The position numbers were made by a program, and so were the translations under genes. A stretch of DNA of 32,276 bases from Flavobacterium aurantiibacter (GTDB taxonomy: Bacteria; Bacteroidota; Bacteroidia; Flavobacteriales; Flavobacteriaceae). The notes under the pieces were generated by a model. That model was given only the letters and a program-made list of their open reading frames with translations. It was not told the origin of the DNA and made no database searches. The stretch lies in contig NZ_NOXX01000185.1 in the NCBI RefSeq assembly GCF_002251775.1, positions 638 to 32,913 on the forward strand, given 5' to 3'. This document shows, piece after piece, positions 1 to 32,276 of the stretch (within the stretch, counting starts at the first letter, position 1; each line of letters starts with the position of its first letter).

Positions 1-1629
1 ACAGTAGGTGCTTCTGTAACGATTACTACACCAGATGTTCCATTGTACATCTTGACTCAAGCAGATTTAGATGCAGGTCAGGCTACAAACACAGCTACTG
101 CTGCAGGAACTACTGCTGGCGGAGGTACTACAACCGATGTTTCAGATGATGGTATTACAGAAAATGGAAACGATAACCCAACGGTTACTCCATTAACGCA
201 AGTTCCATCTCTTACAATGTTGAAGACAGGATTGTTTAATGATAACAATTCCGATGGTGTTCCACAAGTAGGAGAGACTATTACTTATACATTCACAGTC
301 ACAAATACAGGAAATGTTACAGTAACTAACGTATTAGTAAATGACGCTTTGACTGGCACAGTTCTGGTTCCTGTTACGCCAACAGATCTATTGCCTGGTC
401 AAATAGGAACATTGACTGTTAATTATCCAATCACTCAGGCTAATATTGATGCAGGTCAGGTTCTGAACTCAGCAAGTACTACAGGATCTATACCTGGAGG
501 TGGAAACACTACAGATGTATCAGATGAAGGAAATCCAGATAATGGTAATGATAATCCAACAATTACTCCGCTAACAACCTCAAGATTATCGCTGATCAAA
601 ACAGCTGTTGTTGGTGGTGACGGAGTTGTGGGCGACGTTATTACGTACACGTTCACAGTGACAAATGTGGGAACTGCAACAATATCTAACATTGTGATTA
701 ACGATGCTCTAACAAATACAGTTAATCAAGCGTTAGTTCCAGCAACGTTGAATCCAGGTGAAGTAGGTACTCTGACTGCTACTTATGTAATTACCCAAAC
801 TGACGTTAATAACTGTCAAGTTGTGAACACGGCGACTGTAGTTGGCCAGAATCCTGCTGGTGTCTTGATCACCGATGTATCGGATGATGGTGATAATACA
901 AATGGTGATGACAACACTACAGTATCGACGCTTTGTACTATTAATAACGACATAGCTGTAGTTAAAACGGGAGTATTCAACGATTTGAATAACGACGGAT
1001 TTGCCCAAGTAAACGAAACAATTACGTACACGTTTACAGTAACAAATACTGGAAATTCAATTCTTTACAACGCAGTTATAACTGATGACTTCTTGCCAGG
1101 ACTTGTTTGGAACCTACCAACCCCTGTTACCATTCCTGAGCTACTTCCGGGCGAGTCATTCACTGGAATTCAAGCAGTGTACTATTTAACTCAAGAGGAT
1201 TTAGACAGAGGTCAAGTTACTAACCAAGCTTCTGTTAGAGCTGTCGCTGCAAATGGTGAGATAGTTGAAGATATTTCAGATGATGACAGCAACAACTTCG
1301 ATGATCCAACTGTAATAGTTCTTGATGGTTGTACAGTTAAAGTTTATAACTTAGTTTCACAGACAATTGCAGGTTACGAACATTTACATATTCAAGGTAT
1401 AGAATGTTATCCAAACAATTCAGTGATGATTTACAACCGTTGGGGTGTATTAGTATACGAAACAACAGGTTATAACAATGAAGACAAAGCCTTCAGAGGT
1501 ATATCAGAAGGTCGAGTGACAGTTGATAAATCGACTGGATTGCCAGAGGGTACTTACTATTACATCTTGAAATATGTAAAAGAAGGTCAACCGATCGAGA
1601 AAGCAGGATTCTTACATTTAACACGATAA
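1..1629 (+). CDS. C-terminal part of a large DUF11-repeat adhesin with gliding-motility-type T9SS C-terminal domain (5' truncated)
   Basis: The reading frame is open from base 1, so the gene starts outside the window; 542 residues are visible. It consists of Ig-like repeats of about 120 residues, each with a core like ITYTFTVTNTGN and an Asp/Asn-rich end (DVSDDG..NGNDNPT) that probably binds calcium. A C-terminal domain from about base 1342 contains GIECYPNNSVMIYNRWGVLV, which is typical of the gliding-motility-associated (CHU_C, type B) sorting domain recognised by the type IX secretion system. The protein is therefore inferred to be a secreted, surface-anchored adhesin of the SprB kind. A PorP/SprF gene follows 48 bases downstream, as it does behind sprB in Flavobacterium johnsoniae. 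The usual Asp/Gly-rich loop at the front of the C-terminal domain is not recognisable. The family is clear, but which adhesin it is cannot be told from the tail. Confidence 0.9.
   Translation, partial: TVGASVTITTPDVPLYILTQADLDAGQATNTATAAGTTAGGGTTTDVSDDGITENGNDNPTVTPLTQVPSLTMLKTGLFNDNNSDGVPQVGETITYTFTVTNTGNVTVTNVLVNDALTGTVLVPVTPTDLLPGQIGTLTVNYPITQANIDAGQVLNSASTTGSIPGGGNTTDVSDEGNPDNGNDNPTITPLTTSRLSLIKTAVVGGDGVVGDVITYTFTVTNVGTATISNIVINDALTNTVNQALVPATLNPGEVGTLTATYVITQTDVNNCQVVNTATVVGQNPAGVLITDVSDDGDNTNGDDNTTVSTLCTINNDIAVVKTGVFNDLNNDGFAQVNETITYTFTVTNTGNSILYNAVITDDFLPGLVWNLPTPVTIPELLPGESFTGIQAVYYLTQEDLDRGQVTNQASVRAVAANGEIVEDISDDDSNNFDDPTVIVLDGCTVKVYNLVSQTIAGYEHLHIQGIECYPNNSVMIYNRWGVLVYETTGYNNEDKAFRGISEGRVTVDKSTGLPEGTYYYILKYVKEGQPIEKAGFLHLTR
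211..1323 (+). repeat. Three tandem DUF11-like coding repeats
   Basis: Three repeats of about 350-375 bases run at roughly 211-576, 583-933 and 949-1323, and the end of a fourth occupies 1-210. Each opens with a K-T-x3-5-(D/G) strand followed by ITYTFTVTN, and ends with a (T/E)D(V/I)SDD-like segment. Nucleotide identity is highest at the ITYTFTVTN core (around 280, 640 and 1020). The third repeat lacks the D-N/L-N-x-D-G insertion present in the second and fourth. Confidence 0.85.
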
Positions 1630-1637
1630 ACTATTTT

Positions 1638-1662
1638 CCGGGATCTCTCTCAGGGATCCCGG
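1638..1662 (+). other. Intercistronic hairpin between adhesin and porP/sprF gene
   Basis: CCGGGATC (1638-1645) pairs perfectly with GATCCCGG (1655-1662). The stem extends inward by T-G, C-G and T-A pairs, leaving a 3-base loop, for 11 pairs in all. No T-run follows, so it is more likely an mRNA-stabilising or processing hairpin, or a partial attenuator, than a full intrinsic terminator. It lies 9 bases past the adhesin stop codon and 15 bases before the next start. Confidence 0.7.
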
Positions 1663-1677
1663 CCAAATACACAACAA

Positions 1678-2592
1678 ATGAGAGCAAAAATTTGGATATT
1701 GTTAATGTTTAGCGCTTGTGCAACTTACGCGCAACAAGATGCTCAATACACGCAGTACATGTATAACACAGTGAATGTTAACCCAGCTTATGCGGGTTCG
1801 CGTGGTGTTTTAAGTATATTTGGATTACATAGAACGCAGTGGGTAGGTCTAGATGGAGCACCAACAACCAATAACGTCTCTATTCATTCGCCTATAGCCA
1901 ATTCAAAGTTTGGAATAGGTCTGAGCGTTGTTAATGATAGAATTGGTATCTCCGATGAAAATACAGCTTCTGTTGATGTTTCATATTGGATTAAAACTTC
2001 TGAAGATTATAAATTATCTTTCGGTCTTAAAGCTTCTGCACATTTACTCAGCGTCGATTTTACAAGATTGACAGTTCTTCCAGGAGACAGCCCAAGCATT
2101 GGTCAAAACAATATTGATAACCGATTTACGCCAAATATTGGTGCTGGTATCTATCTACACAGTGACAAAACCTATGTAGGTTTATCTATACCGTTCATGC
2201 TTGAAACATTGCATTACGACGATAATTCCGCAAGTACAGCAAGCGAAAAAATGCATCTTTACTTTATAGCCGGACGCGTCTTTGATTTAAATCCAAATCT
2301 TAAATTTAAACCTGCTCTTCTTACTAAAGTGGTTAATGGAGCTCCTTTGCAAGTCGATTTGTCAGGTAACTTCCTTATTAATGAAAAATTTACTTTGGGT
2401 GTAGCTTATCGCTGGTCGGCGGCAATGAGTGCACTGGCAGGATTTCAAGTTAATGATTCATGGTTTGTTGGTTATGGGTATGATATGGAAACTACCAGGT
2501 TAGCAAATTACAATTCCGGCTCTCATGAAATCTTTTTACGTTTCGAGTTGTTTAAAAATTACGACAAAATTGTCTCGCCAAGATTCTTCTAA
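1678..2592 (+). CDS. PorP/SprF family type IX secretion outer-membrane protein
   Basis: This is a 304-residue protein with a short signal peptide (ending near ATYAQQ). The mature start, QDAQYTQYMYNTVNVNPAYAGS, is the hallmark of the PorP/SprF family. Glycine/aromatic-rich alternating strands and a terminal FELF..F-type strand fit an outer-membrane beta-barrel. In F. johnsoniae SprF is needed for the adhesin SprB to reach the surface, and family members act as partners of cargo with type B C-terminal domains; here the gene directly follows such a cargo. It is inferred to export or anchor that adhesin. The stop is one base from the start of the next gene, so the two are translationally close and co-transcribed. 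The symbol is left empty because genomes carry several paralogues. Confidence 0.9.
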   Translation: MRAKIWILLMFSACATYAQQDAQYTQYMYNTVNVNPAYAGSRGVLSIFGLHRTQWVGLDGAPTTNNVSIHSPIANSKFGIGLSVVNDRIGISDENTASVDVSYWIKTSEDYKLSFGLKASAHLLSVDFTRLTVLPGDSPSIGQNNIDNRFTPNIGAGIYLHSDKTYVGLSIPFMLETLHYDDNSASTASEKMHLYFIAGRVFDLNPNLKFKPALLTKVVNGAPLQVDLSGNFLINEKFTLGVAYRWSAAMSALAGFQVNDSWFVGYGYDMETTRLANYNSGSHEIFLRFELFKNYDKIVSPRFF

Positions 2593-2593
2593 T

Positions 2594-4555
2594 ATGATGT
2601 CAAATAAAATTAAAGTCGTTCTAATCTTGTTGTTGTCTTGCCTAACAACAGGTGCTTCTTTTGCTCAAAAGAAAAGTCTTGAAAAGGCAGACAAGAAATA
2701 TAGCAGGTTTGCCTATGTGGATGCAATTGAAATTTTAGAAAAAGTAGCAAAAAAAGGTTATAAGGATGAAAAGATGTTTCTTAAACTTGGAAATGCCTAT
2801 TTCTTTAACGCCGAATACGATAAGGCAGAAGCAGTATATCGGGAACTATTTGCCCTAAATTCAGAACAGAATGAACAAGTCATTTATAGATATGCACTTT
2901 CATTAAAGTCTGTTGGAAAGTATGAAGAAGCCGATAAGTATCTTGAAAAATTCAATGCTATCGCTAGTGCTGATAAAAGAGCGTCTTTGTTTAACGATAA
3001 TCGCGATTATCTAGAAGTTATTAAAATGAATTCTAAACGCTATTACGTAGAAGACGCAGGTATAAATTCGGTTTATTCTGATTACGGTTCTTCTATGAAT
3101 GGCGACAAGTTAGTTTTTGCAACTGCTAGAGATACAGGAGGACTTTCCAAAAAGAAATTTAAGTGGAACAACAAGTATTTTACAAATCTGTTTTCTTCTG
3201 ATGTTAAGGAAGACTTCGATGCGCCACTGGGAAATCCAAAACGTTATGGAAAGAAGTTAAATTCAAAATTCCATGAAGCTTCTGCTGTTTTTACCAAAGA
3301 TGGCACAACAATGTATTTCACTAGAAATAACTACTTAAACGGCCAAATACGTAGGAATGATAGCAAAGATGTCCTACTTAAAATTTACCGCGCTAAATGG
3401 ATTAATGGTACTTGGTCTAATGTTATTGAACTGCCATTTGATAGTGATGAGTATTCATGTGCTCACCCCGCTTTATCTCCCGATGAAAAAACAATGTATT
3501 TTGCATCTGATATGCCAGGTAGTTTTGGAGCTTCAGACTTATATAAAGTTGCAATAAACCCAGATGGTAGCTTCGGAACCCCAGTCAATTTAGGTTCAAA
3601 AATCAATACTCCTGGAAGAGAAACCTTCCCGTTTGTTAGTACTGAGGGCGAATTATACTTCGCTTCAGATGGCCATCCTGGATTGGGCGGACTCGATATA
3701 TTTGTTACCAAATTTAAAACCGATGGAACTTTTGGTAGCGTACAAAATTTAGGAACGCCACTAAATAGCAGAAAAGACGATTTCGGATTTTATATGAATC
3801 CAGTGGGTAGAACCGGTTTTTTCACTAGTAACCGAGAAAGTGGTAAAGGATTCGACGATATATACAAATTTACAGAACTTAAAAAGTTAAATTGTGAGCA
3901 AGTGCTTGAAGGCATTCTTCGTGATGTAGATACAAACGAGCCTGTAGTGGATGCCCAGTTAACCCTGTTCTCAGCTGATATGGATAAAATCGCAACGATC
4001 ACAACAAATAAAGAAGGATTTTATTCTTTTGGAACAGTTGATTGCGATACAAAACTCTTTGTCAGAGCTGACAAAGTAGATTACGAAACCACTGAGATTC
4101 CTATCAACACGCCGAAACTTACAGGTAATACATATATTCCCTTAACACTTAAAAAGCGTCTTGTTAAAATAGAACAAGGAACCGACTTAGCAGAACGCGA
4201 TGTTTTAGATATTCCGACTATTTACTTCGATCTTGATAAATCATTCATACGAAAAGACGCGGCATTTGAGCTTGAAAAAGTACTCGCTGTCATGAATCAA
4301 TATCCAAAAATGAAAATTGATGTGCGGTCACATACAGACAGCCGTCAAACGAAAGAATACAATCAAAGACTTTCTGAACGACGAGCAAAATCTACAATAG
4401 CATGGTTGGTTAGAAACGGAATTTCTCCTGATCGAATTACTGGTCGAGGATATGGAGAAACGCAACTAGTTAACAGATGTGCCGACGGCGTCAAATGTTC
4501 CGAAGCTGAACATCAAATGAACAGAAGATCACAATTTATTGTTGTTGAATTCTAA
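2594..4555 (+). CDS. OmpA-family protein with TPR, WD40-like and carboxypeptidase-regulatory domains (copy 1)
   Basis: The start is set at the ATGATG at 2594/2597, giving a signal peptide that ends TGASFAQ; an earlier in-frame start would put a non-signal stretch in front and overlap porP. The order of parts in about 653 residues is: signal peptide; TPR-like helices to about 150; a PD40-type propeller around 165-420 (several SPDEKTMYFASD-like and GGLDIF motifs); a carboxypeptidase-regulatory-like beta domain around 435-515; and an OmpA peptidoglycan-binding domain from about 530 (IYFDLDKSFIRKDA, then RSHTDSR, NQRLSERRA and GRGYGE). The protein should sit in the periplasm or outer membrane and bind peptidoglycan. 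An OmpA gene of this build also follows sprF in F. johnsoniae. It is closely related to the next gene. Confidence 0.9.
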   Translation: MMSNKIKVVLILLLSCLTTGASFAQKKSLEKADKKYSRFAYVDAIEILEKVAKKGYKDEKMFLKLGNAYFFNAEYDKAEAVYRELFALNSEQNEQVIYRYALSLKSVGKYEEADKYLEKFNAIASADKRASLFNDNRDYLEVIKMNSKRYYVEDAGINSVYSDYGSSMNGDKLVFATARDTGGLSKKKFKWNNKYFTNLFSSDVKEDFDAPLGNPKRYGKKLNSKFHEASAVFTKDGTTMYFTRNNYLNGQIRRNDSKDVLLKIYRAKWINGTWSNVIELPFDSDEYSCAHPALSPDEKTMYFASDMPGSFGASDLYKVAINPDGSFGTPVNLGSKINTPGRETFPFVSTEGELYFASDGHPGLGGLDIFVTKFKTDGTFGSVQNLGTPLNSRKDDFGFYMNPVGRTGFFTSNRESGKGFDDIYKFTELKKLNCEQVLEGILRDVDTNEPVVDAQLTLFSADMDKIATITTNKEGFYSFGTVDCDTKLFVRADKVDYETTEIPINTPKLTGNTYIPLTLKKRLVKIEQGTDLAERDVLDIPTIYFDLDKSFIRKDAAFELEKVLAVMNQYPKMKIDVRSHTDSRQTKEYNQRLSERRAKSTIAWLVRNGISPDRITGRGYGETQLVNRCADGVKCSEAEHQMNRRSQFIVVEF

Positions 4556-4572
4556 ATTAAGCGAACGGAATA

Positions 4573-6501
4573 ATGAAGCTCAAGGTAGTCATAAGTTTCC
4601 TTTTTTTATCCTGCTTCTGTCTAGCGCAGGAAAAAGAAGTTGCTCAAGCTACTCAGCAGTTCAATGATTTTGCTTATTTCGATGCAATAAAAATCTACGA
4701 ACGCGTCGCAGCAAGTGGATATAAATCAAAAGAACTTTTCCAAAAGTTAGGTAATGCTTATTATTTCAGCGCCGATTACGAAAATGCAGCTAAAGCTTAC
4801 AAAGAACTTTTTGCATTAACCGATGATCAGCATCCTGAATATTTCTATCGTTATGCACAAGCACTTAAATCCATTGAAGACTACGACTTATCAAAAGTCT
4901 ATATGGATAAGTTTGCAGCATTCAATATCGGAGATAAAAGAGCAAATGTCTATCTAAAAAAAAACGATTACCTAAAAGCAATAAAACAGAATTCCGGAAG
5001 ATATAACATCAAAATCTCCGAGTTTAATTCGCCTTATTCAGATTATGGTGGGGCTTTTCTTGGAAATAAACTAGTTTTTACCACTACAAGAGACACCGGC
5101 GGTGCCTTTAAATCTAAAATGAAGTGGACCAACGCAGCCTTCTCTAATTTTTATCAGGTGTCCTTCGACAATGATGGATCTGCAAATAAAGCCGAACGAT
5201 TTAATTCAAAAGTAAATTCGGTTTTAAACGAATCGAGCGCAGTTTTTACCGCAGATGGAAAAACGATGTATTTTACCCGAAACAATTATTTGAACGGCAA
5301 AAGACACAAAAATAATCGAGAGCAGGTTTTATTGAAAATATACAAAGCAACTCTTGACGATGGAAAGTGGGGAGATGTTGAAGAACTTCCGTTTAATAGC
5401 GATGAATTTTCTACAGCCCACCCAGCTTTAAGTCTTGATGAGAAATATTTATACTTCGCTTCAGATCGTCCAGGTGGAGTAGGTAAGTCCGACCTGTACG
5501 TAGTCGAAATAAAAAAAGATGGTACTTTCGGTGAAGTTCAAACGCTTGGTCCAGAAATAAATACCGAATCTAGAGAAACATTTCCATTTGTTACTGGCGA
5601 TAATACACTATATTTTGCTAGTGACGGTCATCCCGGTCTCGGTGGAACAGATGTATTTGCCACAAAATTAAAAAGTCCGACAACTACAGAGGAAATTCAA
5701 AATGTTGGCGAACCCGTCAATTCTCCTTTCGATGATTTTGCTTTTATTATTGACGATAAAAACAAGAATGGTTTTTTTACATCGAATCGTCCCTCAGAAT
5801 TTGGAGATGACGATATATATCAATTAACGGAAATTAAGCCTCTAGAGTGTAAGCAAAAAGTGGTAGGTGTTGTAGTAGATGAAAAAACACAGCAACCGCT
5901 TCCAAACGCACAAGTTATTTTATTGGACAAGAATTTGCAACGCATAGACGAAATGTACGCAAATGATAAGGGAGGATTTAGTTTTGAGCTTAATTGTAAA
6001 AGCGTGTACACGTTGCGAGCTAATAAACAATCCTACGAAACCAATGAAGTTCTTGTCAAAACACCCGATTTCTCTGGAGATGTTTCAGCTAAAATCGCGC
6101 TCTCACAAAAAACACCTCGTTTCCAAAAAGGAGAAGATATCGCTCCAAAAGTAGGTATCAAAATGATTTATTTCGATCTTGATAAATCATTTATACGTCC
6201 CGATGCTGCAATAGAGCTTGAAAAAATTAGACAAGTTTTGATAGAATATCCTAATATGAAAATAGATATTCGAAGCCATACCGATTGCCGAGCCACAGCT
6301 GCTTACAATGAAAAGTTGTCTGATCGTCGAGCACAATCAACTCGACAGTGGTTAATAGATAATGGTATCGATGCAAGCCGACTTTCAGCGAGAGGATACG
6401 GTGAATCTCAACCAATTAACAAGTGTGTCGATGGTGTTAAATGTTCGGAAGAAGAGCATCAGGCTAACCGACGATCACAGTTTATTATTCTCTCCCTATA
6501 A
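4573..6501 (+). CDS. OmpA-family protein with TPR, WD40-like and carboxypeptidase-regulatory domains (copy 2)
   Basis: A tandem paralogue of the preceding gene, 17 bases downstream. The 642-residue protein has a signal peptide (ending CFCLAQ) and the same domain order: TPR helices, PD40 propeller (YFASDRPGG, YFASDGHPGLGGTD), a carboxypeptidase-regulatory-like domain (GVVVDEKTQQPLPNAQV) and a C-terminal OmpA domain (MIYFDLDKSFIRPDA, IRSHTDCRA, LSDRRAQSTRQWL, ARGYGESQ). Both copies end with the same cysteine-bearing tail pattern C-x-DGVKCSE-x-EH. It probably links the adhesin/SprF machinery to peptidoglycan, as inferred for copy 1. Conservation is strongest in the OmpA domain and propeller core and weaker in the linkers, suggesting an old duplication rather than a recent one. 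Confidence 0.9.
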   Translation: MKLKVVISFLFLSCFCLAQEKEVAQATQQFNDFAYFDAIKIYERVAASGYKSKELFQKLGNAYYFSADYENAAKAYKELFALTDDQHPEYFYRYAQALKSIEDYDLSKVYMDKFAAFNIGDKRANVYLKKNDYLKAIKQNSGRYNIKISEFNSPYSDYGGAFLGNKLVFTTTRDTGGAFKSKMKWTNAAFSNFYQVSFDNDGSANKAERFNSKVNSVLNESSAVFTADGKTMYFTRNNYLNGKRHKNNREQVLLKIYKATLDDGKWGDVEELPFNSDEFSTAHPALSLDEKYLYFASDRPGGVGKSDLYVVEIKKDGTFGEVQTLGPEINTESRETFPFVTGDNTLYFASDGHPGLGGTDVFATKLKSPTTTEEIQNVGEPVNSPFDDFAFIIDDKNKNGFFTSNRPSEFGDDDIYQLTEIKPLECKQKVVGVVVDEKTQQPLPNAQVILLDKNLQRIDEMYANDKGGFSFELNCKSVYTLRANKQSYETNEVLVKTPDFSGDVSAKIALSQKTPRFQKGEDIAPKVGIKMIYFDLDKSFIRPDAAIELEKIRQVLIEYPNMKIDIRSHTDCRATAAYNEKLSDRRAQSTRQWLIDNGIDASRLSARGYGESQPINKCVDGVKCSEEEHQANRRSQFIILSL

Positions 6502-6561
6502 TTTTCCATTAAAAAAATTGTTAATACTGAGCTTTAGGCATCGGTAGCACAATCGAATTGT

Positions 6562-6569
6562 TAAATTTG
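6562..6569 (+). promoter_or_regulatory. Bacteroidota -7 promoter element for the prolyl isomerase operon
   Basis: TAAATTTG fits the TAnnTTTG consensus and lies 37 bases before the start at 6607, which would give a leader of about 30 bases. No good -33 TTTG is seen at the expected spacing. The gene group changes here, which supports a new transcription start. Confidence 0.45.
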
Positions 6570-6606
6570 CGTGCTTCACTAAACATATTTTCGAAATATT
6601 GTATCT

Positions 6607-8565
6607 ATGAAAATTAAATGGCTTTTATTCTGCCTGTTTTTATTGAGTATCCCTGCAGGTTTTGCACAAAACATTACAAAAGAAGTTTTGTTTACTGTGG
6701 ATGGTGAACCTTTTTACACCGATGAGTTTGCACGCGTTTACAAAAAGAATATTGATCTAGTCAAAGATGAGAGTCAGAAAGACCTAAACCAGTATTTAGA
6801 TTTATATATCGGCTACAAACTAAAAATCATAAAAGCTAATAAGTTAGGTTTGCAAAACGGGACTGCCTACCAAAACGAATTGAAGTCTTACAGATCGCAA
6901 TTGGCGAAAAATTACCTTACAGATACTAAGGTTACCGAAGAACTTGTCGCCGAAGCCTATGAGCGTTCGAAGTTTGAAATTAAAGCCGCTCATATCTTAA
7001 TTTCATGCGATGAAAATGCGTCGCCGGCAGACACGCTCAAAGCATTTAACAAAATTTCAGAAATCCGTAATCGCATAACTAAAGGTGAAGAATTCGGAAA
7101 ATTAGCGAAAGAGTTTTCGGAAGATCCATCAGCAAAAGAAAACTCCGGAGATTTGGGCTTCTTTTCTGTTTTTAGAATGGTTTATCCATTCGAATCTGGA
7201 GCTTATAAAACTGCTGTCGGTAAAATTTCGAATCCTGTTAGAACCCGTTTTGGATATCATATCATTAAAGTTTTAGAAAAACGAGCTAATCGTGGCGAGG
7301 TGAACGTAGCACATATCATGATCGCTAAGCCAGGAAATACTGATGGCGACGCGAAAGCAAAAGTTAAAATAGCCGAAATCTATCAAAAATTGCAGCAAGG
7401 GGAGAAGTTTGAAACTCTCGCAGAAATGTATTCTGAGGATCAATCTACCGCGAAAAAAGGCGGAGTCTTAAACAAGTTTGCTTCTGGCGATTTAACTTCT
7501 GAAGAATTCGAAGATGTTGCCTTTAGCTTGTCTGCAGAAAAAGCAATTAGCGAACCTTTTGAAACTGAATTCGGTTGGCACATAGTGAAGTTTTTGCAAA
7601 GATTCCCGATGAAACCTTTTCAGGAGGTAAAAAGCGACTTGGAGTCACGAATCAAAAAGGACGAAAGATCTCGAAAAATTACAAATAGCCTGGTTGAAAA
7701 ACTAACTGCAAAATATAGTCCTAAAACGGATCAAAAGACCTACAAAGCCGTAGAAAAAATCTTTGACGACTCTTTTTATAAAGGCGAATGGAAGCTGCCG
7801 GCAGATACGAAGGCTTTCGAAAAAACGATCTATACTGTAGACAAGCAGCAATATAAAGCAATAGATTTTATTCAATACGTAGAAAAACGACAAAAGGCAG
7901 CTCCCGATGTTAAGCCTATTGCGAAGCTCGTAGAAAATCTATACCAGTCATTTACCGCAGAAAAGCTCCAAGAGTATTACAATAATAACTTGGAAAACGA
8001 GTTTTCTGAATTTGCAGATATTATGACAGAATATAGAGATGGCTTACTTCTTTTTGATTTAATGGAGAAAGAAATCTGGCAGAAAGCAAAAACCGACACC
8101 ATTGGTTTGCAGAATTTTTATAACAGCAACAAATCCGCTTACCGTTGGAAAAAAAGATTTGAAGGTATTATAGCATCAAGTGTAACTAAAGATTTAGTAA
8201 CGAAAACCAAGAAAGCACTTAAGAATAAAACTGCAATTGCAGACATCAAAAAGGAACTAAACAAAGACGGAAAATCAGTCATGATTACAGAAGGTACTTT
8301 TGATGAAAACAGCGATGCCTATCCAGCAACACTTGCCTGGAAAGAAGGTCTTAGCGAGGTGCTTCAGAAAGGAGATTACTTCTACGTGATTGAAATAAAG
8401 AAAATACTACCCGCTGCCGACAAAACTTTCGAGGAGGCAAAAGGAAAAATCATCAACGATTATCAGCAATATCTCGAAAGTAACTGGGTAACAAACCTTA
8501 AAAAAGATTTTAAAATCGACGTAAATCAGGCCGCTTTCGAACGAGTGAAAGCCGCTTTGAAATAG
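6607..8565 (+). CDS. Periplasmic peptidylprolyl isomerase with two PpiC (parvulin) domains
   Basis: A 652-residue protein with a signal peptide (cut near PAGFAQ). After an N-terminal SurA-like helical segment come two parvulin-type rotamase domains, at about 124-223 (KAAHILIS ... GDLGFFSVFRMVYPFE ... FGYHIIKVLEKR) and about 233-330 (VAHIMIAKPG ... GGVLNKFASGDLTSEEFEDVAFSL ... EFGWHIVKFLQR). A long C-terminal part of about 320 residues ends in a region resembling another degenerate PpiC module. It should help fold outer-membrane and secreted proteins in the periplasm. It is the first gene of a three-gene group with a second isomerase 13 bases downstream. Paired SurA-like genes are common in flavobacteria. 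Function assignment is secure at family level; clients are unknown. Confidence 0.9.
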   Translation: MKIKWLLFCLFLLSIPAGFAQNITKEVLFTVDGEPFYTDEFARVYKKNIDLVKDESQKDLNQYLDLYIGYKLKIIKANKLGLQNGTAYQNELKSYRSQLAKNYLTDTKVTEELVAEAYERSKFEIKAAHILISCDENASPADTLKAFNKISEIRNRITKGEEFGKLAKEFSEDPSAKENSGDLGFFSVFRMVYPFESGAYKTAVGKISNPVRTRFGYHIIKVLEKRANRGEVNVAHIMIAKPGNTDGDAKAKVKIAEIYQKLQQGEKFETLAEMYSEDQSTAKKGGVLNKFASGDLTSEEFEDVAFSLSAEKAISEPFETEFGWHIVKFLQRFPMKPFQEVKSDLESRIKKDERSRKITNSLVEKLTAKYSPKTDQKTYKAVEKIFDDSFYKGEWKLPADTKAFEKTIYTVDKQQYKAIDFIQYVEKRQKAAPDVKPIAKLVENLYQSFTAEKLQEYYNNNLENEFSEFADIMTEYRDGLLLFDLMEKEIWQKAKTDTIGLQNFYNSNKSAYRWKKRFEGIIASSVTKDLVTKTKKALKNKTAIADIKKELNKDGKSVMITEGTFDENSDAYPATLAWKEGLSEVLQKGDYFYVIEIKKILPAADKTFEEAKGKIINDYQQYLESNWVTNLKKDFKIDVNQAAFERVKAALK

Positions 8566-8578
8566 TAAACATTCACTT

Positions 8579-9964
8579 ATGGAAAAACGCTTTTATGCGC
8601 TCTTGTTGGTATTTCTTTCCACAACCTTATTTGCACAGGAAATTATAAAGGATACCGTTAAACCGATTCAGATCCCTAAATCTAAACAGAAAATCGACGG
8701 AATTGTCGCTACAGTTGGGGATTACTTAGTTCTAGATTCCGATATCGATAAAAGCTTCTTGGAACTCACAAGTACCCGAAACTCAATCGATGGGATTACA
8801 CGTTGCCAGATGATCGGCAAGCTCCTCGAAGAACGCCTTTACGCGCACCAAGCCGTTCAAGACAGTATTGTTGTAAGCGATGCGGAAATTAATGGTACAT
8901 TAGAAGAAAAGTTGTCTGTAATGATCGAGCAAATCGGCAGCATGGACAAATTGGTAAAATTCTTCAAGAAAAACTCCGAAGAAGAACTTCGATCTACATT
9001 TTTTGACGTTTTAAAGATGAGCCGACTCGCTTCTGAAATGCAGAAAAAAATTGTTGAAAAAGTTGAAATTACACCGGAAGAGGTTCGAAATTACTTTAAA
9101 TCAATACCGAAAGCTGATTTACCCGTTTTCGGCGATGAAGTCGAAGTAGCACAAATAGTCATCAAGCCAAAAATCTCCGATGAAGAAAAGCAAAAGGTAA
9201 TCGATAAACTCAAAGAACTCAAGCGAGACGTTATTAACGGAAGTAGTTTCTTTTCGAAAGCCGTTTTATATTCACAAGATCCCGGTTCCAAATCGAACGG
9301 TGGATACTACAAAATGAATCGGAAAACGCCTTTTGTTAAGGAATTTAAAGACGTAGCTTTTAGTTTGAACGAGGGCGAAATTTCCGAACCTTTTGAAACC
9401 GAATTTGGTTATCACATTATTCTTGTCGAAAAAATCAGAGGCCAAGAAGTCGATTTGCGTCACATCCTACTTATCCCTAAAGTTTCCGATGAAGCCCTCA
9501 AAGAAGCCAAGGACGAGATTACCGAAATTCGAAAACGCATTTTGGCGGGAGATATAACATTTGGCGATGCTGCAAGAGCCTCTTCCGATGAAAAAGAAAC
9601 CAAGAATAACGGCGGACAACTTGTAAACCCTAGAACACTCGATACCCGTTTCGATCTTACAAAAATGGATCCGTCATTGTACTCGCAAGTGTCAAATCTT
9701 AAGCAAGGCGAAATTTCAGTACCGTTTCTAGATACCGATCAAACGCAAAAGAAAATGTACAAAATCATTACGGTTACCAATCGAATTCCTTCGCATACCG
9801 CCGATTATGCACAAGATTTCCTCAAAATCAAAGATTTAGCTTTGAAAGAAAAACAATTTAAAGCCATCGCTAAATGGACCAATGAGAAAATCAAAGAAAC
9901 ATTCATAAAAATTAATGGAGAATACCGCGATTGTCTTTTTGAAAGCAATTGGTTAAAAAAATAA
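8579..9964 (+). CDS. SurA-like periplasmic peptidylprolyl isomerase
   Basis: This 461-residue protein has a signal peptide (ending TTLFAQE) and then the SurA N-terminal chaperone region (KIDGIVATVGDYLVLDSDIDKS, about 38-165). Two parvulin domains follow at about 187-287 (VEVAQIVIKPKIS ... NGGYYKMNRKTPFVKEFKDVAFSL ... FGYHIILVEK) and about 291-395 (VDLRHILLIPKVS ... NNGGQLVNPRT). Length and domain order match bacterial SurA (about 430 residues), a chaperone for outer-membrane beta-barrels. It probably works with the neighbouring isomerase on the many barrels and T9SS proteins of this organism. The moxR-type gene starts 6 bases after the stop, so all three are one transcript. Confidence 0.9.
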   Translation: MEKRFYALLLVFLSTTLFAQEIIKDTVKPIQIPKSKQKIDGIVATVGDYLVLDSDIDKSFLELTSTRNSIDGITRCQMIGKLLEERLYAHQAVQDSIVVSDAEINGTLEEKLSVMIEQIGSMDKLVKFFKKNSEEELRSTFFDVLKMSRLASEMQKKIVEKVEITPEEVRNYFKSIPKADLPVFGDEVEVAQIVIKPKISDEEKQKVIDKLKELKRDVINGSSFFSKAVLYSQDPGSKSNGGYYKMNRKTPFVKEFKDVAFSLNEGEISEPFETEFGYHIILVEKIRGQEVDLRHILLIPKVSDEALKEAKDEITEIRKRILAGDITFGDAARASSDEKETKNNGGQLVNPRTLDTRFDLTKMDPSLYSQVSNLKQGEISVPFLDTDQTQKKMYKIITVTNRIPSHTADYAQDFLKIKDLALKEKQFKAIAKWTNEKIKETFIKINGEYRDCLFESNWLKK

Positions 9965-9970
9965 TTCAAA

Positions 9971-10924
9971 ATGTCAGACGTAGCAGCAGTTCAAAGCCTT
10001 GTTCAAAAACGACTTGCATTGAAGTCCGAGATCGCAAAAGTGATTGTAGGACAAGACGAAGTAGTCGATCAGATTTTACTCAGTATCTTTTCCGGTGGCC
10101 ATGCTTTATTGGTTGGCGTTCCGGGTTTGGCGAAAACGCTCATGGTAAATACCATCGCACAAAGTTTGGGATTGCAGTTTAAGCGTCTTCAATTTACGCC
10201 GGATTTAATGCCTTCCGATATTTTAGGAAGCGAAATTCTAGACGAAAATCGAACTTTTAAATTTATTAAAGGGCCTGTTTTTTCTAATATCATTCTTGCC
10301 GACGAGATTAACCGTACTCCTCCTAAAACACAAGCCGCCTTACTAGAAGCTATGCAAGAGCGCGCGGTTACCATTGCCGGCCACAACTACAAACTCGATT
10401 TGCCGTATTTTGTTTTAGCAACACAAAACCCAATAGAGCAGGAAGGAACTTATCCTTTGCCAGAAGCACAGCTCGATCGTTTTATGTTTTCAATTAAGCT
10501 TGATTATCCAAGTTTTGAAGAAGAAGTTGCTGTCGTAAAAAATACCACTTCGGATTACAAGCCACAAATTCAAGCGTTATTTACTGCGGAAGAAATAATT
10601 TCTTACCAAGAACTTATTCGCCGTGTTCCGGTTGCAGATAATGTTATTGAATACGCGGTGCGTTTAGTTTCAAAAACACGACCAAATTCGATAGATGCAT
10701 CAGATTTTATCAAAAACTACATCGATTGGGGAGCTGGACCTCGTGCTTCACAGAACCTCATTCTAGCAGCTAAGGCCCATGCGTTATTTAACGGAAAATT
10801 TTCGCCAGATTCAGAAGATGTTAAAGCCGTTGCAGTAGGAATCTTGCGTCATCGTGTTGTTAAAAATTATAAAGCAGATGCTGAAAATATTACTATTGAA
10901 GCGATAATCGAAAAGCTATTTTAA
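9971..10924 (+). CDS. MoxR-family AAA+ ATPase
   Basis: A 317-residue AAA+ ATPase of the MoxR (AAA_3) family. Walker A is GVPGLAKT (49-56), Walker B is IILADEIN (107-114), the sensor segment is ATQNP (150-154), and the arginine region is EAQLDRFMF (165-173). The C-terminal lid (AAA_lid_2 type) carries GAGPRASQ. MoxR proteins are chaperone-like ATPases that usually act with VWA-domain (BatA/CoxE-like) partners encoded next door. No such partner follows here; a terminator and aconitase come instead. The gene is the last of the isomerase operon, suggesting a role connected with envelope protein maturation, though this is inference from position only. Confidence 0.92.
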   Translation: MSDVAAVQSLVQKRLALKSEIAKVIVGQDEVVDQILLSIFSGGHALLVGVPGLAKTLMVNTIAQSLGLQFKRLQFTPDLMPSDILGSEILDENRTFKFIKGPVFSNIILADEINRTPPKTQAALLEAMQERAVTIAGHNYKLDLPYFVLATQNPIEQEGTYPLPEAQLDRFMFSIKLDYPSFEEEVAVVKNTTSDYKPQIQALFTAEEIISYQELIRRVPVADNVIEYAVRLVSKTRPNSIDASDFIKNYIDWGAGPRASQNLILAAKAHALFNGKFSPDSEDVKAVAVGILRHRVVKNYKADAENITIEAIIEKLF

Positions 10925-10951
10925 GACCGATTATTGCTAATTTCGGATTTT

Positions 10952-10991
10952 AAACGCTCGTTTTTAATAATTTTAGAGACGAGCGTTTTTT
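10952..10991 (+). terminator. Intrinsic terminator after the moxR-type gene
   Basis: AAACGCTCG (10952-10960) pairs with CGAGCGTTT (10980-10988). The stem continues inward through T-A and T-G pairs to about 10965/10975, and the 3' arm runs into six Ts (10986-10991). It closes the isomerase/MoxR operon. Confidence 0.85.
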
Positions 10992-11067
10992 ATTTGATAA
11001 ATCCTCAAAAGTTGTTTAGAATCAAACGGTATTAGCTTTCGCCGAACAACAACTACCAACGTTTTCG

Positions 11068-11075
11068 TAAATTTG
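11068..11075 (+). promoter_or_regulatory. -7 promoter element for aconitase
   Basis: TAAATTTG matches TAnnTTTG and lies 25 bases before the aconitase start, giving a leader of roughly 20 bases. The -33 region is a poor match. Its place between a terminator and a lone gene supports it. Confidence 0.5.
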
Positions 11076-11099
11076 CACCGCAAACAAATAAGTAAAATC

Positions 11100-13367
11100 A
11101 TGGCTTTTGATATTGAAATGATTAAAAAGGTTTACGCAACCATGCCAGAGCGCGTAAACAAGGCGCGTGAATTGGTGGGAAGACCTTTAACGCTAACCGA
11201 AAAAATATTATACAACCACCTTTGGGAAGGTAATCCGACGCAGGTTTTTTCTCGTGGAAAAGACTACGTAGATTTTGCTCCAGACCGCGTAGCTTGTCAG
11301 GATGCAACAGCCCAAATGGCGCTACTTCAGTTTATGCATGCCGGTAAATCAAAAGTTGCCGTACCAACAACGGTACACTGCGACCACTTGATCCAAGCGA
11401 AAGTTGATGCAGCAACCGATTTAGCTCGCGCGAAACAACAGTCGAGTGAAGTTTTCGATTTCCTTTCATCGGTATCAAATAAATACGGAATTGGATTTTG
11501 GAAACCAGGTGCAGGAATTATTCACCAAGTAGTATTAGAAAACTATGCATTTCCGGGAGGAATGATGATTGGTACCGATTCACACACAGTAAATGCTGGT
11601 GGATTGGGAATGATTGCCATTGGAGTAGGAGGTGCCGATGCCGTAGACGTTATGTCGGGAATGGCTTGGGAATTGAAGTTCCCAAAACTTATAGGTGTAA
11701 AACTTACAGGTAAATTATCGGGTTGGACAGCACCAAAAGACGTAATTCTGAAAGTGGCTGGAATCCTTACTGTAAAGGGAGGAACTGGCGCTGTTGTTGA
11801 GTATTTCGGCGAAGGTGCTACCGCAATGTCTTGTACCGGTAAAGGAACCATTTGTAATATGGGTGCTGAAATTGGCGCAACAACGTCAACTTTTGGATAT
11901 GATGAGTCGATGGCGCGCTACTTGCGTTCTACAAATCGTGCCGATGTTGCCGATGCTGCCGACGCGATTGCACCTTATTTAACGGGTGATCCAGAAGTAT
12001 ACGCAAATCCAGAACAGTATTTCGATCAAGTAATCGAAATCAATTTATCAGAATTGGAGCCCCATTTGAACGGTCCGTTTACACCAGATTTAGCTACACC
12101 TATTTCAAGAATGCGTGAAGAAGCTATCAAAAATAACTGGCCACTTCGCGTAGAAATAGGATTGATAGGATCTTGTACCAACTCGTCGTACGAAGATATT
12201 TCTCGTGCAGCGTCGCTTGCTAAGCAAGTTGCCGATAAAAAATTGAAGACCAAAGCTGCTTTTACCATTACTCCAGGTTCAGAAGTTGTTCGTTCAACAA
12301 TCGAAAGAGATGGTTTCATTGACACCTTCAACCAAATTGGTGCTACTGTGTTTGCAAATGCTTGTGGTCCGTGTATCGGAATGTGGGATCGCGAAGGCGC
12401 AGAAAAAGAAGAGCGAAACACGATTGTACACTCGTTCAACAGAAACTTTTCGAAACGTGCCGACGGTAATCCAAACACCTTAGCTTTCGTTGGTTCTCCA
12501 GAGCTTGTTACCGCTTTAGCGATTGCGGGAGACCTCGGATTTAACCCAATCACCGATACATTAATTAATGAAGATGGCGAAGAGGTTAAATTAGATGAAC
12601 CAACTGGAAATGAGTTGCCAGCAAAAGGTTTCTATGCTGAAGATCCAGGATACCAAGCGCCGGCCGAAGACGGAAGTGGCGTTACAGTAGCTGTGAGTCC
12701 GACGAGCGAGCGTTTACAGCTTTTAGCTCCGTTTGAACCTTGGGACGGAAACAACATTACAGGTGCTAAATTGCTGATTAAAGCTTTCGGGAAATGTACT
12801 ACTGATCACATATCGATGGCTGGTCCGTGGTTGCGATTCCGTGGTCACCTTGACAACATTTCAAACAATATGCTTATTGGCGCGATTAACGCCTTCAACC
12901 AAAAAGCGAATTCGGTTAAGAATCAGCTTACAGGAGCGTACGATGCAGTACCGGCCGTACAACGCGCTTATAAAGCTGCGGGAATACCGTCGATTGTAGT
13001 TGGCGATCACAACTACGGCGAAGGATCGTCTCGTGAGCATGCTGCCATGGAGCCGCGATTCTTAGGTGTAAAAGCCGTTTTGGTGAAGTCGTTTGCACGT
13101 ATTCACGAAACTAACTTGAAAAAGCAAGGTATGTTGGCACTTACATTTGCCAATGAAGCAGATTACGATAAAATTCGTGAAAACGACACGATTAATTTCA
13201 AAGATTTAACGTCGTTTGCACCGGGTGTACCACTTACGTTAGAATTTATTCACGAGGATGGTACTACAGATACCATTCTGGCAAATCATACGTACAATGA
13301 AGGTCAAATTGCTTGGTTTAAAGCAGGTTCAGCATTGAATTTGATTGCTGCTGCCGGAGCTGCATAA
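11100..13367 (+). CDS. acn: Aconitate hydratase
   Basis: A TCA-cycle enzyme that converts citrate to isocitrate through cis-aconitate in the cytoplasm. It is 755 residues long, the size of the mitochondrial-type aconitase family, whereas AcnA/IRP-type proteins are nearer 890. The three 4Fe-4S ligands are visible: Cys359 in [10 protein letters not shown], and Cys422 and Cys425 in [13 protein letters not shown]. The substrate-binding [12 protein letters not shown] segment and the C-terminal swivel-domain motifs [15 protein letters not shown] and [14 protein letters not shown] are intact. The start is the ATG that gives [13 protein letters not shown]; an in-frame upstream start at 11073 would fall inside the promoter. 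It is transcribed alone between two terminators. Confidence 0.96.
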
Positions 13368-13391
13368 ATCCTTTTGTACATTTTTATAAAG

Positions 13392-13426
13392 TCTGCCCAG
13401 CTCAAAAAGTTGGGCAGATTTTTTTT
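13392..13426 (+). terminator. Intrinsic terminator after aconitase
   Basis: TCTGCCCAGCT (13392-13402) pairs with AGTTGGGCAGA (13408-13418) around a 5-base loop, with one G-T pair, and is followed by eight Ts (13419-13426). It lies between convergent genes. The reverse direction has only a short, interrupted T-tract, so it acts mainly on the plus strand. Confidence 0.92.
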
Positions 13427-13480
13427 GAGTGTGGTAGTAGAAAATGATTAAAATGCAAGATGCGAACTGTTTGCGGTAGT

Positions 13481-14413
13481 TCACGGTGCTAAAAAATCGA
13501 AGTATTTTGTGTGTAGATAATCATTAGGTTCAAATGAAATCAGCTCATTTTTAAAGTCTAAAGTGATATTAAATCTTTTTAAGAACGAGTTACCTATAAT
13601 GCCGTCAATTCCATTTATGTTCATAATTCCATTTTGGATTTGAGCCACACCGCCAGGGATTTTATAAAAATGGAAATCTGCGATATTTATCTGTGGAAAA
13701 TAGACATTAAAGATTTTTCCAGTATTTCCGTCACTGCTGGTAATATTTGAAACAGCAAAGCATTGCTTATAAACATCCAAAAGTTTGTTTAAATTAACAT
13801 AACTGGTACTTAAGTCTAGGATTCTGTCGCTACCCGTATCTATTTCGAGGCATACGTTTCTGGTTTTGCCATCTATAGTTTTTATTCGGATATCCACAAA
13901 GGGAACTCGCTCTTTATATTTGAATTTGATGGTATTTTGCTTTTGATTTTTAAACGAAACTTTATCAAAAAGATATACCAGTTTTTTGTCGTAGTTTATT
14001 TCAATACAAAACCTTTTTAAAAGAGATAAACCTAAAACACCATCCCATAACTCATTTGGGTATGGAATGGATATAAAACTCAAGTTGTCAATTTCTTGAA
14101 GCCCCCATTTTGCCTTGTTGCCTGAGCTTTTTTTAACGATATTTATTCCTGTGGTTCCGCTGTTTGTTTCCTCAGAATCAAAGTTTAATTTTAATTTTTT
14201 CTTAGTGATAATCTCACTATTTATAACCATGTCGCTTGCTCCTGTATCGATGAGAAATAGTAATGAATCGACATCGTTTACTTTAACATATGTGTAGATT
14301 CTATTATCGCTCTTTAAGAAAAACTGAATAGAGTCGATCGGTTTAGATTGACTAAAAGCTTCGCCAAAGAATAGTAGGACAGCAAGTACATGGATCGTTT
14401 TCCAAATTTTCAT
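13481..14413 (-). CDS. Secreted two-lobed aspartic protease (retropepsin/pepsin-like fold)
   Basis: A 310-residue protein with a signal peptide (cut near GEAFSQ). It has two aspartic-protease active-site motifs: DTGAS at Asp56 within LLFLIDTGASDMVI, and DTGSD at Asp192 within VCLEIDTGSDRILDL. Each is followed about 70-80 residues later by the hydrophobic-hydrophobic-glycine partner motif (DGVLGLSLL, 124-132; DGIIGNSFL, 270-278). One chain therefore holds both halves of the catalytic site, as in pepsins, whereas retropepsin-like bacterial proteins often have a single lobe. The substrate is unknown. No T9SS tail is visible, so it is probably periplasmic or released by another route. The base composition is more AT-rich than in the neighbours. 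A second secreted protein is encoded 57 bases upstream on the same strand. Confidence 0.85.
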   Translation of the reverse strand: MKIWKTIHVLAVLLFFGEAFSQSKPIDSIQFFLKSDNRIYTYVKVNDVDSLLFLIDTGASDMVINSEIITKKKLKLNFDSEETNSGTTGINIVKKSSGNKAKWGLQEIDNLSFISIPYPNELWDGVLGLSLLKRFCIEINYDKKLVYLFDKVSFKNQKQNTIKFKYKERVPFVDIRIKTIDGKTRNVCLEIDTGSDRILDLSTSYVNLNKLLDVYKQCFAVSNITSSDGNTGKIFNVYFPQINIADFHFYKIPGGVAQIQNGIMNINGIDGIIGNSFLKRFNITLDFKNELISFEPNDYLHTKYFDFLAP

Positions 14414-14470
14414 TTTCTAAAACTTTTATTTTTTAGTTACTGATAATCAATTATTTACTATTCTTGCTCG

Positions 14471-14992
14471 TTAGAATGTAATGGAGTTAAAGAAATTCTC
14501 GCTTTCCGAGTTGTTCGCCTTTCCTTGTATGTTTACAAAGAGAAAATTGTAACTGTAACTCCCTTTCACGAATATTAAAGCGTCTATTATATTCGGCAGT
14601 TCTTTGGTAGGCTTTTGTAGTTCTAACTTAATTTTTAATGAGTTTTCGCCTTTAAAGTTTATAATTTCAGATGATAACAAATTAGCCTTATTTCCTTTGC
14701 TATTCATCCGTTCCATGAACAGGTCTTCAATAGTTTTAAAAACCTGTTTGTTTTTTATACCCTCTTTTATCACATCGGGCGTAAATAAATCAGATAAGTT
14801 GTTTTCAATAATAATAAGGTTGTAGTTTTTTTCGATATTTTTTGAAAAGTAAACTTGTACATTATCTTGTTCTGATTTCTTAGGTTCATTGGACACCGTG
14901 ACACTGATGTTATTATGGAGTTTAATCACGTTATCTTGTGCATGAGCGGCTGATACTACGATTAAGAAGGCAACGAAAATGATTCTTTTCAT
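14471..14992 (-). CDS. Small secreted protein of unknown function
   Basis: The start is chosen at 14992, which gives MKRIIFVAFLIVVSAAHAQ, a clean signal peptide; a longer in-frame start at 15043 would add 17 charged residues in front. The mature protein is about 155 residues, lysine- and asparagine-rich, with alternating beta-strand-like stretches (IKLHNNISVTV, NVQVYFSKNI, YNLIIIENN, SLKIKLELQKP, YSYNFLFVNIQGKA). This somewhat recalls PsbP/DUF1795-like alpha-beta proteins, but no motif proves it. It has no cysteines and no lipobox. It precedes the aspartic protease gene on the same strand, so the two may form an operon. Function unknown. Confidence 0.75.
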   Translation of the reverse strand: MKRIIFVAFLIVVSAAHAQDNVIKLHNNISVTVSNEPKKSEQDNVQVYFSKNIEKNYNLIIIENNLSDLFTPDVIKEGIKNKQVFKTIEDLFMERMNSKGNKANLLSSEIINFKGENSLKIKLELQKPTKELPNIIDALIFVKGSYSYNFLFVNIQGKANNSESENFFNSITF

Positions 14993-15477
14993 GATTTTTC
15001 TGTTTTTACTTTTGATACATTTCTCTTGAATGTTGACAGACAATTGTTACTTACCGCTCGTGTTTAAATAGTCGTATTTTTTATATGTTTTCTGTCGTCT
15101 TTTATTTGAAATGGTCAGATTTTCAACAGTGAAGAACTAGTGTTTAGTAGAGAATACAACGAAGTTTTTAGAATTTGCAATGTTATTTTAGGTTTGCACA
15201 AACACTAAGGTTGCCGCTTAACCATGTATTTTAGTTTTTGTTTGAAGCTTAATTGCATTGTGCAAAAAAATCAGAAAACACGAATCGCAAGCATCTAGAA
15301 AACTGTTGCAAACGTATGGTAGTTTGAAAAGTAACACTTGTCAAAAGTTGCTACTTTTTTATTTTAATGAATTTCTAGAATAGATGGAAGAAGCGTTTAA
15401 ATGCCAGCTCTTTCTACTTAGTTGTATAGATTGTTTTGTACCCGATTCAAATCGTGATTAACTCAACGTGGATCTGA
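14993..15477. other. AT-rich intergenic stretch without recognisable gene
   Basis: No coding frame on either strand has plausible codon use or a recognisable product, and no tRNA fold was found. It contains a possible -7 element TAGGTTTG at 15189-15196 and an AT-rich hairpin with a T-tail at 15327-15360, listed separately. The promoter of the small secreted protein gene should lie at its left end but could not be located. Confidence 0.5.
15327..15360 (+). terminator. Possible orphan terminator in the intergenic stretch
   Basis: AAAAGTA (15327-15333) pairs with TACTTTT (15352-15358), with further partial pairing inside (C-G, A-T), and the 3' arm ends in six Ts. No plus-strand gene precedes it, so if real it would end a small RNA. 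A TAGGTTTG at 15189-15196 could start such an RNA of about 155 bases. Confidence 0.3.
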
Positions 15478-15479
15478 TT

Positions 15480-15661
15480 TTTCCGCGTAAGCGACGGCAG
15501 CGGAAAGCTTGCGCGAAACGGGCTTAGCAATTGCGGTTTGGTGCGGCGACCAACGGAAGCCCGTGCCAAAGCTTGCAATTGCTTGGCTCGGTTGGTGCCA
15601 CTTGCAGCGAACGGCGCGACCCCGCCCAGCGATACATTTTCGTTAGGATGTATGCGCGGGG
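15480..15661. repeat. GC-rich, highly structured intergenic element (probable dispersed repeat)
   Basis: 109 of the 180 bases at 15481-15660 are G or C, against about 19 of 60 in 15301-15360. The element is packed with inverted repeats: TTTCCGC 15480-15486 with GCGGAAA 15500-15506; CGCGTAAGC 15484-15492 with GCTTGCGCG 15507-15515 (one T-G); ACGGGCTT 15518-15525 with AAGCCCGT 15557-15564; AGCAATTGC 15526-15534 with GCAATTGCT 15575-15583; TTGGT 15538-15542 with ACCAA 15549-15553; ACCAAC 15549-15554 with GTTGGT 15591-15596; CCCCGC 15620-15625 with GCGGGG 15656-15661; and ATACAT 15632-15637 with ATGTAT 15648-15653. Several pairings exclude each other. Such GC-rich blocks near gene ends in flavobacteria are typically multi-copy. 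The open frames crossing it show no credible protein. Confidence 0.6.
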
Positions 15662-15669
15662 ATACGCCC

Positions 15670-15702
15670 AAAAAAAACCGGAACACCTTGTAGGCATTCC
15701 GG
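15670..15702 (-). terminator. Intrinsic terminator of gap
   Basis: On the minus strand CCGGAATGCC (15702-15693) pairs with GGTGTTCCGG (15687-15678), ten pairs including two G-T, around a 5-base loop. Eight Ts follow (A-run 15670-15677 on the plus strand). It lies 28 bases past the gap stop codon. Confidence 0.92.
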
Positions 15703-15730
15703 CACAGTATAGTGGTTAGGTTAGTTTCTA

Positions 15731-17179
15731 TTAATAATAGGTGAAGCGGCGCACTTTTGAAATGTACTTTGCCAAGCGAATTACTTGGTGGCTGTAGCCG
15801 TATTCGTTGTCGTACCACACATATAAGACTACGTTTTTGCCGTCGGCCGAAACTATGGTAGCGTTGCTGTCGTAAATAGCTGGCGCTGAAGTTCCGATAA
15901 TGTCTGACGATACTAATTCGTTGTTTAAAGAATATTTTATTTGTTCGACCAGTTCGCCTTCGAGTGCGTACTTTTTCATGATTTTGTTTACTTCGTCGAT
16001 GCTGGTTTTTTTGCCAACTTCTAAGTTTAAAACCACAAGGGAACCGTTTGGAACCGGAACGCGAATGGCATTTGAAGTGAGTTTTCCGGTAAGCGACGGC
16101 AATGCTTTAGCAACCGCACTTCCGGCACCCGTTTCGGTAATAACCATGTTTAAACCCGCTGCGCGTCCGCGACGGTATTTCTTGTGCATATTATCAACCA
16201 AATTCTGGTCGTTCGTGTAAGCGTGAATCGTTTCGAGGTGTCCTTTTACAACGCCGAGCGTATCTTCAACAGCTTTTAAAATAGGTGTGATGGCGTTTGT
16301 GGTACAAGAAGCCGCAGAAAAAATATCGATTTCATCTGGGTTGTATTCGTTTTGATTAACGCCGTGAACAATATTCGGCACGCCTTTTCCAGGAGCGGTA
16401 AGCAACACTTTTGAAACGCCTTTGGAAACTAAATGACGTGCCAAGGCCTCTTGAGTGGTAAACGCACCGGTGTTGTCGATAACCAATGCATCGTCTATGC
16501 CGTACGCGGTGTAATCGATATCTTCAGGTTTTTGTGCTGTAATCAAATGAACTGTTGTGCCATTGATAATCAATGCGTTATTTTCGGTGTCGGCTACAAC
16601 CGAACCTTGGAAATCGCCGTGAATCGAGTCGTAACGCAGCAAAGACGCTCTTTTTTCGATGCTCACGGCGTCGTTTTGATCACGCGTTACTACGGCTCGC
16701 AAGCGCAACTGGTTTCCCTTGCCCATTTTCGACATCATTTCGCGTGCGAGCAAACGGCCAATGCGTCCGAATCCGTAAAGAACGACATCTTTTGGTGTGA
16801 TATCGGCCGATGATTTGGCGCTTTTAAGCTTGTCGATGACAAAAGCTTTGGCATTGCTGTATTTATCGTCTTCCATGTGGAATTCGTAGGTCAGTTTTCC
16901 TAAGTCGAGTTTGCTTGGTGGCAAATCTAGGCTCAGTACCGCTTTTGCGATTTCAACGGTATCGAAGACACTGATGGGTTTTCCGACAAATTCGCCGGCG
17001 TATTCGTGCAAATTGATAATGTCGCTGACCGTTCTATCGATAAGTTGGTTGCGAAAGAGTACCATTTCGATGGATTTTTCGTACCATAAATCGCTAATAG
17101 TCTTGATTAATTCCACACCGGCTCTGCGTCGGTCCGCCTGAAAAGTCAGCTCCTTTTCATACATTGCGTTGGTTGTCAT
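15731..17179 (-). CDS. gap: Glyceraldehyde-3-phosphate dehydrogenase, long form with N-terminal extension
   Basis: This enzyme of glycolysis/gluconeogenesis oxidises glyceraldehyde-3-phosphate with NAD(P) and phosphate. The NAD-binding motif VVLYGFGRIGRLLARE begins near residue 132. The catalytic cysteine is Cys292 in SAASCTTNAITP and the partner histidine is His319 in ETIHAYTNDQ. The C-terminal WYDNEYGYSHQV is intact. The protein has 482 residues, against about 335 for the usual enzyme; the extra part is a helical N-terminal domain of about 130 residues (ADRRRAGVELIKTISDLWYEKSIEMVLFRNQ). Bacteroidota often carry this form beside a standard-length one. It is transcribed alone from a good promoter overlapped by a palindrome, and ends at a strong terminator. 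Confidence 0.94.
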   Translation of the reverse strand: MTTNAMYEKELTFQADRRRAGVELIKTISDLWYEKSIEMVLFRNQLIDRTVSDIINLHEYAGEFVGKPISVFDTVEIAKAVLSLDLPPSKLDLGKLTYEFHMEDDKYSNAKAFVIDKLKSAKSSADITPKDVVLYGFGRIGRLLAREMMSKMGKGNQLRLRAVVTRDQNDAVSIEKRASLLRYDSIHGDFQGSVVADTENNALIINGTTVHLITAQKPEDIDYTAYGIDDALVIDNTGAFTTQEALARHLVSKGVSKVLLTAPGKGVPNIVHGVNQNEYNPDEIDIFSAASCTTNAITPILKAVEDTLGVVKGHLETIHAYTNDQNLVDNMHKKYRRGRAAGLNMVITETGAGSAVAKALPSLTGKLTSNAIRVPVPNGSLVVLNLEVGKKTSIDEVNKIMKKYALEGELVEQIKYSLNNELVSSDIIGTSAPAIYDSNATIVSADGKNVVLYVWYDNEYGYSHQVIRLAKYISKVRRFTYY

Positions 17180-17204
17180 GATTGAATATTGAAGTTAGAC
17201 GCGG

Positions 17205-17234
17205 CAAAAGTAATTAATTTGTTGATTTACGAAA
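17205..17234 (-). promoter_or_regulatory. gap promoter (-33/-7)
   Basis: On the minus strand TACTTTTG (17212-17205) matches the TAnnTTTG -7 element exactly. A TTTC (17234-17231) stands 18 bases upstream in place of the -33 TTTG. The expected transcript start is near 17198, about 20 bases before the start codon. Confidence 0.6.
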
Positions 17235-17247
17235 ACGATTTCGTAAA
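17226..17247. promoter_or_regulatory. LacI-type palindromic operator overlapping the gap promoter
   Basis: TTTACGAAA (17226-17234) and TTTCGTAAA (17239-17247) are perfect inverted arms around ACGA, centred on CG. The GAAAnCGnTTTC core is the pattern bound by LacI/PurR/CcpA-type regulators. The site covers the -33 region of gap and lies 47-68 bases upstream of its start codon. The regulator is not in the window. Confidence 0.5.
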
Positions 17248-17254
17248 GAAACAT

Positions 17255-17282
17255 AAAAAAAGTCGGCCACTGCGACCGACTT
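17255..17282 (-). terminator. Intrinsic terminator of the DegP/HtrA gene
   Basis: On the minus strand AAGTCGG (17282-17276) pairs with CCGACTT (17266-17260) around a 9-base loop, and a T-run follows (A-run 17255-17261). It begins about 20 bases after the protease stop codon. Confidence 0.85.
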
Positions 17283-17302
17283 CTCTTTGGCTACTTCTTG
17301 TT

Positions 17303-18688
17303 CTAGAGAATGAATCGAATTAATTCGCCGTTTTTGGTAATCATTTCTACTTGAACGGCTTGATTTTCATCGATTTTAGAAACGAGTTGTGATACGGTTT
17401 CGATGTTTTCGGCAGGAACATTTCCGATTTTTAAGATTACGCCGCCTTCTAAATCGTTTGCAAATTCGGCGAGTTTAGAATTTTCGACACTTTTCACCCG
17501 CACACCGTAGTTAACTTTCAGTTTTTTGCGTTCGGCTGCACTTAAGTTTTCTAGTTCCAAACCTTTAAAGTCGGCTACGATCATGTCGTATTTCGTGAGT
17601 TTCACATTTGCAGTATAGGTTTTTTCGTCGCGTAGAAACGTAACTTTTACTTCGTCGTTCGGACGTTTAGCATTTATGAAACCAGCTAAGTCGGCATAGG
17701 TTTGGATTTTTCGGTCATCTAATTTCACGATGATGTCGCCTTTTTTCAAACCGGCTTTTTCAGCACCCGTATTTTTGTTAACGCTACTGATGTACACGCC
17801 GCTGGTTTGAGAAATTCCGAGTTCTTTTGAGACAGTAGCATTTAATTCGCCGCACTCAATTCCGAGAATACCGCGTTGTACGTTGCCGTATTCCATGATG
17901 TCTTCGATAATTTTGCGAGTAATGTTTGAAGGGACCGCAAACGAATATCCGACGTAAGCACCTGTTTGCGAAGAAATCATGGTGTTGATTCCGATGAGTT
18001 CGCCGCGTGTGTTTACGAGCGCACCGCCACTATTTCCGGGATTCACGGCTGCGTCGGTTTGTATAAACGATTGAATGCCGTTATTTCCTAAGTTTCGCGC
18101 TTTCGCAGAAACGATACCCGCAGTTACGGTCGAGTTCAAATTGTACGGATTTCCTACTGCAAGAACCCATTCTCCAACTTTAACCGCGTCTGAATCGGCG
18201 AAGGTTGCGTAGGGAAGTTTTTCTTTGGCATCGATTTTTAGTAGGGCAATGTCCATTTTGGAGTCGGTTCCAATGACTTTGGCTTTATACGTTTCGTTGT
18301 TGTTGAGCGTAATTTCCAATTCACTTGCGTCTTTAATAACGTGGTTGTTAGTCACAATATAGCCGTCTTCGGAAATGATTACACCGGAGCCTGTGCCAAT
18401 TTGCTCTTGCTGTTGTCCGCCTCGGTAACCGTAAAAGAATTCCATAATAGGATTGCTAATGGTGCGGTACGAAACGTTTTTTACGTGAACCACGCAGTGT
18501 ACTGCTTGATCGGCAGCTGTAGTGAAATCGATATTTTCTGCGCCAAGCGAAGCATTTCTGAGGTAGTTAGCAGGTGCCGAGGTTACAAGAGATGCAGTTC
18601 GGTTGTCTTCAAATAGCAATTTGTAAGCACCAAGCGTGATTGCTCCACTGCTCAATGCTAGAAAGAATAATGATGCATACTTTTTCAT
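17303..18688 (-). CDS. DegP/HtrA-type periplasmic serine protease
   Basis: A 461-residue Do-family protease and chaperone of the cell envelope. An N-terminal membrane segment (residues about 5-25) acts as signal or anchor. The trypsin-like domain shows the full triad: His116 in TNNHVI, Asp146 in MDIALLKI and Ser220 in NPGNSGGALV. Two PDZ domains follow, the first with LGIECGELNATVSKELGIS ... GAEKAGLKKGDIIVKLDDRKI (about 270-360) and a shorter second one to the C-terminus. Length and order match DegP/DegQ/MucD proteins that degrade misfolded exported proteins. It is a single-gene unit with a predicted promoter at 18713-18742 and a terminator. Which Deg subtype it is cannot be decided from sequence alone. 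Confidence 0.93.
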   Translation of the reverse strand: MKKYASLFFLALSSGAITLGAYKLLFEDNRTASLVTSAPANYLRNASLGAENIDFTTAADQAVHCVVHVKNVSYRTISNPIMEFFYGYRGGQQQEQIGTGSGVIISEDGYIVTNNHVIKDASELEITLNNNETYKAKVIGTDSKMDIALLKIDAKEKLPYATFADSDAVKVGEWVLAVGNPYNLNSTVTAGIVSAKARNLGNNGIQSFIQTDAAVNPGNSGGALVNTRGELIGINTMISSQTGAYVGYSFAVPSNITRKIIEDIMEYGNVQRGILGIECGELNATVSKELGISQTSGVYISSVNKNTGAEKAGLKKGDIIVKLDDRKIQTYADLAGFINAKRPNDEVKVTFLRDEKTYTANVKLTKYDMIVADFKGLELENLSAAERKKLKVNYGVRVKSVENSKLAEFANDLEGGVILKIGNVPAENIETVSQLVSKIDENQAVQVEMITKNGELIRFIL

Positions 18689-18712
18689 AATCGTTCTTCA
18701 TTTTAACAATTG

Positions 18713-18742
18713 TAAAATTAAAAAGTCAAATTTCTTGCCAAA
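18713..18742 (-). promoter_or_regulatory. Predicted promoter of the DegP/HtrA gene
   Basis: On the minus strand TTTG (18742-18739) and TAATTTTA (18720-18713) are separated by 18 bases, the Bacteroidota -33/-7 arrangement; the -7 element differs from TAnnTTTG only in its last base. The transcript would have a leader of about 20 bases. Confidence 0.5.
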
Positions 18743-18790
18743 TCATCTTTAACCAATGATTAACAGCAGCGCCAACAGCCACAGATTACC

Positions 18791-18798
18791 TATTTTTG
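18791..18798 (+). promoter_or_regulatory. -7 promoter element of dapF, suggesting a leaderless transcript
   Basis: TATTTTTG matches TAnnTTTG and ends only four bases before the dapF ATG at 18803, so transcription would begin at or next to the start codon. No -33 match was found. Confidence 0.45.
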
Positions 18799-18802
18799 TC
18801 GT

Positions 18803-19582
18803 ATGAAAATTCATTTTTATAAGTATCAAGGCGCCGGCAACGATTTTGTGATGATCGATAATCGTTCGGGTTCTTTTCCAACAACAAATCACAAATTGGT
18901 ACAACAGCTGTGTGATCGGCGTTTTGGCATTGGAGCAGACGGTTTGATTGCCTTAGAACCCAGTGAAAACACTGATTTTAAGATGTTGTACTACAATTCC
19001 GACGGTAATTTTGGATCGATGTGTGGCAATGGCGGTCGTTGCGCTGTAGCTTTTGCCGCTAAGTTGGGAATCGTTGAAAAACAAACCACTTTTGAAGCAA
19101 GTGATGGATTACATACTGCAAAAATTTCAGACGGAACTGTCAGTTTGTCTATGCACGATGTTACTGAAATCAAAAAACTTGATACAGGCTTGTTTTTAAA
19201 TACAGGTTCGCCGCATTTGGTGCTGGTTGTGGATGATGTAGAAACTGTGGATGTGGCAAGTTTGGGTGCACAATTTCGAAACGATCCGATTTTTGCGCCC
19301 GGTGGTACGAATGTCAATTTTGTGCAAATTGTCGATGGTTCCACACTTAAAATGCGAACCTTCGAACGAGGCGTGGAAGCAGAGACGCTGGCATGTGGAA
19401 CTGGCGCAACGGCAGCAGCATTGGCGTTGTTTTATGAAAAGAAGCTGCTGTCAAACCGAGTGAATCTGCATGTTGCTGGTGGCACTTTAGCAGTGCATTT
19501 TTCGTTTGATGGTCGTGCATTTACAGCTGTGGAGTTAATTGGGCCAGCAACAGAAGTTTATTCCGGAACAGTTGATTTATAA
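18803..19582 (+). CDS. dapF: Diaminopimelate epimerase
   Basis: This enzyme interconverts LL- and meso-diaminopimelate in the lysine pathway; the meso form is used for peptidoglycan. The 259-residue protein opens with FYKYQGAGNDFVMIDNR, the family signature. The two catalytic cysteines are present: Cys74 in GSMCGNGGRC and Cys198 in ETLACGTGATAAA. GADGL and the GGTNVNFVQ segment are also present. It heads a tight run of four genes (acetyltransferase 1 base downstream, then mltG and a DUF2279 protein), tying cell-wall precursor supply to a glycan-chain terminase. Confidence 0.97.
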   Translation: MKIHFYKYQGAGNDFVMIDNRSGSFPTTNHKLVQQLCDRRFGIGADGLIALEPSENTDFKMLYYNSDGNFGSMCGNGGRCAVAFAAKLGIVEKQTTFEASDGLHTAKISDGTVSLSMHDVTEIKKLDTGLFLNTGSPHLVLVVDDVETVDVASLGAQFRNDPIFAPGGTNVNFVQIVDGSTLKMRTFERGVEAETLACGTGATAAALALFYEKKLLSNRVNLHVAGGTLAVHFSFDGRAFTAVELIGPATEVYSGTVDL

Positions 19583-19583
19583 A

Positions 19584-20117
19584 ATGACCTACTTAAAAGG
19601 CAAAAGCATTTTTCTGCGCGCTCTCGAACCGAGCGATATCGACTTTTTATTTGCTGTTGAAAACGACGTGAGTTTGTGGCACATTTCTCAAACCATGCAG
19701 CCTTTTAGTAGGCATATTTTGGAAGCGTATATCGAAAGTGCGAAATCGGATATTTATGAGGCCAAACAACTGCGGCTGGTTATTTGCGAGATAGTAAGCA
19801 ATAATTTATGTGGATTTATTGATTTGTACGATTTTGATCCGCGAAACAATAGGGCAGGAGTAGGTATTGTTGTTGCAGAATCATTTCGGAAGAAAGGAAT
19901 AGCGAGCGAAGCTTTGGAGCTCTTAATTACCTACGCTTTTGAATTTTTAAACCTCTTTCAACTTTATGCCTGTGTGGAAGAAAATAATCAAGCAAGTTTG
20001 ACACTTTTCTCTAAATTTGGCTTCGAAAAAACGGGCGTTCGCAAACAATGGAATTGGACGACGACGGGTTTTCAAGACGAAATATTTTTACAGTTAATAC
20101 AACACAACCATGTCTAA
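19584..20117 (+). CDS. GNAT-family N-acetyltransferase (RimJ/RimL-like)
   Basis: A 177-residue acetyltransferase of the GNAT fold. The opening KGKSIFLRALEPSDIDFLF is typical of the RimJ/RimL/SpeG-like branch. The acetyl-CoA loop is seen as ESFRKKGIASEALELL (about 107-122), and the late strand-helix ACVEENNQASLTLFSKFGFEKTG is characteristic. The start at 19584 is one base after the dapF stop; a start further upstream would lie inside dapF. The acceptor is unknown (protein N-terminus, polyamine or small molecule). Its stop overlaps the mltG start by 8 bases, so the two are translationally coupled. Confidence 0.88.
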   Translation: MTYLKGKSIFLRALEPSDIDFLFAVENDVSLWHISQTMQPFSRHILEAYIESAKSDIYEAKQLRLVICEIVSNNLCGFIDLYDFDPRNNRAGVGIVVAESFRKKGIASEALELLITYAFEFLNLFQLYACVEENNQASLTLFSKFGFEKTGVRKQWNWTTTGFQDEIFLQLIQHNHV

Positions 20118-21153
20118 AAAAGGAAAAATCCTTGCAATTGTATCCGTAGTAATTGTTGCCGTAGCAATTGCTTATGGCTATTCGCTTTATTCTAAGATCT
20201 TTAGCGCCAATACCAAGTTTGAGGAAACTGAGGTTTACGTGAATATTCCCAGTGAATCGGATTTTGAAAAGGTGAAGTCGATTATGACTGCCTATGTTCA
20301 AAACATGGAAACTTTTGAAATGGTAGCTGGGAAGAAGAAATACAATACCAATGTTAAAAGCGGACGTTTTCTTCTGCGTAAGGGAATGAACAACAACGAC
20401 ATCATCAACAGCTTGCGACAAAGTTTGCCGGTTAACATCACCTTTAATAATCAGGAACGTTTGGAAGATTTTTGTGCCCGAATTGCGTCACAAATCGAGG
20501 CCGATAGTTTGGGATTGATGGCTGCCATTACTCAAGAACAATTTTTGACGGAGAATAATCTAACGACCGATAATGTTTTGTCGATTTTTATTCCGAATTC
20601 ATACGAGTTTTTTTGGGATACCGATGCGATGAGTTTCCGTAACCGCATGCTTAAAGAGCACAGAAAGTTTTGGACGCCCGAGCGTTTAGAAAAGGCAAAA
20701 GCACAGAACTTAACGCCAACTGAGGTGTACATCTTAGCTTCGATTGTGCATAAAGAAACGGTTAAAACCGACGAGCGTCCGCGTGTGGCGGGTGTTTATT
20801 TGAATCGATTGAAAAAAGGCATCAAGTTGGAAGCCGATCCGACGGTTATTTACGCAGTGAAAAAGAATTCAGGTGACTTTACCTTACAGATTAAGCGTGT
20901 CTTGAACAGAGATTTAGCAACAGATAATCCGTACAACACCTATAAATTCTCTGGTTTGCCTCCGGGACCAATCGCTATGCCAGACATTTCGGCTATTGAT
21001 GCTGTTTTAAATCCAGAAAAGCACGATTACATTTATTTCTGCGCAAGCGTGAGTCGTTTTGGCTACCACGAATTTGCGGTAACAGCTGCTCAGCACGAAG
21101 TTAACCGCCAGAAATATGTAGCTTGGATTAATGCTCAAGGAATCAAGCGCTAA
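20110..21153 (+). CDS. mltG: Endolytic murein transglycosylase MltG (YceG family)
   Basis: An inner-membrane enzyme that cuts nascent glycan strands and so limits peptidoglycan chain length. The 347-residue protein has one N-terminal membrane helix (about 7-27), then a LysM-like region, then the YceG catalytic domain. The active-site segment is LASIVHKET with Glu216; the first Glu of the common EKET form is His here, but the conserved second Glu is kept. DPTVIYAV, YNTYKFSGLPPGPIAMP and YFCAS..FGYHEFA are all family hallmarks. It overlaps the acetyltransferase by 8 bases and the DUF2279 gene by 1 base. Confidence 0.95.
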   Translation: MSKKGKILAIVSVVIVAVAIAYGYSLYSKIFSANTKFEETEVYVNIPSESDFEKVKSIMTAYVQNMETFEMVAGKKKYNTNVKSGRFLLRKGMNNNDIINSLRQSLPVNITFNNQERLEDFCARIASQIEADSLGLMAAITQEQFLTENNLTTDNVLSIFIPNSYEFFWDTDAMSFRNRMLKEHRKFWTPERLEKAKAQNLTPTEVYILASIVHKETVKTDERPRVAGVYLNRLKKGIKLEADPTVIYAVKKNSGDFTLQIKRVLNRDLATDNPYNTYKFSGLPPGPIAMPDISAIDAVLNPEKHDYIYFCASVSRFGYHEFAVTAAQHEVNRQKYVAWINAQGIKR

Positions 21154-22046
21154 TGCGTTTATCGTTTCTTGCCTTACTTTTTACACAACTTTTTTTCGGA
21201 CAGCAGTCGTGGCTAAAGCCCGCCGACTCGTTGAACCAAATGCGTTATAAAGCAATTCTTGTAACCGAAGCCGCATTAGCTACTTCATCTTTACTTGCCT
21301 TGCAAACCGTTTGGTACAGTGATTACGAACAAGCTAAATTTCACTTTGTGGATGATAATGCACATTGGCTGCAAGTAGATAAAGCCGGACATGCGTTTTC
21401 AACCTACCATTTGGCAGCTTTTGGTACTGATTTAGTGAAATGGTCGGGTGGAAGTAAACGTCAGCAAGAGCGATATGGCTCTACTTTGGGATTGGCGTAT
21501 CTTACAGCTATTGAGGTCATGGACGGATTTTCCGCAGAGTGGGGCGCTAGTTGGGGCGATGTTGCTGCCAATACGGGAGGTTGGGCGTTGTTTTTTGTGC
21601 AAGAACGCTTATGGAAGGAGCAGCGAATCGTACCTAAGTTCTCGTGGCATCGAACAAATTTTGCAGCGCAACGGCCTGCTGCACTCGGTAGTTCAACGTC
21701 TGAGCAGATTCTTAAAGATTACAATGGGCAAACGTATTGGCTGTCTGTGAATTTACGTTCATTTATACAAGTAAATCATATTCCGAAGTGGCTAAACCTC
21801 GCAGTTGGGTATGGCGGAACCAATATGTTGGCAGCAACGCAAAGTGCGCAAAACGATTTGGGTTTTGGAAATTTGCAACAACAGCGGCAATTTTATCTGG
21901 CACTCGATGTTGATTTAACGAAAATTCCTACAAAGAACTTGTTTTTAAAAACGGTCTTTTCTGTTTTCAATACACTAAAGATTCCTGCGCCAACACTGCG
22001 ATTTTCAGAAGGAAGCCGCGCAAAAGGCTATGGTTTTTACTTCTGA
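21153..22046 (+). CDS. DUF2279 family protein
   Basis: A 297-residue protein with a signal peptide (cut near LFFGQQ). The central segment with DKAGHAFSTYHLA, EVMDGFSAEWGASWGDVAANTGG and glycine-rich helices is the DUF2279 signature of predicted envelope proteins. One hydrophobic helix at about 34-50 (ILVTEAALATSSLLALQTV) may be membrane-embedded. The C-terminal third is beta-rich and ends in an aromatic residue (GYGFYF), which would suit outer-membrane insertion. Start and stop overlap with mltG (TAATG) indicates translational coupling and an envelope role. The biochemical function of the family is unknown. Confidence 0.85.
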   Translation: MRLSFLALLFTQLFFGQQSWLKPADSLNQMRYKAILVTEAALATSSLLALQTVWYSDYEQAKFHFVDDNAHWLQVDKAGHAFSTYHLAAFGTDLVKWSGGSKRQQERYGSTLGLAYLTAIEVMDGFSAEWGASWGDVAANTGGWALFFVQERLWKEQRIVPKFSWHRTNFAAQRPAALGSSTSEQILKDYNGQTYWLSVNLRSFIQVNHIPKWLNLAVGYGGTNMLAATQSAQNDLGFGNLQQQRQFYLALDVDLTKIPTKNLFLKTVFSVFNTLKIPAPTLRFSEGSRAKGYGFYF

Positions 22047-22088
22047 AATTTTTAACAAGCTGATATTCAAATTGGTAATAAAAAGTCG

Positions 22089-22096
22089 TATATTTG
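22089..22096 (+). promoter_or_regulatory. -7 promoter element of the transglycosylase-like gene
   Basis: TATATTTG fits TAnnTTTG and lies 47 bases before the start at 22143. A TTG at 22072 is slightly too close to be an ideal -33 element. The resulting leader would contain the hairpin at 22108-22130. Confidence 0.5.
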
Positions 22097-22107
22097 CCTG
22101 CTGAAAT

Positions 22108-22130
22108 TTTCAGAAGTGACAGTTCTGAAA
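22108..22130 (+). other. Hairpin in the 5' leader of the transglycosylase-like gene
   Basis: TTTCAGAA (22108-22115) and TTCTGAAA (22123-22130) form a perfect 8-bp stem with a 7-base loop. It lies 12 bases before the start codon. An overlapping alternative, CTGAAA/TTTCAG at 22101-22113, shares bases with the first arm, so the two structures exclude each other. Confidence 0.5.
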
Positions 22131-22142
22131 GAAATCAATTTT

Positions 22143-22757
22143 ATGATTAAAAAGTGGATATTTTACGCTTCAATCGCTCTTATTCTTGCCTTTATCTCAT
22201 CAGGTTTTAAAGGTTCTAACAGTCAAGTTATAGACTATTCCGAGGATCAATTACTTCAAACATTTGTTTTACCTTCTCAGTATCCTCAAGATTATTACAA
22301 GTATCAAATTGTTTTTACGGGTTACAGTTTCACAGGTTTTAAAGAAGCTGTTGCATTTAAAGAAAGCCAAGGAAATTACCGTCAGGTGAACCGTTTTGGT
22401 TACATGGGTAAATACCAGTTTGGAAAAGACGCGCTTTCTTACTTAGGAATTAGAAATCACAGTGCTTTTTTGGCCGACGAAAAGTTGCAAGAACGCGCCT
22501 TCGAACGTTTATTAGCCGTTAACAAAGGCAAACTCAAGAAGGAAATTGAGATTTTTTCAGGTAAAGAAGTCGCTGGTGTATTAGTTACCGAAAGCGGAAT
22601 ACTAGCAGCGGCGCATCTTGGTGGATCCAGTTCTGTGAAAAAGTTTCTTTACAGCAATGGAGAAAATCTGAAGCGGGATGGTTTCGGAACTTCGATTGCA
22701 AGTTACATGCGTAAGTATGCAGGATACGACACGAGTTCGATCGCAGCAGAAGAATGA
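22143..22757 (+). CDS. Secreted lytic-transglycosylase/lysozyme-like protein
   Basis: The start at 22143 gives a clean N-terminal hydrophobic signal or anchor (WIFYASIALILAFISSGF); an in-frame GTG at 22116 lies inside a leader hairpin. The 204-residue protein has a lysozyme-like segment: AFKESQGNY with Glu74 as likely catalytic acid, then NRFGYMGKYQFG, then a distal helix GILAAAHLGGSSSVKKFL. This is the order seen in soluble lytic transglycosylases (ES..xY, GxxGxxQ, AAHLGG). Similar flavobacterial proteins are often named LysM peptidoglycan-binding proteins, although no LysM repeat is visible here. It is inferred to act on peptidoglycan. It converges on the RsmI-like gene with only 6 bases between stops. 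Confidence 0.7.
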   Translation: MIKKWIFYASIALILAFISSGFKGSNSQVIDYSEDQLLQTFVLPSQYPQDYYKYQIVFTGYSFTGFKEAVAFKESQGNYRQVNRFGYMGKYQFGKDALSYLGIRNHSAFLADEKLQERAFERLLAVNKGKLKKEIEIFSGKEVAGVLVTESGILAAAHLGGSSSVKKFLYSNGENLKRDGFGTSIASYMRKYAGYDTSSIAAEE

Positions 22758-22763
22758 TTTAAA

Positions 22764-23492
22764 TTAGAACTTTTCTTTTAGTAATATAAAGATAGCAGGT
22801 CGGTTTTGCAAATCGACCTTTTCTTTTCGCCACAACTGAACGGTCGTGGTTTTAATAAACTCGGTTGGTAGCGTAATATCTGCGGCAATAGTAAGCAGGG
22901 TCGAGTGTCCTAAATGCAGCAGTAAATCTTCGAGCATTTTATTGTTTCGGTACGGTGTTTCGATGAAAATTTGACTCTGATTGCGTTCCATCGAAAGTTT
23001 TTCTAAACTTCGAATACTAGTTTTACGCTCGTTTTTATCGATAGGAAGGTAACCATTAAAGGCAAAGTTTTGTCCGTTTAAGCCCGAAGCCATTAATGCC
23101 ATAAGTATGGAAGAGGGACCAACAAGCGGAACCACTCTAATACCGTTTTGATGTGCTAATTGTACTATAACCGCTCCAGGATCGGCAACGCCTGGGCAAC
23201 CCGCTTCGCTCATAAGTCCCATATTTTCGCCTAACAACAAAGGTTTAAGCATTTCTTGGAGATCTTCGGATTTAGTATGCTTATTAAGCGCAAACAGTTT
23301 TAAATCGGGTTGAGGTTTTGAAGGACAAACCTCTTTAATGAATTTACGAGCTGTTTTTTCGTTTTCAACAATGTAGCTATTTAAAAGCGAGACGGTGCGT
23401 CCGATACTTCCGGGAAGCACTTCTGCAGCGGTCGATTCTCCTAAGGTTGTGGGTATTAGGTAAAGCGTACCTTTAAAGAAGACAGGCTTCAT
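22764..23492 (-). CDS. RsmI-like SAM-dependent (tetrapyrrole methylase fold) methyltransferase
   Basis: A 242-residue protein of the tetrapyrrole methylase fold. It shows GTLYLIPTTLGE at the N-terminus, GLMSEAGCPGVADPGAVIVQLAH (cofactor region) and VPLVGPSSILMALMASGLNGQNFAFNGYLP, the same landmarks as RsmI, which 2'-O-methylates C1402 of 16S rRNA. It is shorter than classical RsmI (about 285) and has a different N-terminal half, so it belongs to a Bacteroidota-type divergent group whose target is not certain. It overlaps the phosphatase gene by ATGA and shares a transcript with dnaA. Confidence 0.85.
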   Translation of the reverse strand: MKPVFFKGTLYLIPTTLGESTAAEVLPGSIGRTVSLLNSYIVENEKTARKFIKEVCPSKPQPDLKLFALNKHTKSEDLQEMLKPLLLGENMGLMSEAGCPGVADPGAVIVQLAHQNGIRVVPLVGPSSILMALMASGLNGQNFAFNGYLPIDKNERKTSIRSLEKLSMERNQSQIFIETPYRNNKMLEDLLLHLGHSTLLTIAADITLPTEFIKTTTVQLWRKEKVDLQNRPAIFILLKEKF

Positions 23493-23962
23493 GAGCGTTG
23501 GTTTTCATCAAGCAATCGATTTGCGATGTTGGTGCACGCTTCGTCGAGCATTTGATATACCAGTGTAAATCCGTTATCGTGGCCGTAATACGGGTCTGGG
23601 ACATCTACTTTCTCACCAGGGAACAATTCGTCTAAGATTAATCGTGCCTTTGATTTCATTTCTTCGTTTGGAGCGAGTTCTAAAATATCGTCAAGATTCG
23701 ACTGATCCATTGCATAAATATAGTCGTATCTGAAAAAGTCTTCGGGCTTAAACTGTCGCGCAATTTGTCCGGCAATATCAATATTGTTGAGTTTTGCAAT
23801 CTTAATCGATCGGGCATCAGGTGCTTTACCAACGTGGTAATTACCGGTTCCTGCCGAATCAACTGCAAATCGATCGCGGGGCAATTTATCTGCTAAAATG
23901 CCTTCCGCCAGAGGAGAACGACAAATGTTTCCTAGGCATACCATCAAGATTTTTGTAATCAT
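23489..23962 (-). CDS. Low-molecular-weight protein-tyrosine phosphatase
   Basis: A 157-residue cytoplasmic phosphatase. The P-loop is CLGNICRS with nucleophile Cys9 and Arg15. The general-acid loop is VPDPYYG with Asp123, and DSAGTGNYHVG is the usual substrate-side segment. The size is standard for the family. The gene overlaps dnaA by one base upstream and the RsmI-like gene by four bases downstream, giving a tightly coupled three-gene unit. A role in dephosphorylating tyrosine or arginine residues is possible; its substrate here is unknown. Confidence 0.94.
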   Translation of the reverse strand: MITKILMVCLGNICRSPLAEGILADKLPRDRFAVDSAGTGNYHVGKAPDARSIKIAKLNNIDIAGQIARQFKPEDFFRYDYIYAMDQSNLDDILELAPNEEMKSKARLILDELFPGEKVDVPDPYYGHDNGFTLVYQMLDEACTNIANRLLDENQRS

Positions 23963-25389
23963 TACAAAGACAATTTTTTGTGGATGTCGTCTACAAACTT
24001 CTTGAACTGCTTATCGGTCGAAACCAAATTGTCAACGGTTTTACAAGCGTGAAGTACGGTAGCATGGTCGCGGTCGCCGATTTGGCTACCTATATTTGCT
24101 AACGACGCTTTGGTAAACTTCTTAGCGAAGAACATAGCTAACTGTCGGGCTTGTACTACGTGACGTTTTCTGGTTTTAGATTGTAGCGTATCAATATCTA
24201 ATTGGAAATAATCTGATACAACTTTTTGTATATAATCTATTGAAATTTCGCGCTTTACGTTCTTTACGAATTTTTCAACAACCTGTTTTGCAAGTTCGAT
24301 TGTTACTTCCTTTTTATTGAAAGAAGATTGAGCAATTAGTGAAATAATGGCACCTTCGAGTTCACGTACGTTTGTTTTGATATTTCTAGCAACGTACTCG
24401 ATAATTTCGTCGGGCATTTCCACGCCGTCACGATATAAAATATTCTTTAAAATCGCGATACGTGTCTCGTAATCAGGTTGGTAAATTTCGGCAGACAAGC
24501 CCCATTTGAAGCGAGATAACAAACGATGTTCGATGTCTTGCATGTCTACAGGCGCCTTGTCTGAAGTTAAAATTACTTGCTTATTGTTTTGATGTAAGTA
24601 ATTGAAAATATGGAAGAATACGTCTTGTGTTCCACTTTTTCCTGAAAAGAATTGAACGTCGTCGATAATCAATACGTCGATCAACTGGTAAAAGTGAATA
24701 AAATCGTGACGGTTATTCTTCTTTACAGAATCTATGAATTGTTGTGTAAAGATTTCTGCAGAAATATAAAGTACTGTTTTTTCGGGATATTTATCTTTGA
24801 TTTCTACGCCAATAGCATGCGCTAGGTGTGTTTTTCCGAGACCAACTCCGCCAAAAATTAACAGTGGATTAAACGAGGTTCCACCAGGTTTGTTCGCCAC
24901 CGCTAAACCAGCTGAACGAGCTAGGCGGTTCGATTCGCCTTCTAAAAAGTTGTCGAAACTGTAATTGGTATTTAGTTGCGATTCGATTTTCAGATTTCGT
25001 ATTCCTGGAATAACAAACGGATTTTTTAATTCCGGACTTAGATTTCTGAAAGGCGCATCTACTTCTTGGGTTTTTACAGGAGCGCGACTTGCACTTGGAA
25101 GCTGTTCGGTAAAAGGTTGATTGTTGCCGTACGTGTTCTCCATCTTAATTTTGTACAGCAATTTGGCATTCTTACCTAGTTCTTTCGTCAGAGCAACTTT
25201 AAGCAACTTCACATAGTGCTCTTCCAACCACTCGTAAAAGAATTTACTCGGAACTTGAATGTATAATGCATTATCCGTAAGCTCAACCGATTTAATTGGC
25301 TCAAACCAAGTTTTGTATGCTTGATCTTGAATATTGTCCTTTATAAAAGACAGACAATTTTCCCATACCGATTGCGCGGTTTTTGTCAT
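23962..25389 (-). CDS. dnaA: Chromosomal replication initiator protein DnaA
   Basis: This AAA+ protein binds DnaA boxes at the origin and opens the duplex. The 475-residue protein has domain I (about 1-85, WENCLSFIKDNIQDQAYKTWF), a variable linker, the AAA+ domain with Walker A GGVGLGKTH (180-188) and Walker B IIDD (241-244), and domain IV with the signature GDRDHATVLHACKTV (438-452). The ATG at 25389 has AAGAAGGA a few bases upstream, an unusually clear Shine-Dalgarno sequence for this phylum. dnaN is not adjacent, as is common in Bacteroidota. It leads the unit dnaA, phosphatase, RsmI-like. TGAACA motifs stand in the upstream region. Confidence 0.98.
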   Translation of the reverse strand: MTKTAQSVWENCLSFIKDNIQDQAYKTWFEPIKSVELTDNALYIQVPSKFFYEWLEEHYVKLLKVALTKELGKNAKLLYKIKMENTYGNNQPFTEQLPSASRAPVKTQEVDAPFRNLSPELKNPFVIPGIRNLKIESQLNTNYSFDNFLEGESNRLARSAGLAVANKPGGTSFNPLLIFGGVGLGKTHLAHAIGVEIKDKYPEKTVLYISAEIFTQQFIDSVKKNNRHDFIHFYQLIDVLIIDDVQFFSGKSGTQDVFFHIFNYLHQNNKQVILTSDKAPVDMQDIEHRLLSRFKWGLSAEIYQPDYETRIAILKNILYRDGVEMPDEIIEYVARNIKTNVRELEGAIISLIAQSSFNKKEVTIELAKQVVEKFVKNVKREISIDYIQKVVSDYFQLDIDTLQSKTRKRHVVQARQLAMFFAKKFTKASLANIGSQIGDRDHATVLHACKTVDNLVSTDKQFKKFVDDIHKKLSL

Positions 25390-25454
25390 AAATCCTTCTT
25401 TTTTTTGAGTTTGTCTTGTTGAATTTCCACCAAATCAGAGCGTTTCGGTAGATA

Positions 25455-25481
25455 TGTTCAGGTGAACAAATATGTGAACAA
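25455..25481. promoter_or_regulatory. Inverted and direct TGAACA motifs upstream of dnaA
   Basis: TGTTCA (25455-25460) and TGAACA (25463-25468) form a palindrome with a 2-base spacer; a further TGAACA at 25475-25480 lies 12 bases on in the same orientation. On the minus strand the last copy reads TTGTTCACA, two mismatches from the DnaA box TTATCCACA, and the middle one reads TTGTTCACC. A near-match -7 element CATATTTG (minus strand, 25474-25467) overlaps the motifs. Autoregulation by DnaA or control by another regulator is possible. Confidence 0.4.
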
Positions 25482-25577
25482 AAATCTTTAAAAAAAAATA
25501 ATTTGGGGATTGAATTTTTGAAAAAATAGTTGTAAGATGTGCTCGTTTAACACCGTAAAAATTCATTTCAAAAATAC

Positions 25578-25988
25578 ATGAAATCACACCAATATGAAAC
25601 TAGAATTCGCTATGCCGAAACCGATCAAATGGGCGTTGTATACCACGGAAATTATGCCGTGTTTTTTGAGATAGGTCGTGTGGAATGGTTGAGATCACTG
25701 GGGATTTCGTATAAATGGATGGAAGACAACGGAATTATGTTGCCCGTTGTTTCGCTGACAATGAACTACAAAAAACCGGCGCGTTACGACGACGAAATTA
25801 CCGTCACAACTTTTTTTGAAAGTCTCTCAAATGTCAAGATTGAGTTTTCTTACGAAATTCGAAATGAGTCAAACGACTTATTAACAACAGGTTCGTCAAT
25901 TTTGGTGTTTGTAGATAAATTAACCGGCCGCCCCACACAACCGCCTTCGTACATTCTCGAAAAGTTAGCTAATTTCAGTGAGTCTTAA
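25578..25988 (+). CDS. YbgC/FadM-type acyl-CoA thioesterase
   Basis: A 136-residue hotdog-fold thioesterase. The signature RYAETDQMGVVYHGNYAVFFEIGRVEWLR includes the active-site Asp16 and His23 region of the 4-hydroxybenzoyl-CoA thioesterase/YbgC family. It hydrolyses acyl-CoA thioesters in the cytoplasm; the chain preference cannot be told. It is divergent from dnaA and its last 24 bases overlap the convergent YigZ gene. Confidence 0.93.
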   Translation: MKSHQYETRIRYAETDQMGVVYHGNYAVFFEIGRVEWLRSLGISYKWMEDNGIMLPVVSLTMNYKKPARYDDEITVTTFFESLSNVKIEFSYEIRNESNDLLTTGSSILVFVDKLTGRPTQPPSYILEKLANFSES

Positions 25989-26567
25989 TACGTGATTGTG
26001 CTCAGAAAAGCTCGTGCGTAAGGATTCGACAGCGGCAACTTTAATTGAAAATTCGATAGAAATTTCAGTTCCTGCACTTTTATCGATGATTTCTCCTTGA
26101 ACTTTTTTAAGCAAACGAAATATTGCGGCTTCTTGTCCGTACGGTCCTGAAATCTGAAACTGCACTTTTGGTTCGAATTTTTCAAGAACGGCTTCAGCTA
26201 TGGTTAAGCGTGCCGATTCGCGATAAGCCGAAATTAAACCACCTGTGCCCAATTTCACACCGCCAAAAAAACGTACAACCACACACAAAACATTAATTAA
26301 ATCGGCCGACAACAATTGTCCGTAAATGGGTTGTCCCGCTGTTCCTGAAGGTTCGCCGTCGTCGGATGCGCGATAAATCAAGTTTTCGTTCGTTCCGCGT
26401 AAGCGAAAAGCATAGCAATAATGATTGGCCCCTGGAAATTGATTTTTTACTTCAGCGATTCGCTCTTTTAATTGATTTTCAGATTCTAACGGAATTAAGA
26501 AGCCGTAAAACTTACTATTTTTCTCTTTGTAAAGAACCGCGGTAACTGCTTCCGAAATTGTATTCAA
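25965..26567 (-). CDS. YigZ/IMPACT family protein
   Basis: A 200-residue protein with the UPF0029/IMPACT signature: ASDDGEPSGTAGQPI (about 67-81) followed by VVVRFFGGVKLGTGGLISAYRESA. The C-terminal part is the DUF1949-like ferredoxin-fold domain. Bacterial members have been linked to translation or ribosome control, but the activity is not settled. It is the third gene of a minus-strand run after ribD and the HAD gene, 11 bases behind the latter. Confidence 0.92.
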   Translation of the reverse strand: MNTISEAVTAVLYKEKNSKFYGFLIPLESENQLKERIAEVKNQFPGANHYCYAFRLRGTNENLIYRASDDGEPSGTAGQPIYGQLLSADLINVLCVVVRFFGGVKLGTGGLISAYRESARLTIAEAVLEKFEPKVQFQISGPYGQEAAIFRLLKKVQGEIIDKSAGTEISIEFSIKVAAVESLRTSFSEHNHVLRLTEIS

Positions 26568-26578
26568 GTAGTGTTAGA

Positions 26579-27181
26579 TTAAAGAATTCCTTTATCGTAC
26601 AAATTCATAATCGATTCTTTGCCAACTTGTAAGTTCCAAACCTGTAAACCTAATTGTGCCGCAGCATCCGTATTTTCTTTCTTATCATCAATAAAAAGCG
26701 TGCGTTCTGCAATTAAATCGTGTTTGCGCAGTATAGTGAGATAAACTTGTGGATCTGGTTTTCGCATACCCATTTCATGGCTGTAGTATACTTTCTCAAA
26801 GCACTGATAGAAGGCACTGGCAAACGATGCGCCCACTTCTTCTTCAAAAGCTTCCATGTGAATAATGTCGGTATTGGTGAGCAAAAACAATTTGTATTTG
26901 CTTTTGAGCATTTGCAGTAATTCCAATCGTTCAAGAGGGAAGTCTCCAATGAGCGTATTCCAAGCTGCTTTTATGGTTTCGATGGATTGTGTAGGAATAA
27001 AACTCTGAATTCCAGACAAAAAGGCATTCTCTGTGATTTTCCCGCGTTCAAAAGCATCGTTTAGTTCAAGAAGCTGCTCGTTGGGTTTCTCCAGTCCGAT
27101 TTTACGAAATGCTTCCAACGATTCGGCTTTGTTCAAATCGATTAAAACATCTCCAAAATCAAAAATAATTGCTTGTATCAT
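26579..27181 (-). CDS. HAD-family phosphatase (YihX-like)
   Basis: A 200-residue haloacid-dehalogenase superfamily hydrolase. Motif I is IIFDFGDVLIDLN with nucleophile Asp8; the usual second Asp two residues on is Gly, as in YihX-type sugar-phosphate phosphatases. Motif II is LLTNTD, motif III is GMRKPDPQVY and motif IV is LFIDDKKENTDAA. A helical cap lies between about 18 and 85. The substrate is unknown; being beside ribD it might be the missing dephosphorylation step of riboflavin synthesis, which HAD enzymes carry out, but this is only context. It overlaps ribD by 23 bases. Confidence 0.9.
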   Translation of the reverse strand: MIQAIIFDFGDVLIDLNKAESLEAFRKIGLEKPNEQLLELNDAFERGKITENAFLSGIQSFIPTQSIETIKAAWNTLIGDFPLERLELLQMLKSKYKLFLLTNTDIIHMEAFEEEVGASFASAFYQCFEKVYYSHEMGMRKPDPQVYLTILRKHDLIAERTLFIDDKKENTDAAAQLGLQVWNLQVGKESIMNLYDKGIL

Positions 27182-28175
27182 TTGGTCTAATGGTTAATAG
27201 CTTGTCTGTGCTCGCTCCAACTGCCTCTACTTTTGCATCGCTTTTATCGAATTGAGGTGCCAAAAGTCCGTTTCCAAAATATGACGCGCTTTTAAAAATC
27301 CGAACTTCGTCAAAAAGCTTTAGTGCTATAAATTGTTCTAAAACCTGTTTTCCACCTTCTACAATTAGCGATTGAACGTTTTGTTCTTTCAAATAAGTTA
27401 GCAATTCAGCGATCCAATTTTCGCGCGAGACCAAATCATGATCGATTCGAATCGTAGGCGCGGCATCATCAAATATAAAATTTTTAGTCGGAATTTTATG
27501 TTCAAAATCGAGCAGTAGTCGCAACGGATTATTTCCTTTCCACATACGTGCCGTTAAGCTCGGATTGTCGATTAATGCGGTGCGAGTCCCCACTAGTATG
27601 CTTTGTTCTTCGGTACGCATTTTATGCAAAAACTGTTTGCTAAGCTTATTGCTTACTGGAAAATTTGGTTGGTTTGGATCGGCAGTCATAAATCCGTCGG
27701 CACTTTCTGCCCATTTTAAAATGATGTAAGGCCGACCTTTCGCATGAAAAGTAAAAAAACGACGGTTTATCTCTTGGCATTCCGCTTCCAAAACGCCAAC
27801 CGTAACTGCAACGCCTGCGTCTTTTAGACGTGCAATTCCGCTGCCATTAACCAAACTATGGTAATCGATCGTTCCAATAACGACTCGTTTCACGCGATGT
27901 TCTAAAATCAGATCGCAGCAAGGTGGGGTTTTTCCGTGGTGATTGCACGGTTCTAAATTTACGTAAAGTGTACTTTCAGCAAGAAGCTCTTTGTTTTTAA
28001 CGGCTCGTATGGCGTGAACTTCGGCGTGAGGCGTACCCGCTTTCCGATGCCAACCTTCGCCAATAATACAGTTGTTATGTACCACAACGCTGCCTACCAA
28101 AGGATTCGGGTAGGTGGTTCCCAAGCCTTTTTTTGCTAATTCCAAGCAGCGAAGCATGTAAACTTTATCGTTCAT
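27159..28175 (-). CDS. ribD: Bifunctional riboflavin biosynthesis protein RibD
   Basis: This protein performs deamination and then reduction of the pyrimidine intermediate in riboflavin synthesis. The N-terminal deaminase has the zinc site His50-Ala-Glu52 (TPHAEVHAIRAV) and PCNHHGKTPPC (Cys77, Cys86). The C-terminal reductase domain (from about 145) has RPYIILKWAESADGFM, SILVGTRTALIDNPSLTAR and SLIVEGGKQVLEQF. The 338 residues are slightly fewer than the usual 350-370. It heads a run with the HAD phosphatase and YigZ genes, and is divergent from prmC across 49 bases. Confidence 0.96.
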   Translation of the reverse strand: MNDKVYMLRCLELAKKGLGTTYPNPLVGSVVVHNNCIIGEGWHRKAGTPHAEVHAIRAVKNKELLAESTLYVNLEPCNHHGKTPPCCDLILEHRVKRVVIGTIDYHSLVNGSGIARLKDAGVAVTVGVLEAECQEINRRFFTFHAKGRPYIILKWAESADGFMTADPNQPNFPVSNKLSKQFLHKMRTEEQSILVGTRTALIDNPSLTARMWKGNNPLRLLLDFEHKIPTKNFIFDDAAPTIRIDHDLVSRENWIAELLTYLKEQNVQSLIVEGGKQVLEQFIALKLFDEVRIFKSASYFGNGLLAPQFDKSDAKVEAVGASTDKLLTIRPNDTSNYF

Positions 28176-28179
28176 ATCG

Positions 28180-28187
28180 CAAATGTA
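28180..28187 (-). promoter_or_regulatory. -7 promoter element of ribD, suggesting a leaderless transcript
   Basis: On the minus strand TACATTTG (28187-28180) fits TAnnTTTG and ends four bases before the ribD ATG (28175). Transcription would start at or next to the start codon, as for dapF. No -33 match is seen. Confidence 0.45.
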
Positions 28188-28224
28188 AGTTTACGATTAG
28201 ATATTTTCGCAGATATTTTTTCAA

Positions 28225-29067
28225 ATGGAAACAAGTCTGCAACATTTTCGCAAAAGCTTCATCGGGAATTTCCCAGATGCTCAAGAAGCCGACACGTTCT
28301 TTTTTATGTTGTTGGAAGCTTACGCAGAATTGACGAAAGCGCAGTTTTTTGCAGAACCCGATCGCGAACTTTCTGATGAAATTGTGCACCAATTTAACGC
28401 TGCCAAAGTACGGTTGTTGCAGCACGAACCGATTCAGTATGTTTTGGGTTACGAGTGGTTTTACGGACGAAAATTCCATGTTAATCCGCATGTGTTGATT
28501 CCGCGACCTGAAACCGAAGAATTGGTGGATTGGATTGTAGAAGAGTATCAAAATCGAGGCAATTTGAAGGTTATTGACTTGTGCACAGGTTCGGGTTGTA
28601 TTGCGATAAGTTTAGCGCTTTCGCTGAAGGGAACCGTCTTTGCAATCGATATTTCTGCCGAAGCATTGGCTGTGGCCGAAAAAAATGCACAATTTTTGGA
28701 TGCGGCAACCAATTTTATTTTGGCAGATGTTTTGGGAACGGAATTACCTAAGGATTTATTCGACGTAATTGTGAGTAATCCGCCGTATGTAAGGGAAGCT
28801 GAAAAAGATGAGATGCAAGCCAATGTTTTAGATTACGAACCGCATTTAGCTTTGTTTGTGACCAATGATGACCCGCTGCTGTTTTACAGACGCATTTTGG
28901 AATATGCTCAGAAAAGCTTGAAGCCAGAAGGCAGTTTGTACTTCGAGATTAATCAGTATTTGGAAAAACCGATGCGTGAATTGGCGGTCCAATACAACTT
29001 TTACGGACTAACCACACGAACAGATTTTCGTGGAAATGTTCGTATGCTTAAGCTTACTCGTACCTAA
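28225..29067 (+). CDS. prmC: Peptide chain release factor N5-glutamine methyltransferase
   Basis: This enzyme methylates the glutamine of the GGQ motif in release factors, using SAM. The 280-residue protein has an N-terminal helical domain, then QYVLGYEWFYGRKFHVNPHVLIPRPETEELV, SAM motif I VIDLCTGSGCIAISLAL (about 116-132) and the catalytic SNPPYV (NPPY at 185-188). Length is standard. It stands alone on the plus strand, and its last 14 bases overlap the convergent ABC permease gene. Confidence 0.95.
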   Translation: METSLQHFRKSFIGNFPDAQEADTFFFMLLEAYAELTKAQFFAEPDRELSDEIVHQFNAAKVRLLQHEPIQYVLGYEWFYGRKFHVNPHVLIPRPETEELVDWIVEEYQNRGNLKVIDLCTGSGCIAISLALSLKGTVFAIDISAEALAVAEKNAQFLDAATNFILADVLGTELPKDLFDVIVSNPPYVREAEKDEMQANVLDYEPHLALFVTNDDPLLFYRRILEYAQKSLKPEGSLYFEINQYLEKPMRELAVQYNFYGLTTRTDFRGNVRMLKLTRT

Positions 29068-30295
29068 GCGCTTCGATGGGATCGAGATTAGATGCCTTAA
29101 TAGCGGGATATGAACCGGAAACAACTGCTACGATAAAGCTCACGATAAATGCCCAAATGATGGCCATCCACGGAATTACAAATGAAAAACTAAGTGCAGC
29201 CGAAATCCCCCAACCAATTAAGAGACCGATTATAACTCCAACTAATCCGCCGATTTGTCCGATAAGCAGTGTTTCAATAAAAAACTGAAAAGCAACCGTT
29301 CTTTTGTTTGCCCCTAAGGCTTTTCGGACACCAATTTCTCGTGTGCGTTCAGTTACTGAAACGATCATGATATTCATTAAAGCTATAGAAGATCCAAAAA
29401 TGGTTATCACGCTAATTACTACGGCAGCAATATCGAGATAACCCGTAATGTCTTGAATTCGTTTGATGAGGTCGTCGCTGCGTTCGATTCCAAAATTGTC
29501 TTCTTCCACTGGGCTTAGTTTTCGCACTTGTCGCATGGTAACTACGGCATGATCTACGGCGGCGTTCAGCAGTTTGTTATCGCCAACTTTTACGCTCAAG
29601 TCGAAATTAATATTTGGTTCCGTGTACATGGATCGCGCTACTTGAATTGGAATGATTACGCGCAAATCTTGCGAATTTCCGAAAGTAGAACCTTCTTCTT
29701 TCAAAACACCAATGACTTTAAATTTGGTTCCGCGAATGGCAATTTCTTTTCCAAGCGGCGGAATATCTTTGAATAGGCCTTTAAGAAAATCGCTTCCCAA
29801 TATGCAAAAGCGGGTATTATTTGAGATATCGAACGTATTGAAATTTCGACCTTGCGTGAGTTCGAGACCTGCATTGGATAAGAAATTCTCGTCGGCACCA
29901 ACAACTGATATTTCTGGATCGGTTTTGGCAGAACCGCTGCGTACTTCGGCTTTGGTTGTTGCGGTAAACGATAGGGAAGTAGTGGTTGAAGGATAATCGT
30001 ACCGACTTACGAAAGCACGTGCTTGGGTGTAATCGATGGTTGGATTGGGTTTCCAGATTTCGTTACTGCCGCCGCGACGCGTAACTTGCGTGTATTGATT
30101 GATGTTAAATGTGTTCGAACCCATCGATGCAAAATTTCCAGTAAGCGTATTTTCTAGTGCGGCAACTACGGTTAATATACCAACAAGTGCCATAATACCA
30201 ATGGCCATAATGAGCACCGTTAATGTGGTACGAAGTATTTGCGACCTGATGGCGCCTCGGGCAATTTTTACGTTTTCGCGAAAGAGTTTAAACAT
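29054..30295 (-). CDS. MacB/FtsX-family ABC transporter permease
   Basis: A 413-residue permease with the MacB layout: a first membrane helix at about 18-45 (TLTVLIMAIGIMALVGILTVVAALE), a large periplasmic domain (about 46-280), then three membrane helices in the FtsX domain (around 288-312, 335-362 and 372-395) with TERTREIGVRKALGA between them. It ends ASNLDPIEALRYE, the usual tail. Such permeases pair with a MacB-type ATPase and act in mechanotransmission, peptide or lipoprotein export. The ATPase and any adaptor are not encoded here. It is divergent from hisS. Confidence 0.93.
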   Translation of the reverse strand: MFKLFRENVKIARGAIRSQILRTTLTVLIMAIGIMALVGILTVVAALENTLTGNFASMGSNTFNINQYTQVTRRGGSNEIWKPNPTIDYTQARAFVSRYDYPSTTTSLSFTATTKAEVRSGSAKTDPEISVVGADENFLSNAGLELTQGRNFNTFDISNNTRFCILGSDFLKGLFKDIPPLGKEIAIRGTKFKVIGVLKEEGSTFGNSQDLRVIIPIQVARSMYTEPNINFDLSVKVGDNKLLNAAVDHAVVTMRQVRKLSPVEEDNFGIERSDDLIKRIQDITGYLDIAAVVISVITIFGSSIALMNIMIVSVTERTREIGVRKALGANKRTVAFQFFIETLLIGQIGGLVGVIIGLLIGWGISAALSFSFVIPWMAIIWAFIVSFIVAVVSGSYPAIKASNLDPIEALRYE

Positions 30296-30396
30296 ATTTG
30301 TTTAGTTGTTTGAAGCGACAATTTGTTACAGTGCTTTCCGAAAAAAGTTCGAACAACAGGCTATTTTGTTAGATATTTGCAACTTCAATTTAAGCT

Positions 30397-31752
30397 ATGA
30401 AGACTAAAGCTGCTACAGCAAAAGGAACGCGCGATTTCAATGCATTGGAAATTGCACGCCGCAATTACATCACCGGAGTTATTAAATCGGTTTTTGAAAA
30501 GTACGGATTTTCGCCCATTGAAACGCCCACATTTGAAAATAGTGAAACGCTTATGGGAAAGTACGGCGAGGAAGGCGATCGATTGATTTTCAAAATTTTG
30601 AACTCGGGTGATTTTTTGAAGGACGTTCCTGCGGATTTGTTGCACGAGAAACAATCTTTAAAAGTTACCAAGCATATTTCTGAAAAAGCGCTTCGTTACG
30701 ACCTAACAGTTCCGTTTGCGCGTTATGTGGTACAGCACAGAAATGAGATAGAATTGCCGTTTAAGCGGTATCAGATTCAGCCGGTATGGCGTGCAGATCG
30801 GCCGCAGAAAGGGCGTTTTAGAGAGTTTTATCAATGCGACGCCGATGTGGTGGGAAGTAAGAGTTTGTGGCAGGAAGTTGAATTAGTTGAAATTTATGCT
30901 GAGGTTTTTCAGCGTTTGGAACTAAACGGAACAACGATTAAAATTAACAATCGTAAAATTTTGGCAGGAATCGCTGAATTGATTGGCGCTGCCGATCGGT
31001 TGGTGGAATTTACCGTAGTTCTCGATAAACTCGATAAGATAGGCGAGGACGGTGTGATTGCCGAATTAAAAGAGCGTGGATTTGAGCAGGCCAGTATCGA
31101 TGCCGCTTTACCGATCATTCGGCTTACGGGTAGTTTTGAAGAGAAACTGCAGCATTTGGATGTGCTTTTTGCTGATATCGCTATAGGGAAAGAAGGCGTT
31201 TCGGAGATTCGAACTATTTTAAATCGGGTTGATTTGAACGCATTTCCAGCGGTTGCATTGGGTTTAGATTTAACATTGGCTCGCGGCTTAAATTACTACA
31301 CGGGTACTATCATGGAAGTGGCTGCGCCTGCTGAGGTGGGCATTGGTTCGATTGGTGGAGCAGGTCGCTACGATGATTTAACCGGGATTTTCGGCATGCC
31401 GGGCATTAGCGGTGTTGGACTTTCGTTTGGATTGGATCGGATTTATTTGGCCCTAGAGGCATTAAATTTGTTTTCGGATTCGTTGAATGGAACGCCGGAG
31501 TTTTTGGTTTTGAATTACGGCGTGCAAGAAGCGGAGTATGCGATGCAGGTTTGCAGAAGATTGCGTAAGTCGGGAAAAACAGTCGATTTTTATCCGGATG
31601 CGGCGAAAATTCAGAAGCAATTGCAGTATGCCTCAAAACGCGGATTTGCTAAGGTTGTTTTATGTGGAAGTTCGGAGATGGAGAAGCAAGAGGTTTCCAT
31701 TAAAGACATGAACAGTGGGACGCAAGTTCAGGTTTCGATTTTGGATTTGTAA
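30397..31752 (+). CDS. hisS: Histidine--tRNA ligase
   Basis: A class II aminoacyl-tRNA synthetase that charges tRNA-His. The 451-residue protein has AKGTRDFNALE at the N-terminus, motif 1 around FSPIETPTFENSETL, motif 2 in RADRPQKGRFREFYQCDADVVG, the histidine-binding LARGLNYYTGTIME, and motif 3 in GVGLSFGLDRIYLAL. The C-terminal anticodon-binding domain runs from about 355 to the end. It is complete and transcribed alone, with no clear terminator right behind it. Confidence 0.97.
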   Translation: MKTKAATAKGTRDFNALEIARRNYITGVIKSVFEKYGFSPIETPTFENSETLMGKYGEEGDRLIFKILNSGDFLKDVPADLLHEKQSLKVTKHISEKALRYDLTVPFARYVVQHRNEIELPFKRYQIQPVWRADRPQKGRFREFYQCDADVVGSKSLWQEVELVEIYAEVFQRLELNGTTIKINNRKILAGIAELIGAADRLVEFTVVLDKLDKIGEDGVIAELKERGFEQASIDAALPIIRLTGSFEEKLQHLDVLFADIAIGKEGVSEIRTILNRVDLNAFPAVALGLDLTLARGLNYYTGTIMEVAAPAEVGIGSIGGAGRYDDLTGIFGMPGISGVGLSFGLDRIYLALEALNLFSDSLNGTPEFLVLNYGVQEAEYAMQVCRRLRKSGKTVDFYPDAAKIQKQLQYASKRGFAKVVLCGSSEMEKQEVSIKDMNSGTQVQVSILDL

Positions 31753-31763
31753 GAAATTGTTTT

Positions 31764-31976
31764 TCAGACGATTTGTTGAATAATTGCCGTTTTTTCAAAG
31801 ACGTATTTCGCGCGAACGGGTGCAGTGATATCCTTTTTGGCGTTACGTTTTTTCCAGTATCGTTTAGCCAAAAAGATAAAACGGAACACGTGACGGCAGA
31901 GCAGGAACGTGGCGCAGCGATGATTTGTATTGCCGGCGCGCCCAAATAAAGGTAAGTCTGCAAAAAAATCTGCTTT
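31764..31976. repeat. Region open on both strands; probable dispersed repeat or gene remnant
   Basis: The minus-strand frame 31976-31764 is open for 70 codons and looks protein-like (HVFRFIFLAKRYWKKRNAKK, then FEKTAIIQQIV before the stop) but has no ATG; its only plausible starts are GTG or TTG well inside. The same codon register on the plus strand is open too, from the end of hisS to the stop at 31947-31949 (DKTEHVTAEQERGAAMICIA). No known domain is recognised in either. It is locally richer in G and C than the DNA on its right. It could be a decayed gene or one copy of a family of intergenic repeats; no single coding call is supported. Confidence 0.4.
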
Positions 31977-32012
31977 TTAGTTGAATTTAAAAAATTATAC
32001 TTCGAGATAATT

Positions 32013-32050
32013 CAACAAAAAAGCGACTCGGTTGGGAGTCGCTTTTGTTG
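32013..32050 (-). terminator. Intrinsic terminator behind the T9SS fragment
   Basis: AAAAGCGACT (32019-32028) pairs perfectly with AGTCGCTTTT (32037-32046) around an 8-base loop, and outer CAAC/GTTG adds pairs. On the minus strand the 3' arm runs into six Ts, so it suits the minus-strand fragment that ends at 32066; in the other direction there are four Ts. Confidence 0.85.
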
Positions 32051-32065
32051 GGGTGATTTTAATTT

Positions 32066-32257
32066 TTACCGTTTTACAAATTTCAGCACTTGTTGTTCGT
32101 TGCCGTTTTTGAGGGTGGCAATGTAAGTTCCGGCGGTAAGTCCGGATAGGTTTATAGTTTCGTTGTTGGATTGGATTTTTGTGTTTTTTACAACCCGTCC
32201 GCTGAGGTCGAAAATTGAAATTGTAGTGTTTTCGCTAAGTACACGACAAAAATTGTA
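32066..32257 (-). pseudogene. T9SS type A C-terminal sorting domain fragment
   Basis: On the minus strand 63 codons encode the end of a T9SS cargo protein: SIFDLSGRVVKNTKI, then INLSGLTAGTYIATLKNG and the basic end VLKFVKR, the standard type A sorting domain that directs secretion and surface attachment. The frame is closed by a TAA at 32258-32260, and neither other frame continues it (the frame shifted by one meets a TAG inside TACTTAGCG). The cargo body is therefore missing. Either the gene is broken, or the last bases of the window are a misassembled contig end. A good terminator stands behind the fragment. Confidence 0.75.
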
Positions 32258-32276
32258 TTAAATTAATTTCCAGCTT

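What the first reader, a model, noticed from the sequence alone, without database searches (positions are those of the whole stretch)
15480..15661. GC-rich multi-hairpin intergenic element with mutually exclusive pairings
In a 61% GC island (109 of 180 bases counted) inside DNA of about 32% GC, at least eight inverted repeats of 5-9 bases interlock. The 9-base AGCAATTGC/GCAATTGCT pair crosses the 8-base ACGGGCTT/AAGCCCGT pair, so a knotted or switching fold is possible. In one arm pair the only deviation is a U-G on the plus strand, which would be A-C on the other, hinting that the plus-strand RNA is the folded form. It ends 9 bases from the gap terminator. It may be a dispersed repeat (REP/BIME-like), a mobile MITE-like element or a structured RNA. 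It is the strongest non-coding signal in the window.
Basis: partly seen in the sequence, partly recalled or inferred. Interest (0 to 1): 0.65.

Follow-up and report, generated by a model that had tools for sequence, protein, structure and literature searches.

The report
Long dispersed variant of Flavo-1 RNA
The GC-rich hairpin stretch is one copy of a large, precisely built family of folded repeats scattered between Flavobacterium genes, apparently a long form of the orphan "Flavo-1" RNA that behaves like a small mobile element.

Summary
Window 15485-15677 is one copy of a dispersed element; its apex motif occurs 68 times in its own genome and 56 in a sister species. Copies share a 24-nt 5' core, ~38-nt arm, 15-nt apex GCGACCANNGGAAGC, ~38-nt arm and 3' core, and fold into one rod: 40 of 49 pairs show compensatory changes (score 0.530 vs 0.194 shuffled, 0/500). 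The window copy belongs to a subclass (17 of 50) with a covarying outer helix, implying a three-way junction. The rod's base is Rfam Flavo-1 (RF01705): the window copy scores below cut-off (27.8 vs 42 bits), but long copies in two other genomes score 57-59. Seven element-only similarities at unrelated loci suggest dispersal. The plus strand folds better in 46 of 50 copies; no firm orientation to genes was found. No mobilising enzyme was identified: Y1 linkage is at background, and the own genome has no RT or IS110 hit. A new variant of a known kind; mechanism unproven.

The parts
15485..15489 (+). closing helix, 5' strand (GCGTA), pairs with 15663-15667
   Evidence: a 5-bp closing helix followed by a CC-type end is present in 15 of 17 copies of this subclass vs 3.8 mean in shuffles, 0 of 1000 reach it
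15485..15508 (+). 5' core (Flavo-1-like base of the rod, contains GCAGCGGAAAGC)
   Evidence: both cores over the thresholds in 50 of 59 scored copies; RF01705 match, subthreshold 27.8 bits
15509..15545 (+). 5' arm of the rod, 37 nt
   Evidence: 5' arm is 37-40 nt in all 50 retained copies; compensatory pairs
15546..15560 (+). apex GCGACCAACGGAAGC: GC/GC and CC/GG pairs around a GA/AA internal loop, triloop
   Evidence: 68 occurrences at <=1 mismatch in the own genome, 0 for the reversed pattern; GCGACCANNGGAAGC in 122 of 199 genus genomes
15561..15599 (+). 3' arm of the rod, 39 nt
   Evidence: 3' arm is 36-41 nt in 49 of 50 retained copies
15600..15619 (+). 3' core (ACTTGCAGCGAACGGCGCGA), partner of the 5' core
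15620..15661 (+). extra 3' hairpin that would make the three-way junction (CCCCGC 15620-15625 / GCGGGG 15656-15661; ATACAT 15632-15637 / ATGTAT 15648-15653)
   Evidence: sequence and MFE fold; a stem of 6 bp or more in this region in 16 of 17 subclass copies vs 12 of 33 others
15663..15667 (+). closing helix, 3' strand (TACGC)
15668..15677 (+). 3' border CC + A8; family border CCC followed by an A-rich run
   Evidence: position frequencies in 23 copies
15678..15702 (-). terminator-like hairpin of gapA, abutting the element (neighbour, not part of it)
   Evidence: inverted repeat I3, followed by T8 on the minus strand
15731..17179 (-). gapA (glyceraldehyde-3-phosphate dehydrogenase), neighbouring gene
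   Evidence: PF02800 and PF00044
13433..15478 (.). 2046 bp without a counterpart in the sister species at this place; its edge coincides with the element's 5' end
   Evidence: blastn window vs L070

Best explanation
The feature is one copy of a dispersed, intergenic, non-coding element: a long, GC-rich form of the Flavo-1 family, here with an extra hairpin that implies a three-way junction. Shown: a rod of about 150 nt with fixed arm lengths; compensatory evolution of the stems; invariant internal-loop and apex bases; one strand that folds better; many copies; sister-species copies at shared and at unrelated loci. Inferred: the element spreads as a non-autonomous mobile unit. Its plus strand, as RNA or as single-stranded DNA, folds into the rod, and a trans-acting protein (not identified) recognises the purine loops, the apex and the T/A-rich borders and copies or moves it. 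Copies that lose the fold stop spreading, which would explain why the stems drift mainly by compensation. At this site it appears to sit passively between the gapA terminator and a segment missing from the sister species; no host function of the copy was shown.
For: Copy number: 68 apex motifs in the own genome, reversed control 0; 56 in the sister genome, control 0; present in 122 of 199 genus genomes. Geometry: 50 of 59 scored copies keep both cores; 5' arm 37-40 nt in 50 of 50, 3' arm 36-41 nt in 49 of 50, (38,38) in 23; also 13 of 19 loci of other genus genomes and 26 of 36 sister-genome rows pass both core thresholds, 0 of 400 random positions do. Covariation: 40 of 49 pairs, 251 double-changed cells vs 98 shuffled, score 0.530 vs 0.194 (0 of 500), slid versions at most 0.180. 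Subclass closing helix 15 of 17. Folding asymmetry in 46 of 50 copies. Flavo-1 link: window copy 27.8 bits, E 0.027; five hits of 144-146 nt in two genomes score 56.8-59.1, four of them with GCGACCNNNGGAAGC (two with A at the first N) and arms of 38-41 nt. Dispersal: seven pairs of loci from the two species match over the element (160-215 bp, 87-94%) and otherwise only in scraps of 30-51 bp. Close pairs without known assembly gaps are 5'-to-5' inverted, 8 of 8 (seven of them read through, and G222 C411 not fetched).
Against: No clean empty site of a long copy was found. Of five sister-species copies queried, four had one flank located in the own genome: one locus ends inside the element, one holds a different long copy without the exact apex at the same spot, and two lack it there but with unrelated sequence on the other side. 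The same genome pair does show clean empty sites for an unrelated repeat. Gene conversion between copies could also give element-only similarity. No enzyme was found: RAYT-like loci carry a Flavo-1 over the cut-off in 2 of 25, about the background; the own genome has no RT and no IS110 hit at E<=1e-5. The window copy itself is below the Rfam cut-off. Its MFE fold replaces the outer rod helix by a local 5' hairpin, so the three-way junction is not its predicted minimum. Three sister-species substitutions in the rod's 3' arm have no matching change in the 5' arm. An eighth similar pair (L168/L196) turned out to share flank as well and is not counted.
Confidence: 0.62

Rival explanations
1. A functional structured RNA (cis-acting UTR element or independent sRNA) of the gapA region or of many host genes, multiplied in the genome because it is useful.
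For: Strong covariation and one better-folding strand. The element at gapA differs from the sister species at 5 of 191 columns (plus one gap), while fourfold sites of gapA differ at 57 of 213. Rfam types Flavo-1 as Gene; sRNA.
Against: Nearby non-coding DNA is about as conserved (2 of 62 and 6 of 123 columns). Orientation to genes is mixed: the downstream neighbour's 3' end faces the element in 36 of 52 long and 17 of 24 short copies here, but in 10 of 19 and 10 of 19 in two other genomes. In F. psychrophilum, Flavo-1 hits lie indistinctly sense or antisense to transcribed regions and many are outside them (PMC9723704, passages read). None of the 79 other gapA loci fetched from named records has the apex motif.
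Confidence: 0.17
2. An old repeat family that no longer moves; copies are reshuffled by homologous recombination and gene conversion and serve as rearrangement breakpoints.
For: One site holds different long copies in the two species (L156/L293). Homology breaks lie at or beside element borders at window 15479, L156 and L160. No clean empty site of a long copy was found.
Against: Presence/absence differences at L160/L290 and L161/L292 and element-only pairs of up to 94% identity suggest gain or loss of whole units. Divergent copies with intact folds suggest continued selection on the fold.
Confidence: 0.16
3. Substrate of a Y1 HUH (RAYT/IS200-type) transposase, like REP/REPIN elements.
For: Imperfect hairpins with a GGTAACG-like 5' border, one better-folding strand, intergenic high copy number, inverted doublets. 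The own genome has two Y1 hits, 1.3 and about 2.6 kb from a Flavo-1 hit (positions).
Against: No enrichment of Flavo-1 near Y1 genes: 2 of 25 RAYT-like loci (about 2 expected if all had the G051 density, my arithmetic) and 0 of 15 IS200-like loci over the cut-off. Some genomes with 41-65 Flavo-1 hits show no Y1 hit at E<=1e-5: G004, G011, G019, G044, G045.
Confidence: 0.12
4. A conformational switch with mutually exclusive helices.
For: The two helices cross in the window sequence; the window MFE uses a local 5' hairpin instead of the outer rod helix.
Against: No family support for the crossing helix or for the 5' end of the core pairing with the start of the first arm (5 of 50 vs 4.3 shuffled).
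Confidence: 0.03

Closest known systems
Flavo-1 RNA, Rfam RF01705 (Weinberg et al. 2010, PMC2864571, one table passage seen)
   Same: Same base of the rod with two 3x3 purine internal loops (alignment of L004); Flavobacteria; many copies; intermediates in G010 and G051 score above the cut-off and carry long arms and apex.
   Different: The Rfam model has 76 positions with a short hairpin arm; the apex, the ~38/38-nt arms and the subclass with an extra hairpin are not in it; the window copy scores 27.8 bits against 42.
REP / REPIN-BIME elements with RAYT transposases
   Same: Intergenic, many copies, one-strand hairpin with a 5' border motif, inverted doublets (REPIN anatomy recalled).
   Different: REPs are 20-40 bp (abstract start of PMC3733652 in the listing); this is about 150-190 nt with fixed geometry; no RAYT linkage found.
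BOX, RUP and SPRITE repeats of Streptococcus pneumoniae (PMC3049150, abstract and outline read)
   Same: Dispersed repeats with extensive secondary structure, judged parasitic, now inserting slowly.
   Different: Other phylum; no sequence or structure comparison was made here.
ERIC sequences, integron attC sites, HEARO / omega RNAs (recalled)
   Same: Imperfect palindromes or structured nucleic acid tied to mobility.
   Different: Named from memory only; neighbours such as IscB, TnpB or integron integrases were not searched for. No Rfam family but Flavo-1 matched the element itself at E<=1 in the loci tried.

Membership tests
Rfam Flavo-1 (RF01705) | score at or above the gathering cut-off of 42 bits | tested here: not met
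   window element 27.8 bits, E 0.027; other long copies among the six loci tried 29.7 and 36.3
Rfam Flavo-1 (RF01705) | base helices with two 3x3 purine internal loops | tested here: met
   family-level structure with 96% and 100% of cells paired in helices 2 and 3; continuous with long copies that pass the cut-off. The window copy was not in that ungapped alignment (arms 37 and 39)
Rfam Flavo-1 (RF01705) | occurrence in Flavobacteria in many copies | tested here: met
   38 of 60 genomes (own included) with hits over the cut-off; counts limited by 65 scored candidates per genome
REP/RAYT system | RAYT (Y1) gene flanked by the repeats | tested here: not met
   2 of 25 RAYT-like loci, about background
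REP/RAYT system | 20-40 bp palindrome with GTAG or CGTC tag | tested here: not met
   about 150-190 nt; 5' border GGTAACG-like
IS-derived MITE | target-site duplication at clean empty sites | tested here: inconclusive
   four sites located, none clean
Retro-element / group II intron derivative | reverse transcriptase in the carrying genome | tested here: not met
   0 PF00078 hits at E<=1e-5 in G000
IS110 bridge RNA | IS110 recombinase in the carrying genome | tested here: not met
   0 PF02371 hits at E<=1e-5 in G000
Expressed sRNA or cis-regulator | transcription from the plus strand with a function | not testable with these tools
   no RNA data for this organism; in F. psychrophilum no clear pattern (PMC9723704)

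The most novel reading that the evidence does not exclude
Flavo-1 is not a conventional sRNA but a genus-wide class of mobile structured elements. Its full-length form is a precisely measured rod or three-way junction recognised on one strand by an unknown mobilising protein, and the familiar 76-nt Flavo-1 copies are its short-armed relatives.
Probability: 0.35. Interest if true: 0.75.

Novelty: new variant of a known kind. Interest (0 to 1): 0.52.

Why it matters
Flavo-1 has been listed as an RNA of unknown function since 2010. The long form gives it an anatomy (rod, invariant apex, measured arms, a subclass with an extra hairpin), separates what is conserved from what drifts, and makes two testable claims: that it moves as a unit, and that one strand folds for recognition. 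A repeat that keeps its fold by compensatory change while its sequence diverges is also missed by ordinary searches: blastn with the window copy found one other full-length copy in its own genome, whereas the apex motif occurs 68 times, and further copies lack the exact motif.

Tried and rejected
Y1/RAYT linkage: about background. I took 40 loci, 25 RAYT-like with weak Y1 scores and 15 with strong scores, some from other genera of the order; other listed Y1 hits were not taken. Searches used the Rfam cut-off, so weaker copies (e.g. 40.2 bits at C130:1930, inside L250) were not counted; an apex scan of the 25 found none.

Replichore sorting of copies, suggested by early rows: the full lists for two complete chromosomes (59 and 81 hits) read as mixed by eye; no statistic was computed. 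Orientation relative to genes: the first count (37 of 52) looked biased, but two other genomes show none, and the small null (about 9 kb of element-free gaps) is itself rich in 3' ends, so no rule is claimed. A target-primed reverse transcription idea based on the A-run and the terminator T-tract was dropped for the same reason and because the genome has no RT hit.

RT and IS110 as mobilising enzymes: no hit in the own genome. Carriage on plasmids or phages: no blastn match at 1e-5. Viral contigs: the apex 15-mer is not enriched (53 stretches vs at least 120 for the reversed pattern), and 0 of 53 have both cores. MAFFT plus RNAalifold on all 59 copies gave only the apex helix; the ungapped alignment of 23 equal-length copies was needed. 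A first test of the closing helix with too short tails was inconclusive (6 of 17 vs 3.6 shuffled) and was repeated with longer tails. The subclass was defined by a hand-made list of 5' ends, and one of the 17 (L028) does not look like it. The extra hairpin is a weaker sign than the closing helix: stems of 5 bp or more occur in 17 of 17 but also in 25 of 33 other copies; of 6 bp or more in 16 of 17 vs 12 of 33. Rows dropped before counts: 2 copies at contig ends; 9 of 59 below the core thresholds (truncated or divergent); 27 of 50 with other arm lengths, the window copy among them, from the ungapped alignment. The 68 motif hits include a few assembly duplicates (e.g. L023/L024, L033/L034); 61 distinct ones lay in the fetched loci.

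Full report
What is in the window. The GC-rich island 15480-15661 (60.4% GC, the window maximum for that length) lies between the terminator hairpin of a minus-strand gapA (15731-17179; PF02800/PF00044) and a flank of 32% GC. The plus strand folds at -89.2 kcal/mol, z -3.27; the minus strand has z -0.10. No Rfam family reaches its cut-off in the window. A 123-aa ORF on the minus strand crosses the element (15447-15818) and has no Pfam match.

It is a family. Blastn in the own genome finds one other full-length copy at 75% and many short pieces. The pieces share the motif GCGACCAACGGAAGC, which occurs 68 times at one mismatch or fewer in the 3.24-Mb genome, against 0 for the reversed pattern; a few are assembly duplicates. 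GCGACCANNGGAAGC occurs in 122 of 199 genomes of the genus, against 3 hits in all for the reversed control, and 56 times in the sister-species genome G222, which holds the gapA contig L070 (a Flavobacterium MAG, JAIXTU010000257.1).

Anatomy. Of 61 distinct motif copies in the fetched loci, 2 lie at contig ends; of the other 59, 50 have both cores above the thresholds. Their layout is 24-nt 5' core, arm, 15-nt apex, arm, 3' core. Arms are (38,38) in 23 copies and (38,37) in 8; the 5' arm is 37-40 nt in all 50 and the 3' arm 36-41 nt in 49. The same layout appears elsewhere: 13 of 19 loci of other genus genomes and 26 of 36 sister-genome rows (some elements listed twice) have both cores over the threshold, with arms of 36-39 nt; 0 of 400 random positions pass. 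In the window: 5' core 15485-15508, arm 15509-15545 (37), apex 15546-15560, arm 15561-15599 (39), 3' core from 15600.

Structure. Twenty-three copies of equal length align without gaps (the window copy is not among them). On the rod consensus, 80.9% of cells are paired; 40 of 49 pairs have changes on both sides; the covariation score is 0.530 vs 0.194 in shuffles (0 of 500) and at most 0.180 when the strands are slid. The structure was derived from folds of these same sequences, which favours it over the slid versions; the size of the gap makes that an unlikely full explanation. Seventeen of 50 copies, the window's among them, have other 5' ends than the plain rods (hand-made list). In 15 of these 17 the first five bases pair with five bases just before a CC-type end further downstream, against 3.8 in shuffles (0 of 1000 reach it); between lies an extra hairpin (6 bp or more in 16 of 17, against 12 of 33 other copies). 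This implies a three-way junction, though the window's own MFE prefers a local 5' hairpin.

Strand. In 46 of 50 copies the plus strand folds better (RNA parameters; 47 of 50 with DNA parameters), and G-T pairs outnumber A-C 36 to 16 among 644 cells of the conserved helices in the 23 copies. The minus strands still fold better than shuffles on average (mean z -2.3 vs -4.0 for plus). Copies are related, so p-values are too strong; RNA and single-stranded DNA would both give this pattern.

Relation to Flavo-1. At permissive thresholds the window element matches RF01705 with 27.8 bits, E 0.027, below the cut-off of 42. The own genome has 39 Flavo-1 hits over the cut-off, of about 70-105 nt. The link is closed by two other genus genomes: five hits of 144-146 nt score 56.8-59.1 bits. 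Four of them carry GCGACCNNNGGAAGC (two of the GCGACCANN form) with arms of 38-41 nt; the fifth (L516) has the apex with its closing G-C pair changed to A-U. Of the ten hits fetched for this test, seven carry GCGACCNNNGGAAGC; L516, L522 and L523 do not. So long copies are part of the Flavo-1 family, and the window copy is a divergent one. Flavo-1 was found computationally in 2010 (PMC2864571, one table passage read). The F. psychrophilum transcriptome paper says hits lie indistinctly sense or antisense and many are not in transcribed regions (PMC9723704, passages read). Full-text searches (listings capped at 20) showed no paper whose title or abstract start describes a long form; four papers were opened, and most subscription journals are outside that library.

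Dispersal. Between G000 and G222, some copies sit at orthologous sites with matching flanks (e.g. L154/L010, L158/L021, L178/L018). Seven other pairs match over the element (160-215 bp, 87-94%) and otherwise only in scraps of 30-51 bp: L161/L033, L150/L186, L156/L011, L164/L200, L167/L195, L171/L180, L160/L207; an eighth, L168/L196, also shares 456 bp of flank and is not counted. I queried flanks of five sister-species copies in the own genome and located one flank of four: one locus ends inside the element; one site holds another long copy with the core spacing but no exact apex, in the same place after the same gene; two lack an element there but differ on the other side (near one of these, L290, a further long copy lies about 0.7 kb beyond). 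An unrelated repeat gives clean empty sites in the same genome pair, so the absence of clean sites for long copies counts against simple insertion. At the window locus the sister species has the element too, but 330 bp instead of 2046 bp beyond its 5' end; the break is at window 15479. The element differs at 5 of 191 columns, the adjacent 3' region at 2 of 62, the gapA upstream region at 6 of 123, and fourfold sites of gapA at 57 of 213: conserved, but no more than other nearby non-coding DNA.

Context. One of 53 copies overlaps a called ORF of 200 aa or more (shorter overlapping ORFs were left out by the script). Close pairs (600 bp or less) of long copies: eight are 5'-to-5' inverted, four in G000 and four in G222, of which two are orthologous between the species; seven were read through without gaps, G222 C411 was not fetched. 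The two same-direction pairs in G000 span assembly gaps. A long and a short copy also lie 3' to 3' at C187 and C167.

Who moves it. RAYT-like Y1 genes have a Flavo-1 over the cut-off in 2 of 25 loci, about what density predicts, and IS200-like ones in 0 of 15. The own genome has no RT and no IS110 hit at E<=1e-5; it has two Y1 hits. Genus genomes G018 and G020 have no Flavo-1 at the threshold used, a starting point for a presence/absence screen that I did not run. No match was found in plasmid or phage records, and viral contigs hold the apex 15-mer without the cores (0 of 53).

Judgement. The element family, its fold and its Flavo-1 relation are well supported. Dispersal as a unit is likely; transposition in the strict sense is not proven, and gene conversion is the main rival. 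The mechanism (recognition of one folded strand by an unknown protein) is inference.

Noticed in passing
window 31805-31899 (+): A second, subthreshold Flavo-1 match (36.1 bits) near the window end (own-genome coordinates C198:32442-32536).
   Followed up: no
window 13433-15478: 2046 bp with an aspartyl-protease-like gene (13481-14413) and a second ORF has no counterpart in the sister species; one edge is the element's 5' end.
   Followed up: partly
L163:892-1111 and L175:1853-2070 (sister genome) vs L193 and L180: A separate repeat of about 220 bp with ends like TTAACNNGAGTT shows empty sites in the own genome, with a possible short AT-rich duplication; MITE-like, and related sequence also lies beside the apex motif in L026 and L031.
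   Followed up: partly
15 fetched loci, e.g. L195, L156: The palindrome GTAATATTGCAATATTAC recurs in fetched loci, which were chosen for their elements; it is not in the window.
   Followed up: no
G013 (unnamed genus genome): Apex motifs are 18 on one strand and 3 on the other over 7 contigs, mostly one strand per contig in the listed rows.
   Followed up: no
G018, G020; G024, G048: Genus members with no or one Flavo-1 hit while many relatives have 40-65 (capped); useful for finding a partner gene.
   Followed up: no
L293 (-) about 1239-1383; L290 (-) about 632-775: Own-genome copies with both cores at the right spacing (about 90 nt) but no exact apex motif, so 68 is a lower bound for long copies.
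   Followed up: partly
L290, L292: Sites that carry a long element in the sister species have unrelated neighbouring sequence in the own genome, so copies may mark rearrangement points.
   Followed up: partly
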